Origin: Agreia sp. Leaf283
Lineage (GTDB): Bacteria > Actinomycetota > Actinomycetes > Actinomycetales > Microbacteriaceae
Length of the DNA stretch: 64,000 nucleotides
NCBI RefSeq assembly: GCF_001422485.1
Contig: NZ_LMNF01000001.1
Span: 1,541,498 to 1,605,497 of the forward strand
Reading direction: 5' to 3'
Made by a program: the position numbers and the translations under genes. How positions within the stretch are numbered: position 1 is the stretch's first letter; every line of letters begins with the position of its first letter. Positions 1 through 64,000 of this stretch are shown one piece after another. Under the pieces are notes generated by a model. It was not told the origin of the DNA and ran no database searches. It saw only the letters and a list, made by a program, of their open reading frames with translations.

Positions 1-633
1 AACCGGCCGTGCGCACAAGCCACGCGATCGGACCCCGCCCATCCGAGATGCCGCGCACTCGATGCGCCTGCCTGATCACCTCGAGCTCGTGACCGAAGCG
101 GGGCACGAAGCGGAACGCGGCCAGGGCCGTGTAGCCGAGCCTGTAGGGCACACGCAGCTGCTGCACGAGAGATCGCACGAGGTCGGGGCCGGTCGAGGTG
201 AGGCCGCCGATGAGTGCGAGCAGAACGATGGCGGCGAGCCTCAGTGCGGTGGCCAGCCCGATGAGCCAGCCGCCCACCGTGAGGTGAAGCGGCCCGGCCT
301 CGACGATCACGGTTGGATCGGCCGATGCCGCCGGATCGGCCCAGATGCCGAAGCTCACAGACATGACGCCCACCGCTGCGGGAACCGCGAGGAGCAGGAG
401 CAGCAGCGTGCGGGCATGCAGGTGCGCGCCGATCACGAGAAGCGCGAGGGCGACCAGGCAGAAGACGAGGGGCGTCATGACGTCGCGCGTGAAGAGCAGC
501 AGCGCCATGGCGGGCACGGGTGCCGCGATCTTGGAGAGCGGATTGAGCCGGTGCAGAAAGCGCCATGGGCCGAAGTCGGCGGGCGCGGCGTAGGGGTCGA
601 TCGGTGGCTTCGACACGGCAGCGCGAGACGGGG

Positions 634-637
<4 letters not shown>
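1..637 (-). CDS. ECF transporter T component (EcfT/YkoC-like), 3' end cut off by window edge
   Basis: Transmembrane energy-coupling subunit that links the two ATPases to the substrate-binding S component of an ECF vitamin importer. The frame starts at GTG 635-637, overlapping the TGA of the ATPase gene (GTGA), and stays open to the left edge (about 212 residues). It has several hydrophobic segments and ends in a cytoplasmic stretch containing VPYRLGYTALAAFRF and then HRVRG. This matches the coupling-helix region of EcfT proteins, where an A-R-G type motif contacts the ATPases. It is the third gene of an ykoE-ykoD-ykoC type operon. The substrate is inferred from the S component. The C-terminus lies outside the window. 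Confidence 0.82.
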
Positions 638-2423
<1,786 letters not shown>

Positions 2424-2427
<4 letters not shown>

Positions 2428-2990
2428 GCCGCTGGGGTGCTGCGAGCGCGCTCGGAGCGCAGGCCGCGGGCGACGCCGGTGCGCACGAGCGCGGCGCCGA
2501 GCAGCACCGCGAGAGCCGTGAAGACGACGGGCGCGACGAAGTAGCCCGACATCAGCACGGCGCCCGAACCGGCGTCGAGGGCGTCTTTCGCAAGAGTTCT
2601 GTACATGCCGAGGGCGCAGACGACGCCGGCGACGACTCCGCCCACGAGGAACAGCCAGGTGCTCCAGCGGCGATACCTCGTGATGAGGAACGGCAGCTCC
2701 TGGAAGGCCCCGATGGCGATGGCGATGAGTGTCGCCCAGAACCCGAGGGGCTGCAGGGGAGCGGTGACGAGACCCGCGATGCCGGCGGTCAGCACGGCCA
2801 CTCCTCCGCGCCTGATCACGTACTGGGCGACCACGCCGGGAACGAAATAGACGCCGATCGTGAATCCGTAGAGGAGCGGTGCGAGGGCCGCGACCGTGCC
2901 GCCGATCCAGGCGTTGAGCGCGAAGACGAGTCCGCCGGCGACGCCGATCGCGGCGCAGGTCAGAAGCAGCCGGGTGCTCACGTTTCTCAT
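2424..2990 (-). CDS. ECF transporter S component, YkoE family (HMP/thiamine precursor uptake)
   Basis: Membrane substrate-binding subunit of 188 aa with about five or six hydrophobic helices, length and character typical of the YkoE family. B. subtilis YkoE belongs to the YkoFEDC system that imports the hydroxymethylpyrimidine moiety of thiamine. The ATG at 2988-2990 was chosen because GGAGGA lies 4-9 bases upstream; an in-frame start 14 codons earlier has no such site. It leads the S-ATPase-T operon. The 61-base gap to the preceding gene shows no recognisable TPP riboswitch, so thiamine control is not evident. Substrate identity is inferred from family and operon structure. Confidence 0.8.
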
Positions 2991-3000
2991 CGATCCTCCG

Positions 3001-3018
3001 CTGCCCAGCTTAGGGCAG
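3001..3018. promoter_or_regulatory. Small hairpin directly before the ykoE-like ribosome site
   Basis: Perfect 6-bp inverted repeat CTGCCC-AGCTTA-GGGCAG immediately upstream of the Shine-Dalgarno of the S-component gene on the minus strand. It could affect translation of the operon; its function is unproven. Confidence 0.35.
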
Positions 3019-3051
3019 GGTAACCAAACCACGCTGCCGGGCGGCGACCGC

Positions 3052-3969
3052 TCAGGCGAGTGACAGCATGGCGGCGGCGGCGAGCGCGAGAACCAGGCCG
3101 ACCGCCTGGAGCGGGGCTATGCGTTCCTTCAGAACGATCGACGCCAGAATGATGGTTCCGGCCGGATAGAGGGCCGTGAGCACCGAGGTCACCGAGAGTT
3201 CGCCGAGGCGGAGTCCCGCGAGGATCAGGCCGTTCGCCGCCGCGTCGGCGACGCCGCACGCGAGGGCGAGGGCAAGGGCGGCGCCGAGGCCGGCTCCGCG
3301 GCCGGCCCTGTTGTCGGCCATGCCGGGTCGGGCGGATGCGGCGTCGGGCCGGGCCGTCGCATCCGATCGCCGGCGTGCGACGAGAAACGCCGCCAGCACG
3401 ACCGCCGCCATGATCGCGCCGTTGACGGCGCGGTTGAAGAACAGGGGGACGAGCCCCGAGTCGCTGGGCGCGGCATCGATGGCGACCAGGAAGACGCCGA
3501 TCGTGGCACCCGAGCCGATGGCCATCAGGATTCCCCGAAGGCTCGGACGCGCGGCATCCTTCTCGGGCACGAATCCGACGAGGACGACGGCGACCAGGGC
3601 GAGCGCCAGTGCGGCGTAACCGATGGGCTGGAATGCTGCGCCCCGCGCGAGCCCGATCGAGAGGGGAACGATGGCCGAGATCACTGCGGTCAGCGGCGAC
3701 AGGATGCTCATGGGCCCGATCGCGAGACAGGCGTACAGCAACGAGATGCCGATCGCGCCCGAGACGCCGGAGATGCTGCCCCACAGCACCGCCTCCGCCG
3801 ACCAGGCTCCGCCCACGAACGGGTACACGGCGATGAGCACGACCAGCCCCGAGCCGGCTGCGATCCCCGTGACGGCGAAGGGTGAGAGACGCCGCGAGGC
3901 GAGGCCGCCAAGGAAGTCCGCCGCGCCGTAGACGAACGCGCCCGCGAGGCCGAACAGGGTGACGAGCAT
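3052..3969 (-). CDS. EamA/DMT-family transporter
   Basis: 305-aa protein with about ten hydrophobic helices arranged as two EamA halves, the drug/metabolite transporter fold. The N-terminus [22 protein letters not shown] and the repeated [24 protein letters not shown] motifs (end of each half) are typical. Such proteins usually export amino acids, nucleobases or other small metabolites; the substrate cannot be read from sequence. A polar, Arg/Ala/Asp-rich cytoplasmic loop (about residues 195-225) separates the halves. It is transcribed away from recQ, whose promoter lies just upstream. Confidence 0.85.
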
Positions 3970-4041
3970 GGACGTCGAGCCTAGCGGTGTCGGATCTGCA
4001 CAGACACCGGCGCTCGCGGGCTCGGGGTCGGCGGGCGCCGG

Positions 4042-4047
4042 TACACT
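4042..4047 (+). promoter_or_regulatory. -10 element of a leaderless recQ promoter
   Basis: TACACT sits 7 bases before the GTG at 4055, the spacing expected when transcription starts at the start codon. There is no Shine-Dalgarno. This supports the GTG at 4055 over the upstream ATG at 3959, which would overlap the divergent EamA gene. Confidence 0.5.
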
Positions 4048-4054
4048 TCAGGGC

Positions 4055-6082
4055 GTGACGTGGAACGCAGACATCCCTTGGGACCCGGAGGCCGAACCGC
4101 CACCCCTCGACGACGAGCCGCCTTACGATCCGTACTACGACGAGGGGCCCGTTCAGCAGGCTCCCGCTCGGCAGGCTCCCCTTCGACAGGCTCAGGGAAC
4201 GGATACCCCGTTCGTCGAGCCTGTCGAGACGACGCCTGTCGAGACGGCCTCGCCGGAGACCGCCGTCGAGGCCCTGCAGCGAGTGTTCGGGTACGAGACC
4301 TTCCGCGGCGACCAGGCCGCGATCATCCAGAACGTCATCGACGGCGGCGACACCGTCGTGCTCATGCCCACCGGCGGCGGCAAGTCGCTCTGCTACCAGA
4401 TCCCGTCGCTCGTTCGCCGGGGCACGGGCATCGTGATCTCGCCCCTCATCGCCCTGATGCAAGACCAGGTCGACGCGCTCACCGCGGTGGGGGTGCGCGC
4501 CGCATTCCTCAACTCCACGCAGGATGCCGCGGAGCGGGCGCGCGTCGAGAACGCCTACCTCGGCGGGCAGCTCGACCTTCTCTTTGTGGCGCCGGAGCGG
4601 CTCTCCAGCGAGGCGACCAAGAGGTTCCTCGCGCAGGGCGAGATCGCACTGTTCGCCATCGACGAGGCTCACTGCGTCTCCCAATGGGGCCACGACTTCC
4701 GCCCCGACTATCTCGCTCTCTCCGAGCTCGCCGAGCGCTGGCCGCAGGTTCCGCGCATCGCCCTCACCGCGACGGCGACCGAGGCGACCCATGCCGAGAT
4801 CACCGAACGCCTGGGCATGCAGCAGGCGAAGCACTTCGTCGCCAGCTTCGACCGGCCGAACATCCGCTATCGCATCGAGAACAAGGGCGAGGTACGCAAG
4901 CAGCTCCTCTCGCTCATCAAGGGCGAGCACCCCACCGACTCGGGCATCGTCTACGCGCTGTCGCGCAACACGGTCGAGAAGACCGCGCAGTTCCTGGCCG
5001 ACAACGGACTGAAGGCGCTGCCCTATCACGCGGGCCTCGATTCGCGGCTGCGGGCGTCGACCCAGTCGCGCTTCCTGCGCGAAGACGGCATCATCATCGT
5101 CGCCACGATCGCGTTCGGCATGGGCATCGACAAGCCCGACGTGCGCTTTGTCGCCCACGTCGACCTGCCCAAGTCGGTGGAGGGCTACTACCAGGAGACC
5201 GGCCGCGCCGGGCGCGACGGACTGCCGTCGACGGCCTGGCTCGCGTATGGGCTCCAAGACGTTGTTCAACAACGCCGCATGATCGACGAGTCGCCGGGCG
5301 ACCTCGCCCATCGCCGTCGGCTGTCGGCCCACCTCGACGCCATGCTCGCCCTGTGCGAGACCGTGCACTGCCGTCGGGTCAACCTGCTCGGCTACTTCGG
5401 TCAGCAGTCGACGCCGTGTGGCAACTGCGACACCTGCCTCGAGCCGCCCGAGTCGTGGGACGGCACCGTGGCGGCCCAGAAGCTGCTCTCCACCGTCGTG
5501 CGCCTGCAGCGCGAGCGCAACCAGCGGTTCGGCGCGGGCCAGCTCATCGACATCCTGCGCGGCAAGGTCACCGACCGGGTCACCCAGCTGAATCACCAGA
5601 GCCTCTCCACCTGGGGCATCGGACAAGACCTCAGCGACCAGCAGTGGAGGGGCGTCGTGCGCCAGTTGCTGGCCCAGGGCCTGCTCGCGGTGAACGACGA
5701 CGGCTACGGCACCCTGGTGATCACCGAAGCGAGCGGCGAGGTGCTGGCCGGCAGGCATCCGGTGTCGATGAGGCGCGAGGCCGAACGCGCTGCCCGCAGT
5801 GTTCGCTCGTCCGGCTCGTCGAAGTCGAAGGCGGCGACGGCCGAACTCGCGCCGGCAGACCAGGAGCTGTTCGAGAAGCTGCGAGCGTGGCGGGCGGGCG
5901 AGGCGCGGGAGCAGAGCGTGCCCGCCTACATCGTCTTCGGCGACGCGACCCTGAGGGCGATCGCCACCGAGAGGCCCACCTCGCTCTCGCAGGCCGGAGG
6001 CATCACCGGCATCGGCGAGGCCAAGCTGCAGAAGTATGGCGAGGCGCTCCTCGAGGTCGTGGCGGGCGCGGCCGTATCCTGA
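4055..6082 (+). CDS. recQ: ATP-dependent DNA helicase RecQ
   Basis: 3'-5' DNA helicase of recombination and fork repair, 675 aa from the GTG. Visible are Walker A ([12 protein letters not shown]), the DEAH box ([18 protein letters not shown]), TATAT (motif III), the helicase-C motifs (GRAGRDG), the zinc-binding cysteines of the RecQ-Ct domain (ETVHCRR, CGNCDTC), a winged-helix region, and a C-terminal HRDC domain ([12 protein letters not shown]...[18 protein letters not shown]). The acidic, proline-rich N-terminal 70 residues are not part of the family fold. Residues about 42-59 are encoded by two copies of the interspersed repeat of this genome (4179-4231), read in frame as PLRQAQGT and PFVEPVET. 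This region is probably disordered. Confidence 0.95.
4179..4231 (+). repeat. Two interspersed-repeat copies inside the recQ coding sequence
   Basis: A forward copy CCCTTCGACAGGCTCAGGGA (4179-4198, continuing to 4201) is followed by the second variant CGTTCGTCGAGCCTGTCGAG (4209-4228, to 4231). Both keep the recQ frame and encode a linker before the helicase domain. Confidence 0.8.
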
Positions 6083-6153
6083 ATCGAGCATAGATACACC
6101 CTGTTCCGCAGTGCATGCCCTCAGGGCTATAAGCACTCTGTGAGACTGGGCGC

Positions 6154-6864
6154 ATGCTCACCTTTCTCAGCCGCGCTCTGCTTGCGCCGGTCGCCCGCGC
6201 TGTCTACAGGCCCAAGGTGATCGGACGCGACAACGTGCCGAAGACGGGGAGGGTGCTGCTCGCGAGCAACCACCTGAGCTTCATCGACAGCGTCGTGCTC
6301 ACCCTCGTCGCACCGCGCAACGTCTCCTTCCTCGCCAAGTCCGAGTACTTCACGGGCGAGGGTGCGAAGGGGTGGCTCTCTCGATCCTTCTTCTCCGCCA
6401 TCGGCGCCGTTCCGGTCGACAGGGGCGCGGGCCAGGCGGCCCAGGACGCTTTGGATGCGGGACTCGCCATTCTGGAACGCGACGAGGCGTTCGCCATCTA
6501 CCCCGAGGGCACCCGCTCGCGAGACGGACGCATCTACAAGGGGCGAACGGGTGCGGCCTGGCTGGCGATGAGCTCGAGCAGCCTGATCGTTCCGGTCGCT
6601 CTGATCGGCACCGAGAAGCTGCAGCCCGTCGGCTCGACCATTCCTCGGCTGCATCGTGTGTCCGTCGAATTCGGGCGGCCGATCGACGCGTCGGAGTATG
6701 GACAGGCCACGTCGGCCCGCGCGCGACGCAGGCTGACAGACGTGCTGATGGAGGACATCCAGCGCATGTCGGGCCAGGAGAAGGCCGGGGTCTATAACGA
6801 GGCGCCAGCCGCGTCGACCATCGAGAAAGTCAAGCGTGCATTGGGGCGCAACAGACCCTCCTAA
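6154..6864 (+). CDS. 1-acyl-sn-glycerol-3-phosphate acyltransferase family protein (PlsC-like)
   Basis: 236-aa membrane-associated acyltransferase that would transfer an acyl chain to lysophosphatidate or a related acceptor in phospholipid synthesis. The catalytic NHxxxxD box is NHLSFID (about residues 40-46) and the substrate-binding box is FAIYPEGTRSRDG (about 112-124), in the normal order and spacing. Length is normal for the family. It begins at ATG 6154; TATAAG lies about 25 bases upstream. It is followed by a PerM-like membrane protein on the same strand. Acceptor specificity cannot be judged. Confidence 0.88.
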   Translation: MLTFLSRALLAPVARAVYRPKVIGRDNVPKTGRVLLASNHLSFIDSVVLTLVAPRNVSFLAKSEYFTGEGAKGWLSRSFFSAIGAVPVDRGAGQAAQDALDAGLAILERDEAFAIYPEGTRSRDGRIYKGRTGAAWLAMSSSSLIVPVALIGTEKLQPVGSTIPRLHRVSVEFGRPIDASEYGQATSARARRRLTDVLMEDIQRMSGQEKAGVYNEAPAASTIEKVKRALGRNRPS

Positions 6865-6905
6865 GGTGGGGTGAGCGTGATCGACACGATAAGACGGGGG
6901 CTCGC

Positions 6906-8033
6906 ATGCTGAAGAACAAGAGACGACACAGGGCTGCGATTCAAGAGCCGCAGTCGGACATCGTCGTCCCCGGCAGCACCGCCCTCCCGCCCGTCCGTAT
7001 CAACGCGTTCCGCATCGGGCTCGTCGGTGGTCTCGGCGTGCTGGTGTCGATCCTCATCGGCGGGGTCATCGGCCAGCTGACGACAGTGCTGATCTACGTG
7101 GGCGTGGCCCTCTTCCTCGCGCTGGGCCTCGACCCCCTCGTGTCGTGGCTCGAGAAGAAGCTTCCGCGCTGGGCGGCGATCCTGGTGGTCTTCGCGGCGG
7201 TCATCCTCGGGTTCGCAGGCCTGCTCTTCACGATCATCCCCGTGATCGTCGACCAGATCTCCAATCTCATCACCAACTTTCCCGACATCGCCACGCGACT
7301 GGTGAACAGCGACTTCGTGAAATCGGTCGAGCAGCAGCTCTCCGGGGTCGTCGACTTCGACTCTATCGCCAAGAGCGTGACCGACTTCGTGAGCGATCCG
7401 AACAACTTCGTGAGCCTCGGCGGCGGCATCCTGGCCGTGGGCGTCGGCGTCGCCAGCGGAGTGACGGGCGCGACGATCGTGCTGATCCTCACGCTCTACT
7501 TCCTCGCGTCGCTGCGTTCGATCAAGCGCGTCACCTACCGCTTCGTGCCGGCCAGCAAGCGCGCCGGCTTCATCGACGTGTCGGAGGACATCACGTCTGC
7601 AGTCGGTCGTTACGTCGTGGGGCAGTTCACGCTCGCCGCCGTGAACGGTGTTCTCAGCGTTATCTTCCTCTGGTTCATCGGGGCGCCGCAGTTCGTGCTG
7701 CTCGCCTTCATCGCCTTCCTGTTCTCCCTGATTCCCCTCGTCGGAACCCTCACGGGCTCACTCATCATCGTGCTGACCTGCCTCTTCGCGTCGCCCTTGA
7801 CCGCCCTGGTCGCGCTCATCTGGTACCTCGTCTACATGCAGGTGGAGGCCTACTTCCTCAGCCCGCGCATCATGAACCGGGCGGTCTCCGTTCCGGGCGC
7901 GGTGGTCGTGATCGCGGCGGTCGCCGGCGGCACACTTGGCGGCATCCTCGGGGCGCTCGTCGCCATCCCGGTGGCGGCGTCGACGATCATCATCATTCAG
8001 AAGGTCGTGTTCCCGAGGCAGGAACTGAAATAG
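6906..8033 (+). CDS. AI-2E family transporter (PerM/YdbI type membrane protein)
   Basis: 375-aa polytopic protein. After a basic N-terminus (LKNKRRHRA) come two close hydrophobic segments (about 35-80), a third (about 95-118), a large loop, and a hydrophobic C-terminal half with the conserved pattern PLVGTLTGSLI and YLVYMQVEAYFLSPRIM. This is the arrangement of the AI-2E/PerM superfamily, whose members export autoinducer-2 or act in Na+/H+ exchange and other roles. The actual substrate is unknown. It starts at ATG 6906 with a G-rich stretch upstream. Confidence 0.88.
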   Translation: MLKNKRRHRAAIQEPQSDIVVPGSTALPPVRINAFRIGLVGGLGVLVSILIGGVIGQLTTVLIYVGVALFLALGLDPLVSWLEKKLPRWAAILVVFAAVILGFAGLLFTIIPVIVDQISNLITNFPDIATRLVNSDFVKSVEQQLSGVVDFDSIAKSVTDFVSDPNNFVSLGGGILAVGVGVASGVTGATIVLILTLYFLASLRSIKRVTYRFVPASKRAGFIDVSEDITSAVGRYVVGQFTLAAVNGVLSVIFLWFIGAPQFVLLAFIAFLFSLIPLVGTLTGSLIIVLTCLFASPLTALVALIWYLVYMQVEAYFLSPRIMNRAVSVPGAVVVIAAVAGGTLGGILGALVAIPVAASTIIIIQKVVFPRQELK

Positions 8034-8089
8034 CCCCTAGCCCCGGGCCCCGGGCCTCGGGCCTCGACTGCGCGTCGGCCGGCGGTCGA
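8034..8089. terminator. Possible bidirectional terminator between convergent genes
   Basis: The short gap between the stops of two convergent genes contains overlapping GC palindromes (GCCCCGGGCCCCGGGC region and GTCGGCCGGCGGTCGAC region) able to form hairpins on either strand. There is no T-run, as is common in high-GC actinobacteria. Confidence 0.35.
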
Positions 8090-8551
8090 CTACCAGGTGG
8101 TCGTAGCGCCCGGCCCGGGAACCATCGTGACGTCGGCGCATTCCAAGGTCGAGCCCGAGGCCGACACGAATTCGACGGACACCTCATCTGAGTTGCCATC
8201 GACGTAGAGCACGCTGGGCCCGAACTCGCTGGCCCGATGGGCGGTTCCCCACTCGCTGAGGGCGGCAAGCACCTTCTTGAGTTCGGATCCGGCCTCCGTA
8301 AGGTGGTAGCTCGACCGCTCACGCGAGCCGGCCTCCTTGTAGCTGCGGCGCTCGAAGATGCCCGCATCCACCAGGGTCGTCAGCCGCGCCGACAGCACGT
8401 CGGTGGGAACGCCGAGCCTGTCGCGGAACTCGGAGAACCGGCTGTCGCCCTGGAACGCGCTGCGCACGATCAGCACCGTCCACTTCTCGCCGAGCACCTG
8501 CATGGTGCGGGCGATCGAGCAGCGGGGCTGGGTGACGGATGCGTGCGGCAT
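8090..8551 (-). CDS. HxlR-family winged-helix transcriptional regulator
   Basis: 153-aa regulator. The N-terminus carries the HxlR signature: a cysteine (CSIARTMQVLGEKWT), then DSRFSEFRDRLGVPTDVLSARLTTLVDAGIFERR as winged helix-turn-helix, and SSYHLTEAGSELKKVLAALSEWG. The C-terminal ~45 residues extend past the usual domain. The ATG at 8549-8551 was chosen because TATCGT on the minus strand (8558-8563) lies exactly 6 bases upstream, indicating a leaderless transcript; an alternative ATG is at 8575. Divergent to an MFS exporter gene, which it probably controls together with itself through the palindrome at 8581-8593. Confidence 0.88.
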   Translation of the reverse strand: MPHASVTQPRCSIARTMQVLGEKWTVLIVRSAFQGDSRFSEFRDRLGVPTDVLSARLTTLVDAGIFERRSYKEAGSRERSSYHLTEAGSELKKVLAALSEWGTAHRASEFGPSVLYVDGNSDEVSVEFVSASGSTLECADVTMVPGPGATTTW

Positions 8552-8557
8552 GGCCCC

Positions 8558-8609
8558 ACGATACGTCTTGCGCATCTGAATTGGAAATTCCAAGTCAGGC
8601 GGGTATGGT
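8558..8609. promoter_or_regulatory. Divergent hxlR/MFS promoters around a 13-bp palindrome
   Basis: TTGGAAATTCCAA (8581-8593) is a perfect palindrome. Its left half is the -35 of the rightward MFS promoter (TTGGAA, 17-base spacer, TATGGT 8604-8609, start codon A at +1). Read on the other strand (TTCCAA), it is the -35 of the leftward regulator promoter (17-base spacer, TATCGT). A repressor bound here would block both. The binding protein is inferred. Confidence 0.6.
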
Positions 8610-8615
8610 GGCGAA

Positions 8616-9881
8616 ATGACCGCTTCCGAGACCGCACCCGCTCGCGCCCGCCGACAGTGGGGCAAGAGGGGCAGTTTCTGGGCCGCCGCCTCCGTGCTCG
8701 CCCTCTGCCTCTGGGCCAGCGGCGCCCCGTCGACGCTGTACCCGAGCTACGCCGCGGAGTGGGATCTCTCTCCGGTCGTGACCACGTCGATCTTCGGCAC
8801 CTACCCGGTTGCCCTGCTGCTCGTGCTCCTTCTCGCCGGGGGCATCTCCGACTCGATCGGCCGCAGGCGGGCCATGCTGATCGGCGTGGGCCTGATCGTG
8901 GCGTCGGCCTTGGTCTTCGCCGTCGCCCCGAACGTGGGCTTCCTCTTCGCCGGCCGGGTACTGCAGGGGATCGGAACAGGCTTCGCCCTCGGTGCCGCCA
9001 GTGCCGCGCTCGTCGAGAACAACCTCTCGAAGAACCCTCGCTTCGCGTCGGTGCTCACCACCGTGTCGACGTCGACAGGCCTGACCCTCGTGCTCTTCGT
9101 GAGCGGGGGCCTGGCCCAGTACGCGCCCTGGCCGCTGCAGCTCAGCTTCTGGGTGCTGTTCGTTCTCGCTGGTCTCGCCTTCGCCGTCGTGTGGTTCATG
9201 CGCCGCGACAACCCGCCGCGCGCCGTCGGCCCCGACGGGCGGCCCGTGCGCTGGAAGCCGTCGGGCATCCACGTGCCCCGCTCTCTGCTGCGCACCTTCA
9301 TCGCCTCGACGCTGGGCGTGGTGGTGGCCTACAGCGTGGGCGCGATCTTCCTGTCGCTGGGCTCGTCGATGGCGCGAGACCTGACCGGCACCACGAACCT
9401 GCTGACCGTCGGCGCCCTGCTCGCCATCTCGTCGGTGGCGATCGGCGTCACCGCGCTCCTGCTGCAGAGGGTTCCGGCACATGTGTCTCTGATCGCGGGT
9501 GCGGTCATCAGCATCGCGGGCCTCGGCGTGATGGAGCTCACGGCCGCGCAGGGCTCGATCGCCCTCTTCGTGGTCTGGTGCATCGTGGGCGGGGTCGGCT
9601 ACTCCTTCGTCTTCACCGGCGGGCTGACGCTGCTCAACCGCACCGCTCTTCCCGAGCACCGGGGCGGAACGCTCTCGCTGCTCTACCTGTTCTCGTATCT
9701 GCTGCAGGCCATCACGGCGGTCGTCGCCGGCGCACTGGCGACGGCCCTGGGGCTCAACGCGGCGATCGACCTCGTCGCCCCCGGCGTGGCTGTGCTGTGC
9801 CTCGCGCTCATCGCGGCCACCACGGTGGATGTCGCGGCGCGGCGACGCGAGGCGCGTCTCGTCGAGGTGTCGGCCACCTGA
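8616..9881 (+). CDS. MFS transporter (probable drug/metabolite efflux)
   Basis: 421-aa protein with about twelve hydrophobic segments and the MFS loop 2-3 motif region GGISDSIGRRRAML. The pattern RVLQGIGTGFALGAASAALVE (helix 4-5) is typical of drug-efflux type MFS proteins. It starts at ATG 8616, which is also the predicted transcription start (-10 TATGGT, 6 bases between), so it is leaderless. Divergent pairing with an HxlR regulator suggests inducible efflux; the inducer and substrate are unknown. Confidence 0.88.
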   Translation: MTASETAPARARRQWGKRGSFWAAASVLALCLWASGAPSTLYPSYAAEWDLSPVVTTSIFGTYPVALLLVLLLAGGISDSIGRRRAMLIGVGLIVASALVFAVAPNVGFLFAGRVLQGIGTGFALGAASAALVENNLSKNPRFASVLTTVSTSTGLTLVLFVSGGLAQYAPWPLQLSFWVLFVLAGLAFAVVWFMRRDNPPRAVGPDGRPVRWKPSGIHVPRSLLRTFIASTLGVVVAYSVGAIFLSLGSSMARDLTGTTNLLTVGALLAISSVAIGVTALLLQRVPAHVSLIAGAVISIAGLGVMELTAAQGSIALFVVWCIVGGVGYSFVFTGGLTLLNRTALPEHRGGTLSLLYLFSYLLQAITAVVAGALATALGLNAAIDLVAPGVAVLCLALIAATTVDVAARRREARLVEVSAT

Positions 9882-9995
9882 TCGACGGCGTTGTGACGTT
9901 GTGGGGGAGTGCCTGCGTTCCGGGCGTTCGGCTGTAGACATCATCAACGCGCCGCCTCGGTCTGCGAGCACTGTTTGTAGGGCAGGGACGGTCGA

Positions 9996-10025
9996 TTGTC
10001 GTGCTCGCTCGGGCGCTCGTAGCGT
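9996..10025 (+). promoter_or_regulatory. Promoter of the acyl-CoA oxidase gene
   Basis: TTGTCG (9996-10001), an 18-base spacer and TAGCGT (10020-10025) fit an actinobacterial housekeeping promoter. Transcription would start near 10032, leaving a 28-base leader that carries AAGAGG before the ATG at 10060. Confidence 0.5.
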
Positions 10026-10059
10026 GGACGCAGAAGTCACGACAGCACGGAAGAGGCCA

Positions 10060-12201
10060 ATGATGGTGGACGCGGTGAAGAACGAGACGAGCGGCAACAG
10101 CTCGATCCAGCTTGCAGACCGGATCGAGGAGAGCGAGAAGCTCGACGAGACGACGGCCGGCATGGCGATCGACAAGGCGGATGCCCGCATCGACACGGCC
10201 GCGCTCGGCCAGTACCTGCTGGGCACCTGGGCGGATGCACGCATCGCCGCCCGCAAGCTGACCGGCAGGCCCGAGATGCAGCGGGTCGACGGCCAGTCGC
10301 TGAAGGAGCACCGCGACACCGTCTTCCACCAGCTCGAGCTGCTCGTCGAGCACGGGGGAGTGCACAAGGCCTTTCCGAAGAGCCTCGGCGGAGAAGACGA
10401 CCACGGCGGCAACATCGCCGGCTTCGAAGAGCTGGTCACCGCCGACCCCTCCCTGCAGATCAAGTCGGGCGTGCAGTGGGGCCTCTTCGGCGCCGCTGTT
10501 CTGCACCTCGGCACGCAGTACCACCACGAGACCTTCCTGCCCGCGATCATGAGCCTCGAGGTTCCGGGGGCGTTCGCCATGACCGAGACGGGGCACGGCT
10601 CCGACGTAGCCGCGATCGCCACCACGGCGACCTTCGACGTGGGCAGCCAGGAGTTCGTGATCGACACTCCGTTCCGCGGCGCGTGGAAGGACTACCTCGG
10701 CAACGCCGCCGTGCACGGCACCGCGGCCGTGCTCTTCGCCCAGCTCATCACCGAGGGCATCAACCACGGCGTGCACGCCTTCTACGTTCCCCTGCGCGAC
10801 GCCGACGGGCAGTTTCTGCCCGGCGTCGGCGGCGAAGACGACGGGCTCAAGGGCGGCCTCAACGGCATCGACAACGGTCGCCTGCACTTCACCGACGTGC
10901 GCATCCCGCGCGAGAACCTGCTCAACCGTTACGGCGATGTGGATGTCGACGGCACGTATTCGTCGCCCATCCAGAGCCCTGGCCGCCGCTTCTTCACGAT
11001 GCTGGGAACGCTCGTGCAGGGCCGCGTCTCGCTCGACGGCGCCTCGGTCGCCGCGGCCAAGGTGGCGCTGGCGATCGCCGTGCGCTACGGCAACGAGCGC
11101 CGGCAGTTCACCGCCGGCAGCGACACCGACGAAGAGGTGATCCTCGACTACCAGGTGCACCAGCGTCGGTTGATTCCGCTGATCGCCACGACCTACGCGG
11201 CGAGTTTCGCCCACGAGCAGCTGCTCACCAAGTTCGACGGCGTCTTCTCGGGGGCGACCGACACCGACGCCGACCGCCAGGATCTCGAGACCCTCGCCGC
11301 GGCGCTCAAGCCGCTCTCCACCTGGCACGCGCTCGACACGTTGCAGGAGGCCCGCGAGGCCTGCGGCGGCGCGGGGTTCCTGGCAGAGAACCGCCTGGTC
11401 GGGCTCAGGGCCGACCTCGACGTGTACGCCACCTTCGAGGGCGACAACCATGTGCTGCTGCAGCTCGTGGCGAAGCGCCTGCTCACCGACTACAGCCGCC
11501 GCTTCGCCAAGGCCGATGTCGGCGTGCTCGCGCGCTACGTCGTGGAGCAGGCCGCCGATCGCACGGTCAGCGGCACGGGACTGCGCACCCTCGCGCAGAA
11601 CCTGTCAGACCGCGGATCCGTGGCCCGCAGCGTCGAACAGCTGCGCGAGACCGGTGCGCAGCGTGCCCTGCTGACCGACCGGGTCGAGACGATGGTGGCC
11701 GAGGTGGCCGGCAGGCTGCGCCCGGGAACCAAGTCGTCGAAGCAGGTCGCCGCAGACCTGTTCAACGCCAACCAGAGCGCCGTCATCGACGCGGCCAGGG
11801 CTCACGCCGAACTGCTGCAGTGGGAGGCGTTCACCGACGCCCTCGACGAGATCGACGACGAGGGAACCCGCATCGTGCTCACCTGGGTGCGCGACCTCTT
11901 CGGCCTCGGGCTCATCGAGAAGCACCTGGCCTGGTACCTCATCAACGGCAGGCTCTCGCCGAAGCGCGCCCAGGCGGTGACGGCGTACATCGACCGCCTG
12001 ATCGCGCGCCTGCGGCCGCACGCCCAAGACCTGGTGGATGCCTTCGGCTACGGCCCCGAGCACATCCGCGCGTCGATCGCCACGGGCGCCGAGGCCGAGC
12101 GCCAGAGGGAAGCGCGCGACTACTACGCGGAGCAGCGCGCGAGCGGCGAGGCACCGATCGACGAGAAGACCCTCTCGAAGAAGCAGAAGGAGCGCATCTA
12201 G
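10060..12201 (+). CDS. Acyl-CoA oxidase / acyl-CoA dehydrogenase family, long form
   Basis: 713-aa flavoprotein of the acyl-CoA oxidase class, which oxidises acyl-CoA to trans-2-enoyl-CoA in fatty-acid beta-oxidation with O2 or another acceptor. Visible are the middle-domain signature PGAFAMTETGHGSDV (about residues 168-182), a FAD-domain run LVQGRVSLDGASVAAAKVALAIAVRYGNERRQF, the catalytic-region EACGGAGFLAENRLVGLRADLDVYATFEGDNHVLLQLVAKRLL, and the long C-terminal helical domain of peroxisomal-type oxidases. The start is ATG 10060 after AAGAGG. Monocistronic by context. Oxidase versus dehydrogenase activity cannot be decided from sequence. Confidence 0.9.
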   Translation: MMVDAVKNETSGNSSIQLADRIEESEKLDETTAGMAIDKADARIDTAALGQYLLGTWADARIAARKLTGRPEMQRVDGQSLKEHRDTVFHQLELLVEHGGVHKAFPKSLGGEDDHGGNIAGFEELVTADPSLQIKSGVQWGLFGAAVLHLGTQYHHETFLPAIMSLEVPGAFAMTETGHGSDVAAIATTATFDVGSQEFVIDTPFRGAWKDYLGNAAVHGTAAVLFAQLITEGINHGVHAFYVPLRDADGQFLPGVGGEDDGLKGGLNGIDNGRLHFTDVRIPRENLLNRYGDVDVDGTYSSPIQSPGRRFFTMLGTLVQGRVSLDGASVAAAKVALAIAVRYGNERRQFTAGSDTDEEVILDYQVHQRRLIPLIATTYAASFAHEQLLTKFDGVFSGATDTDADRQDLETLAAALKPLSTWHALDTLQEAREACGGAGFLAENRLVGLRADLDVYATFEGDNHVLLQLVAKRLLTDYSRRFAKADVGVLARYVVEQAADRTVSGTGLRTLAQNLSDRGSVARSVEQLRETGAQRALLTDRVETMVAEVAGRLRPGTKSSKQVAADLFNANQSAVIDAARAHAELLQWEAFTDALDEIDDEGTRIVLTWVRDLFGLGLIEKHLAWYLINGRLSPKRAQAVTAYIDRLIARLRPHAQDLVDAFGYGPEHIRASIATGAEAERQREARDYYAEQRASGEAPIDEKTLSKKQKERI

Positions 12202-12213
12202 CGCCTCGCCGCC

Positions 12214-12282
12214 CCCTGAGCGCACCAACACCCTCGTTCCCTGAGCGCACCAACGCCCTCGTTCCCTGAGCCTGTCGAAGGG
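12214..12282. repeat. Tandem 25-bp units ending in an interspersed-repeat copy
   Basis: CCCTGAGCGCACCAAC begins a 25-bp unit at 12214 and again at 12239. A third CCCTGAG at 12264 continues as the standard repeat, reverse form (12260-12282). The first two look like a local duplication of the repeat's left end joined to other sequence. Confidence 0.7.
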
Positions 12283-12296
12283 GGCAAGCTGGGAAC

Positions 12297-13244
12297 ATGG
12301 CCAGCCACAACCACCGTGTCGCCGTGCTCGTGCTCGAGGGGGCGAAGCCGCTCGACGTCGGCATACCGGCGCAGGTCTTCTTGAACCGCCCGAGCATGCC
12401 CTACGACGTGCGTGTGTGCGGAGCGTCTCCGGGCCTGGTGACAGGAGGAGACGGCCTCTCGTATCACGTGGCCGATGGGCTGGAGGCCCTCACGCAGGCG
12501 GACACGATCTTCGTGCCGGGCTATCGGACGCCCGCCGAGATCGATCCGCCGCCTCACGTGCTCGACGCCCTGGTGGCCGCCCACGAGCGGGGCGCGCGGC
12601 TCGCTGCGATCTCGACCGGGGCGTTCGCGCTCGCGGCGACCGGCCTGCTCGACGGCAAGCGGGCGACCACCCACTGGCACTACACGCGGGCGCTGGCGAA
12701 GAAGCATCCGCTCGTGCATCTCGACGAGGACGTGCTCTTCGTCGACGAGGGCGATGTGCTCACGTCTGCCGGCGCGGCATCCGGGATCGACCTGTGCCTG
12801 CACCTCGTACGCCGAGATCACGGCGTCGCGCTGTCGAATCACGTCGCCCGCCGTCTCGTGGCGGCGCCGTATCGAAGCGGCGGGCAGTCGCAGTACGTTC
12901 CGCGCAGCGTGCCCGAGCCGCTCGGCGACCTCTTCGCGACCACTCGCGAATGGGCGTTGGCCCACCTCGCGGATCCGCTCACCCTCGACATGCTCGCCCG
13001 CAACGCCCGGGTCTCCGCCCGCACCTTCTCGCGCCGCTTCGTCGAAGACACCGGCTACACGCCGATGCAGTGGATGCTGCGGGCACGGGTCGACGTCGCT
13101 CGTGAGCTTCTCGAGAGCACCGATCTCGGCGTCGAGCAGATCGCCGCCCGGGTGGGGCTGGGAACCGGAGCCAATCTGCGGCTGCACTTCCGGCGCATCC
13201 TGGGCACGTCGCCGACCGAATATCGTCACACCTTCTCCGCCTGA
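12297..13244 (+). CDS. GlxA-family transcriptional regulator (DJ-1/PfpI domain plus AraC HTH)
   Basis: 315-aa regulator with an N-terminal DJ-1/PfpI-like (class I glutamine amidotransferase-like) sensing domain (RVAVLVLEGAKPLDVGIPAQVF to about residue 190) and a C-terminal AraC/XylS double HTH (about 210-315: LTLDMLARNARVSARTFSRRFVEDTGYTPMQWMLRARV and IAARVGLGTGANLRLHFRRILGTSPTEYR). The nucleophile position of DJ-1 proteins reads AISTGAFALAATGLL, with Thr-Gly rather than Cys, as usual in regulatory members. The target is unknown; the next gene (GAPDH) is a candidate only by position. Confidence 0.88.
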   Translation: MASHNHRVAVLVLEGAKPLDVGIPAQVFLNRPSMPYDVRVCGASPGLVTGGDGLSYHVADGLEALTQADTIFVPGYRTPAEIDPPPHVLDALVAAHERGARLAAISTGAFALAATGLLDGKRATTHWHYTRALAKKHPLVHLDEDVLFVDEGDVLTSAGAASGIDLCLHLVRRDHGVALSNHVARRLVAAPYRSGGQSQYVPRSVPEPLGDLFATTREWALAHLADPLTLDMLARNARVSARTFSRRFVEDTGYTPMQWMLRARVDVARELLESTDLGVEQIAARVGLGTGANLRLHFRRILGTSPTEYRHTFSA

Positions 13245-13250
13245 GGTCAT

Positions 13251-13269
13251 ATCTCGCATGTGGCGAGAT
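13251..13269. terminator. Hairpin after the GlxA-type regulator
   Basis: Perfect 7-bp inverted repeat ATCTCGC-ATGTG-GCGAGAT starting 6 bases after the stop, followed by CCTTT. This is consistent with a weak terminator for the regulator gene; an operator upstream of the GAPDH gene is an alternative. Confidence 0.45.
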
Positions 13270-13351
13270 CCTTTCGAGTCGCGTCGTTCCAGCCACTGGT
13301 GACAGCGCGCCGGCCCGCCGAACATGGGAGGCGGAACGAAAGGAACCTTCC

Positions 13352-14353
13352 ATGACTCGCATTGCCATCAACGGATTCGGCCGTATCGGGCGCAACACCC
13401 TGCGCGCTCTGCTCGACCGCGACAGCGCGCTCGAGGTCGTCGCCATCAACGATCTCACCGCCCCTGACTCGCTCGCCCACCTGCTCAAGTACGACAGCGC
13501 GCACGGTCGCTTCGACCGCGCCGTCGAGGTGGACGGGACCGACCTGCTCGTCGACGGCCATCGCATCCGGGTGATCGCCGAAGGCGAGCCCGCCGCCCTG
13601 CCCTGGGCCGAGCTGGGCGTCGACATCGTTCTGGAGGCCACGGGCCGGTTCACCTCCGCCGACGCCGCCCGAGCGCACCTCGCGGCCGGCGCCAAGCGCG
13701 TGCTGGTGAGTGCGCCCTCGGACGGCGCAGACGTGACGCTCGCGTTCGGCGTGAACACCGGTGCCTACGATCCGGCGCGCCACGTGATCGTCTCCAACGC
13801 CTCGTGCACGACCAATGCCCTCGCGCCGCTCGCCGCGGTGCTCGACGACCTGGCCGGAATCGAGCACGGCTTCATGACGACGGTGCACGCCTACACACAG
13901 GAGCAGAACCTGCAGGACGGTCCGCACCGCGACCTGCGGCGTGCACGGGCCGCGGGCGTGAACATCGCGCCCACCACGACCGGTGCCGCCAAGGCCATCG
14001 GGCTCGTGCTGCCGAACCTCGAGGGAAAGCTCTCGGGTGACTCGATCCGCGTGCCCGTTCCGGTGGGCTCGATCGTGGAACTCAACACGACGGTCTCGCG
14101 CGACGTCACCCGCGACGAGGTCCTCGCCGCCTACCGCACAGCCGCAGCGGGCGCGCTTGCGGGTATCCTCGACTACTCCGAGGAGCCGCTCGTCTCGAGC
14201 GACATCGTCGACCAGCCGGCGTCGGCGATCTTCGACTCCGCCCTCACCCGCGTCGACGGCAGGCACATCAAGGTGGTCGCCTGGTACGACAACGAATGGG
14301 GCTTCTCGAACCGGGTGATCGACACGCTCGAACTCATGGCGCGGGCGGCGTAG
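13352..14353 (+). CDS. gap: Glyceraldehyde-3-phosphate dehydrogenase, type I
   Basis: 333-aa glycolytic enzyme that oxidises glyceraldehyde-3-phosphate to 1,3-bisphosphoglycerate with NAD(P). The N-terminal Rossmann motif is INGFGRIGRNTLRALL with D at the end of strand 2 (AINDLTAP), which favours NAD. The catalytic cysteine is in SNASCTTNALAPL, and the conserved HAYT, P..TTGAAKAIG and WYDNEWGFSNRV blocks are complete. AAGGAA precedes the ATG at 13352. It stands alone, not in a pgk-tpi operon, so it may be a second GAPDH of the genome; this cannot be tested inside the window. Confidence 0.95.
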   Translation: MTRIAINGFGRIGRNTLRALLDRDSALEVVAINDLTAPDSLAHLLKYDSAHGRFDRAVEVDGTDLLVDGHRIRVIAEGEPAALPWAELGVDIVLEATGRFTSADAARAHLAAGAKRVLVSAPSDGADVTLAFGVNTGAYDPARHVIVSNASCTTNALAPLAAVLDDLAGIEHGFMTTVHAYTQEQNLQDGPHRDLRRARAAGVNIAPTTTGAAKAIGLVLPNLEGKLSGDSIRVPVPVGSIVELNTTVSRDVTRDEVLAAYRTAAAGALAGILDYSEEPLVSSDIVDQPASAIFDSALTRVDGRHIKVVAWYDNEWGFSNRVIDTLELMARAA

Positions 14354-14432
14354 CCGGCGCGGGCCGAGGTAGTACCCCGGTACGACACGCTCCGGTCAAG
14401 ACCGTCCTCTCGGGCGATTCGCCACACTCCGT

Positions 14433-14456
14433 CCACTTCTAACCTCGAAGAAGTGG
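14433..14456. promoter_or_regulatory. 8-bp inverted repeat over a probable promoter of the ABC/two-component operon
   Basis: CCACTTCT-N8-AGAAGTGG is a perfect inverted repeat. It contains TAACCT, a plausible -10, at the start of its loop. A second, weaker inverted repeat TGTAC-N12-GTACA follows nearby, before the ribosome site AGGAGA. These look like operators for the export operon; the binding factor is unknown. Confidence 0.45.
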
Positions 14457-14530
14457 AGGAGGGTCGGCCTCCTCCACGTCTGCTTGTACACGAACACAGG
14501 CGTACAGACGTGAATCGACAGGAGATCGAC

Positions 14531-15457
14531 ATGATCGAAGCACAGTCCCTCACCAAGCGCTACGGCCAACGAACAGCGGTGGATGCCGCCACGTTCACGG
14601 TGCGGCCGGGCAAGGTCACGGGCCTCCTCGGCCCCAACGGCGCGGGCAAGTCCACCACGATGCGCATGATCGTGGGGCTCGACCGGCCCACGTCGGGCAG
14701 CGTTCGCGTGAATGGCCACTTCTACGCCGAGCACTCCGCCCCCCTTCACGAGGTCGGAGCCCTGCTCGACGCGAAGGCCATTCACTCGGGCCGCTCGGCT
14801 TACAACCACCTGCTCGCGCTCGGAGCCACCCACGGCATCGGAGCGGCCCGGGTGCGCGAGGTCATCGACCTCACCGGCCTGCAGGCCGTGGCCGGCAAGC
14901 GCGTGGGCGGGTTCTCGCTCGGCATGGGGCAGCGCCTCGGTATCGCCGCGGCCCTGCTCGGCGACCCGCAGACCCTCATCCTCGACGAGCCCATCAACGG
15001 TCTCGACCCCGAGGGCGTGCTGTGGGTGCGTGGACTGCTGAAGCACCTCGCCTCCGAGGGGCGTACCGTGCTGCTGTCGAGCCACCTCATGAGCGAGATG
15101 GCCATGACCGCCGACCACATCATCGTCTTCGGCCGGGGCCGCGTCATCGCAGACGCCCCGGTCGCCGACGTCGTCGGCCAGGGCGCGGTCACGTCCGTGC
15201 GCGTCTCGAGCCCCCAGGCGGCCGAGCTCGCCCGGCTGCTCGCCGCTCCGGATGTGCAGGTCACCTCCGCGAGCGGGTCGACGCTCGACGTGGCCGGCGT
15301 CTCGGCGGCGACCATCGGCGGCATCGCCGCATCCAATGGTCTCGTGCTGCACGAGCTGACCACCGTCACCGGCTCGCTCGAAGAGGCCTACCTGCGCCTC
15401 ACCGCCGACGAAGTCGAATATCACACCCAGTCCGTCACCCCGGAGGTCGTCCGATGA
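14531..15457 (+). CDS. ABC transporter ATP-binding protein (CcmA/DrrA-like exporter)
   Basis: 308-aa ATPase of the multidrug/bacitracin-export type. It has Walker A GPNGAGKST, Q-loop replaced in LDAKAIHSG (typical 'DAKA' of this subfamily), signature FSLGMGQRLGIAAALLGDP, Walker B LILDEPINGLDPEGVLW, and a C-terminal extension of about 90 residues. The ATG at 14531 is preceded by AGGAGA. The TGA overlaps the ATG of the permease gene. Forms an exporter with the next gene, followed by a two-component system, an arrangement common for antibiotic or envelope-stress detoxification pumps. Confidence 0.9.
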   Translation: MIEAQSLTKRYGQRTAVDAATFTVRPGKVTGLLGPNGAGKSTTMRMIVGLDRPTSGSVRVNGHFYAEHSAPLHEVGALLDAKAIHSGRSAYNHLLALGATHGIGAARVREVIDLTGLQAVAGKRVGGFSLGMGQRLGIAAALLGDPQTLILDEPINGLDPEGVLWVRGLLKHLASEGRTVLLSSHLMSEMAMTADHIIVFGRGRVIADAPVADVVGQGAVTSVRVSSPQAAELARLLAAPDVQVTSASGSTLDVAGVSAATIGGIAASNGLVLHELTTVTGSLEEAYLRLTADEVEYHTQSVTPEVVR

Positions 15458-16278
15458 GTACCCTTGCCCAACCCGCCCTCGCCCGCTCGAGCCACATCGA
15501 CGCGTCGAACCGGGGGCTCAGCGCCACCGGCATCGTGCGCAGCGAGTGGATCAAGCTGCGCAGCCTGCGATCGACCTGGTGGTCGTTCTCGATCATCGTT
15601 CTGATCCAGGTGAGCATCGCGGTGCTCTTCGCGCTCACCACCAGCCCGATGGCGACCGAGCCGACGACCCAGCAGGTGACCCAGGCCGCCGTGAGCATCT
15701 CGACGCTCGGGGTGCTGTTCAGCCAGCTCGTGATCGCGGTGCTCGGCGTGCTCGTCATCAGCGGCGAGTACTCCACGGGTCAGATCCGTTCGTCGTTCAT
15801 GGCCGTGCCCAACAGGCTCCCCGTGCTCGCCGCCAAGGCGCTAGTGTTCGCGGTCGCGACCTTCGTGGTGGCGCTCGTCGCCATCGTGATCAGCTACGTC
15901 GTCACCATGCCGATCCTCGCCGGCAACGGCGTCGACGCAGCACCACTGGAGCCGAGCCTCTGGCTGTCGTTCTTCGGAGCCGCGGGCTACCTCGTGTTCA
16001 TCGGGCTGATCTCGCTCGGCATCGGCGCGGCACTGCGCTCGACCGCGGGCGGAATCGCCGCGAGCCTCGGACTACTGCTCGTGGTTCCCACCATCTTCCA
16101 GTTGATCCCCGCCGAGTGGGCCGGGGTCGTGGCGAGCTGGCTGCCCGGAACGGCGGGCCAGAGCCTCTATTACACGGGCTCGACCTTCGAGCCGTGGCAG
16201 GCGCTGCTGGTTATGCTCGGATGGGTGGCGGTGACCCTGATTCCCGCGGCCGTTCTGATGAAGCGAAGGGACGCGTAG
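15454..16278 (+). CDS. ABC transporter permease (ABC-2 type)
   Basis: 274-aa membrane partner of the upstream ATPase. After a cytoplasmic N-terminus with SEWIKLRSLRSTWW, the usual first-helix approach in ABC-2 permeases, there are about six hydrophobic segments, with the conserved SGEYSTGQIRSSFMAVPNR loop after helix 2. The ATG overlaps the ATPase stop (ATGA), so they are translationally coupled. Probably lipid- or peptide-antibiotic efflux; the substrate is unknown. Confidence 0.88.
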   Translation: MSTLAQPALARSSHIDASNRGLSATGIVRSEWIKLRSLRSTWWSFSIIVLIQVSIAVLFALTTSPMATEPTTQQVTQAAVSISTLGVLFSQLVIAVLGVLVISGEYSTGQIRSSFMAVPNRLPVLAAKALVFAVATFVVALVAIVISYVVTMPILAGNGVDAAPLEPSLWLSFFGAAGYLVFIGLISLGIGAALRSTAGGIAASLGLLLVVPTIFQLIPAEWAGVVASWLPGTAGQSLYYTGSTFEPWQALLVMLGWVAVTLIPAAVLMKRRDA

Positions 16279-16283
16279 CTCTC

Positions 16284-17723
16284 GTGTCGACCGATCCAGC
16301 CATGGTGCCCCCGGCCCAGGCTGGATCGTCGCGCGTCATGAGGCCGCGCAGGGCCGAGGACTACGATCCCCAGGGGCTGGGCCTCCCGAAGCCGCCCGGC
16401 TTCATCCGCACGTTCTTCCGACGCAATCCGTGGATCATCGACGCCGTTCTCATGGGGGTGTTCTACTACGCCTCGATCGGCTCGGTGGTGGCCTCGTCGA
16501 GTCAGGTGCCGCTGCCGGCGACTCTGGTGTCGGCCCTTCTGTCGCTCGGCACCACCGCCGCGATCCTGTTCCGCCGCTTCATCCCCCGGATCCTGGCCGC
16601 CGTCTCGTGCGCCCTGATGCTGGCCGTGTTCCCCGGGAACACGGGCTCCTCCGTCGGCGGCATAGCCCTGGTCATCGCTCTCTACGCGCTCGCGGTCTAC
16701 CGATCGGCGCGATCCGCGTGGCTCTGGACCATCATCGGAACCGCCGCCGCCACCCTCGGTGCGCTCGTCGGCGGCGTGCTCGATGTGGCCGTGCTGCTGG
16801 TCGCTTTCTTCGGCTACGGCATGATCTTCGTGATCGCCACCCTCATCGGCATCACGGTGGGCAACCGGGCCCGGTACATGGATGCGCTCCTCGCCCGCGC
16901 GGCCCAACTCGCCCGCGAGCGAGACGCGCAGGCGCAGCTCGCCACGGCATCCGAACGAGCGCGTATCGCCCGCGAGATGCACGACATCGTCGCCCACAGC
17001 CTCACCGTGATGATCGCGCTGGCCGACGGCGCGACGCGTGCCGCCACGAGCGACCCCGGCAGGGCCATGGATGCGATGGCGCACGTCTCCGAGATCGGCC
17101 GCACGTCGTTGACCGACATGCGCCGGGTGCTCGGCGTGCTCACCGAGGCCTCGGGCGACCAGCCCGCCGGGGAGTCGTCGGCCGCCGTCCCGCTGGCGCC
17201 GCAGCCCACCTTCGACGAACTGCGTCCCCTCGTCGACTCGTACCGCGCCGCGGGGCTGCCGATCACCCTGACCGTGTCAGGCGCCGTGCCCGACGACTCG
17301 GTGGCCCAGCTCACCGTGTTCAGGGTCGTGCAGGAGGCTCTGACGAACGCGCTGCGCTACGCCCGCATGCCGTCGCGGGTCGAGGCGGTCGTCGACTTCA
17401 CGACTCCGGGTCTGACCGAGGTGACCGTCCGCGACGACGGGCTCGCGCAGGCGGCCGGTGGCTCGGCCGCCGGTACGGCCGGGGGTTCGGCCGGCGGTTC
17501 GGCCGCCGGTTCGGCCGGAGGCTCGGCCGGCGCCGCGGCGATGTCCGCCTCGATCGGCTCCGGCCGCGGGCTCATCGGCATGCGCGAGCGCGTCGCCCTC
17601 TACGGCGGCACCGTCGAGGCCGGGCCGGTCGAACCGCGCGGCTGGCGAGTGCACGCACGCATCCCCTCGGCTGTATCGCAATCGACCACCTCGCCTTCCC
17701 ACCCAGAGAGCCCGGCCACATGA
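16284..17723 (+). CDS. Sensor histidine kinase (HisKA_3, LiaS/DesK-like) with a Gly/Ala/Ser repeat insert
   Basis: 479-aa kinase from GTG 16284 (other starts at 16302 or 16338 are possible). It has about five membrane segments (about 50-190), then a HisKA_3 dimerisation helix with the phospho-accepting histidine at 233 (AREMHDIVAHSL), then a HATPase domain with FRVVQEALTNALRYA (N box), TVRDDG (G1), and GSGRGLIGMRERVALYGG (G2). Between G1 and G2, in the ATP lid, lies a 24-residue run of Gly, Ala, Ser and Thr encoded by six 12-bp tandem units (17457-17528). The family normally has only a few residues here. The stop overlaps the response-regulator start. Confidence 0.9.
   Translation: MSTDPAMVPPAQAGSSRVMRPRRAEDYDPQGLGLPKPPGFIRTFFRRNPWIIDAVLMGVFYYASIGSVVASSSQVPLPATLVSALLSLGTTAAILFRRFIPRILAAVSCALMLAVFPGNTGSSVGGIALVIALYALAVYRSARSAWLWTIIGTAAATLGALVGGVLDVAVLLVAFFGYGMIFVIATLIGITVGNRARYMDALLARAAQLARERDAQAQLATASERARIAREMHDIVAHSLTVMIALADGATRAATSDPGRAMDAMAHVSEIGRTSLTDMRRVLGVLTEASGDQPAGESSAAVPLAPQPTFDELRPLVDSYRAAGLPITLTVSGAVPDDSVAQLTVFRVVQEALTNALRYARMPSRVEAVVDFTTPGLTEVTVRDDGLAQAAGGSAAGTAGGSAGGSAAGSAGGSAGAAAMSASIGSGRGLIGMRERVALYGGTVEAGPVEPRGWRVHARIPSAVSQSTTSPSHPESPAT
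17457..17528 (+). repeat. Six 12-bp tandem repeats inside the kinase ATP-lid region
   Basis: Units such as GGCGGTTCGGCC and GCCGGTTCGGCC follow one another without gaps at 17457, 17469, 17481, 17493, 17505 and 17517. They encode GGSA/AGSA/AGTA. The unit length is a multiple of three, so copy-number change would keep the frame. Confidence 0.9.
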
Positions 17724-18430
17724 CCTTCGCCCCCGATTCCGCCGCCCCCGTCGATCACCCGACCGTGCGCATCCTGCTCGTCGATGACCAGGCCCTGCTG
17801 CGTGTGGGTATGCGCATGGTGCTGGAGTCGGAGCCCGGGTTCGAGGTGGTGGGCGAGGCGGGTGACGGTCGTGACGCCATTCGGCAGGCGCGCAGCCTGC
17901 GGCCCGATGTGATCCTCATGGATGTGCGCATGCCCGTGCTCGACGGCATCGAGGCGACGCGCGAGATCGTGCGGGAGCAGCCGGCGAGCCGCATCATCAT
18001 CCTCACCACGTTCGACCTCGACGAGTACGCGTTCGCGGGCCTGCGCGCGGGTGCGAGCGGCTTTCTGCTGAAAGACGCGCGGCCTGCAGAGCTCACCTCG
18101 GCGATCCGGGCCGTCGCCTCCGGAGATGCGGCCGTGTCGGCACGCATCACCCGAGAGCTGCTTACGATGTTCGGCGACAGCCTTCCGGATGCGCCGGGCG
18201 GGGCCGCGCAGGCGGCGTCGGCTTCTCGGCTGGCCGTGCTCACCGAACGCGAGCTCGAGGTGCTCACCGCGATCGGCGAGGGGCTGTCGAACATGGAGAT
18301 CGCCGCGCGCTTCGTGCTGTCGGAGTCGACGGTGAAGACGCACGTGGGCCGCATCCTGCAGAAGCTCGAGCTGCGCGACCGGGTGCAGGCCGTGATCCTC
18401 GCCTACGAGACGGGCCTCGTGGGGCGCTAG
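17720..18430 (+). CDS. Response regulator, NarL/LuxR family
   Basis: 236-aa partner of the upstream kinase. The receiver domain (about 16-135) has the acidic pair DD (22-23), phospho-acceptor D68 (ILMDVRMP), a conserved T in LTTFD and K in FLLKDARP. The C-terminal LuxR HTH (about 170-230) reads LTERELEVLTAIGEGLSNMEIAARFVLSESTVKTHVGRILQKL. The ATG overlaps the kinase TGA (ATGA). Together with the ABC pair it forms an apparent four-gene operon; the regulator probably activates the pump genes. Confidence 0.93.
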   Translation: MTFAPDSAAPVDHPTVRILLVDDQALLRVGMRMVLESEPGFEVVGEAGDGRDAIRQARSLRPDVILMDVRMPVLDGIEATREIVREQPASRIIILTTFDLDEYAFAGLRAGASGFLLKDARPAELTSAIRAVASGDAAVSARITRELLTMFGDSLPDAPGGAAQAASASRLAVLTERELEVLTAIGEGLSNMEIAARFVLSESTVKTHVGRILQKLELRDRVQAVILAYETGLVGR

Positions 18431-18440
18431 CGCGAACGCC

Positions 18441-18580
18441 CGTCGTTCCCTGAGCTTGTCCACCGTTCCCTGAGGTTGTCCGCCGTTCCCTCCTTGCCCC
18501 TGTCCGCCGTTCCCTGAGCTTGTCGAAGGGCAGCCCTTCGACAAGCTCAGGGAACGACGAGCTCAGGGAACGGGTTCCCT
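18441..18580. repeat. Cluster of interspersed repeats with a perfect 23-bp inverted pair
   Basis: Several degenerate reverse copies (CGTTCCCTGAGCTTGTC..) are followed by a full reverse copy at 18508-18530 and a full forward copy at 18534-18556, separated by CAG. They are exact reverse complements and would form a 23-bp hairpin. A partial copy follows at about 18560-18573. The cluster sits between the response regulator and the iminopeptidase and may act as terminator for the operon. Confidence 0.85.
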
Positions 18581-18592
18581 AAGATCGAGAGC

Positions 18593-19552
18593 ATGCGCAC
18601 CCTCTACCCCGACATCGAGCCCTTCGACTCCGGCCTCCTCGAGGTGGGCGACGGGCAGTCGATCTACTGGGAGACCTCCGGAAACCCCGACGGCAAGCCC
18701 GTGGTGTTCCTGCACGGAGGTCCTGGCGCCGGCTCGAGCCCCGCCCACCGGCGCCTCTTCGATCCCCGCCGCTACCTCATCGTCGTGCTCGACCAGCGCG
18801 GGTGCGGACGCAGCCTGCCGCACGCCAGCGACGCCTCCTTCGATCTCGCAGCGAACACCACCTGGCACCTCGTGGACGACCTCGAACGACTGCGCGAGCA
18901 CCTCGGAGTCGATCGCTGGCAGGTGTTCGGCGGCTCGTGGGGCAGCACCCTCGCGCTCGCGTACGCCGAGACGCACCCCGATCGCGTGACCGAGCTCGTG
19001 CTGCGCGGGATCTTCACGCTCCGTCGTTCCGAACTGGCCTGGTTCTACGAGGGAGCAGGGGCCAACGAGGTACTGCCCGATCTCTGGCCAGGCTTCCTCG
19101 CGCCGGTGCCGGTCGAGGAGCGGGGCGCGCTCATCCAGGCGTACCACCGGCTGCTCAACGACCCCGACCCGGCCGTGCACGGGCCGGCGGCCGTCGCGTG
19201 GGCGACGTGGGAGGCATCCGCCATCACCCTGCTGCCGCGACCCGAACTGGTCGCTGCGTTCGCCGACCCCACCTACGCGCTCGCGTTCGCGCGCATCGAG
19301 AACCACTACTTCGTGAACGAGGGCTGGATGGAGGACGGCCAGCTCCTCGCCCGCGCCGGTGTGCTGCGCGAGATTCCGACCGTGATCGTGCAGGGCCGCT
19401 ACGACCTGTGCACTCCGGCCGTCACCGCCTGGGATCTGCACAGGGCCTTGCCCGAGGCCGAGTTCCGCCTCATTCCCGACGCGGGCCACGCCTTCGACGA
19501 GCCGGGAATCCTCGACGCGCTGATCGAGGCGACGGACCGCTTCGCTGCGTGA
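18593..19552 (+). CDS. pip: Proline iminopeptidase (alpha/beta hydrolase)
   Basis: 319-aa peptidase of family S33 that removes N-terminal proline from peptides. The oxyanion region is HGGPGAGSSP, the nucleophile S115 lies in GGSWGS, and the acid and base are in GRYDLCTP and DAGHAFDEPG. The motifs DQRGCGRS (about 67-74) and NTTWHLVDDLE are hallmarks of the family. Length agrees with the 310-320 aa norm. It starts at ATG 18593 directly after the repeat cluster, with no clear Shine-Dalgarno. Likely cytoplasmic, with no signal peptide. Confidence 0.92.
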   Translation: MRTLYPDIEPFDSGLLEVGDGQSIYWETSGNPDGKPVVFLHGGPGAGSSPAHRRLFDPRRYLIVVLDQRGCGRSLPHASDASFDLAANTTWHLVDDLERLREHLGVDRWQVFGGSWGSTLALAYAETHPDRVTELVLRGIFTLRRSELAWFYEGAGANEVLPDLWPGFLAPVPVEERGALIQAYHRLLNDPDPAVHGPAAVAWATWEASAITLLPRPELVAAFADPTYALAFARIENHYFVNEGWMEDGQLLARAGVLREIPTVIVQGRYDLCTPAVTAWDLHRALPEAEFRLIPDAGHAFDEPGILDALIEATDRFAA

Positions 19553-19559
19553 TTCGCCC

Positions 19560-19738
19560 CGTTCGTTGAGCCTGTAGAAACGCCCCGTTCGTTGAGCCTG
19601 TCGAAACGCCGCGTCCGCTTCGCTCTGTGAGCCGCCGCGTTCGTTGAGCTTGTCGAAACGCCCTTCGACGGGCTCCCCTTCGACAAGCTCAGGGAACGGG
19701 CTTCGACGGGCTCCCCTTCGACAGGCTCAGGGAGCGGG
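19560..19738. repeat. Dense cluster of both interspersed-repeat variants
   Basis: Three or four copies of the CGTTCGTTGAGCCTGTCGAA variant (19560-19660) are followed by forward copies of the CCCTTCGAC..GCTCAGGGA variant (19660-19738). They fill the whole gap between two convergent genes. The last copy provides the TGA of the gene at 19727-21028. Confidence 0.85.
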
Positions 19739-21028
19739 AGCGGGAGCGTCGTCGTCGACGAAGCCGCCGATGGCCTGCTGCAGGGCTTTCGCGAACGCGT
19801 GCGCCCGGTCAGGCTCGACGGCATAGCGGATGCCACCGGTCGCGACGGGCGACTCGGCCAGCGCTCCCGAGGCGGCGAGTTCGCCCAGCACCGCGATCGT
19901 GCGCTCGGAGGCGTACTCGTTCGACAGCCGGTGCACCTCTTCCGAGAGCTCCTCATCATCGTCGCCGAACAGTCCCTCGTCGTCGGGGTCGTCGTGGTCG
20001 GGCCGCGCGTCGTCGAACACGAGGTTGAGTGCGTCGACGGATGCTCCGGGCAGCAGCTCGGGCGACAGGGCGACGCAGAGCTGGCCGATGACCCGGATCG
20101 TGACCTCCGACCCCAGCTCGGTGTCGGCATCCAGCTCTTTGGTGAGCCACCACGTGAGGTAGTGGCGGATGAACGCCACGCGCAGCTCGAGTGCCGTGTC
20201 GCCGTCGGCGCTGTCGGTGCTGTCGGCGTCGAGGGCGTCGAGGCCATCGACGCCCGGCCCCGGTCGCAGTGCGGATCCCTCGGTCGTGACGATGCGGGTC
20301 TCGTGGAGGGCGTACCACCAGGCCGAGAGCGGCTGCGAGTCCCACATGCTGCCCCCGGGAACCTGACGATGCTCGGGCAGGCCGAGCATGGAGGTCGCGA
20401 CCGGGATGTCGGCCGTGCGAAGCGCTCCGGTCGCCGTGAGGGTCTTTTCGGCACCGATCCAGTCGAGGAATGGAGCGATCGCGGAGATCGGTGCCCAGCG
20501 ATCGAGGGATGCGAGCTGCGCATCGACCGGGGCGGCCTGCACGGTTTCGAGGCTCTCGACCAGAAGTGTGAAGAAGCCCGACGCTGCTCCGCCCTCGTCG
20601 CCCATCAGCTCGTGCACGATCTCGGAGCTCTCCTCGAGCTCGGCCGTCGTGCCCGTCCACCGTTCGGTCTCGATGAGGAAGTCGAGCAGGTGGTCGAGCA
20701 CCTCGACAACTGATGCGCCTTCCCAGATGGGATCGTCGAGTTCTGTGTCGTCGGCCTCGTCGAAGTGGTCGAGCAGGGCGTCGAGGGTGTCGGGCACCGG
20801 ATGCGCGAGGGTGCGCTTGCCGGGAAGGGCGGCGGTGATCGAGGCGGTGCGGGAGAAGGAGGCGAGCATGGCCTCGGGCGTGGGGTGGTCGTCGAGCCCC
20901 TCCGCGTGCGTCTTGTACCAGCTGCCGAACGCGAGGGTCAGGGCCGAGATCGCTGTGGGGGAGGTGCCGACGGAGCGGGACACCCCGGTGCGCTTCTTCG
21001 CGCTCGATCGCTTCTTGCTCGTGGGCAT
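19727..21028 (-). CDS. Protein of unknown function (433 aa)
   Basis: I do not recognise this family. The start ATG 21026-21028 follows GGAGAG. The N-terminus is basic (PTSKKRSSAKKRTG), then a globular-looking chain with aromatic anchor positions (ALTLAFGSWYKTHAEGL, WWYALHETR, FIRHYLTWWLTKEL) and very acidic stretches (DDARPDHDDPDDEGLFGDDDEEL). There is no signal peptide or obvious membrane helix. The C-terminus, VDDDAPAPAP, ends at a TGA that belongs to an interspersed repeat, so the original end may have been altered by repeat insertion. Composition is otherwise like its neighbours. The gene stands alone, between the iminopeptidase and the HNH endonuclease genes. Confidence 0.75.
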   Translation of the reverse strand: MPTSKKRSSAKKRTGVSRSVGTSPTAISALTLAFGSWYKTHAEGLDDHPTPEAMLASFSRTASITAALPGKRTLAHPVPDTLDALLDHFDEADDTELDDPIWEGASVVEVLDHLLDFLIETERWTGTTAELEESSEIVHELMGDEGGAASGFFTLLVESLETVQAAPVDAQLASLDRWAPISAIAPFLDWIGAEKTLTATGALRTADIPVATSMLGLPEHRQVPGGSMWDSQPLSAWWYALHETRIVTTEGSALRPGPGVDGLDALDADSTDSADGDTALELRVAFIRHYLTWWLTKELDADTELGSEVTIRVIGQLCVALSPELLPGASVDALNLVFDDARPDHDDPDDEGLFGDDDEELSEEVHRLSNEYASERTIAVLGELAASGALAESPVATGGIRYAVEPDRAHAFAKALQQAIGGFVDDDAPAPAP

Positions 21029-21112
21029 GTGCTGCTCTCCATCGGTGATCGTGTGGGGTCGTTCCATCGTAGGGCGGGGGAGGAAAAGGGCCAGGATCGA
21101 CAACTGCAACAT

Positions 21113-21149
21113 CGTTCCCTGAGCCTGTCGATGGGCCCTGAGCCTGTGG
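21113..21149. repeat. Interspersed repeat, one full and one partial reverse copy
   Basis: A reverse copy at 21113-21135 (with GATGGG in place of GAAGGG) is followed by CCCTGAGCCTGTGG. It lies between the unknown 433-aa gene and the HNH endonuclease gene. Confidence 0.7.
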
Positions 21150-21160
21150 AATGCCCCGCT

Positions 21161-22660
21161 TCACCACGGTCGGCCCGTTCGCCGCTGGTCGGTCGGTCGT
21201 GGTGTTCGCTGGCGGTCGAGCCAGGCGGGCGGCCTGACATGCGGTGTGCCGTGGATCATCTCGAGTTGCCACGCAGATGTGTGAATCGTGGAGTGATGGA
21301 ACGGACAGAGCAACGCCAGATTGCCGATGTCGGTGCGCCCGGCAAGAAAGGAGTCGCTCACCCACGGGGTGACGTGGTGGGCCTGACATAGTGACGGCGG
21401 AGCGGTGCATCCCGGCATCACGCAGCCGCCGTCTCGGGCGGCGAGGGCTCTGCGTTGTCGTCGGGAGGCCAATCGGTGGGTCTTTCCGTGCTTCAGGATC
21501 TCGCCGTGGTCTCCGAACAGGGTGGCGATGATGTCGCCGTCGCAGCGGAGTTGGTGCACGGCGCTGATCGGGATCGGTTCAATGCTGCCATCGATCCATC
21601 CCACTCCACGGCCCGATTCGAGGTCGGCCAGCGTGACATGAACGTTCACCGTGGGGGCCGACCCATTGAGACGAGATGCGGCCGGGGATGCTGCAGCCAT
21701 GTCGATGAGAGTCATGACCGCGTCGAGAAGCTTCTGCTCTGCAGTTCGCGGGTCGACTGCGGCGTCGGCGTCTGAGATCGATGTTCCGAGCTCGCCATCC
21801 CGACCAGCATCCGGAGCTGTCGACTCTGAACCAGTGCGAGGTTCTGTGGGGTCGGGCGTGCGCGGGCTGAGAATCGAGTCGACCGCGGCCAGGAACACGC
21901 CCAGTTGCAGTGGCGGCAGGGCATACCTGCCGCGGGCCATGCCGTCGGCTCCGACTTTCGGGTGACTGAAGCCGCGTAGTGACTGCTTCACGGCGTCTCG
22001 GGGTTCTGCTCCGTCGGGGTCGAGGTGCTCGCGGATGCGGAACGCCAGCCGAGTGATCTCCTCGACCGTGTACAGCCTCGGCGCCCTCGCCAGCGCATCC
22101 ACGTCGGAATCGGACGCCGCGTCAGTGTCAGCGCCGCCGACGGTGGCGATCGCGGCCTCGACCAAGTGTCTCTCTGCCTGGTCGGTGGCGTCTGACCAGC
22201 CGGTGCGGTTCACGACCTCGGAGAGGGTGCGGCAGATCGCCGCAGCCGTATCGACGCCGAGGTCGCCCGCGAAGAACGCGGACTCGACCACGGGGAAGAA
22301 ACTCGGATTCGGGGTACCTGAGATGGAGACGGACGAACGGATTCGTTGGCCAAAGGCGATACGCGACCCTGCCGTGCGCTCGGAGATGTTCGTTGTGGCC
22401 GCGAGCAGTTTCTTCGCCGAGCAGAACCCGTGTCGGTAGGCGAGGCCCGAGGTGTCGAGTTCGCGGCGGGACTGGTGCGCGATCTCTGCGGCGATCCAGG
22501 TGCGGGCGGCGTCGCCGGCCTGGCCGATGGCCTCCCAGTCGTGGGCCGTCTCGAGCAGCGCGTCACCGGAGCCGTCTGCGCCGACCGCCGCACGGTCGTC
22601 GTCAAGGAGCTGCCTGAGGCGCGCGGCGATGTCGCCGAGAGATGCGTCGAGGAGGTCCAT
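21161..22660 (-). CDS. HNH endonuclease signature protein with DUF222 domain
   Basis: 499-aa protein of the DUF222/HNH family, multicopy in many actinobacteria and of unknown biological role. The helical DUF222 region covers about residues 1-300, with YRHGFCSAKKLLA near residue 80. The C-terminal HNH domain has CVMPGCTAPPSLCQAHHVTPW, then NLALLCPFHHSTIH, which supplies the metal-binding cysteines and the HH and H residues. The start ATG at 22658-22660 is preferred; a TTG four codons earlier is possible. TACTGT about 12 bases upstream may be a -10. Its upstream gap is packed with repeats, as is often seen around such genes. Confidence 0.88.
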   Translation of the reverse strand: MDLLDASLGDIAARLRQLLDDDRAAVGADGSGDALLETAHDWEAIGQAGDAARTWIAAEIAHQSRRELDTSGLAYRHGFCSAKKLLAATTNISERTAGSRIAFGQRIRSSVSISGTPNPSFFPVVESAFFAGDLGVDTAAAICRTLSEVVNRTGWSDATDQAERHLVEAAIATVGGADTDAASDSDVDALARAPRLYTVEEITRLAFRIREHLDPDGAEPRDAVKQSLRGFSHPKVGADGMARGRYALPPLQLGVFLAAVDSILSPRTPDPTEPRTGSESTAPDAGRDGELGTSISDADAAVDPRTAEQKLLDAVMTLIDMAAASPAASRLNGSAPTVNVHVTLADLESGRGVGWIDGSIEPIPISAVHQLRCDGDIIATLFGDHGEILKHGKTHRLASRRQRRALAARDGGCVMPGCTAPPSLCQAHHVTPWVSDSFLAGRTDIGNLALLCPFHHSTIHTSAWQLEMIHGTPHVRPPAWLDRQRTPRPTDQRRTGRPW

Positions 22661-22976
22661 ACGAGAAGTCAAACAGTAGCCACCGACATTGGGTCGATTC
22701 GTCCATTTCAGGTTTGATCAGGGATTTGCCCTGTGGATGGAGCGACAAAACTGGCGCCTGTGGAGGAAAGGAGCGAGGTCGAGATGGCTGCCCTTCGACA
22801 AGCTCAGGGAGCGGGGTGGTCTCGATACGGCCGCAGGCGGCCTACTCGATCGGCGCAGGACAGGGGTGGTCTCGACCGTCGCGGAACGGGGGTGCCCTTC
22901 GACAAGCTCAGGGAGCGGGGTCGCGACCGGCACGGGTATCCTCGATGGGGGCTTTCCCCTGAGGCTAGGAGCGCGT
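22661..22976. other. Repeat-rich gap between the HNH gene and mtnA
   Basis: No gene is evident in this 316-base stretch. It holds the HNH-gene promoter on the minus strand, two identical forward repeat copies (22791-22813 and 22895-22917, each followed by GCGGGG), and two GGTGGTCTCGA boxes (about 22815 and 22864). On the plus strand it also holds TATCCT (22937-22942), a possible -10 for mtnA, followed by a two-part hairpin (CCTC..GGGG..CCCC..GAGG, 22940-22964) right before AGGAG. Confidence 0.65.
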
Positions 22977-24065
22977 GTGACCCACATCGATGAGCCGAGG
23001 CGCGCCGGGGCCAGGCAGCCCGTGGCGACGCTCGACGACTCCGTGCGCCTCGTCAGCGACGAGCGCTCGGGCGCGCATGCCGTGCTCATCCTCGATCGCC
23101 GCGTCTTTCCCGAGCACACCGAGTGGGTGCGGGCGGAGACGCCCCTCGAGGTCGCCGAGGCGATCCGCGCGATGGTCACGCAGAGCTCCGGCCCCCTCTA
23201 CGCCGCGTACGCCGGTCTCGAACTGGCCGCCCTGCAGGCCCGCGGCCTCACGGTCGACGCGGCACGCGCATCCATGGCCGCCGCAGGCCACGCTCTCGCC
23301 ACGGCCCGGCCCACCAACGGACACCCCCGCGAGGCCGTCGATCTTGTGCTGCACGCGATCGAAGCCGCGACAAACACGACCGAGCTCGTCGAACGAGCCA
23401 GAGACACCGTGCGGGACGGCCTCGACGAATACCACGCGCGCAGCCGCCGCCTCGCCCGGCACACGGTCGCGCTGCTGCCCGATGGCGCGACCATCCTGAC
23501 GCACTGCTGGATGGACTCCTATCTGATCGAGCTCGTCGGCGCCGCGAACGAGGCCGGCAAGCACTACGACTGGGTCGCCACCGAGACGCGCCCCTACCTG
23601 CAGGGCGCCCGACTCACCGCCCACACGCTGCGCGAGCTCGGCCAGAACGTCACCCTCATCACCGACGGAATGGGTGCAGCGGCCCTCGCGCCGGGCTCCT
23701 CGCTCGGCCCGATCGACGCCCTCGTAACCGCCGCCGATCGGGTCAGTCTCGACGGCAGCATCGCCAACAAGGTCGGAACCCTCGGCCTGGCGATCGCCGC
23801 GAACGCCTTCGACGTTCCGTTCTACGCGCTGGTGCAGACGCCGGATGCGACGCTCGCGTCGGGCGCGGACATCGTGATCGAGGACCGCGACCCGGCCGAG
23901 GTGCTGTCGACGCTGGGAACGCGCACCGCATCCGGTCTCGTGACAGACGCGTGGTACCCGGCCTTCGACGTGACGCCGCCGCGCTTCGTCACCCGCATCG
24001 TCACCGACCGCGGCGACTTTGCCCCCGGCAGCGTCGCCGACTACTTCGCCGGAGAGAACTCGTGA
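22977..24065 (+). CDS. mtnA: S-methyl-5-thioribose-1-phosphate isomerase family (MtnA-like, divergent)
   Basis: 362-aa member of the aIF2B-related isomerase family; MtnA converts methylthioribose-1-phosphate to methylthioribulose-1-phosphate. The GTG at 22977 follows AGGAG with 5 bases between. Conserved features: catalytic Cys177 in ILTHCWM, ETRPYLQGARLTA (203-215), catalytic Asp230 in LITDGM, and ADRV..DGS.ANKVGT (253-268). Differences from typical MtnA: the loop after the cysteine reads WMDSYLIEL rather than the usual N-x-G-x-x-A type, GADR is AADR, and the first 110 residues are hard to match. Substrate could thus be methylthioribose-1-P or a close analogue such as 5-deoxyribose-1-P. First gene of a four-gene operon. 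Confidence 0.8.
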   Translation: MTHIDEPRRAGARQPVATLDDSVRLVSDERSGAHAVLILDRRVFPEHTEWVRAETPLEVAEAIRAMVTQSSGPLYAAYAGLELAALQARGLTVDAARASMAAAGHALATARPTNGHPREAVDLVLHAIEAATNTTELVERARDTVRDGLDEYHARSRRLARHTVALLPDGATILTHCWMDSYLIELVGAANEAGKHYDWVATETRPYLQGARLTAHTLRELGQNVTLITDGMGAAALAPGSSLGPIDALVTAADRVSLDGSIANKVGTLGLAIAANAFDVPFYALVQTPDATLASGADIVIEDRDPAEVLSTLGTRTASGLVTDAWYPAFDVTPPRFVTRIVTDRGDFAPGSVADYFAGENS

Positions 24066-25288
24066 CCTTCGACTACGCCCTGCTCACGAATCGCGACGAG
24101 GTCGTGGGCTACCTCTCTCACGTCGGTCTGCTCGGCTCGCTCGCCGGCGACCCTGCCGACGTGACCGTGCGCGAGGTGACCGCCGGCAACATGAACCGCG
24201 TGTTCATCGCGGCGGGTCCCCTCGGCAGCGTCGCCGTGAAGCAGGCGCCGCCGTTCGTGCAGGCAGCCGGGCCCGAGTGGCCCATCGACCCGGCGCGCAT
24301 CGGCGCCGAGGCGCGGGCGTACGAGCTGCTGGGTCGGCTGGTTCCGGATGCGGTGCCCTCGATCGTGCACGTCGACCTCGACCGCTTCGTGATGGTCATG
24401 GAGGACCTGTCGGCCCTCGAGGTGCTTCGCGACGAACTCGTGCGCCAGGTGCAGGATGCGACGGCCGGCAAGCCGGTCGCCTACATCGACTACGGCGCGG
24501 TCGGCGACGTGGTGGGCCGCTTCGTGGGCGAGCTCAGCCTCGCCACGAGCGTGCAGGTTCTCGGCGCCTTGGCTCACGCCGAGCTCGTCGCCGACTCCGC
24601 CAACGCCGAGCTCTGCCGGCTGACCACCGAGGTGGTGCTCGACGAGCCGTTCCGCGCTCACGAGCACAATTGGTGGCATCCGTCGCTTGTCGAGCGCGTC
24701 GCCGCCCTCTATGAAGACGCTGAGGTGCAGGCCGGCCTGGCGCTCGTGCGCGACCGCTTCGAGAACGCCTCCCAGGCCCTGCTGCACGGAGACCTGCACT
24801 CGGGATCGGTCATGATCGGAACGACGCCCGAGAAGACCCAGAAGGTCACCGTCTTCGACCCGGAGTTCAGCTTCGTGGGGCCGATCGGTCTCGATCTCGG
24901 GCTGTTCTGGTCGAATCTCGCCATCGCATCCCTCGCCGCTCGCGCCGCCGGCCACGAGGGCCTCGCCGCCGCCCGCGAAGACGCGATCGCGGCGAGCTGG
25001 CAGGCCTTCGTCGACGTCTGGGACGACGACGACTCGGCCTCGTTCGACGACGATTTTCTCGAGAGCGTGCGCTCGGATGCCTGGCGCTTCGCCGGCGTCG
25101 AGGCCATGCGCCGCGTGGCCGGCTGGTCGCACGCCGCCGACCTCGAGAGCCTGCCATCCGGCGCCGCGCCCGCCGCCCAGCGCGCCGTCTTCGACGCGGC
25201 CCGGCACTGGATCGTGACCGGAACAGCCACGCCCCTCACCCTGACCGACGACCCGACCCCGCCCGAGAACCCAGGAGCAACACCGTGA
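24062..25288 (+). CDS. mtnK: S-methyl-5-thioribose kinase (first copy)
   Basis: 408-aa kinase of the MTR kinase family (protein-kinase-like/APH fold) that phosphorylates C1 of methylthioribose using ATP. The catalytic loop is HGDLHSGS (242-249) and the metal-binding motif is FDPEFSFVGP (D266, E268), matching the DPE motif of characterised enzymes. Length is close to the about 400-aa norm. The GTG overlaps the mtnA stop (GTGA) and its own stop overlaps the mtnC start. Its product is the substrate of MtnA. A second, clearly different kinase is encoded at 27645-28874. Confidence 0.88.
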   Translation: MTFDYALLTNRDEVVGYLSHVGLLGSLAGDPADVTVREVTAGNMNRVFIAAGPLGSVAVKQAPPFVQAAGPEWPIDPARIGAEARAYELLGRLVPDAVPSIVHVDLDRFVMVMEDLSALEVLRDELVRQVQDATAGKPVAYIDYGAVGDVVGRFVGELSLATSVQVLGALAHAELVADSANAELCRLTTEVVLDEPFRAHEHNWWHPSLVERVAALYEDAEVQAGLALVRDRFENASQALLHGDLHSGSVMIGTTPEKTQKVTVFDPEFSFVGPIGLDLGLFWSNLAIASLAARAAGHEGLAAAREDAIAASWQAFVDVWDDDDSASFDDDFLESVRSDAWRFAGVEAMRRVAGWSHAADLESLPSGAAPAAQRAVFDAARHWIVTGTATPLTLTDDPTPPENPGATP

Positions 25289-26013
25289 CCGACACCGCAT
25301 CCCTCTCGCTGACCGCGCGCACCCTCGTGGTCGACCTCGAGGGCACCACGAGTGCCGCCGGGTTCATTCTGGGCGACCTCTACGACTACGCGCGCCCCCG
25401 CCTGCAGAGCTGGCTCGACGCGCACGCGAACGACGCCGCCGTCGCCGAGGCGCGCGCCCAGGCCATCGCCGACGCCGGACTGCCGTCGGGCGCCGACACG
25501 GAGCAGGTCGTCGGCGTGCTGCACGACTGGATGGCGCAGGACGTGAAGGCCACCCCGCTCAAGACGCTGCAGGGTCAGATCTGGGCCGAGGGCTTCCGCC
25601 GCGGCGAGATCAACTCGCATTTCTTCGACGACGTGATTCCGCGTCTGCGCGCCTGGCACGCGAACGGCGTCGAGATCGCGGTCTTCTCGTCGGGCTCGGT
25701 CACCTCGCAGGTGCCGTGGTTCCGGCACTCGCCGGACGGCGACCTCACGCCCCTGATCACCGACTACTTCGACACCGTGAACGCCGGCCCCAAGAAGGTG
25801 GCGTCTTCGTACGACACCATCGCGGCACGTCTCGGAGCGGAGCCGGGCGACCTCGTCTTCTTCACAGACAACCCCGACGAGGTGCGCGCCGCCCAGAACG
25901 CCGGATGGCAGGTGGTCGCCTTCTCGCGCGAGGGCGAGCCGTTCTTCGGCGCCGACTTCGGCACCGCCCCCGTGGTCTCGTCGTTCGAGCACGTCGAGGT
26001 CACGGCGCCATGA
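25285..26013 (+). CDS. mtnC: Acireductone synthase (enolase-phosphatase E1)
   Basis: 242-aa HAD-superfamily enzyme that enolises and dephosphorylates 2,3-diketo-5-methylthiopentyl-1-phosphate to the acireductone. HAD motif I is VVDLEGTTS (D17, E19), the MtnC-specific D-x-E form. Motif II is FSSGSVTSQ, the lysine is in GPKKVASSY, and motif III is LVFFTDNPDEVRAA. Family members usually have LSD in motif III; here it is FTD. Starts at GTG 25285, overlapping the kinase stop; its TGA overlaps the ATG of mtnB. Confidence 0.88.
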   Translation: MTDTASLSLTARTLVVDLEGTTSAAGFILGDLYDYARPRLQSWLDAHANDAAVAEARAQAIADAGLPSGADTEQVVGVLHDWMAQDVKATPLKTLQGQIWAEGFRRGEINSHFFDDVIPRLRAWHANGVEIAVFSSGSVTSQVPWFRHSPDGDLTPLITDYFDTVNAGPKKVASSYDTIAARLGAEPGDLVFFTDNPDEVRAAQNAGWQVVAFSREGEPFFGADFGTAPVVSSFEHVEVTAP

Positions 26014-26663
26014 GCGTCTTCGACGACGGGCCCGTGACGGCCGAGGTGCTCTCGCGAGCGGGTGCTTCGCTTGCAGCCGAGAGTGCGCGCTTCGCCGCGC
26101 GAGGGTGGATGCCCGGAACGGCCGGCAACCTGTCCGTCACGCTGGGGCGCGACCCGCTTCGCCTGGCGGTCACGGCATCCGGTCTCGACAAGGGCGAACT
26201 GACGCCGGCCGATATCGTGGTCGTCGACGCCGATGGCATGGGCGTGCTCGGCGAGGGCGGATCGGAGCAGCGGCCCTCTGCTGAGGCCGGCCTGCACGCG
26301 CGGATCGCCGCGCTCACGGGGGCGGGAGCCGTCATCCACGTGCACGCGCTCGCGGCGGTGACCGCGGGGCACCACTGGCCCGAGGGCGTCGTGCTGCGCG
26401 ACCTGGAGATGCTGAAGGGCATCGGGCACTCGGCACACGGCGAGACGGTGACGATTCCCGTCATCTCCAACGGACAGGACATGACTGTGCTCGGCGACGC
26501 GCTCGAAGCGCTCTACGTGCGACCCGCCCCGGGAGAGAACGATGTGCCCGCCCTGATCGTGGCCGACCACGGCATCTACGCCTGGGGCCGAGACCTGCGC
26601 CAGGCGCGCTGGCACCTCGAGCTCACCGAGGCGCTGCTGCAGATCGCACTCGCCAGGCGGTAG
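26010..26663 (+). CDS. mtnB: Methylthioribulose-1-phosphate dehydratase (class II aldolase fold)
   Basis: 217-aa zinc enzyme that dehydrates methylthioribulose-1-phosphate to the diketo intermediate used by MtnC. Family blocks are intact: FAARGWMPGTAGNLSV, TASGLDKGELTPADIVVVD, RPSAEAGLHARI (catalytic Glu), AVIHVHALAAV (zinc histidines), EMLKGIGHSAHG, and LIVADHGIYAWG (third histidine). Start ATG 26010 overlaps the mtnC TGA. Last gene of the mtnA-K-C-B operon; the next gene is convergent, 21 bases away. Confidence 0.9.
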   Translation: MSVFDDGPVTAEVLSRAGASLAAESARFAARGWMPGTAGNLSVTLGRDPLRLAVTASGLDKGELTPADIVVVDADGMGVLGEGGSEQRPSAEAGLHARIAALTGAGAVIHVHALAAVTAGHHWPEGVVLRDLEMLKGIGHSAHGETVTIPVISNGQDMTVLGDALEALYVRPAPGENDVPALIVADHGIYAWGRDLRQARWHLELTEALLQIALARR

Positions 26664-26684
26664 TCGCCGCGACCTGGAGTCGGC

Positions 26685-27413
26685 TCAGCCCGCGATGCTC
26701 GGAAGGGGCGTCAGGCCGAGGAAGGCACCGGCGACGACGGCGCAGCCCAACGCGACGACCAGGAACACCCCGACCCACACGATGCCCGGTATGTGGGTGA
26801 GGCGTGCGAGCTGGTCGGCATCCGAGTTGCGGGCGCGGCCGCCGCGTCGTACCCGCTGCAGCTCTATCGTGGCCCGCAACGCGCCCAGCAGCATGAACGC
26901 TACGACCGCGGTGGCGACGAAAGCACGCCAGCGCTCGTCGAGCAGCCACGTCGCGGCGAAGACGAGTGCGCCCGAGACGAGAACGCTCCACAGGCCGAAC
27001 CAGTTGCGCACCTGCACGAGCACCAGCACGAGGGCCGCCAGCAGCGCCCACAGCATGCCGGTCGCGTAGCCGGCCCCGAGCATCCACGATGCGCCGAGCC
27101 CGAGAATCGCGGGAGCCGTGTAGCCGGCGAGCAGAGTGGCGATCATCGCGGGTCCGCGAGGTCGGCCGCGGCTGACGGTGACCCCCGAGGTGTCCGAGTG
27201 AAGCCGGATGCCCGACAGCTTCCGCCCGGTCAGGGTCGCGACGAGCGCGTGGCCGGCCTCGTGCGCGATGGTCACCGCGTGACGCGCGAGCCGCCAGGTC
27301 GGAGGAAAGAGTACGACAGCTGCCGCGACGGCGATGGCTATCCAGCTCTCCGCTGCGGGGAGGGCGGGCTGCTGGGACGTCACGCGCTCCCAGAACGCGA
27401 GCAGTGCATCCAC
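26685..27413 (-). CDS. M50-family membrane metallopeptidase-like protein
   Basis: 242-aa protein with a zinc-binding HEAGH motif at the end of the second hydrophobic segment (VTIAHEAGHALVATLTGRKL), then about five more hydrophobic segments. This is the short 'M50B-like' architecture common in actinobacteria, distinct from RseP because it lacks a PDZ domain. The NPDG-type second motif of site-2 proteases is not obvious, so activity is uncertain. The GTG at 27411-27413 is the likely start, but no strong ribosome site is seen. It sits inside the methionine-salvage island without an evident functional link. Confidence 0.72.
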   Translation of the reverse strand: MDALLAFWERVTSQQPALPAAESWIAIAVAAAVVLFPPTWRLARHAVTIAHEAGHALVATLTGRKLSGIRLHSDTSGVTVSRGRPRGPAMIATLLAGYTAPAILGLGASWMLGAGYATGMLWALLAALVLVLVQVRNWFGLWSVLVSGALVFAATWLLDERWRAFVATAVVAFMLLGALRATIELQRVRRGGRARNSDADQLARLTHIPGIVWVGVFLVVALGCAVVAGAFLGLTPLPSIAG

Positions 27414-27474
27414 CCCGACGAGCCTAGGCGACGGGGCTGTGCAGGCCCTCGGTGTGCGACGGGCTCCGCCGCGC

Positions 27475-27606
27475 ATCGACTCGACGCACATGCACCCTCA
27501 ATACCGATCTTCGATGCATACGCGCCGAGTCGATCACGCGTGCGGGATCCACTCGGCGGAAAAGCACAGTCATCGGTCGGGGAAGGTGCTTGTGCGCCGA
27601 GTCGAT
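27475..27606. repeat. Two tandem copies of a 72-bp hairpin unit (20-nt arms)
   Basis: A 20-nt motif (consensus TGCWTGTGCGCCGAGTCGAT) occurs four times: inverted at 27475-27494 and 27547-27566, direct at 27515-27534 and 27587-27606. Each inverted/direct pair encloses exactly 20 nt and the pairs repeat with a 72-bp period. Arms match in about 17 of 20 positions. The enclosed 20-nt loops differ from each other. It lies in the non-coding gap (27414-27644) between the M50 gene start and the kinase stop, both on the minus strand. Confidence 0.85.
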
Positions 27607-27644
27607 GTGCTCTGCCCTTCGACAGAGGTCAGCGGCGCCGCCGC

Positions 27645-28874
27645 TCAGAACTCGAAGCGGGTGACCGTGGAGGCGAGGATCGCGGCGGTCTCGGCCGACA
27701 GCGCCTCGACCGTGTCGAGTGCCCGGCGCTCGAGGACGAGTGCCCGGCCGGCGCGCAGCACACCGCGGGCCGCGCCCTCGCGCAGCACGGGGTCGAGCGT
27801 CTCGATGTCGCTGGCCTTGGCGAAGCCGATGATGCGCCGGATCGCCTTCGCCCCCGCGTAGACGGCGGCGTCCTGCCGGAACTCCGCGAGTAGTGACTCG
27901 AGCACCTCGTCGCCCCAGACGCGCGGGTCGAGCCGCGACGGCCACAGCGACCGGAACTCGGCCTCGAAGGCATTCCACAGCGACGCAGGCAGCGCGAGTA
28001 TCTCGGACGCTCGATCGGGCGAGCCCAGCGCCAGCGCCCTGGCTGCCGCGATCACGAAGTTGCCCCAGAGCGCACCGAGGTCGAAGCCGGTGGGCCCGAA
28101 GAAGCCGAACTCGCTGTCGAAGGCACGAACAGAAGCGGAGACCCCGTCGGACGCGTCTCGCACGAAGACCGATCCCGTGTGGAGGTCGCCGTGGATCAGC
28201 GACTGCGCGCTCGTCATGAACCGGTACTTGGCGATGCCGATCTCGGTCAGCAGCGCTCGGTCCGCTCGGAGGGCGGATACGTCGGGCTCATTCGCCGGCA
28301 GCACGACGTTGTGCGGGTGGTCGATGTAGGGCTCCGTGAACACCAGGTCTTCGGTGATCTGGCACAGCTCGGGGTTGATCGACGCCGCGGCCAGCCTCTT
28401 CTGCTCGAGCGGATCGAGCCCGAAGACCGAGGTATGAAAAGCGGTGCGCGCGATGTATCGCCCGATCTCCGCCGCCGCGAACCCGTGCACCCGAGCCTCG
28501 TTCAGCTCTCCGCGCCAGACGGCATGGTCGCTCAGGTCCTCGATGGCGAGCACGTAATTCGCGGAATCGAAGTCGTACAGCGCGGGCACGTGTTCGGCAT
28601 CGGCCGACTCGTGGGTTCGCAGCACGAGGGCCTCGCGGGCGCTGCGCTCGCGGGTCATCGGCCAGCTGGGGTCGGTGCGCACGTGCGGCAGCGACTGCTT
28701 CAGCACCAGCGACGAGCCGGAGTCGTCGTGCACGATGAACACCAGGTTCAGGTTTCCGTCGCCGACCTCGACCACGTCGAGCGGCCCGTCGGTGCGGATG
28801 CGCGCGGCGAGCGCGGGTCGCTGGGCCAGATAAGCGGCCACGGTGTCGACGGAGAGCTGGCTGAAATCGGTCAT
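27645..28874 (-). CDS. S-methyl-5-thioribose kinase family (second copy, with ABC importer)
   Basis: 409-aa kinase related to MtnK. The catalytic loop is HGDLHTGS (228-235) and the metal motif FDSEFGFFGPTGFDLG (D253, E255), with Ser in place of the Pro of the usual DPE. The N-terminal half includes VGDGNLNLVFIV (nucleotide loop) and LPHVRTDPSWPMT, typical of the family. The ATG at 28872-28874 begins 13 bases after the permease stop without a strong ribosome site. It is the last gene of a binding protein-ATPase-permease-kinase operon, so it most likely phosphorylates the imported sugar. Methylthioribose or 5-deoxyribose is a plausible substrate (inference). Confidence 0.83.
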   Translation of the reverse strand: MTDFSQLSVDTVAAYLAQRPALAARIRTDGPLDVVEVGDGNLNLVFIVHDDSGSSLVLKQSLPHVRTDPSWPMTRERSAREALVLRTHESADAEHVPALYDFDSANYVLAIEDLSDHAVWRGELNEARVHGFAAAEIGRYIARTAFHTSVFGLDPLEQKRLAAASINPELCQITEDLVFTEPYIDHPHNVVLPANEPDVSALRADRALLTEIGIAKYRFMTSAQSLIHGDLHTGSVFVRDASDGVSASVRAFDSEFGFFGPTGFDLGALWGNFVIAAARALALGSPDRASEILALPASLWNAFEAEFRSLWPSRLDPRVWGDEVLESLLAEFRQDAAVYAGAKAIRRIIGFAKASDIETLDPVLREGAARGVLRAGRALVLERRALDTVEALSAETAAILASTVTRFEF

Positions 28875-28887
28875 GACAACAAGTTTC

Positions 28888-29937
28888 TTATGACGAGGTG
28901 GTGCTGCCGGCGGTGACGACGGTGCGGCGGCGCGAGAACGTGAAGCTGAACAGCAGCGCGATGAGCAGCACGATTCCCTTGCCGAAGTCCTGCGCGTAGT
29001 AGGGCAGGCCCACCATGGTGAACCCGGTGACCATCACGGCGATCAGGATGGCGCCGAGCGCCGTTCCCCACGCGTTGGGCCGGCCGATGCCGAGAACCGA
29101 GACGCCCACGAGGGCCACCGCGACGGCATCCAGAAGCAGGGAGTTGCCGGCCGACACGTCGCCCTGGCCGATGCGTGCCCCGAGCAGCAGGCCAGCGATC
29201 GACGCGAGAAGGCCGCAGCCCATATAGGCGACGGTACGGTAGAGCTGAACCCGGATGCCGGCGAGCCGGGCGGCCTCGGCGTTCGCGCCGACCGCGTAGA
29301 GGGCGCGCCCCCAGCGTGTGCGCTCGAGGATGAACCAGAGCAGCGCCGTGATCACGACGAAGATGATCACCGGAATGGGCACAGGGCCGAGGCTGCCCCT
29401 GTCGAGCCACAGGTAGTCGGCGGTGAACTTGCCAGGCGCTGTCGATCCGTCGGAGAGCGACATCTGCGACGAGATCGACTTGCCGTCGACGATCAGCAGC
29501 TTGAGACCGACGATCACGAACGAGGTCGCGAGGGTGGCGAGGAGGTCGGGGATGCGGGCGACGACGATGAGGAACGCGTTGAGCCCGCCGATGAGGAGGC
29601 CGCCGAGCAGCACGACGCCGATCGCGACGACGCCGACCTGGTTGCCGATCACCATCGTCCAGGCGGCGATCGACACGGCGAAGCCGGCCGAGGCGCCCAC
29701 AGAGAGGTCGATGCCTCCGACGGTGATCGCGAGCATCACGCCGAGGCCGGCGATGGCCGTGGGGGCGATGAACTTGAGCATGCCGAACACGTTGTCGACG
29801 GTGCGGAAGTTGGGTTCGGTGATCACGAAGAATGCGATGAGGGCGACCGTCACCCCGATGAAGCCCCAGCGCACGACGAAGGCGGCCCCGCGCTCGGCGA
29901 GCGACGTGGTCTTGGAGGCGAGGGGAGCGCTGGTCAT
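28888..29937 (-). CDS. Sugar-type ABC transporter permease (RbsC family)
   Basis: 349-aa integral membrane protein with about ten hydrophobic segments, matching the BPD_transp_2/RbsC family of ribose-type importers. It carries the conserved ITVGGIDLSVGA motif (first third), the cytoplasmic EAARLAGI coupling segment and LLDAVAVALVGVSVLGIGRPNAWGTALGA. The ATG at 29935-29937 overlaps the ATPase stop (ATGA). It exchanges substrate with the lipoprotein at 31523-32611. Because the operon ends with an MTR-kinase-like gene and faces mtnD, the cargo is probably methylthioribose or a similar pentose. Confidence 0.88.
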   Translation of the reverse strand: MTSAPLASKTTSLAERGAAFVVRWGFIGVTVALIAFFVITEPNFRTVDNVFGMLKFIAPTAIAGLGVMLAITVGGIDLSVGASAGFAVSIAAWTMVIGNQVGVVAIGVVLLGGLLIGGLNAFLIVVARIPDLLATLATSFVIVGLKLLIVDGKSISSQMSLSDGSTAPGKFTADYLWLDRGSLGPVPIPVIIFVVITALLWFILERTRWGRALYAVGANAEAARLAGIRVQLYRTVAYMGCGLLASIAGLLLGARIGQGDVSAGNSLLLDAVAVALVGVSVLGIGRPNAWGTALGAILIAVMVTGFTMVGLPYYAQDFGKGIVLLIALLFSFTFSRRRTVVTAGSTTSS

Positions 29938-31526
29938 TTCGGGTGTCCTTCGTCGTGCGTGCTGCGCTGGTCTCGGGTGCGGGCGCCGAGGAAGGCCCCG
30001 ACGATGCTCGCCCTGTCGGTCTCGTCGGCGTAGGCGTCGAGCTCGACGACCCCCGCCACGAGAACGATGATGCGGTCGGCCACCTCGAGGATCTCGTCGA
30101 CGTCGCTCGAGAGCACGATGGCCCCGGCGTCGCCTGTCGCGACGAGCTCCTTGAGCCTGTCGCCGATCTCGCGCCTGGCCGAGATGTCCACCCCGCGGAA
30201 CGGTTCGTCGAGAAGAGCGAGGCGCGGGCTCGCCGAGAGCCACCGGCCCACGACCACCTTCTGCTGGTTGCCGCCGGAGAGGTCGTCGATCGACGCGTTC
30301 GGCCCCGAGGTGACGACGCCGAGCGAGTCGATCACCTCTCGAGCACGCGACGTCTCGCGTGACGTGCGGAGGGTGCCGAGCGCCGACGAGATCTTGAGGA
30401 ACGGGATGGAGATGTTGTGGGCGACCGACCAGCCGGGCAGCAGGGCCTGCCGCTGGCGGTCTTCGGGAACCAGCACGACGCCGCTGCGCAGCGCGTCGGA
30501 CGGCCGCTTCGGCGCGTAGGGCTCGCCGTCGAGCTCGAGGCTTCCGGATGCCGGGCGCGCGAGCCCCGCGAGAAGCTCGGCCAGCTCGGATTTGCCGGCC
30601 CCGATGAGTCCGAGGATTCCGAGCACCTCGCCGGTGCGCACCTCGAGGTCGAGAGGAGCCGCGGCCGGAAGGAGGGGGACGCCGTTCACCCGGGCGACCA
30701 CGCCCTGGCCGCGGCGGACATCCACCCGCGTCTGTTCGAGTTCGGTCGCGCGACCCAGCATGTCGTGCAGGATCTCGTGCCAGGCGAAGGGCCGCTCGGA
30801 GCTGTGCTGCACGAGCCCGTCGCGCAGAACGACCACGCGGTCGGCCAGGGCCTCGATCTCACCGAAGCGGTGCGACACGTAGACGATGGAGAGGCCCGTG
30901 TCGCGCAGCGCGCGCAGAACGTCGAAAAGGCGGTCGGCCTCGGCGGCGGTGAGGGCCGAGGTCGGCTCGTCGAGGATTAGGAGGCGGGGCGTACCCCGAA
31001 GCGCGCGGGCGAGAACGAGCAGCTGGGCGTCGGAGATGCTGAGCCGGGCCGCGTCCTGCGCGAGCAGGGAGTCGGGCCAGTCGAGGCCCAGGGTGGCGAG
31101 GGCCGCGCGGGCGTCGAGAAACGACTGCTTCGTGTTGCGGAGCGGGTGACGCGAGGCGTTCGCGAGGTCGTCGAGCACAACGTTCTCGGCGATCGAGAGG
31201 CCGGGAACGATGCCGTCGGCGACCTTCTGGTGCACCGTCGAGATGCCGTGGGCCTTCGCGAGAACGGGTGAGGAGAGGTGCAGAACGGTTCCGTCGACCG
31301 CGATGTCGCCGGAGTATCGGGGGTTGGCGCCCGAGAGCGCCTTGATGAGCGTGGACTTGCCCGCGCCGTTCGCTCCGAGGAGCGCGGTGATGCGGCCGGG
31401 GAAGAAGTCGAGCGTCACATCGGTGAGCACGACGTTCGAGCCGTAGGCCACGGAGACGCCCGAAAGGGAGACGACCGGCGACAGCGTCGCCAGCTCGCCT
31501 CCCTCGGGGATGGACGAATCGATCAC
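29934..31526 (-). CDS. Sugar ABC transporter ATP-binding protein (RbsA family, two domains)
   Basis: 530-aa tandem ATPase. Domain 1: Walker A GANGAGKST, degenerate signature LSISDAQLLVLARAL as usual in RbsA proteins, Walker B LLILDEPTSALT. Domain 2: altered P-loop GLIGAGKSE, signature LSGGNQQKVVVGRWL, Walker B LALLDEPFRGVD. Both patterns are normal for monosaccharide ABC ATPases. The likely start is GTG 31524-31526, overlapping the binding-protein stop (GTGA); an open frame extends far upstream but only antisense to, or out of frame with, the binding-protein gene. Confidence 0.9.
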   Translation of the reverse strand: MIDSSIPEGGELATLSPVVSLSGVSVAYGSNVVLTDVTLDFFPGRITALLGANGAGKSTLIKALSGANPRYSGDIAVDGTVLHLSSPVLAKAHGISTVHQKVADGIVPGLSIAENVVLDDLANASRHPLRNTKQSFLDARAALATLGLDWPDSLLAQDAARLSISDAQLLVLARALRGTPRLLILDEPTSALTAAEADRLFDVLRALRDTGLSIVYVSHRFGEIEALADRVVVLRDGLVQHSSERPFAWHEILHDMLGRATELEQTRVDVRRGQGVVARVNGVPLLPAAAPLDLEVRTGEVLGILGLIGAGKSELAELLAGLARPASGSLELDGEPYAPKRPSDALRSGVVLVPEDRQRQALLPGWSVAHNISIPFLKISSALGTLRTSRETSRAREVIDSLGVVTSGPNASIDDLSGGNQQKVVVGRWLSASPRLALLDEPFRGVDISARREIGDRLKELVATGDAGAIVLSSDVDEILEVADRIIVLVAGVVELDAYADETDRASIVGAFLGARTRDQRSTHDEGHPK

Positions 31527-32611
31527 GAGTTGGCGGGAAGCCAGTCTGCCGTGACCTGGTCGGAGAGGTCGAGGCTCGGCTCCTTCTCGCGCAGCGAGGT
31601 GACGTTGTCGATGGAGTTCTCGGTGAGGAACGACTGCGTGATCGTCTTGGCCGGGAACTGCACGTCGTCTTCGTCGAGCTGGCCGGCGAGCTTCAGGGCG
31701 AGCGAGCGGACCACGGCGGCGCCGACGGCGGAGGGGTCGGTGGCCGAGGTGGCGACCCAGGGGCTGCCGTCGGCCGTGATGACCTCGATGTCGGCGTTCG
31801 AGATGTCGATGCCGTAGACCTTGACCTTCGAGCCGAGGTTGTTCTGGTTGACCGCCTGAACGACACCCTTCGTGATCTCGTCGTAGGGGGCGAAGATGGC
31901 CTGCACGTCGGGGTTCTGCTTGAGCGCGGCGTCGACGAGCGGGATGTTGTCGGTCGCGGTCGACTCCGAGACCTTGCCGGTCGAGAACACCACGTCGAGC
32001 TTGTGGTCGGCGACGTACTGCTTCCACACGACGTCGCGGCGGTCGAGGGCCGCATAGCCGGTGGCCGAGACGTAGCCGACCTTGGCGCCGTCTCCGACAT
32101 CGTCGATGAGCTGGTCGAGAACGCCCGAGGCCATCGATTCGTCGGACTGCGAGGTCGTGACCACGCCGGTCGCATCGGTCAGGGCGAGGTCGTAGACGAC
32201 CACGGGGATTCCGGCGTCGACCGCTTTCGTGATGAGCGGCTGCAGGGTGTCGGTGTTGCCGTGGTCGACGATGATCGCGTCGGGCTTGGATGCGATGGCC
32301 TGCTCGAGGTCGCTGGCCTGCTTCGCGTTGTCGTTCCGGGCATCCGAGACCGTGAGGTCGATGTTGGCGGCCTTGGCCTGGGTCGCGGCTCCCGCGCCCC
32401 ACGCCTCGAAGTAGTCGCCTGCTCCGGACTGGCGCACGAGGGCGACCTTCACCGGGTCGCCGTCGAACGGCGCGGGCAGTGCGGCGGATGCCGTGGCCGG
32501 TGCGTCCGTCGAGGCCTCCGAGGTGGTTCCGTTCGACTGGGCGCAGGCCGACAGTGCGAGCACGGTCGTCGCGGCGAGCACGAGTAGGGGGATGCGGCGC
32601 GTGATGGCCAT
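31523..32611 (-). CDS. Sugar ABC transporter substrate-binding lipoprotein (RbsB family)
   Basis: 362-aa exported lipoprotein. The signal peptide MAITRRIPLLVLAATTVLAL ends in a lipobox LSAC with Cys about residue 24, followed by a Ser/Thr/Ala linker and a periplasmic-binding-protein type 1 fold: VKVALVRQSGAGDYFEAWGAGA, DAIIVDHGNTDTLQPLITKAVDAGIPVVVYD, and VKVYGIDISNADIEVI. The ATG at 32609-32611 is preceded by AGGAGA. First gene of the importer operon, divergent from mtnD. The binding-pocket residues cannot be assigned to a sugar from sequence alone. Confidence 0.88.
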   Translation of the reverse strand: MAITRRIPLLVLAATTVLALSACAQSNGTTSEASTDAPATASAALPAPFDGDPVKVALVRQSGAGDYFEAWGAGAATQAKAANIDLTVSDARNDNAKQASDLEQAIASKPDAIIVDHGNTDTLQPLITKAVDAGIPVVVYDLALTDATGVVTTSQSDESMASGVLDQLIDDVGDGAKVGYVSATGYAALDRRDVVWKQYVADHKLDVVFSTGKVSESTATDNIPLVDAALKQNPDVQAIFAPYDEITKGVVQAVNQNNLGSKVKVYGIDISNADIEVITADGSPWVATSATDPSAVGAAVVRSLALKLAGQLDEDDVQFPAKTITQSFLTENSIDNVTSLREKEPSLDLSDQVTADWLPANS

Positions 32612-32735
32612 GGTTTCTCCTGGAGGCGCTGAGATGATGCGATCGGGTCGGGTGGGTCGAGCGGGTCGGACCGGGGTGCAGCCGGGCCGGAGTGCGATGG
32701 TGAGATTCAACCAGCAACGCCTGTGCGCTCTGCTC

Positions 32736-32755
32736 CGTATGACTTCGTATTACTT
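32736..32755. promoter_or_regulatory. Tandem direct repeat between importer operon and mtnD
   Basis: CGTATGACTT (32736-32745) is followed at once by CGTATTACTT (32746-32755), in the 183-base gap between two divergent transcription units of the salvage island. It sits about 40 bases upstream of the mtnD start. A factor bound here could control both units; none is identified. Confidence 0.45.
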
Positions 32756-32782
32756 CCGTGGCGACGCCCGTGGCCGGATCGT

Positions 32783-32788
32783 TACGAT
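32783..32788 (+). promoter_or_regulatory. -10 element of leaderless mtnD
   Basis: TACGAT ends 6 bases before the ATG at 32795, so the A of the start codon is the predicted +1. No Shine-Dalgarno is present. Confidence 0.5.
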
Positions 32789-32794
32789 TGAGCC

Positions 32795-33370
32795 ATGACT
32801 CTTCTGACCGTGTGGGACGAGAACAACGCCTCCACCCCCGAACTCCAGACCCGCGATGCGCAGGTCATCACCGACGTGCTCGCCACGCTCGGTGCCCGTT
32901 TCAGCCGCTGGGAACTCAAGGAGCTCTCGGCGGAGCCCACCCAGGACGAGGTGCTCGCCGCCTACCGCACCGAGATCGACGCGGTCAACGCCGCCCAGGG
33001 CTACACGCTCGTCGACGTGGTCTCGATCGTCGACGACGACTCGCCCGAGTACCTCGAGCAGGCGGCGACGGCCCGCGGCAAGTTCTTGAGCGAGCACCAG
33101 CACGACGACGACGAGGACAGGTTCTTCGCCCGGGGCAGCGGTGTCTTCTACCTGCGCGCCAACGGCAAGGTCAACGCCGTGTTCTGCGAGGCCGGCGACG
33201 TGATCTCCGTTCCCGCGAACACCACCCACTGGTTCGACATGGGCACTCGCCCCCAGTACGTCTCGGTGCGCTTCTTCCACGATGACGACGGCTGGGTCGG
33301 AAACTTTACGGGCAGCGAGATCGCGAAGGACTTCGCGACGTACGACGAGCTGGCGAGCGTCCCCGCGTAG
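32795..33370 (+). CDS. mtnD: Acireductone dioxygenase (ARD)
   Basis: 191-aa cupin metalloenzyme that oxidises the acireductone to the 2-keto acid precursor of methionine plus formate (Fe form) or to an off-pathway product (Ni form). Metal ligands are complete: H101, H103 and E107 in HQHDDDE, and H145 in ANTTHWFDMG. Length is normal. It is divergent to the importer-kinase operon and convergent with the DszC-like gene. With mtnA-K-C-B it completes the salvage route up to the keto acid; a transaminase (mtnE) is not in the window. Confidence 0.93.
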   Translation: MTLLTVWDENNASTPELQTRDAQVITDVLATLGARFSRWELKELSAEPTQDEVLAAYRTEIDAVNAAQGYTLVDVVSIVDDDSPEYLEQAATARGKFLSEHQHDDDEDRFFARGSGVFYLRANGKVNAVFCEAGDVISVPANTTHWFDMGTRPQYVSVRFFHDDDGWVGNFTGSEIAKDFATYDELASVPA

Positions 33371-33381
33371 TTCGGTCCCTG

Positions 33382-33459
33382 CCCTTCGACGGGCTCAGGG
33401 AACGACCTGCCCTTCGACAGGCTCAGGGAACGACCTGTTCACTGAGCCTGTCGAAGGGG
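33382..33459. repeat. Three interspersed-repeat copies between convergent genes
   Basis: Forward copies at 33382-33404 and 33410-33432 and a reverse copy at about 33438-33458 occupy the gap between mtnD and the DszC-like gene. Inverted copies would form a terminator-like hairpin for both. Confidence 0.85.
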
Positions 33460-33464
33460 CCCGG

Positions 33465-34712
33465 TCAGCTGTAGGCGCTGGGCGTCGGAAACGCGCCCGT
33501 GAGGGCGAAGTCGCCGACCTCCTGCGCCTTGTAGACCACGGGGTCGTGCAGCGTGATCGTGCGCGCGTTGCGCCAGAACCGATCCATCGCGGCCGACTCG
33601 CTGGTGGCGCGTGCGCCCATCAGCTCGAACGCGGTCGACGTCACATGCAGCGCCGTGCGGGTCGTCACGACCTTGGCAGCCGCGATCTCCACCGCGGCCC
33701 GGCCCCGCTCCTCGTCGCCGAGCTCCCACTCCTTGTTGGCCGCGTCGACGAACAGGTTGGTCGCGCTCCACGTCAGTGCATCCGCAGCCCGTGTCTGGGC
33801 CGTCAGCTCGCCGATCGTCTGCCGGATGTACGGGTCGTCGATCGCGCGCTCGACCCCCGACGTCGCCCAGGCCCGCGTCGTGGTGCGCGCGTAGTCCGCG
33901 GCCTGCGCGAGCGCGCCCTCGGCGAGCCCGACATGAATGTGGTTCATGGCCAGCTGGAAGGCCAGGATCGACAGCGATCCATAGGGTCGGTACAGCTCGC
34001 CGTCCTGCTCGTTCGGGCCGAGGACCTGCGAGTGCGGAACGGCGACGTCGGTGAACGACACCGATCCCGATGCGCTCAGTCGCTGGCCGATGTTGCTCCA
34101 GTCGTCGTGGTGGACGACTCCGGGGGCCGTCGCATCGATGACGATCGCCAGGCGCTCGCCGGTGTCGACGCGCGTGCCGCTCGCGGTGACGCGGTCGGCG
34201 AGCTGCGCGCCGGTCGCGAAGAATTTGCGCCCGGTCACCGTGAAGCCGTCGGCCGTCGGGGTGAGCTCGAGGCCGGCATCCCGCGGGTTGCCCGCGCCGC
34301 CCCAGAACCATGCCCCGCTCGACAGGCCCCGGTAGAGATCGTCGATGACGTGCTGATTCTCGTTGAGCCGGATGCGCCACGAGTTCACGAAGTGGTACGC
34401 GATCACGTGGCCCAGTCCGGCATCGGCGCGGATGATCGGGCGGAGCGCCCGCAGAACGGTGTGCCAGTCGAGCCCGCCGCCGCCGAGTCGCGTCGGAACG
34501 AGGGCGGGCAGCAGGCCGGATGCGCGCAGTGCCGCGATCTGCTCGAACGGCGCGCGGCCGTCGGCGTCGGCCCTGGCCGCGTCGGCCGCGAAGCTCTCGG
34601 CAAGAGTCTCGGCCGCGTCCAGCGCGGCCTGCTCGGTGGTGATCACGGTGGTGGGGTGTTCGTCGGACACGGCTTCGGCTCCGGTCGGGTGCGGTGGGTG
34701 AAAACGGTTCAT
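33465..34712 (-). CDS. Acyl-CoA dehydrogenase-fold flavin monooxygenase (DszC/SfnB-like)
   Basis: 415-aa flavoprotein of the acyl-CoA dehydrogenase fold, in the branch that uses reduced FMN and O2 (DszC, SfnB and related sulfur-acquisition enzymes). Support: FFATGAQLADRVTASGTR in the middle domain, no acyl-CoA catalytic Glu motif, and the branch-typical C-terminus MDRFWRNARTITLHDPVVYKAQEVG. ATG 34712 appears leaderless (CATAGT a few bases upstream). Next to mtnD it suggests an organosulfur theme; the substrate is unknown. No flavin reductase is adjacent. Confidence 0.75.
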   Translation of the reverse strand: MNRFHPPHPTGAEAVSDEHPTTVITTEQAALDAAETLAESFAADAARADADGRAPFEQIAALRASGLLPALVPTRLGGGGLDWHTVLRALRPIIRADAGLGHVIAYHFVNSWRIRLNENQHVIDDLYRGLSSGAWFWGGAGNPRDAGLELTPTADGFTVTGRKFFATGAQLADRVTASGTRVDTGERLAIVIDATAPGVVHHDDWSNIGQRLSASGSVSFTDVAVPHSQVLGPNEQDGELYRPYGSLSILAFQLAMNHIHVGLAEGALAQAADYARTTTRAWATSGVERAIDDPYIRQTIGELTAQTRAADALTWSATNLFVDAANKEWELGDEERGRAAVEIAAAKVVTTRTALHVTSTAFELMGARATSESAAMDRFWRNARTITLHDPVVYKAQEVGDFALTGAFPTPSAYS

Positions 34713-34780
34713 TACCACTATGCCGTGCTCCGTCGGCAGGGGACTGCCCGGGTGCCTTTCGAGGCGCTAGTTTCTTTCTT

Positions 34781-35662
34781 ATGACGTTCAATGACAACGC
34801 CAAGCTCGACACGAGCCGGGTATCCAAGCGCGGCCGCAACACCGGCATCGCGGTGGGCGGCGGCAGCGCCGTGGTGGTCATCGGGCTCTTTCTGCTTTCG
34901 CAGGTTCTGGGCGTCGACCTCACCGGCCTCGCCGGCGGCGGCCAGCAAGGCACGCAGAGCGAGGAGAGTCTCGACAAGTGCGACTTCGGATCCGAAGCGA
35001 ATGCAGACGTCGAGTGCCTCATGGTGGGCGCCGAGAACTCGCTCAACGACTACTGGATCGATGAGGCCCCGGCCCTCGGCATCACGTACGCCCCGCCGGC
35101 CGACTTCGTGCTGTTCACCGCGGCCACGAACACCGGCTGCGGCCAGGCCTCCAGCTCGACCGGACCCTTCTACTGCCCGCCAGACCAGTCCATCTACATC
35201 GACACCTCGTTCTTCGACGAGCTGCGCACCCAGTTCGGCGCCAGCGGCGGAACCCTCTCCGAGATGTATGTCGTCGCGCACGAATTCGGCCATCACATCC
35301 AGAACCTCGCCGGAGTGATGGACCGCACCGATCGCACCGACACGGGGCCGACATCTGACTCTGTGCGCACCGAGCTGCAGGCCGACTGCTTCGCCGGCGC
35401 CTGGGTGACCGCGGCATCCACGACCGAAGACGTCGACGGCGTCACGTTCCTCAAGCCGGTGACGGATGCGCAGGTCGCCGACGCCTTGAACGCTGCGTCG
35501 GTCATCGGTGACGACCGCATCCAGGAGATGGGCTCCGGCCAGGTGAACCCCGAGACGTGGACTCACGGATCGAGCGAGCAGCGCGAGAAGTGGTTCCAGA
35601 CCGGGCTGAAGAACGGCGCCGGCAGCTGCGACACGTTCTCGATCAGCGGGTCAGAGTTGTAG
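34781..35662 (+). CDS. Neutral zinc metallopeptidase (YpfJ family)
   Basis: 293-aa membrane-anchored peptidase of the YpfJ/zinc_peptidase family. A single N-terminal hydrophobic helix (about 22-47) follows a basic cytoplasmic tail. The catalytic motif is VVAHEFGHHIQNLAG (HEFGH), with a downstream acidic ligand in ELQADCFAGAW. Cysteine pairs (CDF/CLMV, CGQ/YCPP) probably form disulfides. TAGTTT (34768-34773) 7 bases before the ATG indicates a leaderless transcript. Substrate unknown. Two bases after its stop comes a GNAT gene. Confidence 0.88.
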   Translation: MTFNDNAKLDTSRVSKRGRNTGIAVGGGSAVVVIGLFLLSQVLGVDLTGLAGGGQQGTQSEESLDKCDFGSEANADVECLMVGAENSLNDYWIDEAPALGITYAPPADFVLFTAATNTGCGQASSSTGPFYCPPDQSIYIDTSFFDELRTQFGASGGTLSEMYVVAHEFGHHIQNLAGVMDRTDRTDTGPTSDSVRTELQADCFAGAWVTAASTTEDVDGVTFLKPVTDAQVADALNAASVIGDDRIQEMGSGQVNPETWTHGSSEQREKWFQTGLKNGAGSCDTFSISGSEL

Positions 35663-35664
35663 CC

Positions 35665-36150
35665 ATGAAGCGCGAGAGGGTCACGACGCACATCGATGAC
35701 GTGCGCCGTGCCGACGCGAGCGACGCGAATGCGATCGCCGAGGTCATCCACTATTCGACCGAGGACTCGATGCCGTGGCTCGGCGGCCGCAACACGATCG
35801 AGGAAGACCGCTGGTGGACGTCGAATGTGCTGCTGCACAAGACCGACGCGTGGGTCGCGACGGTCGACGGCAACATCGTGGGCGTCGTCGCCCTGCACGA
35901 CGGATGGCTCAGCCAGCTCTTCGTGCGCACCACGGCTCAGGGCTTCGGCGTCGGGCACCGGCTGATCGAGGTCGCCAAGCGGGAGAGTCCGCAGGGCCTG
36001 CAGCTCTGGGCATTCCAGCGCAACGCGGTCGCCATCCGCTTTCTCGAGAGCGTGGGATTCTCGCTCGTTCGAGAGAGCTGGTCGACCGGCCGGCACTCCG
36101 CGGGCGACGCTGCGGGCGAGCCCGACAAGCTCTACCGCTGGGTTCCCTGA
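35665..36150 (+). CDS. GNAT-family N-acetyltransferase
   Basis: 161-aa acetyltransferase. The fold is shown by VRRADASDANAIAEVI (start), DAWVATVDGNIVGVVALHDGWLSQLFVRTTAQGFGVGHRLIEVA (strand 4 and the acetyl-CoA loop, with Q/G-x-G-x-G/A) and NAVAIRFLESVGF (C-terminal motif). The ATG at 35665 was chosen because it lies just after the upstream stop. Substrate cannot be inferred. The 3' end overlaps the 3' end of the convergent MFS gene by 19 bases. Confidence 0.85.
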   Translation: MKRERVTTHIDDVRRADASDANAIAEVIHYSTEDSMPWLGGRNTIEEDRWWTSNVLLHKTDAWVATVDGNIVGVVALHDGWLSQLFVRTTAQGFGVGHRLIEVAKRESPQGLQLWAFQRNAVAIRFLESVGFSLVRESWSTGRHSAGDAAGEPDKLYRWVP

Positions 36151-37799
36151 GCGGCATCCTCCACGTCGTCGGCTCGTCTCCGCCGGGTATCGGCGCTGTC
36201 TGAGCTGCCGCCGAGCGACAGCGTGGCCAGGAATCCCAGCGACAGGAACGCGGCCGCAGAGAACGCCGCGTACTTCGTTCCGTCGGAGAACGCGATCTTC
36301 GCGGACTCCGCCTGCGCAGCGGTCGACGGATCGGCCTCGAGTCGGGCGATCGCCGCGCCGGAGCTGTCGACGACGGCCGACACGACCTGCTCGCGCTGCG
36401 CATCCGGAACGCCCGCGTCGGACAGTCGGGTGTCGAGCTGTGCACCGGCCGTGGTGAAGAGCACTGTGCCGAGAATCGCGATGCCGAGCGCCGAGCCGAT
36501 CTGCCTCGAGGTCGACTGCGTACCCGAGCCAGACCCGCTCTGCTCGACGGGCACGTCTTTCAGCACGACGCCCGTGAGCTGTGCCGTGGCGAGGCCGACG
36601 CCGAAGCCGTAGACGAAGAGGAACGGTACGAGCAGGCCCCAGCCCGTGTCGGGTCCGATCACGACGGCGATGCCCGCGACACCGATGATCTCGGCGGCCA
36701 GACCCACCCGAACGATGGCGACGGGTGCGACGCGGTTGCCGAACGCCCCCGCGAAACCGCTCGCGACGAACGAGCCGATCGCCAGGGCCAGGAGGATGAA
36801 CCCGGTCTGCAACGCGTCGTAGCCCAGCACGTTCTGCAGCCAGATGGGCAGAGACAGGATGATGCCGAACTCGCCGAGGCTCACGATCATGGCGGCGATG
36901 TTGCCGTTGCGGAACGATGGGATGCGGAACAGCCCGAAGGCGAGCATCGTGCTCAGCCCGGCGCGCTGCCGTCGCCGGCCCCACAGCACGAACAGAACGC
37001 CCGCGACGACGCAGACCGCGAACGAGATCGGCACCGGAGAGAGGTCTCCCGGCCAGCTCCAGTCGCCGATCGTGATGCGCTCGTCGACCAGCCACCAGCC
37101 GAGGCTGCGCCCCTCGATGAGGCCGAAGACGAGTGTCGCGCTCGTGACGATCGAGAGGAACGCGCCGATGGCATCCACCCGGCCCGCGGCCGTCGCCTCG
37201 CGCGACTCGCGCACGAACAGCAGCAGCCCGACGACGATCACGATTCCGAGGGGCACGTTGATGCCGAACGCCCAACGCCAGGAGAAGTCCGTTGTGAGCC
37301 ATCCGCCCAGCAGAGGCCCGACCGCCGTCATACCGCCGATCGTCGATCCCCAGATGGCGAATGCGATGGCGCGATCCTTGCCGCGGAACGTGGCGTTGAT
37401 GATCGACAGGGTCGTGGGGAGCACCATCGCACCGCCCACCCCCTGCAGCACGCGGGCGCCGATGAGAAGATCGCCCGTCGGCGCCAGCGCGGCCAGAACG
37501 CTCGACGCGGCGAAGATCACCACGCCGAGCAGCAGCATCCGGCGGCGCCCGAACCTGTCGGCGAGCGTGCCGAACACCAGCAGCAGGGCTGCGAACACGA
37601 GCGTGTAGGACTCCTGCACCCACTGCACCTGCGTGCTCGAGATGTCGAGGTCTTTCACGATCGAGGGGATCGCGACGTTGACGATCGTGGAGTCGACGAT
37701 GATCAGCGCGACGGCGACGCTGATGAAGACGAGGCCGTACCAGCGCGTGCGCGACGACGTCGTCGTCGTTGGGGTCGGGGTCGGGGGAGTCGTGGTCAT
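36132..37799 (-). CDS. DHA2-family MFS multidrug efflux transporter
   Basis: 555-aa exporter with about fourteen hydrophobic segments, as in EmrB/QacA. Family motifs: IVDSTIVNVAIPSI (helix 1), LADRFGRRRMLLLG (motif A) and RVLQGVGGAMVLPTTLSII (motif C region). The start ATG overlaps the stop of the TspO-like gene (ATGA), so the pair is coupled. A divergent MarR regulator and its palindrome lie upstream of the pair, the usual layout of an inducible drug efflux operon. The C-terminal tail is long and charged. Confidence 0.92.
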   Translation of the reverse strand: MTTTPPTPTPTTTTSSRTRWYGLVFISVAVALIIVDSTIVNVAIPSIVKDLDISSTQVQWVQESYTLVFAALLLVFGTLADRFGRRRMLLLGVVIFAASSVLAALAPTGDLLIGARVLQGVGGAMVLPTTLSIINATFRGKDRAIAFAIWGSTIGGMTAVGPLLGGWLTTDFSWRWAFGINVPLGIVIVVGLLLFVRESREATAAGRVDAIGAFLSIVTSATLVFGLIEGRSLGWWLVDERITIGDWSWPGDLSPVPISFAVCVVAGVLFVLWGRRRQRAGLSTMLAFGLFRIPSFRNGNIAAMIVSLGEFGIILSLPIWLQNVLGYDALQTGFILLALAIGSFVASGFAGAFGNRVAPVAIVRVGLAAEIIGVAGIAVVIGPDTGWGLLVPFLFVYGFGVGLATAQLTGVVLKDVPVEQSGSGSGTQSTSRQIGSALGIAILGTVLFTTAGAQLDTRLSDAGVPDAQREQVVSAVVDSSGAAIARLEADPSTAAQAESAKIAFSDGTKYAAFSAAAFLSLGFLATLSLGGSSDSADTRRRRADDVEDAAQGTQR

Positions 37800-38608
37800 G
37801 CGCGTGCGCGTTGCGAAGTGCGCGTCGCGATCCGGATGCCGACGGTCGCGATCACGACGATGGCCGCGGCCACGATGGCGGCGATCATGGCGGGCTGTGA
37901 CACCAGTTCGCCGGTCGTGCGCGAGACCGCCACCCACGCGAGCCCCCACGCGAGCGACGCCGCAGGGGTGAGCCGGCCTCGGCCTCGGATCGCGAGGAGC
38001 ACTCCCACGAGCGCGGCGACCGCCAGCACGATGACCGCCCAGGCGTCTTCGCTCCAGCCGAAGCCGTCGAAGCCCGCGACCGTGAGGCCCGCTGTCAGGT
38101 TGGCGGCCGTGGCGATCGAGACCCAGCCGAGGTAGAGCCCCATCGTTCCGTCGAGCACGATCGTCTCGACCAGCCCGGTCGACCGTCCATCGACCAGAAG
38201 CAGGAACGTGCGGGCGAGCACGGCCAGCAGCAGCACGATCACGACGCAGGAGAGGGCGAGCTGGTCGAACTGCACGCTCAAGATCCACGCGGCGTTGAGC
38301 ACGAGCGAAGCCGCCACCCAGTAGCCGACGAGGCGCTGACGCGGTGCCGACGCCTGGGCGGGCAGCAGCTGCCACACTGCGTAGGCCAGCAGGCCGAGGT
38401 AGATCACAGACCAGATGGAGAACGCGGGGCCGGCGGGCGCGATCGGGGTGGAGTCGGCGCCGAGCGCTCCGCCGGCGGCGTTCTGGATGGGCGTTCCGCC
38501 CGCGGCTCCCGAGCCGATGAACGATCCGACCACGGCGATCACGGCGCTGACGGCAACCGTGACCTGTCGGGCGCGATCCAAGCGTGTTGCGGGGGACATC
38601 GATGACAT
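37796..38608 (-). CDS. TspO/MBR-like tryptophan-rich membrane protein
   Basis: 270-aa membrane protein with about nine hydrophobic segments. The conserved PAFSIWSVIYLGLLAYAVWQ block is the P-x-F-x-x-W-x-x-IY signature of TspO and its longer actinobacterial homologues. It is about 100 residues longer than classical TspO. First gene of the operon with the DHA2 pump. ATG at 38606-38608 lacks a strong ribosome site. Role unknown; TspO homologues bind porphyrins. Confidence 0.7.
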   Translation of the reverse strand: MSSMSPATRLDRARQVTVAVSAVIAVVGSFIGSGAAGGTPIQNAAGGALGADSTPIAPAGPAFSIWSVIYLGLLAYAVWQLLPAQASAPRQRLVGYWVAASLVLNAAWILSVQFDQLALSCVVIVLLLAVLARTFLLLVDGRSTGLVETIVLDGTMGLYLGWVSIATAANLTAGLTVAGFDGFGWSEDAWAVIVLAVAALVGVLLAIRGRGRLTPAASLAWGLAWVAVSRTTGELVSQPAMIAAIVAAAIVVIATVGIRIATRTSQRARA

Positions 38609-38621
38609 GAGGGGGCGCCTT

Positions 38622-38649
38622 TCAATTAGTCAGCCAGCTTACTAATTGA
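38622..38649. promoter_or_regulatory. MarR-type operator, perfect 9-bp inverted repeat
   Basis: TCAATTAGT-N10-ACTAATTGA lies between the divergent TspO/DHA2 operon and the marR-like gene. Its AT-rich arms stand out in a high-GC gap and match the size of MarR-family sites. Confidence 0.75.
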
Positions 38650-38669
38650 CGGTAGCCTACATTTGGACA

Positions 38670-39143
38670 ATGAGCGAGGAGCCGACGACAGAAGCGCGGG
38701 AGGCTTCCGCTGCCGGCCCGACTATGCATGACTGGCCCACGGGGCGGCTGCTCGCCACCGCGTCACGGCTCGTCGAACACGCCTGGATCGAGACCCTCGA
38801 TCGCCTGGGTCTCACGCACGCCGGCCTCGTCGTCCTTCATCTGCTGCAGGAAGGTCCTCGAAGCCAGACGGATCTGGCCCGGCTCGCGCGCGTCGAGAAC
38901 CAGACGATCTCGCGCACCCTGGAGCGGCTGCAGCGCGAGGGCTTCGTCGAGCGCCGCGCCGACGCGAGCGACCGGCGTCGCCACGTCGTGACCGTCACGC
39001 CGGCCGGTGTCGACGTGTGGAACTCGGCACACACCCTGGAGCGCGACATGATGCCGACCGTCGATGATCCCGAGGCGTTCCGCGCCGCGCTGCTGTCGAT
39101 CATCTCGGCGTCGGCGGCGAAGCGATGGGAACCCGAGGCCTGA
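38670..39143 (+). CDS. MarR-family transcriptional regulator
   Basis: 157-aa winged-helix repressor. The HTH is RSQTDLARLARVENQTISRTLERLQREGFVERRADASDRRRHVVTVTPAG, including the wing motif D-x-R. The ATG at 38670 coincides with the predicted transcription start (TACATT at 38658-38663), so it is leaderless. It probably represses itself and the divergent TspO-like/DHA2 pump operon through the 38622-38649 palindrome, released by a ligand that the pump exports (inference). Confidence 0.9.
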   Translation: MSEEPTTEAREASAAGPTMHDWPTGRLLATASRLVEHAWIETLDRLGLTHAGLVVLHLLQEGPRSQTDLARLARVENQTISRTLERLQREGFVERRADASDRRRHVVTVTPAGVDVWNSAHTLERDMMPTVDDPEAFRAALLSIISASAAKRWEPEA

Positions 39144-39221
39144 AGCGCAAGCCCTGTGGGCGCTCAGTCGATCGTGCCACTCTGGAGGCACCGCATCCTC
39201 CCGAGTAGAAAGAAGCTCATC

Positions 39222-39533
39222 ATGGCAGCACGACTCATCTTCGGACTCGGCGTGGGCCTCGCCGCAGGCTACGTTCTCGGCACCAAGGCCGGACGCGCGA
39301 AGTACACCGAGATCAAGGCACGCGCCAGCGATGTCTGGCACGACCCGCACGTGCAGAAGGCGGTCTCCGACGCCGGCGACCTCGTGCGCGAGGCGGCACC
39401 GGTCGTTCAGGAGAAGCTCGTCGACGTGGCCAAGGCCGCGAAGGACAAGGTCACCGGGTCGTCGTCGACCGACACGTCGTCGCCCTCGACCTCCACGGCC
39501 TCCTCGGCCTCCTCCGCCCAGGCGAACGACTGA
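39222..39533 (+). CDS. Small membrane-anchored protein, YtxH-like
   Basis: 103-aa protein. A short N-terminal hydrophobic helix with GxxxG-like spacing (FGLGVGLAAGYVLGTKAGR) precedes a helical amphipathic region (KYTEIKARASDVWHDPHVQKAVSDAGDLVREAAPVVQEKLVDVAKAAKDKV) and a low-complexity Ser/Thr/Ala tail. This is the YtxH-like pattern often linked to stress responses. AGAAAGAAG precedes the ATG. Function unknown. Confidence 0.75.
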   Translation: MAARLIFGLGVGLAAGYVLGTKAGRAKYTEIKARASDVWHDPHVQKAVSDAGDLVREAAPVVQEKLVDVAKAAKDKVTGSSSTDTSSPSTSTASSASSAQAND

Positions 39534-39544
39534 GGGCGAGACGC

Positions 39545-39712
39545 ATGGATGCCGACGAGAAGCGCCACGACCAGCTGACCACCGCGCCGAAGTCGACCGA
39601 GGCCGACGCCGAGCCGCGCATCGAGGTGTCGAAGCATGACGGGGCCACCCGCATCGACATCCGAGACGACGCGGCGTTCCGACCCGGAGCGGGCGCCGAC
39701 GCCGATTCGTAG
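39545..39712 (+). CDS. Small acidic hypothetical protein (55 aa)
   Basis: Frame MDADEKRHDQLTTAP... ends at TAG 39710-39712, 11 bases after the YtxH-like gene. It is charged, has no Cys and no membrane segment, and contains PRIEVSKHDGATRIDIRDDA, which looks like a short beta hairpin. GC3 is high, as expected for real coding sequence. The family is not recognised. Its stop codon forms part of the -10 of the next gene. Confidence 0.55.
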   Translation: MDADEKRHDQLTTAPKSTEADAEPRIEVSKHDGATRIDIRDDAAFRPGAGADADS

Positions 39713-39715
39713 ACT
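39710..39715 (+). promoter_or_regulatory. -10 element of the leaderless 53-aa Cys protein gene
   Basis: TAGACT, whose TAG is the stop of the preceding small gene, ends 6 bases before the ATG at 39722, which is the predicted +1. Confidence 0.45.
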
Positions 39716-39721
39716 GGGGGC

Positions 39722-39883
39722 ATGAAGGTCAACCCGTACTACTCGAAGAAGCCGCAGGACACGCACGTCTTCCACGACGAGCGCACGTGCCCCGAGGGCT
39801 CTGCGATTCCGCTCGAGAACAAGAAGTTCGGAACCAACGGCTACCCCCGGTGCCCCCGCTGCGCCGCCCTCGCGGGCAAGTAG
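39722..39883 (+). CDS. Small cysteine-containing protein (53 aa)
   Basis: Frame MKVNPYYSKKPQDTHVFHDERTCPEGSAIPLENKKFGTNGYPRCPRCAAL... Residue Cys23 plus the C-terminal CPRC pair and His15/His18 could bind a metal, giving a rubredoxin- or zinc-ribbon-like mini fold. Small actinobacterial proteins of this type exist, but I cannot name a function. It is followed by the convergent reverse transcriptase gene 9 bases later. Confidence 0.65.
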   Translation: MKVNPYYSKKPQDTHVFHDERTCPEGSAIPLENKKFGTNGYPRCPRCAALAGK

Positions 39884-39892
39884 CGCGGAAGG

Positions 39893-41221
39893 TCACGACC
39901 AGTCGATGCGGTCGAAGTCTCGGCGCAGCCTCGTGCCGCGCGTCTGACTGACGCTGGCTATCCAGTTCAGCCGGCCCAGCAGGTGGGCCCTGAAATCGGG
40001 GTGGCCGGCCCTGTTCTGACTTGCCGGGCCGTGCACGACGCAGTTGTGCAGAAGAGCCTTCAGCTCGTCGAAGGTGGGTCGATCGACGGACGGGCCGTCG
40101 TTCACGACGAGGCCCGTCACACTCTGGCGGGCTCCTCGTGCGGCGATGCGGGTCTTCGACCGGTTCAACACGTGCCCCTCGGCCCGCACGATGCGGTCGA
40201 CTCCCGAGATGAACGACGTGGCCGCCCGCCCGCGCAGGTCGGAGCCGCTGAATGCCAGGTCGTCGGCGTAGCGGGTGTAGACGGCGCCGGATGCCGCGGC
40301 CCAGCCGGTGAGCCGGGAGTCGAGACGGCGCATGGTCAGGTTCGACAAGGCCGGCGACGTGGGGGAGCCCTGCGGCAGGTGCGACCGCGAGATCGCGTCT
40401 CGCAGAGCCGCGCGATCTTCGGGCGAGCCGCCCGACGGCATCCGGGCGCCCACCCACGGCGGCACCGCGTGCGTGCACAGGCCCGTGAGTGCGTGGGCCA
40501 CCGCCTCGGGGTACCCGGCCTGCCGGAACACGGAGTAGACGCGCCGGGCCGGCACTCGGGCGAAGAAGGTGCTGAGGTCGAGCGTGATGAGCGTGTGCGC
40601 GCCGGCATGGGCCGATGCGCCGGAGATGGCCGAGCGGCCGGGAACGAAGCCGTGTGCGGCGTCGTTCAGGGGGAGCGGGCCGAGGATGTCTCGGAGCACG
40701 CGTCGCTGCACCCGTCGCATGCGCGGAGTCGGAACCTCGAGCAGCCGAGGTGCTCGCCCGGGGCGCACGAGCCAGTCGTAGCTGTAGTGGTGCAGCCGGC
40801 CCCGCGGGGTTCGGCGGTTGAAATGCGCGGTGTCGGTGAGCCAGTCGAGCTGCGGTGACGTCACCTCGAGAAAGTCGGCGAGCTCGCCGAGGCCGTCGAG
40901 GGATGGGACGGCCGCCGAGGTGGGGGCCATACGCGCCGGCGCGGTCTCGAGATGCACGAGGGAGATCTCGCGTTGCGACTCGTGAGCGGATTGGAGGGCA
41001 TCCTGGATTGCGGAGCTCTGCTCGATCCAGCGGGCGAGCTCGCGATGCGCGTCTCTTGGAGGGCGTCGATACGCGTCGAGAACCCCGTCGACGAGCGGCC
41101 ACAGCCAGCCCGGACGTGACCCGAGTGCCCGGCCGCAGGCATCCACCAGCGGGTCGAACGCCCACTCGGGCGAGGCGAGCAGGGCGTGCGAGAGCCCGGA
41201 GGCGAGGGCGGTACGCGTCAC
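39893..41221 (-). CDS. Retron-type reverse transcriptase with ~100-aa N-terminal extension
   Basis: 442-aa RNA-directed DNA polymerase. The RT core starts near residue 105 (VPSLDGLGELADFLEV). It has YDWLVRPG..RLLEVPTPRMRRVQRRVL, LDLSTFF (catalytic D215), LPQGSPTSPALSN, and the active site YTRYADD (318-321). Two retron-specific marks are present: region X NDAAHGF (186-192, NAxxH type) and region Y VTG (368-370). The helical N-terminal extension recalls the longer RTs of myxobacterial retrons (from memory). The GTG at 41221 is chosen because the upstream open frame runs through the ncRNA; GGGGG lies 4-8 bases upstream. It would reverse-transcribe the RNA encoded at 41241-41411 into msDNA. Confidence 0.9.
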   Translation of the reverse strand: MTRTALASGLSHALLASPEWAFDPLVDACGRALGSRPGWLWPLVDGVLDAYRRPPRDAHRELARWIEQSSAIQDALQSAHESQREISLVHLETAPARMAPTSAAVPSLDGLGELADFLEVTSPQLDWLTDTAHFNRRTPRGRLHHYSYDWLVRPGRAPRLLEVPTPRMRRVQRRVLRDILGPLPLNDAAHGFVPGRSAISGASAHAGAHTLITLDLSTFFARVPARRVYSVFRQAGYPEAVAHALTGLCTHAVPPWVGARMPSGGSPEDRAALRDAISRSHLPQGSPTSPALSNLTMRRLDSRLTGWAAASGAVYTRYADDLAFSGSDLRGRAATSFISGVDRIVRAEGHVLNRSKTRIAARGARQSVTGLVVNDGPSVDRPTFDELKALLHNCVVHGPASQNRAGHPDFRAHLLGRLNWIASVSQTRGTRLRRDFDRIDWS

Positions 41222-41240
41222 GCGGCCCCCGGCAGGATGG

Positions 41241-41411
41241 GGATGCGACGAACTGCGGGCGACCGATCGATCGGTGCGGGCACCCGGCCGCGCGAAGCGC
41301 GGTGCGGTGCCTGCGGTTGTGCGTTCTGGCTGGGATGTGTGCCCCGGGGTGGCCCCGGAGAGAACGATCGTCTCGCGACGCCGTTCACCTCGCCCGCAGT
41401 CCGTCGCATCC
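41241..41411 (-). ncRNA. Retron msr-msd RNA
   Basis: 171-nt RNA on the minus strand, ending 19 bases before the RT start. Its ends are inverted repeats: a1 at 41390-41411 (GGATGCGACGGACTGC..) and a2 at 41241-41262, complementary in 21 of 22 positions. Inside, reading 5' to 3', lie hairpins GAGA-N7-UCUC, CCGGGG-CCA-CCCCGG (msr-like), a long stem GGCACC..CCGCGC-UUC-GCGCGG..GGUGCC (msd-like), and the palindrome CCGAUCGAUCGG just before a2. Order, size and placement fit a retron msr-msd. The branching G and the msd boundaries cannot be fixed by eye. Confidence 0.78.
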
Positions 41412-41415
41412 ACCC

Positions 41416-41444
41416 ACGCTAACGGCAGCCTCCGACGCCGTCGA
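41416..41444 (-). promoter_or_regulatory. Promoter of the retron RNA/RT
   Basis: On the minus strand TCGACG (41439-41444), a 17-base spacer and TAGCGT (41416-41421). The predicted start falls on the first bases of a1 (41409-41411), so the transcript would begin exactly with the retron RNA. Confidence 0.55.
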
Positions 41445-41463
41445 GCGCGGTTGTTCTCTTTCG

Positions 41464-41529
41464 CCACTGAGGTGCGGGAAATGGCCGCTTTGCCAGGCAT
41501 CTATGCGGCCATACTCCGAACTTCAGTGG
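41464..41529. repeat. Hairpin element A (25-bp arms) at the DUF559 stop codon
   Basis: Arms 41464-41488 and 41505-41529 begin and end with CCACTGA/TCAGTGG and share an inner GGCCGC stem; 20 of 25 positions pair and the loop is 16 nt. The TGA of the DUF559 gene lies in the right arm. The core GAGGTGCGGG-N3-TGGCCGC recurs in element B at 42486. May terminate the DUF559 transcript before the retron promoter. Confidence 0.8.
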
Positions 41530-42428
41530 CTGAGTCGAGCGAGGATCAGGCGTAGTTCTTCGATGAAGCGTTGTGGGTCATCGAGATCGTCCTCGGTGAA
41601 CTGCAATTCAGTCCATCCCTCGGCCTGCAATGCTCGCGTACGCGAGATGTCTCGACGCCACTGCGATTGGTCGGCGCGGTGGTGGTCTCCCTGGTACTCC
41701 AGGGAGAGTTTGAGGTGCGGGTAGCAGAGGTCCACCCGGGCCAAGAACTTTCCCTTGGCCGAGAAGACACGCATGTTGACTGTGGGCTCGGGCAGCCCCG
41801 CAAGAATGATCGCGACACGCAGAAGCGATTCTCTCGGAGACTCCGCCCTGTCGGAGAGCATGCCGAGTGCGCGTCGAAGATTCCGGATGCCGCGCCGCGA
41901 CGTGTAGGTGGACACGGCCCGTTCGAGCGCAGCTCGTGTCGTCTGCGGGAGCCGTCGAGCGATCAGCTTGTCACCAGCTGCCACGAGCTCGGGGAGGGTG
42001 AGTACCGAAGCGAGGTCGCACCAGGTGCGTTCCGGTGTCGTGACGGGGAATCCGAATCGCTTGTCCCAGGCGCCGGAGCCGAAGGTCGCCTTGTGTCCGA
42101 TGATTCCCTTCGCGTCGACCGCACGCCGCGTCGCGGGAACAGAGACGTGCAGCTCACGCGAGGTACTGAGCCGAAGCGGAAGAGGGATTCTGTAGAGCCC
42201 CGCCGCCGTGACGTGGCTGAAGACGCCGTCTTGCGGCATCCGGGGCAAAAATGAACGGCAGCGATCCTCGAGAGAGACCAGCTCTTGTGTGGCAACGCGG
42301 ATGCCGTGGAACGGCTTGTCGAAATCGAGAGCCCGTAGCCTGCGCCGCGAGACGCCGTGTGCCCGCGCTTCCCCCACCGTGAAGGCCCGGTCGGGATGGT
42401 GAAACGGCCTCGGTGCACGCGGACTCAT
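41523..42428 (-). CDS. DUF559 domain protein (Vsr/PD-(D/E)XK-like), AbiEi-like N-terminus
   Basis: 301-aa protein from ATG 42426-42428 (GTG 42434 possible). The N-terminus (FTVGEARAHGVSRRRLRALDFDKPFHGIRV) looks like the winged-helix 'AbiEi antitoxin' domain often fused to DUF559. The C-terminus (VNMRVFSAKGKFLARVDLCYPHLKLSLEYQGDHHRADQSQWRRDISRTRALQAEGWTELQF) is the DUF559 nuclease-like domain, with D in ARVDL and E-x-Q in LEYQG as the probable active site. Function is unknown in this family. It lies upstream of, and on the same strand as, the retron, and is flanked by two related hairpins. Confidence 0.8.
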   Translation of the reverse strand: MSPRAPRPFHHPDRAFTVGEARAHGVSRRRLRALDFDKPFHGIRVATQELVSLEDRCRSFLPRMPQDGVFSHVTAAGLYRIPLPLRLSTSRELHVSVPATRRAVDAKGIIGHKATFGSGAWDKRFGFPVTTPERTWCDLASVLTLPELVAAGDKLIARRLPQTTRAALERAVSTYTSRRGIRNLRRALGMLSDRAESPRESLLRVAIILAGLPEPTVNMRVFSAKGKFLARVDLCYPHLKLSLEYQGDHHRADQSQWRRDISRTRALQAEGWTELQFTEDDLDDPQRFIEELRLILARLSH

Positions 42429-42485
42429 GCGCACATGGTGCCAACTTTCGAGTTCCCGCCGCTCCAGCTCTCCACAGGGAGCGTT

Positions 42486-42541
42486 GAGGTGCGGGATCTG
42501 GCCGCTTCCTCGCGAATCGAAGCGGCCACAACCCGCACCTC
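42486..42541. repeat. Hairpin element B (22-nt arms) upstream of DUF559 gene
   Basis: Arms 42486-42507 (GAGGTGCGGGATCTGGCCGC..) and 42520-42541 pair in 19 of 22 positions around a 12-nt loop. The arm sequence is almost the left arm of element A at 41469-41490. The pair of elements brackets the DUF559 gene. Confidence 0.85.
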
Positions 42542-42587
42542 GGCGTGCTCGGAGCGGTCGGGAATAGATCGCGCTCTGCTTTGTTGA

Positions 42588-42608
42588 GTTGAGTCGAAGG
42601 CACTCAAG
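42588..42608. promoter_or_regulatory. HAIR operator (HspR binding site) before the Clp ATPase gene
   Basis: GTTGAGT-N7-ACTCAAG matches the HAIR consensus CTTGAGT-N7-ACTCAAG with one mismatch, 18 bases before the start codon and just before the ribosome site AGGAGG. In streptomycetes and mycobacteria HspR represses dnaK and clpB operons through this element. Confidence 0.82.
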
Positions 42609-42625
42609 TTTCACAGGAGGTTACT

Positions 42626-45205
<2,580 letters not shown>

Positions 45206-45227
45206 TCCGAGAGGCCGAGATACTACG

Positions 45228-45268
45228 AGAACGCCCAGTCCGCGCAATCCCTGCGGGCTGGGCGTTCT
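45228..45268 (+). terminator. Strong hairpin terminator after the Clp ATPase gene
   Basis: AGAACGCCCAG (45228-45238) pairs with CTGGGCGTTCT (45258-45268), extended inward by CCGC/GCGG. There is no T-run downstream. Confidence 0.7.
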
Positions 45269-45280
45269 GGCGTGTCACAG

Positions 45281-45320
45281 TGGCGACAGCCCTCTTCGGG
45301 CTCCTGACGAAAGGTCGCCA
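45281..45320 (+). promoter_or_regulatory. Nested hairpin in the leader of the 81-aa membrane protein gene
   Basis: An outer stem TGGCGAC (45281-45287) / GTCGCCA (45314-45320) encloses an inner stem AGCCC/GGGCT. The probable ribosome site GAAAGG lies inside the outer loop and the ATG follows 2 bases after the stem, so folding could limit translation. Confidence 0.45.
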
Positions 45321-45322
45321 TC

Positions 45323-45568
45323 ATGGCAAAGAAAGTCATCGAGAAAGCCGGGTTTAACCCGATCCGCACAGCTCACGACCTCGGGCTGCGCAGCGAGTAC
45401 GCCTACCTCGCGGGCTTCGCGTCGATCGGTCTCGCCCTCGTCGCCTGGCTCGCGTCGCGGGCCAAGAAGTCCGACGACAAGGCGCAGTCCGACCGCTGGG
45501 GAATCTTCATCGGCCACTGGGCGCCGACGTTCTTCGCGATCGGCCTCGCACTGAAGACCGAGGAATAG
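45323..45568 (+). CDS. Small membrane protein of unknown function (81 aa)
   Basis: Two hydrophobic segments (YAYLAGFASIGLALVAWLAS and WGIFIGHWAPTFFAIGLALK) separated by a charged loop (RAKKSDDKAQSDR). The N-terminus FNPIRTAHDLGLRSEYAY is conserved-looking. ATG 45323 with GAAAGG nearby. Not assigned to a family. It stands alone between two terminator-like hairpins. Confidence 0.7.
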   Translation: MAKKVIEKAGFNPIRTAHDLGLRSEYAYLAGFASIGLALVAWLASRAKKSDDKAQSDRWGIFIGHWAPTFFAIGLALKTEE

Positions 45569-45655
45569 CCGGCAGCATCCGCGCCCCTTCGGCGCATCCG
45601 CTGCCGCTCGAGGTGCAGCGCATGCGCCGTACGGGCGCGGATGCCGCGTGCCCGG

Positions 45656-46435
45656 TCAGAACAGGGGCCACGGCACCGCGGGCATGTGGCCGCGCGGTGC
45701 CGGGAACCGCCCGCGCGCCAGCAGGCGCTCGCAGCGGGCGTCGAGGGCGTCGAGCTCGAGCGGGGTGATGAGCTCCGTCAGCTGATCTCCGAGTTCGCCG
45801 TAGAGCGCGGATCGCACCTGTTCGACCGTGGCGAGTTCGTCGGGCCGCAGTTCGTCGTCGACGAAGCCCCACAGCACGGTGCGCAGCTTGTGCTCCTCGT
45901 GGAACGTGAGGCCGTGATCGACGCCGTGCCGGTGCCCGTCGGGCATCGCCAGGATGTGGCCGCCCTTGCGGTCGGCGTTGTTGGCGATCACGTCGAAGAT
46001 CGCCATGCGCCGCAGCGCGTCGCCTTCTTCGTGGATGAGGGTGACCTCGCGGTCGTTCTCGTCGGTGCCGTCGAGCACCCGCCGCCAGCCCGTGTCGGGA
46101 ACCGTTCCCGCCTCGACCAGGTCGACGGCATCCTGATCGGGGTCGACATCCTGCCAGAGCTGCACCATGCCCACACCCATCGGGCCGTCACGCAGCCAGG
46201 TGCGGGGAACGACGTTCCACCCGAAGGCCTCGGAGACCAGGTAGGCGGCCACCTCTCGCTGGGCGAGGGTGCCGTCGGGAAAATCCCAGAGCGGATTCTC
46301 GCCCGCCACAGGCTTGTAGACGACGACGGTCTCGCCGAGCTGGGCGAGGAAGGTCGCGTTCGACGCCGTCGTGATGCGCCCGGTGATCACCAGCTCGGCG
46401 CCCTGGGCGCCGTCGGGGTCGGGCGCCGAGGTCAT
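45656..46435 (-). CDS. SCO1664-family protein (PI3/4-kinase-like fold)
   Basis: 259-aa protein of the actinobacterial SCO1664 family. Kinase-like features: VVVYKPVAGENPLWDFP (nucleotide-binding Lys), REVAAYLVSEAFGWNVVP, and MAIFDVIANNADRKGGHIL...HGVDHGLTFH, corresponding to the catalytic loop and DxG-like metal motif of PI3/4-kinase/HipA folds. Substrate unknown. ATG overlaps the DUF3090 stop. Last gene of a conserved three-gene operon. Confidence 0.85.
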   Translation of the reverse strand: MTSAPDPDGAQGAELVITGRITTASNATFLAQLGETVVVYKPVAGENPLWDFPDGTLAQREVAAYLVSEAFGWNVVPRTWLRDGPMGVGMVQLWQDVDPDQDAVDLVEAGTVPDTGWRRVLDGTDENDREVTLIHEEGDALRRMAIFDVIANNADRKGGHILAMPDGHRHGVDHGLTFHEEHKLRTVLWGFVDDELRPDELATVEQVRSALYGELGDQLTELITPLELDALDARCERLLARGRFPAPRGHMPAVPWPLF

Positions 46436-46998
46436 TCCAGTCCCGGGAGCGGGTCGCAGACGTGTCCCTCGGGATCGATGGGCATGCCGCACCGCGGGCA
46501 CAGCGGGCGACCGGCGCCGACGACCTCGAGAGTGCGCTTGGCGAAGGCCCGGGCCGAGCCCACGGGGATGCGCACGAGCAGCATCTCGTCGGGCTCGATG
46601 TCGGTGAGGTCGAGCTCGAGCTCGTCCTGGTCTTCATCGATCTCGATCTCGACGACGGGGAAGGCCTGGATGACGACCTGCGCCGTCGACGGATCCCAGC
46701 CGAGGCTGAGGGTGCCCGTGCGGAACTCCTCCTCGACCGGGTCGAGGGGGTCGTTGTCGACCAGCTCGGCCGGGGTCGTGGCGGGCACGCTGGCCGGGTT
46801 GCCCTCCTGGCTCATGAGCTCGTCGAGGATCTCCTCGATCTTCTCGGCGAGCGCAGCCGACTGCTGCTTCTCGAGTCCGACGCTGACGATGCGTCGGCCG
46901 GTGCGGGCCTGGAGGTAGAAGGAGCGGGAGCCGGGCTGGCCGATCGTGCCGACCACCACCCGGTCGGGCCAATCGAAGCCATGGACGAGGGGAGGCAT
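46432..46998 (-). CDS. DUF3090 family protein
   Basis: 188-aa protein of unknown function, typical of actinobacteria. The start VHGFDWPDRVVVGTIGQPGSRSFYLQAR is the family signature, followed by a helical segment (GLEKQQSAALAEKIEEILDEL), an acidic beta region and a C-terminal zinc-ribbon-like end (CPRCGMPIDPEGHVC). It lies between a histidine phosphatase and the SCO1664-like gene, the same neighbours as in mycobacteria and streptomycetes. Confidence 0.9.
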   Translation of the reverse strand: MPPLVHGFDWPDRVVVGTIGQPGSRSFYLQARTGRRIVSVGLEKQQSAALAEKIEEILDELMSQEGNPASVPATTPAELVDNDPLDPVEEEFRTGTLSLGWDPSTAQVVIQAFPVVEIEIDEDQDELELDLTDIEPDEMLLVRIPVGSARAFAKRTLEVVGAGRPLCPRCGMPIDPEGHVCDPLPGLE

Positions 46999-47026
46999 GT
47001 ATCTAGTCTACGAGCGCTGAGCGGGG

Positions 47027-47713
47027 TCAGGCCGGTCCGGCGCCACCGCCGACGGGCGCATCTGCGGGCGCCGGCGCGGTGCGCAACCACGACAGGTCGC
47101 CCGATTCGGTGTTCGTGGCGTGCACGCTCGGGGAACCGGCGCCGTAGCGCACGATCGAGACGGAGGCGGGGCCGACGCTGATGCGCTGGAACAGGTCGAG
47201 GTGCATTCCGTAGGCGTCGGCGAGCACCGACTTGATGATGTCGCCGTGGCTCACGGCTGCCCAGACGGCGCCGGGGCCGTACTTCTCCTCGAACTCCGCG
47301 TCGAGGCGTCGGATCGCGGCGACGGCACGCGACTGCATGGTGGCGAGCGACTCGCCCCCGGGGAACACCGCCGCGCTCGGGTTGGACTGCACCACCTTCC
47401 ACAGCTTCTCCGTGCTGAGCTGCTTGAGTGTGCCGCCCTGCCAGTCGCCGTAGTCGCACTCGGTGATGTCGTCTTCGACGACGAACTCGGGGGAGCCCTG
47501 CTGGCGGTCGAGGATGAGGGCGGATGTCTGGCGACAGCGATCGAGCGGGCTCGAGACGACGGCGACGAGGGGAACCGTCGTCAGTCGTTCGGCCGTCGCG
47601 GCGGCCTGCTCGCGCCCGCGATCATCGAGATCGACGCCCGCGGTGCGCCCGGCGAGGATGCCGTCGACGTTCGCCTGGGTGCGGCCGTGCCGCACGAGAA
47701 TGACTGTGCCCAT
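47027..47713 (-). CDS. Histidine phosphatase family protein (MSMEG_4193 type)
   Basis: 228-aa member of the phosphoglycerate-mutase-like superfamily. The phospho-accepting histidine is in LVRHGRTQAN, the second catalytic Arg in SSPLDRCRQTS, Glu in DDITECDYGDWQGG, and the second His in AAVSHGDIIKSVLAD. The physiological substrate is not known. First gene of the phosphatase-DUF3090-SCO1664 operon. Confidence 0.9.
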   Translation of the reverse strand: MGTVILVRHGRTQANVDGILAGRTAGVDLDDRGREQAAATAERLTTVPLVAVVSSPLDRCRQTSALILDRQQGSPEFVVEDDITECDYGDWQGGTLKQLSTEKLWKVVQSNPSAAVFPGGESLATMQSRAVAAIRRLDAEFEEKYGPGAVWAAVSHGDIIKSVLADAYGMHLDLFQRISVGPASVSIVRYGAGSPSVHATNTESGDLSWLRTAPAPADAPVGGGAGPA

Positions 47714-47734
47714 GGCTTCAGCCTACGGGCGTGA

Positions 47735-48751
47735 TCAGGTCGTCTCTCCCGGAACCACGTGTACGACCGATGACAGCGCTGGCGTCTCGCCCACCTTCAC
47801 CTGATCTCCTCCCAGGCGTGAGAGTTGCTGCACCTGCGACAGCAGGAGGGTGGGTTGATCGATGGACACGGAGCTGAGTCTCGGAGAGATGAGCTGACCG
47901 ACCACCGTCTTGTCGACCCCGATCACCGAGAGCGACCTGGGCACGTCGAGGCCGAGTGCGCGAGCCCCGGCGAGAAGTGCGATGGCGACGTCGTCGTTGT
48001 AGCAGCACACGCCGATGGGCTCATCGCCGGCCTCGTCGACAAGGCTCTGAAGTGCAGCCATAGCGCCGTCGAGGTCGAGCGGCACTCGGACTCGAAGGGG
48101 CTCCGGCACGCCTCGATCGATCGCCTCTCTCCGGATGCCCTCGAGACGCGGGGGCCCGAACGGATCGAGGCGACCGTCGAGCAGACCGGCGTAGGCCAGT
48201 CTCCGGGGGGAGCGTCGGAGGAGTTCTGCCACCTGCAGGCGGCCGATGTAGATGTCGACGGGGTCGGCGTCGTCGCCCTCGGTGATGAGCTTGCGATCAG
48301 GGAGGACGAGGGTGCCCGAATCGGCCAGGCGCGCGCGCTGTTCGGTCGTGAAGACACCGAAATCGATCACCGCGCTCGGACGAAGATCGAGCACGGAGGT
48401 CAGAGCGCTCGCGGTATCGAGGCCGGCGAAGCGCACGACGACGCTCATGCCCGTCGTTTCCGTAGCGCCCGCGATACGGTCGACGGAGTCTTGAAGGTGG
48501 GGACCGAAGGTGGCATTCGGCACGACGATCACGATGATGTCGCTCATGCCCGTCACGAGCGCTCTGCCAGCGCGGGATGGTCTGTAGTCGAGGGCGGCTG
48601 CAGCCTGGCGGACCTTCTCGCGCGTCTCATCGGGGAATCTGTCTGACGCGCCGTTCAGGATCTGGCTCACCGTCGATCGCGAGAATCCGGCATGCCGGGC
48701 GACGTCGGCGCTGGTTGCGCGGCGGGTGGGCTGCTGAAGCTCGGCGGGCAT
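47735..48751 (-). CDS. LacI-family transcriptional regulator
   Basis: 338-aa repressor. The N-terminal HTH (TSADVARHAGFSRSTVSQILNGASDRFPDETREKVRQAAAALDYRPSRAGRAL) carries the hinge helix, followed by a sugar-binding domain. The ATG at 48749-48751 is preferred. It is divergent to the transporter-oxidoreductase-glycosidase operon, whose promoter is covered by three TGACACGTGACA-like sites. Likely inducer: a sugar released or imported by that operon. Confidence 0.92.
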   Translation of the reverse strand: MPAELQQPTRRATSADVARHAGFSRSTVSQILNGASDRFPDETREKVRQAAAALDYRPSRAGRALVTGMSDIIVIVVPNATFGPHLQDSVDRIAGATETTGMSVVVRFAGLDTASALTSVLDLRPSAVIDFGVFTTEQRARLADSGTLVLPDRKLITEGDDADPVDIYIGRLQVAELLRRSPRRLAYAGLLDGRLDPFGPPRLEGIRREAIDRGVPEPLRVRVPLDLDGAMAALQSLVDEAGDEPIGVCCYNDDVAIALLAGARALGLDVPRSLSVIGVDKTVVGQLISPRLSSVSIDQPTLLLSQVQQLSRLGGDQVKVGETPALSSVVHVVPGETT

Positions 48752-48774
48752 GGGTCCATTTTCACACACGACCG

Positions 48775-48833
48775 TTGACACGTGACACTGCAGCCCTTAT
48801 CTTTGCTGTCACGTGTCAGTGACACGTGACAGC
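48775..48833 (+). promoter_or_regulatory. Promoter of the GH2 sugar operon with three LacI-type operators
   Basis: -35 TTGACA (48775-48780), 17-base spacer, -10 TATCTT (48798-48803). Operators: TGACACGTGACA at 48776-48787 on the -35; TGTCACGTGTCA at 48807-48818 and TGACACGTGACA at 48820-48831 just after the start site. The last two form a perfect 29-bp palindrome (48805-48833) centred on one G. Confidence 0.85.
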
Positions 48834-48865
48834 ACACAGCAAACGCAGCGACGAAGGAGTCAGCA

Positions 48866-50362
48866 ATGCCCATAGATCCGACAAGAAGTTCAGCGGAGCA
48901 GGCGAGGGCCGCGGTCGCCTTCAGTGCCGAGGAATCCACGACAGCGGCACTGGCAGCCGAGACCGTCGGGCAGGCGATGACATCGACCGGACAGCGGCTC
49001 AGCATTCGGGAGAGGCTGGCCTACGGAGTAGGAGACATCGGCGGGAACCTGATCTTCGCGCCGATCTCCGCGTTTCTTCTCTTCTACTTCACCGACACCG
49101 TCGGAATCGGTGCTGCGATCGCTGGAACGCTCCTTCTCTTCGGACGGGTCCTCGACGGCACGATGGACCTCGTGCTCGGATCGTTCATCGACCGCACCTC
49201 GACGCGCTGGGGCAAGGCTCGGCCCTGGATCCTGTTCAGCACACCGGTGGTCGTGATCTCCTTCATCCTCCTGTTCAACGTGCCGGCCGGTCTCGACGAC
49301 GGCGTCAAGGAGATCTACGCGTTCGTCATGTACTTCCTCTGCCTGGGAGTAGGTTTCGTCGGCTCGAACCTTGCGTATCACACGCTGCTCTCGGTCATCA
49401 CGACGAACTCCAAGATGCGGGTCTCGCTCACCGTCATCCGCACGTTCTTCGCTCTGCTCACGACTCTCGTGGTGAACTTCGCCACCATCCCCATCGTGCT
49501 GTCCTCGGGTGGAGGCCAGGCGGGCTGGTCGCTTGTGTCGATCATCTACGGTGCTATCGCCGCGGTGACCTTCCTCATCGTCTTCGTCGGTACCAGGGAG
49601 CGTGTGACCTCCAGTATCAAGGTCGAGTCCGGTGAGAAGATGCCGTTCGTCAGCACCGTGCGCCTGCTTGTGAAGAACCCGTACTTCTTCCTCGTCTTCG
49701 GGTTCTTCCTGCTCAACTTCCTCCTCACAGGCACCAGCGGGGTCGGCATCTACTTCGCCAAGGACGTCCTGGGCGACGCTGCGTCGTACAGCTTCCTGGG
49801 CCTCATCCAGATCCTTCCGCTGCTCATCGGCATGTGGTTCATGCCGCCCCTCATCGCGCGTTTCGGAAAGCGTCGGCTCATCATGATCGGCGTGGTCGTC
49901 ACCGTCGCGGGAGCGCTCATCTCCCTGATCGATCCGTCGAGCTTCTCTCTCATTCTGGGCGGTGGACTGGTGCGCGCCGTCGGTGGCGTTCCTATCGCTG
50001 CGGCCCTCTTCGCTCTCGTGGCCGATGTCGTCGACTACGGCGAATGGAAGACGGGGGTGCGTCTCGACGGCATGACCTATGCGGCGGCAACGGCAGGCCA
50101 GAATTTCGGTGCCGGTCTCGGTGTGGCCCTTGTCGGCTGGCTCCTCGCGGCCGCGAACTACGACGGTCAGGCCGCGACCCAGCCCGAATCGGCGGTGAAC
50201 ATCGAGATCTTCCTCTACCTCTGGATTCCGCTGATCGCCGCTGTTCTGATGGGCGTGATCATCTATTTCCTCAACATCGACAAGAACCTCTCGCAGATCC
50301 AGCGCGACCTCGCCTCGCGCCGAGCCGCGGCAGAGGCCGCGGCGGCGGCCGTGCCCGAGTGA
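48866..50362 (+). CDS. GPH-family glycoside/hexuronide transporter (MFS)
   Basis: 498-aa cation-sugar symporter with about twelve hydrophobic segments. The helix-1 block RLAYGVGDIGGNLIFAPISAFLLFYFTDTVGI, DPxxG-like LGSFIDRTSTRWGKARPWIL and LVADVVDYGEWKTGVRLDGMTYA are hallmarks of the glycoside-pentoside-hexuronide family. The first 40 residues are a non-conserved leader; an internal start nearer residue 38 is possible, but AAGGAG precedes the ATG at 48866. Probably imports the glycoside cleaved by the GH2 enzyme two genes downstream. Confidence 0.92.
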   Translation: MPIDPTRSSAEQARAAVAFSAEESTTAALAAETVGQAMTSTGQRLSIRERLAYGVGDIGGNLIFAPISAFLLFYFTDTVGIGAAIAGTLLLFGRVLDGTMDLVLGSFIDRTSTRWGKARPWILFSTPVVVISFILLFNVPAGLDDGVKEIYAFVMYFLCLGVGFVGSNLAYHTLLSVITTNSKMRVSLTVIRTFFALLTTLVVNFATIPIVLSSGGGQAGWSLVSIIYGAIAAVTFLIVFVGTRERVTSSIKVESGEKMPFVSTVRLLVKNPYFFLVFGFFLLNFLLTGTSGVGIYFAKDVLGDAASYSFLGLIQILPLLIGMWFMPPLIARFGKRRLIMIGVVVTVAGALISLIDPSSFSLILGGGLVRAVGGVPIAAALFALVADVVDYGEWKTGVRLDGMTYAAATAGQNFGAGLGVALVGWLLAAANYDGQAATQPESAVNIEIFLYLWIPLIAAVLMGVIIYFLNIDKNLSQIQRDLASRRAAAEAAAAAVPE

Positions 50363-51405
50363 TGACCGCGCGGTCGTCGACCACGTCTGCCGCCCCCGGG
50401 CTCGGCTGGGCGGTCGTCGGCACCGGCCAGGTCTCCAGGCTGCTCGGGGCCGACCTGGCCCGGGTGTCCGGAGCTGTCCGGTCGGCAGTGCTCTCGCGAT
50501 CCATCGGTGCAGCCCGGTCGTTGTGTGATGAACTCGGCTTCGCGTCGGCCTATGACGACATCGACCGGATGCTGGCGGACCCGACCGTCGACATCGTCTA
50601 CATCGCGACCCCGCACGCCACACACGGCCGGCTGGCGATTCGGGCCCTCGAAGCAGGCAAGCACGTGCTCATCGAGAAGCCGATCGCCGCGACCGCCGCC
50701 GAGGCGGCGCAGATCTCGGCGGCGGCGTCGGAGAGTGGACGATTCGCGATGGAAGCGATGTGGATGAAGTTCACCCCCTCGTATCGGGCGATGCTCGACA
50801 GTGTGAGCACCGGCGCGATCGGCGACGTGCGCAGCGTGCGTGCGTCATTCGGCCTGCCGTTCGGACAGGCCGACGACGTCAGGTGGTCGGCCGATCGGGC
50901 GAGCAGCACACTGCTCGATCAGGGCATCTACCCCGTCACGCTCGCGCTCGACGTGCTCGGCGAACCCGAGACGATCACTGCTGACGGGCGTGTGCGTGCC
51001 GACGGAGTCGACCTGGCCGAGCACATGACCTTCGGGTACGCCGACGGTCGCTTCGCCCAGCTCGGCGCGTCGATGGTCGAGTACCTCGAGCCGACCGCAT
51101 CGATCAGCGGCACGACGGGTTGGCTCACCATGGATGCGCCGTTCTGGGCGTCCAGTGGCTACACGACGTGGTCGGGCTCGATACCGGATGCGCTCGGCGG
51201 CCCTCCCGCGCGCGTCGAGCGGGCGAGGCAGGGGTACGGCTTCGTTCCGATGCTGGAGGCCGTGACTGAGGCTGTCGCAGCGGGCCTGACGGAGCATCCC
51301 CAGCATCCGATATCGCAGAGCCTGCTCGTGATGCGTCTTCTCGAGCGCATTCGGCGAACGATCTCATACCCCCGACCACAAGAGACATCGACTCTGCATA
51401 GATGA
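50362..51405 (+). CDS. Gfo/Idh/MocA-family oxidoreductase
   Basis: 347-aa NAD(P)-dependent sugar oxidoreductase. The N-terminal Rossmann motif is WAVVGTGQVSRLLGADL, followed by VDIVYIATPHATHGRLAIRALEAGKHVLIEKP, where EKP is the family signature with the catalytic Lys. The C-terminal half has the alpha/beta substrate domain (MWMKFTPSY, LLDQGIYPV). Starts at ATG 50362, overlapping the transporter stop by one base (TGATG). It probably oxidises a sugar or its glycoside before or after cleavage. Confidence 0.9.
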   Translation: MTARSSTTSAAPGLGWAVVGTGQVSRLLGADLARVSGAVRSAVLSRSIGAARSLCDELGFASAYDDIDRMLADPTVDIVYIATPHATHGRLAIRALEAGKHVLIEKPIAATAAEAAQISAAASESGRFAMEAMWMKFTPSYRAMLDSVSTGAIGDVRSVRASFGLPFGQADDVRWSADRASSTLLDQGIYPVTLALDVLGEPETITADGRVRADGVDLAEHMTFGYADGRFAQLGASMVEYLEPTASISGTTGWLTMDAPFWASSGYTTWSGSIPDALGGPPARVERARQGYGFVPMLEAVTEAVAAGLTEHPQHPISQSLLVMRLLERIRRTISYPRPQETSTLHR

Positions 51406-51424
51406 CGAAACACAAGGAGACACC

Positions 51425-53866
51425 ATGAAGCGCACCCCTTTTACCGACGGCTGGCAGTTCCGCGAGAAGGTCAATCCGTTCGCCGAGATCGGAGGGCCGG
51501 CCGCTCCGTACGTCGACGTGTCGATACCTCATGATGCGCTGATCCGCACAGAGCGTGATCCCGAAGGCGAGGCGGCTGCGGCGTATTTTCGCGGGGGTGC
51601 GTACCAGTATCGCAAGGTCTTCTTCGCGCCCGAGGCCCGCGACAGTGTGCAGATCGAGTTCGAAGGGGTGTATCGCGACGCGATGGTCTACATCAACGGA
51701 GACTTCGCGGGGCAGCGCCCGTTCGGATACTCGGCGTTCACGATCGACGCAGGCCCGTTCCTCCGCGAGGGAGAAGAGAACGAGATCATCGTGGAGGCGC
51801 GCGCCCATCGGGACTCCCGCTGGTACACGGGTGCGGGCATCTATCGTGATGTCTGGCTGTGGACCGGCGGAGACATTCGTATTCCCGGCGATGGCCTGCG
51901 ACTCTCGACGCCGGATGTCGAGGAGGGCGGCGCTGTCGTGGAGGTCGTCGTGAAGGTCGAGAACGCGGGATCGCGTGCGCGGACCGTCGACGTGGCCGTT
52001 CGCCTCGACGGCCCGGACGGCGAGCAGGCGGCGAGCGGCATCGCTCCCATCACCGTGAGGCCGGGTGGGTCGGCGCTCAGCCGACAGCGGCTGTTCGTGC
52101 ACTCGCCGAAACTGTGGAGCGAGAACACTCCGGAGCTCTACGCAGCTTCGGCGACTCTTGTGCACGGTGACGAGACGGTCGATACCGCGGCGGCCGTCTT
52201 CGGCATCCGGCGTCTGCAGCTCGACCCTGTCCATGGACTGCGGGTGAACGGTCGGAGCGTGAAGTTGCGCGGTGCGTGCGTGCACCATGACAGCGGGATC
52301 CTCGGTTCCGCGACCTTCGCTGCAGCGGAGGAACGTCGGGTTCGTCTCCTCAAGGAGGCGGGCTTCAACGCGATCCGCTCGTCGCACAACCCGCTCAGCG
52401 CGGCGATGCTCGACGCGTGCGACCGACTCGGGGTGTACGTGATGGACGAGACCTTCGACGTGTGGACCTCGGCGAAGAGCGACTTCGACTACTCGCTCAA
52501 TTTCTCCGACTGGTGGGAGCGTGATGTCGAGTCGTTGGTCGCCAAGGACTTCAACCACCCCAGCGTCATCATGTACTCGATCGGCAACGAGATACCCGAG
52601 ACCGGTTCGGCGGTGGGCGGAATGCAGGGCAGGGCCCTGGCGGAGAAGATCCGAACCCTCGATCCGACCCGCTTCGTGACCAACGCGGTCAACGGAATGC
52701 TCGCCGTGATCGACGACGTGAAGAAGATGGCCGCACAGGCGGCGTCGGCGGGGCAGGCCGAGCACGGTGATGGTGACGCGGCGGGGATCAACACCCTCAT
52801 GGCCGGACCCGGCGACTTCATGAACCAGATCGGCGCATCCGCCTTGGTCACCGAGAAGACGGCAGAGTCCTTCGGAGTCCTCGACGTGGCAGGCATGAAC
52901 TATCTCGACTCACGGTACGAGATGGACAGCTCCCTCTTTCCCAACCGAATCATCGTCGGAACCGAGACGTTCCCGACGCACATCGACCTGAACTGGGCCA
53001 AGGTGACCGCCTTCGGTCACGTGATCGGCGACTTCACGTGGACGGGCTGGGACTATCTCGGCGAGGTCGGCATCGGCCGTCCGCAGTACCTCGCTCCAGG
53101 CGAGGCCCCCGCCTTCGGGGCGCCGTACCCCTGGATCGCGGCCTGGTGCGGTGACATCGATCTGGTCGGCTTCCGCCGCCCGGCGTCGTACTATCGCGAA
53201 ATTGTGTTCGGTCTCCGACCCGCTCCCTACATCGCCGTGTCACGGCCTGGTCACGAGGGCGCACAGTTCTATGCGGGACCGTGGACGTGGAGCGACAGTA
53301 TCGGCAGCTGGACCTGGCCGGGTCATGAGGGGGACGATCTGACTGTCGAGGTCTACAGCGATGCCGACGAGGTCGAGCTCAGGCTCGACGGCCGCTCCCT
53401 GGGACGGTCGTCCACGGGGGCTGCCAACCGGTTCAAGACCGAGTTTCGCGTGACGTATGCCCCGGGGGAGCTGACCGCTGTCGCATGGAGAGGCGGGGCC
53501 GCCGCAGAGACGTTCACGCTGAAGACGGCGACCGGCCCACTTGCGCTCGCCGTCGCATCCGATCGTCTCTCGCTCGCGACTGACGGAACCGGCCTGGCCT
53601 TCGTCGAACTCGAGCTTGTAGGTGCCGACGGCACTCTGTTCACCGCTGCCGACCGCGACGTGCTGGTCACCGTGTCGGGAGCCGGTGTGCTGCTTGCGCT
53701 GGGAAGCGCTGATCCGGCACCGACCACTCTCTACGGGGAGTCCAGTCACCGCACGTTCGATGGGCGAGCCCTCGCGGTCATCCGGGCAACGGGCCCCGGC
53801 CCGATCGTCGTGTCGGCCAGCGCAGAGGGATGCGACGTCGTGACCTTGGTGCTCAACCCGGAGTAG
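51425..53866 (+). CDS. Glycoside hydrolase family 2 enzyme (beta-galactosidase/glucuronidase type)
   Basis: 813-aa cytoplasmic glycosidase, no signal peptide. Order: sugar-binding jelly roll (about 1-165, YQYRKVFF..DRDAMVYINGDFAG-like), immunoglobulin-like domain (about 170-270), TIM barrel with acid/base Glu389 in MYSIGNEIPE and nucleophile Glu514 in IIVGTETFP, then C-terminal beta domains with a DUF4982-like segment (EVYSDADEVELRLDGRSLG). This multi-domain layout fits beta-galactosidase-like GH2 enzymes; substrate is uncertain. AAGGAGA precedes the ATG. Last gene of the LacI-controlled operon. Confidence 0.9.
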   Translation: MKRTPFTDGWQFREKVNPFAEIGGPAAPYVDVSIPHDALIRTERDPEGEAAAAYFRGGAYQYRKVFFAPEARDSVQIEFEGVYRDAMVYINGDFAGQRPFGYSAFTIDAGPFLREGEENEIIVEARAHRDSRWYTGAGIYRDVWLWTGGDIRIPGDGLRLSTPDVEEGGAVVEVVVKVENAGSRARTVDVAVRLDGPDGEQAASGIAPITVRPGGSALSRQRLFVHSPKLWSENTPELYAASATLVHGDETVDTAAAVFGIRRLQLDPVHGLRVNGRSVKLRGACVHHDSGILGSATFAAAEERRVRLLKEAGFNAIRSSHNPLSAAMLDACDRLGVYVMDETFDVWTSAKSDFDYSLNFSDWWERDVESLVAKDFNHPSVIMYSIGNEIPETGSAVGGMQGRALAEKIRTLDPTRFVTNAVNGMLAVIDDVKKMAAQAASAGQAEHGDGDAAGINTLMAGPGDFMNQIGASALVTEKTAESFGVLDVAGMNYLDSRYEMDSSLFPNRIIVGTETFPTHIDLNWAKVTAFGHVIGDFTWTGWDYLGEVGIGRPQYLAPGEAPAFGAPYPWIAAWCGDIDLVGFRRPASYYREIVFGLRPAPYIAVSRPGHEGAQFYAGPWTWSDSIGSWTWPGHEGDDLTVEVYSDADEVELRLDGRSLGRSSTGAANRFKTEFRVTYAPGELTAVAWRGGAAAETFTLKTATGPLALAVASDRLSLATDGTGLAFVELELVGADGTLFTAADRDVLVTVSGAGVLLALGSADPAPTTLYGESSHRTFDGRALAVIRATGPGPIVVSASAEGCDVVTLVLNPE

Positions 53867-53909
53867 CTCAACGGGGAGCAATCGGTACTCGACCAGCGGT
53901 CGGAGGCAC

Positions 53910-53948
53910 AAAAAAGTCCCACCTCGCGTAGAAGCCGCGGGATGGGAC
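53910..53948 (-). terminator. Rho-independent terminator of the tRNA operon
   Basis: On the minus strand a 13-bp stem with two imperfect positions (GTCCCATCCCGCG / CGCGAGGTGGGAC) is followed by six T's (A-run at 53910-53915 on the plus strand). It follows the 3' end of tRNA-Phe. Confidence 0.85.
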
Positions 53949-53950
53949 AG

Positions 53951-54023
53951 TGCCTCCGACCGGCGTCGATCCGGTGACCTTTCGATTTTCAGTCGAACGC
54001 TCTACCAACTGAGCTACAGAGGC
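53951..54023 (-). tRNA. tRNA-Phe (GAA)
   Basis: 73 nt, with a full cloverleaf: acceptor GCCTCTG/CGGAGGC, D arm GCTC/GAGC, anticodon stem TTCGA/TCGAA around CTGAAAA, T arm CCGG/CCGG. Anticodon GAA. CCA is not encoded. Confidence 0.96.
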
Positions 54024-54084
54024 GAGTGACCGAAGTCGCTCACAGACAAAAAGCCCTTCCTTTCGGTTGGGCTTGTCGCCTTGG

Positions 54085-54158
54085 CGACCCTGACGGGACT
54101 TGAACCCGCGACCTCCGCCGTGACAGGGCGGCGCGCTAACCAACTGCGCTACAGGGCC
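54085..54158 (-). tRNA. tRNA-Asp (GTC)
   Basis: 74 nt. Acceptor GGCCCTG/CAGGGTC with one G-T pair, anticodon stem CCGCC/GGCGG around CTGTCAC, anticodon GTC, T arm GCGGG/CCCGT. The 3' end is followed by CCA in the DNA. Confidence 0.96.
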
Positions 54159-54233
54159 ATACTGGTGAAACTGTTGAGTTGTCGTGCTTGTGCTGCGTTT
54201 TTCGTACTCGTGATTCTGCTGCTGTTACCAATG

Positions 54234-54306
54234 TGACCCCAACGGGATTCGAACCCGTGCTGCCGCCGTGAAAGGGCGGTGTCCTAGGCCTCTAAACGAT
54301 AGGGCC
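54234..54306 (-). tRNA. tRNA-Glu (TTC)
   Basis: 73 nt. Acceptor GGCCCTA/TGGGGTC, anticodon stem CCGCC/GGCGG around CTTTCAC, anticodon TTC, T arm ACGGG/CCCGT. First tRNA of a Glu-Asp-Phe operon. CCA is not encoded. Confidence 0.95.
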
Positions 54307-54324
54307 GTTGGTGACAACTCAACG

Positions 54325-54354
54325 AGTATGCCACACACTTCTCGCTCTCGCCAA
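54325..54354 (-). promoter_or_regulatory. Promoter of the tRNA-Glu-Asp-Phe operon
   Basis: On the minus strand TTGGCG (54349-54354), 18-base spacer, CATACT (54325-54330), about 18 bases before the tRNA-Glu 5' end. Confidence 0.65.
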
Positions 54355-54524
54355 TTCGGTCGGTCAGCCGGCCCCCGAGATGCGACTCGACGCGGAATGT
54401 ACCGGGTTTCAGGCCCCGAAGCAGCCATGATCTCAGCAGGACGAAACGCTCTGTTGTTAGAGTGACACCTGTTGCCACTGTTACTCGAGTGACTTAAGTT
54501 CGCTCACCACCACCCGGGGGACCA

Positions 54525-55853
<1,329 letters not shown>

Positions 55854-55867
55854 TCGCTGTACGACGA

Positions 55868-55908
55868 AGGCCCCTCGACCAGCTCGGGGAACGAGCGTCG
55901 AGGGGCCT
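55868..55908. terminator. Bidirectional terminator containing a repeat-like core
   Basis: Perfect 12-bp stem AGGCCCCTCGAC/GTCGAGGGGCCT between the convergent M23 and pyrophosphatase genes. The sequence CCCTCGACCAGCTCGGGGAA inside it differs from the interspersed repeat at only a few positions. Confidence 0.8.
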
Positions 55909-55922
55909 CCGGTCGTGCGGGC

Positions 55923-56414
55923 CTAGTGGCCTTCGGTCTTGAGCTTTTCGATGCCGTCGAGCACGATCTGCTCGGCCGCGGCGGCGTTCTGCCAGCCCTC
56001 GGTCTTGACCCACTTGCCGGGCTCGAGGTCCTTGTAGTGCTCGAAGAAGTGCTCGATCTCCTTGCGGGTCGATTCGGGGATGTCGTCGATGTCCTGGATA
56101 TGGGCCCAGCGCGGGTCCTTCGCGGGAACGGCGATGACCTTGGCGTCGGAGCCGCCGTCGTCGGTCATGTTGAACACGGCGACGGGACGAACCGAGACGC
56201 CCACGCCCGGGAACAGCGGGTACTCGAGCAGCACCAGCACGTCGACGGGGTCGCCGTCGAGTCCGAGGGTGTTCTCGAAGAAGCCGTAGTCGGTGGGGTA
56301 GACGAACGACGTGAACAGCACGCGGTCGAGGAAGACGCGCCCGGTCTCGTGGTCTACTTCGTACTTGTTGTGGCTTCCCTTGGGAATCTCGATGATCGCG
56401 TCGTAAGCAGCCAT
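55923..56414 (-). CDS. ppa: Inorganic pyrophosphatase (family I)
   Basis: 163-aa soluble enzyme that hydrolyses pyrophosphate to phosphate. Active-site blocks: [32 protein letters not shown], and [11 protein letters not shown] (the D-G-D-P-x-D metal site), then AVPAKDPRW and [16 protein letters not shown]. Start ATG 56414 follows GGAG. Normal length for bacterial Ppa. Convergent with the M23 peptidase gene; divergent from tilS, with only 47 bases between. Confidence 0.96.
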
Positions 56415-56449
56415 GCCGGCGGTTCTCCTTCGTAGGTCGTGAACTGCAA

Positions 56450-56455
56450 TAACGT
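56450..56455 (+). promoter_or_regulatory. -10 element of leaderless tilS
   Basis: TAACGT ends 6 bases before the ATG at 56462, the predicted +1. Confidence 0.5.
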
Positions 56456-56461
56456 TACTGG

Positions 56462-57517
56462 ATGCCCCCCGAGACTCCCTCCGAACGCCGACCCCGGTTG
56501 ACGCCGGCGATCGCCGATGTGCGCCGGGCCGTACGCGACTCGCTCGAGGCGCTCCCGCCATCCGGCGACGCCCCGCTGGTGCTCGTTGCCCTGAGCGGCG
56601 GGCCCGACTCGCTCGCACTCGCCGCCGCAACGGCGTTCGAGGCGCCCCGGCGGGGCATGCGTGCTGGCGCGGTCATCGTCGACCACGGGCTTCAGCGCGA
56701 TTCGGCCCTGGTCGCCGCGAGAGCGGCAGAGCAGGCGCGGGCGCTGGGGCTCGACCCGGTGCTCGTTCGACTCGTCGAGGTCGGTTCCGGGCCGGGCTCG
56801 GGCGGGCCCGAGGCCGCGGCCCGTGACGCCCGCTACACCGCTCTGGATGCCGCCCGTCGCGATACAGGGTCGGTCGCGGTTCTGCTCGGCCACACCCTCG
56901 ACGACCAGGCCGAGACCGTTCTGCTCGGCCTCGCGCGCGGTGCCGGCGCATCCAGCCTGCACGGAATGGCGCCCGTCTCGGGGGCCCTGGTGCGCCCGCT
57001 CCTCGGCATCCGGCGCGAGACCACGGTGGCCGCGTGCGTCGACGCGGGGCTCGAGCCGTGGACCGATCCGCACAACGCCGACCCCACCTACACGCGCGTT
57101 CGCGTGCGCGAGACCGTGCTGCCGACGCTCGAGAGCGAACTGGGCCCCGGCGTCGCCGAGGCCCTGGCCCGCACGGCCGAGCAGCTGCGGGAGGACTCGG
57201 ACGCGCTCGACCGCATGGTGGAGGAGACGATCGAGGAGATCGTGGAGCACGCCGAGGCCGGTATCGCCATCTCGGTCGGGGCGTTGGCCGCGAACCCGGC
57301 GGCCCTGCGCAACCGCATCATCCGCTTCGTCGTGCTGAGCGAGTTCGGCGTCAGCCTCAGCCGTGCGCAGACCCTGGCCGCCGCAGCTCTCGTCACCGAC
57401 TGGCACGGGCAGAAGGGCGCAGACCTGCCCGGCATTAGAGTTGTCAGGGTCGCCGGGAAGCTCGTCTTCCAGGCAGCAGCCGACATCTATGTGAAGGAGC
57501 CCCGTGCTTTCGAGTGA
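56462..57517 (+). CDS. tilS: tRNA(Ile)-lysidine synthetase
   Basis: 351-aa enzyme that modifies C34 of the CAU-anticodon tRNA-Ile to lysidine using ATP and lysine. The PP-loop is [13 protein letters not shown] (SGGxDS). Downstream blocks [34 protein letters not shown] and [17 protein letters not shown] are characteristic. It lacks the long C-terminal domain of E. coli TilS, as is usual in actinobacteria. Overlaps hpt by 14 bases. Confidence 0.93.
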
Positions 57518-58055
57518 CATCGCCGACGACCTCACCAGCGTGCTGTACACAGAGGCGCAGATCCACGACCGGATCGCGCAGCTCGCCCGCAGCATCGAGG
57601 CGGACTACGCCGGCGAGGACGTTCTGCTCGTGGGCGTTCTGAAGGGCGCGGTGATGGTCATGGCAGACCTCGCACGCGAGCTCTCCCTGCCGCTCAACAT
57701 GGACTGGATGGCCGTGAGCTCGTACGGCGCGGGCACGCAGTCGTCGGGTGTCGTGCGCATCCTGAAAGACCTCGACACCGATCTCTCGGGCCGCAAGGTG
57801 CTGATCGTCGAGGACATCATCGATTCAGGGCTCACGCTGTCGTGGCTGCTCGGCAACCTGCGCACGCGCGGGGCCGAGAGCGTGGAGATCTGCGCACTCT
57901 TCCGCAAGCCGGAGGCGGCGAAGATCCAGGTCGACGTCAAATACGTCGGCTTCGACATCCCCAACGAGTTCGTCGTCGGATACGGCCTCGACTACGCGGA
58001 GCGCTACCGCAATCTGCGCGACGTCGCGGTGCTGGCGCCGCACGTGTACTCCTGA
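57504..58055 (+). CDS. hpt: Hypoxanthine phosphoribosyltransferase
   Basis: 183-aa purine-salvage enzyme forming IMP or GMP from hypoxanthine or guanine and PRPP. The PRPP-binding motif is [13 protein letters not shown], with [18 protein letters not shown] and [25 protein letters not shown] start at 57504, inside the 3' end of tilS, with AAGGAG 5 bases before it. The tilS-hpt-ftsH order is conserved in actinobacteria. Confidence 0.95.
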
Positions 58056-58063
58056 GCGCTCTC

Positions 58064-58086
58064 CGTTCCCTGAGCTCGTCGAAGGG
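58064..58086. repeat. Single interspersed-repeat copy between hpt and ftsH
   Basis: Reverse-form copy CGTTCCCTGAGCTCGTCGAA, ending GGG, 9 bases after the hpt stop. It may reduce read-through between the two genes. Confidence 0.75.
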
Positions 58087-58220
58087 CGGCCTGCTCGATC
58101 AGCGCGTATTCGTTACGCCCACGGGGAACATGCAGACGACGCGCAGCGCCCGCCAGCTACCCTTGCCACTACCTCGATTGCTTTTGATCGAATACATCCC
58201 TCTCGACATGATGAAGAGAC

Positions 58221-60233
58221 ATGAACGCTAAAAAGATCGTCCGATCTCCCATTCCGTACATCCTGCTCGGTGCGATCGCCCTGTGGATCGGCTTCAGCCT
58301 CATCACCGGAGGCGGCTACAAGCAGATCGACACGCAGGAGGGCCTGCAGCTGTTGAAAGACGGCAAGGTCTCCTCGGCCACCATCATCGATGGCGAGCAG
58401 CGAGTCGACCTGACCCTGGCGAACGCCGACAAGGAGTACGGCACCCAGGTGCAGTTCTACTACGTCGCACCCCGGGGCACCGAGGTCATCGACGCGGTCA
58501 ACGACGCCGCGCCGGCCAAGGGCTACAACGACGAGGTTCCGCAGACGAACTGGTTCCTCTCGCTCATCGGCATCCTGCTCCCCGTGCTGCTCATCGGTGC
58601 GTTCTTCTGGCTCATGCTCTCGGGCATGCAGGGCGGCGGATCCAAGGTCATGCAGTTCGGCAAGTCCAAGGCGAAGCTGGTCTCGAAGGAGTCGCCGAAG
58701 GTCACCTTCGACGACGTCGCCGGCAGTGACGAGGCGCTCGAAGAGCTCGAAGAGATCAAGGACTTCCTGAAGGAGCCGGCCAAGTTCCTCGCCGTCGGCG
58801 CCCGCATCCCGAAGGGCGTGCTGCTGTACGGCCCTCCCGGAACCGGAAAGACCCTTCTCGCCCGAGCCGTCGCCGGTGAGGCGGGGGTTCCGTTCTACTC
58901 CATCTCCGGATCCGACTTCGTCGAGATGTTCGTGGGTGTCGGCGCGAGCCGCGTGCGCGACCTGTTCCAGCAGGCCAAAGAGAACTCGCCGGCCATCATC
59001 TTCATCGACGAGATCGATGCGGTGGGCCGTCACCGCGGCGCCGGAATGGGCGGCGGCCACGACGAGCGCGAGCAGACGCTCAACCAGCTGCTCGTCGAGA
59101 TGGACGGATTCGACGTCAAGACGAACGTCATCCTCATCGCGGCCACCAACCGTCCCGACATCCTCGACCCCGCTCTTCTGCGCCCGGGTCGCTTCGACCG
59201 TCAGATCGGCGTCGACGCGCCCGACCTGCAGGGCCGCAAGAAGATCCTCGAGGTGCACGGCAAGGGCAAGCCGCTCGCCGCCGGCGTCGACCTCGAGGTC
59301 GTCGCCCGCAAGACTCCCGGGTTCACGGGTGCCGACCTGGCCAACGTGCTCAACGAGGCCGCGCTGCTCACCGCGCGCTCCAACGCGCAGCTGATCGACA
59401 ACCGCGCCCTCGACGAGGCCATCGACCGCGTCATCGCGGGCCCGCAGCGGCGCACCCGCATCATGCGCGACCACGAGAAGCTGGTCACGGCCTACCACGA
59501 GGGCGGCCACGCCCTCGTCGCCACGGCCATGAACAACACCGACCCGGTCACCAAGATCACGATCCTCCCCCGTGGTCGAGCACTCGGCTACACGATGGTG
59601 CTTCCGCTCGAAGACCGCTACTCGGTCTCGCGCAACGAACTCCTCGACCAGCTCGCCTACGCCATGGGCGGTCGCGTCGCCGAAGAGGTCGTCTTCCACG
59701 ACCCGACCACCGGCGCATCGAACGACATCGAGAAGGCCACCGCCACGGCCCGCAAGATGGTCACAGAGTTCGGCATGTCGGCCGACATCGGAGCGGTCAA
59801 GCTGGGCGCAGCCTCGGGAGAGATGTTCCTCGGCCGCAACATGGGCCACGAGCGCGACTACTCCGACCGCATCGCCGAGAAGGTCGACGACGAGGTGCGC
59901 CACCTTATCGAGGCCGCACACGACGAGGCCTGGAGCGTTCTCAACGAGAACCGCGACATCCTCGATCGCCTCGCCCTCGAACTGCTCGAGCACGAGACGC
60001 TCGACCACGACCAGCTCGCCGTGATCTTCAAAGACGTGAAGAAGCTCACCCCGCGGCCGCAGTGGCTCTCGAGCGACAAGCGCCCGGTCTCGCAGCTTCC
60101 TCCGGTGGCGTTCCCCACACCGAAGGCTCCGGTCGACGCGGGCGCCGTCGACGGGGGAGTGCAGTCCGACCCCGAGCCGGAGCAGAAGCCCAAGCGGTCC
60201 CCGCAGGCCCCGCCCCGTCCGGCCACGGCCTGA
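58221..60233 (+). CDS. ftsH: ATP-dependent zinc metalloprotease FtsH
   Basis: 670-aa membrane protease that degrades misfolded membrane proteins and regulators. Two N-terminal hydrophobic helices (about 13-32 and 111-135) enclose an external domain. The AAA module has Walker A GPPGTGKT, Walker B FIDEID, pore motif [17 protein letters not shown] and the [21 protein letters not shown]. The protease site is H426-EGGH. The C-terminal tail is Pro-rich. It heads ftsH-folE-folP-folB-folK, a conserved actinobacterial order. Confidence 0.97.
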
Positions 60234-60245
60234 CCCACCGACCAC

Positions 60246-60821
60246 GTGACGACGTTCGACCGGGCTCGTATCGAGGCGGCCGTGCGCGAGATCCTCATCG
60301 GCATCGGTGAGGATCCCGTGCGTGAGGGGCTCGAGCGCACCCCCGCCCGAGTCGCCGACGCCTACGCCGAGTTCTTCTCAGGCCTCGGCGTCGACGCTCA
60401 GGCGATGCTTGGAGACACCTTTCCCGTGGCCGACGAGTCGCACTCCGAGCCCGTGCTGGTGCGCGACATCGAGTTCCGCTCGGTGTGCGAGCACCACCTG
60501 CTGCCCTTCACCGGGGTGGCCCACGTCGCCTACGTGCCGTCGACGCGCCTCATCGGCCTCGGTCGAATCGCGTCCGTCGTCGAGACGCTCGCGTCGAGGC
60601 CACAGCTGCAGGAGCGACTCGGAGACGAGATCGCCGCCGTGATCGACAGCGGCGTCGACGCCCGCGGCGTGCTCGTCGTGCTCGACGCGCGGCACGACTG
60701 CGTGCGAACGCGAGGCCCCCGTCAGACCCGCAGTTCGACCGTCACCGTGTCGAGTCGCGGTACGCTGTCGCAGCCCGCCGACCGCGCGGAGCTGATGAGT
60801 CTGATCGGAGCCGCGACGTGA
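60246..60821 (+). CDS. folE: GTP cyclohydrolase I
   Basis: 191-aa first enzyme of folate synthesis, converting GTP to dihydroneopterin triphosphate. Zinc ligands are in CEHHLLPFTGVAHVAYVP and DCVRTRG-type C-terminal motif (HDCVRTRGP), with RIASVVETLASRPQLQERL and SSTVTVSSRG. GTG start 12 bases after the ftsH stop. Its TGA overlaps the folP GTG. Confidence 0.96.
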   Translation: MTTFDRARIEAAVREILIGIGEDPVREGLERTPARVADAYAEFFSGLGVDAQAMLGDTFPVADESHSEPVLVRDIEFRSVCEHHLLPFTGVAHVAYVPSTRLIGLGRIASVVETLASRPQLQERLGDEIAAVIDSGVDARGVLVVLDARHDCVRTRGPRQTRSSTVTVSSRGTLSQPADRAELMSLIGAAT

Positions 60822-61756
60822 GCAGGGGCGACGTGAGCAAGGGGCATGTGACGGGCGACGAGCCGGGCGTGCACTCGGGCGAGCCGCCCGCATCCGTTCG
60901 TCGTCGCATCCGGTCGTCGACGGCCGCGCCCGGCGTTCCGCTCGCGGGCGAGCGCACGCTGATCATGGGAATCCTCAACGTCACTCCCGATTCGTTCAGC
61001 GACGGCGGACGGTGGAACACACTCGATCAGGCACTGGAGCACGCCGCAGAACTCATGGCCCAGGGCGCCGACCTCATCGACATCGGCGGCGAGTCCACCC
61101 GGCCGGGTGCGCAGCGGGTTCCCGTGGCGGAGGAGCAGCGTCGCGTGCTTCCCCTCGTGCGCGAACTCGCCCGAGGCGGAATCCCCGTGAGCGTCGACAC
61201 GATGAACGCGTCGACAGCGCTGGCCGCGGCCCACGCCGGCGCGGCCGTCATCAACGATGTGTCGGGCGGGCTCTCCGATCCCGACATGACGGGTGTCGCC
61301 ATCGAGACCGGGCTGCCCTTCGTGGTCATGCACTGGCGCGGTCACAGCGCCGAGATGGCGGCCAAGGCGAACTACGCAGACGTGGTCTTCGACGTTCGCC
61401 GTGAACTCGAGTACCGGGTCGCCGAGCTGATCGTGCGCGGGGTCGACCCGGCCAAGATCATCGTCGACCCCGGCATCGGCTTCTCGAAGAACGCCGAGCA
61501 CAACTGGGCGCTGCTGGGCCACTACGGCGACCTCGCCTCGCTCGGGCTGCCGGTGCTGGTCGCCGCGTCGCGCAAGGGGTTCCTCGCGCCGCTCGTCGCC
61601 GACGGCGCGGCACCGGATGCCCGGGACGCGCCATCCGCGATCGTCGCGGCGATCGCGGCGTCGCAGGGCGCCTGGGCGGTTCGGGTGCACAATGTCGCAG
61701 AGACGCGGGCGGCGCTCGACGTGGCCGACGCCTGGAGAAAGGGAGCGCAGTCGTGA
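60818..61756 (+). CDS. folP: Dihydropteroate synthase
   Basis: 312-aa enzyme joining p-aminobenzoate to the pterin pyrophosphate. Signatures: MGILNVTPDSFSDGG, DIGGESTRPGA, VSVDTMNAS, INDVSGG, MHWRG, IIVDPGIGFSKN, and SRKGFL. The first ~45 residues from GTG 60818 are extra; they contain several further GTGs, so the true start may be later (for example at 60833 or 60848). GTGA overlap with folE favours 60818. Confidence 0.94.
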   Translation: MSRGDVSKGHVTGDEPGVHSGEPPASVRRRIRSSTAAPGVPLAGERTLIMGILNVTPDSFSDGGRWNTLDQALEHAAELMAQGADLIDIGGESTRPGAQRVPVAEEQRRVLPLVRELARGGIPVSVDTMNASTALAAAHAGAAVINDVSGGLSDPDMTGVAIETGLPFVVMHWRGHSAEMAAKANYADVVFDVRRELEYRVAELIVRGVDPAKIIVDPGIGFSKNAEHNWALLGHYGDLASLGLPVLVAASRKGFLAPLVADGAAPDARDAPSAIVAAIAASQGAWAVRVHNVAETRAALDVADAWRKGAQS

Positions 61757-62160
61757 CGCGAGACACCCCGATCGACGAGCTCGACACCCTCACCCTCACG
61801 GGCCTCGAGGTGTTCGCCCACCATGGCGTCTTCGACTTCGAGCGCCGAGACGGCCAGACCTTCCTCCTCGACCTCACGGTCTGGCTCGACACGGCCGGGG
61901 CCGCGGCAGGCGACGACCTGGAACAGACCCTGCACTACGGCGAGCTGGCCGTCGAGGTGGCCGAGGCCGCCGCCGCCGAGCCCGTCGACCTTATCGAGAC
62001 GCTCGCCGAGCGCGTCGCGTCGCTCGTGCTCGCGCATCCGGTCGCGCAGCGCGTTCGCGTCACGGTGCACAAGCCAGACGCCCCCATTCCCGTGCCCTTC
62101 GGCGACGTCTCCATCACGATCGTGCGGCCCCGCGGCCCGCGGGTTCAGGCGGCGCTGTGA
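61753..62160 (+). CDS. folB: Dihydroneopterin aldolase
   Basis: 135-aa enzyme of folate synthesis that releases glycolaldehyde from dihydroneopterin. Family blocks: LTLTGLEVFAHHGVFDFERRDGQTFLLDLTVWLD, LHYGELA, LIETLAERVASLVL, and VRVTVHKPDAPIPVPFGDVSI (catalytic Lys). GTG start overlaps the folP stop. Confidence 0.96.
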   Translation: MTRDTPIDELDTLTLTGLEVFAHHGVFDFERRDGQTFLLDLTVWLDTAGAAAGDDLEQTLHYGELAVEVAEAAAAEPVDLIETLAERVASLVLAHPVAQRVRVTVHKPDAPIPVPFGDVSITIVRPRGPRVQAAL

Positions 62161-62678
62161 ACGCGCCGCTGTTCGAGGGTGCCCGCGCCGTGCTCGCCTT
62201 CGGCAGCAACCTGGGCAATCGAGGCGAGACCATCGTCGAGGCGATGGCCGAGATCGCGCAGCTGCCCGGAGTCGAGACCATCGGCGAGTCCAGCCTCTAC
62301 GAGACGGTCGCGGTGAAGCTGCACGGCATCGATCCCGACGCGCCGGCCTACCTGAACGCCGTGTCGATCGTGCTCACCACACTCGAGCCGCACGACCTGC
62401 TCGCCGCCCTCAACGCGATCGAGCTGCGCCATGGTCGGGTGCGCGAGGAACGCTGGGGCGACCGCACCCTCGACATCGACCTGATCACCTACGGCACGCT
62501 CGAGCAGTCCGACGAGACGCTCACCCTGCCTCATCCCCGCGCCTGGCAGCGCGACTTCGTGCTGGCGCCCTGGCTCGAACTCGACCCGGATGCGACGATT
62601 CCCGCACGTGGCCGGGTCGACGAACTGCTCGCCTCGACCGACGACACGGCCCGCCGAACACCCTCGGAGACGATGTGA
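62157..62678 (+). CDS. folK: 2-amino-4-hydroxy-6-hydroxymethyldihydropteridine pyrophosphokinase
   Basis: 173-aa pyrophosphokinase supplying the DHPS substrate. Blocks: LAFGSNLGNRGETI, SSLYETVAV, NAVSIVLTT, RHGRVREERWGDRTLDIDLITYG (metal-binding D-x-D) and LPHPRAWQRDFVLAPW. GTG start at 62157 overlaps the folB stop (GTGA). Confidence 0.95.
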   Translation: MNAPLFEGARAVLAFGSNLGNRGETIVEAMAEIAQLPGVETIGESSLYETVAVKLHGIDPDAPAYLNAVSIVLTTLEPHDLLAALNAIELRHGRVREERWGDRTLDIDLITYGTLEQSDETLTLPHPRAWQRDFVLAPWLELDPDATIPARGRVDELLASTDDTARRTPSETM

Positions 62679-63130
62679 AGCGCACCCGACCGTTCTCCCT
62701 GATCTCGCTGGCGTTGGCCGGCGCCATCGTGGGATTCCTGCTGCAGATCGGGCTCGCCTCCGGCGGGCGCCCCATCCTCGTTCCGCCCGTCACCCTGCCG
62801 ATCACGCTGGTGGCGGCCGCGGCGCTCGTGCTGGCGTTCGCCATTCCGGTCTACCGGGCCATCCGGGGTCCGGTGCGGCGCGAGGTCAACCCGTTCCGTG
62901 CGATGCGCGTGGTGGTGCTCGCCAAGGCCTCGAGCCTGGTCGGCAGCCTGGTCGCTGGCTTCGGCCTGGGATGCACGATCTACGTGCTGTCGCGCACGAT
63001 CGTTCCGGAGGTCTCGTCGCTCTGGCTGTCGATCGCCAGCGCGGCCGGCGGCGTCGTTCTGCTGGTGGCCGGCCTGGTCGCGGAGCAGCTCTGCGCGCTT
63101 CCGCCTGACGACTTCACACCGGAGGCCTGA
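62675..63130 (+). CDS. DUF3180 membrane protein
   Basis: 151-aa protein with four hydrophobic segments (two hairpins). The middle motif VNPFRAMRVVVLAKASSLVGSLVAGFGLG is the DUF3180 signature. It regularly follows folK in actinobacteria; its role is unknown. GTG at 62675 overlaps the folK stop. Confidence 0.88.
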   Translation: MKRTRPFSLISLALAGAIVGFLLQIGLASGGRPILVPPVTLPITLVAAAALVLAFAIPVYRAIRGPVRREVNPFRAMRVVVLAKASSLVGSLVAGFGLGCTIYVLSRTIVPEVSSLWLSIASAAGGVVLLVAGLVAEQLCALPPDDFTPEA

Positions 63131-63131
63131 C

Positions 63132-63668
63132 ATGTCCGACCACTCGAACGACACCGTTCCTCTCGACCCCGCACGGGTCGGCTCGAAGCGGGTCGAGGTC
63201 GGCGGCGACTGGCGTCGCGTGAGCCGCAAGTACATCGGCGTCGAACTCGTCGGTGTGGCGCTGTTCGGGCTCGTCGCGATCGGCGCGACGCTCGTCTTCT
63301 CGCTGACGCGGTGGTTCGCCCAGCCCCTCGGCTGGATCCTCGTCGGCGCCGCCGTCGTGACCACCCTCGTGATGTTCGCTGTCGCGCCGCGTCGCGTGCG
63401 CTCGATCGGCTACCAGCTTCGCGACGACGATCTCCTCTTCCGGCGCGGCATCATGTTCCACCGCGTCGTCTCGGTTCCTTACGGACGCATGCAGCTGATC
63501 GACATCAACCGCGGCCCGGTGGCCCGGTTCCTCGGACTCGCCGAACTGCGGTTCGTCACCGCGGCGGCGGCGACCGGCGTCACGATCCCCGGTCTCGTCG
63601 ACAGTGATGCCGACGCCCTCCGCGACACTCTCGTCTCCCTCGCCGAAACGCGGCGGGCGGGGCTGTGA
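63132..63668 (+). CDS. PH domain-containing membrane protein (YdbS-like, bPH2)
   Basis: 178-aa protein with two hydrophobic helices (about 36-58 and 66-84) followed by a bacterial PH-2 domain (YQLRDDDLLFRRGIMFHRVVSVPYGRMQLIDINRGPVARFLGLAELRFVTA). It pairs with the next gene, as YdbS does with YdbT in Bacillus. Function unknown. Start ATG 63132, one base after the DUF3180 stop. Confidence 0.87.
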   Translation: MSDHSNDTVPLDPARVGSKRVEVGGDWRRVSRKYIGVELVGVALFGLVAIGATLVFSLTRWFAQPLGWILVGAAVVTTLVMFAVAPRRVRSIGYQLRDDDLLFRRGIMFHRVVSVPYGRMQLIDINRGPVARFLGLAELRFVTAAAATGVTIPGLVDSDADALRDTLVSLAETRRAGL

Positions 63669-64000
63669 CCGAGCCCGTCGCTCCGCCGCTGCCCGGCGGC
63701 GGCGAGTGGCTGCGGCTGCACCCGGCGACGCCCCTGCTCAAAGGCGGAATCGCCCTCATCGCGGTGATCGGCTTCATCCTCGCGAACGTGCGGGAACGTC
63801 TCATCGAGGCGTTCGTGGGCGGTCCGGACGGAGGCGACTTGATCGAGGAGCTGTACCTGCGCGGGCACCTCGGCTGGGCCATCGCGATCGTGCTCGGCGC
63901 CCTGCTGCTCGGCGTCGTGGCCTTCTTCCTGTCGTGGCGCATGCACACGTATCGCATCAACGACGAGGCGGTCGAGGTGCGCAGCGGCATCCTGTTCCGC
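63665..64000 (+). CDS. PH domain-containing protein (YdbT-like), cut by right window edge
   Basis: 112 residues visible from GTG 63665 (GTGA overlap with the previous stop). Two hydrophobic helices (about 29-46 and 74-93) lead into the start of a bPH2 domain (HTYRINDEAVEVRSGILFR). Full-length members have up to three such domains; the rest is outside the window. Confidence 0.82.
   Translation, partial: MTEPVAPPLPGGGEWLRLHPATPLLKGGIALIAVIGFILANVRERLIEAFVGGPDGGDLIEELYLRGHLGWAIAIVLGALLLGVVAFFLSWRMHTYRINDEAVEVRSGILFR

Follow-up and report, generated by a model that had tools for sequence, protein, structure and literature searches.

The window, by which we mean the whole stretch of 64,000 nucleotides of the Agreia sp. 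Leaf283 genome that was analysed, carries on its minus strand, at positions 39893-41421, a genuine retron without an effector. The retron anatomy is shown by computation; msDNA is not shown. The new point beyond retron identity is that the template RNA is apparently translated. From the sequence evidence we infer that this is likely a stand-alone retron whose primary transcript doubles as a leaderless mRNA. Retron RNAs are treated as non-coding, and retrons have been little studied in the actinobacteria.

Anatomy of the locus

The original prediction, made without database searches, described an intact retron with a promoter, two 22-nt arms (a1 and a2) enclosing 127 nt, and an N-terminally extended reverse transcriptase (RT) with the motifs YADD, NDAAH and VTG. 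We annotated the following features:

41439-41444, minus strand: -35 element TCGACG (from sequence; kept in most Agreia)
41416-41421, minus strand: -10 element TAGCGT (TANNNT; its spacing to a1 is fixed in 45 of 48 homologues)
41390-41411, minus strand: a1 arm, forming the 5' side of the long stem, with ATG in its first bases (sequence and covariation)
41389, minus strand: inferred branching G (conserved AG right after a1; analogy with known retrons)
41362-41386, minus strand: msr hairpin I (fold and compensatory changes)
41342-41360, minus strand: msr hairpin II, CTCCGGGGnnACCCCGGGG (alignment and covariation)
41276-41314, minus strand: msd hairpin, from which the hairpin of the msDNA is likely copied (fold and compensatory changes)
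41241-41262, minus strand: a2 arm (sequence and covariation)
41218-41409, minus strand: putative leaderless ORF of 63 codons spanning the whole msr-msd (ATG at the predicted +1; arrangement conserved)
39893-41221, minus strand: retron RT, 442 aa, GTG start (motifs, models and fold)
40973-41221, minus strand: five-helix N-terminal domain of the RT, aa 1-83 (structure model)

The arms held as predicted, and their 22 positions form 21 Watson-Crick pairs and one G.U pair. Together with the 127 enclosed nucleotides they make an inverted-repeat RNA of 171 nt, whose minus-strand fold has a z-score of -6.6 (0 of 200 shuffles were equally good). The best-conserved element of the RNA is msr hairpin II, CTCCGGGGnnACCCCGGGG. 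The sequence just after a1 is an invariant GAGG in actinobacteria and AAGC in distant members. Since the branching G of known retrons sits in (T/C/G)AGC (PMC6868368), we infer by analogy a branch point at G41389; in actinobacteria the G of this motif is present, but the C after it is replaced by G. Reverse transcription would be expected to start opposite ~41263, next to a2, which is likewise an inference without msDNA. The genome contains one RT and one retron RNA; a second retron RNA was searched for in the same genome and the single match was the only one.

The -35 and -10 elements are 17 nt apart. In 45 of 48 loci, a TANNNT box lies 22-33 nt upstream of the point where a1 ends on its inner side, and its position almost always puts the predicted +1 on the first bases of a1. 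This promoter placement is shown by computation, and the predicted transcription start on the first a1 bases rests on promoter spacing, with no mapped transcript ends.

In Rathayibacter (L016 5784-5945 and L020 5783-5952; also G045, G116 and G172) the msr-msd RNA lies on the strand opposite the RT, an inversion confined to this genus. The inverted RNA keeps its own -10, the palindrome AGCCTAGGCT could provide a -10 for either direction, and the RT is preceded by a Shine-Dalgarno-like stretch.

The reverse transcriptase

The three motifs were confirmed, with YADD at aa 318-321, NDAAH in region X and VTG in region Y. The most probable RT start is GTG 41221, which means that the RT is not the 535-aa frame beginning at 41500. 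Residues 1-83 form a five-helix domain. The structure model has a pLDDT of 94. In fold, residues 94-442 resemble retron RTs, Ec86 among them, more closely than any other kind of RT (VIA Z 27.2 for Ec86 vs 18.6 for DGR). The N-terminal domain is predicted confidently and is kept in most members. Searched alone, it had no Foldseek hit with E below 1, and its best VIA Z of 5.6 carries little meaning for a helical bundle. Within Agreia, the RT has a dN/dS of 0.12-0.20, which shows purifying selection.

The RTs of two Amycolatopsis loci (L055 and L062) lack the N-terminal helical domain and are ~340 aa long, and the RNA loop at these loci is 121 nt. One myxobacterial genome contains a second RT relative (G302:C129:9005-9937).

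Conservation of the RNA across relatives

We fetched 79 RT relatives for comparison, and the closest public relatives of the window RT are those of Agreia. Homologous RTs lacking the paired arms would have refuted the original prediction, which survived. Just before the RT, almost every actinobacterial homologue carries paired arms, different in sequence, that enclose a loop of 127 nt. The loop in the other relatives is mostly 121-150 nt. The covariation expected in the arms was found, with heavy compensatory change. The consensus structure of a 34-sequence alignment has 49 pairs, 31 of them with changes on both sides; 94.7% of the alignment cells are paired, 0 of 500 shuffles were as good, and slid controls reached 40-49%.

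When 300 genomes of the family were searched with the RNA covariance model, 35 had the retron RNA and there was one further, marginal match; the RT search returned the same 35 (not counting three weak hits on other retron-like RTs). Rfam searches at gathering and lax thresholds gave nothing relevant. All six sampled Agreia genomes carry both RNA and RT, and the fetched Agreia loci have surrounding genes in common, at sites that are core-like and fixed. These observations are consistent with vertical inheritance in Agreia. An origin from phages or plasmids was considered and rejected, as only distant relatives were found there.

The claim of an intact retron is thus upheld by the arms, the covariation, the co-occurrence of RNA and RT, and the retron-like sequence and fold of the RT, while msDNA activity remains inferred. 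A decaying relic is all but excluded. In favour of a relic, one of the 35 family members has a frame-shifted RT; against it stand the dN/dS of the RT with its intact motifs, the presence in all Agreia genomes examined and the compensatory changes in the RNA. In the frame-shifted member (G098:C1:167966-169287) the RT is split into two overlapping frames and the retron RNA is retained.

An open frame through the msr-msd RNA

The original prediction missed an apparent second role of the RNA, that of a leaderless coding sequence coupled to the RT. In the window, the frame runs from ATG 41409 to TGA 41220-41218 and overlaps the RT start GTG (41221-41219) by 4 nt, as GTGA. Most actinobacterial members have ATG or GTG (in one case TTG) at the predicted +1, 6-7 nt after the -10 box and on the first bases of a1. 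Over 26 loci, no stop occurs in 1790 codons of the +1 frame, and the other two frames contain 17 and 15. At 34 loci the frame terminates on the RT start codon, as ATGA, GTGA or TGATG and including three 8-nt overlaps, and the ORF length of 54-93 codons varies with the spacer. About 30 loci (Curtobacterium and others) have the frame fused to that of the RT, and most Curtobacterium offer no start codon ahead of the RT domain in the RT frame other than the +1 GTG or TTG. The open coupled frame is shown by computation; its translation is inferred. The 8-nt overlaps, in place of 4 nt, belong to L160, L163 and L170, where the sequence is GTGGCTGA or GTGCCTGA.

We first saw the pattern in Micrococcales and then tested it against loci that were fetched afterwards. 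Among the later loci of other families, 10 of 12 agree, and the other two come from lineages already known as exceptions. Since a few of the 34 loci are near-duplicates of one species, we counted them as at least 11 genus-level lineages. The arrangement is absent from the Arthrobacter agilis group, L008, L018, L032, L046, Amycolatopsis and Rathayibacter with its inverted RNA. In non-actinobacterial members the frame is not consistent, and often all three frames are closed. This fits the commonness of leaderless translation in actinobacteria, as described for mycobacteria (PMC4633059).

An alternative explanation is an ordinary retron with a non-coding 5' leader and an RT translated from its own codon, in which the open frame and the RTGA are by-products of GC-rich DNA and a conserved a1. 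Open frames are indeed common at such GC content (a mean of ~0.6 per locus in dinucleotide shuffles), codon periodicity is absent, and a few loci have a plausible Shine-Dalgarno sequence before the RT. Moreover, the RTG positions are not fully independent because the outer a1 sequence (RTGCG) is itself conserved. However, stops are missing from the +1 frame only, at least 11 genus-level lineages have an ORF of 54-93 codons that terminates on the RT start, most Curtobacterium have no other start codon in the RT frame, and three different frames are used across clades. The chance per overlap lineage is roughly 0.6 (open) x 1/3 (frame) x ~0.3 (next base A) = 0.06, a figure which is our estimate and not a formal test. 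We regard the ordinary retron as unlikely.

Translation rather than a peptide

The variable columns are distributed over the three codon positions as 48/43/48 (p = 0.84), without a third-position excess, and the same conserved hairpin is read in all three frames by different clades. Since codon periodicity is absent and the hairpin frame differs between clades, it is probably translation, as an open path to the RT start, that selection maintains, and not the peptide; this is inferred from the sequences.

The rival reading, that the msr-msd frame encodes a functional small protein such as an effector, an antitoxin or an RT cofactor, can point to an ORF of 54-93 codons coupled to or fused with the RT. 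Against it, substitutions show no third-position excess, and clades reading the same hairpin in different frames would make unrelated peptides. We rejected a functional peptide on these two grounds and hold this reading to be very unlikely.

Returning to translation of the RNA itself, Shine-Dalgarno pairing at the RT is stronger in the loci without the arrangement (mean -8.0 vs -4.0 kcal/mol, p = 0.005). The start sites of this uncoupled group were chosen by us, which is a possible source of bias. In ten modelled RNAs, the start codon is mostly exposed while the nascent RNA is 60 nt long and paired once the RNA is complete; two of the ten complete RNAs (L089 and L057) leave it about half exposed.

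Proposed mechanism

In mycobacteria, an ATG or GTG at the 5' end is enough for leaderless initiation (PMC4633059), and ATGA or TGATG overlaps give translational coupling (PMC6728339). In our model, transcription would begin on the first bases of a1, which are ATG or GTG in most actinobacterial members. A ribosome would initiate at this 5' RTG without a leader, read through the msr-msd and then re-initiate at the overlapping RT start (GTGA in the window) or continue into the fused RT frame. Once finished, the a1:a2 stem would pair the start codon and translation would be expected to stop, and the folded RNA would then be the template of the RT for msDNA. Each transcript would be either an RT message or an msDNA template, limiting the output of RT, and RT binding should limit RT synthesis too. 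No msDNA, transcript or ribosome data stand behind this model, so every step of it is inferred.

A bolder reading, which we consider no more than possible, takes the a1/a2 stem as a translation switch that senses the translational state of the host. Ribosomes on the nascent transcript would hold the RNA open and make RT. When translation falters, for example during phage infection, the RNA would fold, sealing the start codon and diverting the RNA to msDNA. Such a retron would sense the translational state and would need no neighbouring effector.

If the preferred, simpler model is true, RT synthesis and reverse transcription compete for one molecule in a clade present in several actinobacterial families. 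This competition would be a concrete and testable control mechanism, and expression constructs that separate the RNA from the RT may lose the natural control. A covariance model, a promoter rule and a large collection of retrons without effectors also come out of the work.

Neighbouring genes and the question of defence

The original prediction connected the retron with msDNA used in phage defence, and this part is unsupported at this locus. Apart from widespread transporter and enzyme families and cases of local synteny, neighbouring ORFs of at least 80 aa are not shared between genera, and neither is any small ORF near the RT. The conserved effector gene or fused effector domain of typed tripartite retrons was not met, and a trans-encoded effector elsewhere in the genome is not excluded.

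Directly upstream of the retron promoter, the window encodes an AbiEi-like protein with a DUF559/REase-like C-terminus (41523-42434, minus strand). It was rejected as an effector, being seen in only some of the fetched Agreia flanks. A small zinc-ribbon-like ORF with cysteine pairs (39720-39881, plus strand) is convergent with the RT.

The retron could still be a phage-defence system whose toxic part is the N-terminal helical domain of the RT or a protein encoded elsewhere. Typed retrons of known function are defence systems, and most members retain the five-helix domain, which is predicted with confidence. On the other hand, no neighbour is conserved across genera, the sites are core-like and fixed in Agreia, the Amycolatopsis RTs lack the N-terminal domain, and the domain has no clear fold match. 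On balance we lean slightly against this reading. Phage defence thus remains a possibility by analogy, plausible by kinship and unsupported here because no effector gene is conserved.

Comparison with known systems

Type assignment rests on PADLOC models. The window RT scores 565 bits with RT_other, 533 with RT_outgroup and 287 with RT_XIII. RT_other (PDLC02949) and RT_outgroup (PDLC03740) are its best models over the full length, and it belongs to this unclassified clade. The same two models are also best for the actinobacterial, acidobacterial, planctomycete and some of the myxobacterial relatives. They name the RT only and do not cover the RNA structure, the promoter, the missing partner or the translated frame.

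Type XIII and myxobacterial retrons (Mx162- and Mx65-like) have an N-terminally extended RT, long a1/a2 arms and apparently vertical inheritance (PMC6868368), and the window retron resembles them in all three respects. However, the best model of the Mx162- and Mx65-like RTs is RT_XIII (582 bits vs 287 for the window RT), and they form a clade separate from the window RT and well supported. By models and tree, the window RT does not meet type XIII membership. The RNA that we take to be Mx162-like, by anatomy only, differs from that of the window clade in its 190-nt loop and in having no CTCCGGGG hairpin.

The closest solved RT structure is that of Retron-Ec86 (Eco1, type II-A; VIA Z 27.2 over 301 residues, rmsd 2.7, 28% identity). 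Ec86 lacks the N-terminal five-helix domain and has a neighbouring effector, whereas the window retron has the domain and no effector.

To our knowledge, there is no described retron whose template RNA is translated to yield the RT, and leaderless translation of a retron is not described in the literature that we searched. The nearest likeness is to leaderless mRNAs and overlapping gene pairs (PMC4633059; PMC6728339), which have the same ATG or GTG at the 5' end and the same ATGA or TGATG overlap. Unlike in those gene pairs, the upstream frame of this clade is the retron template RNA itself.
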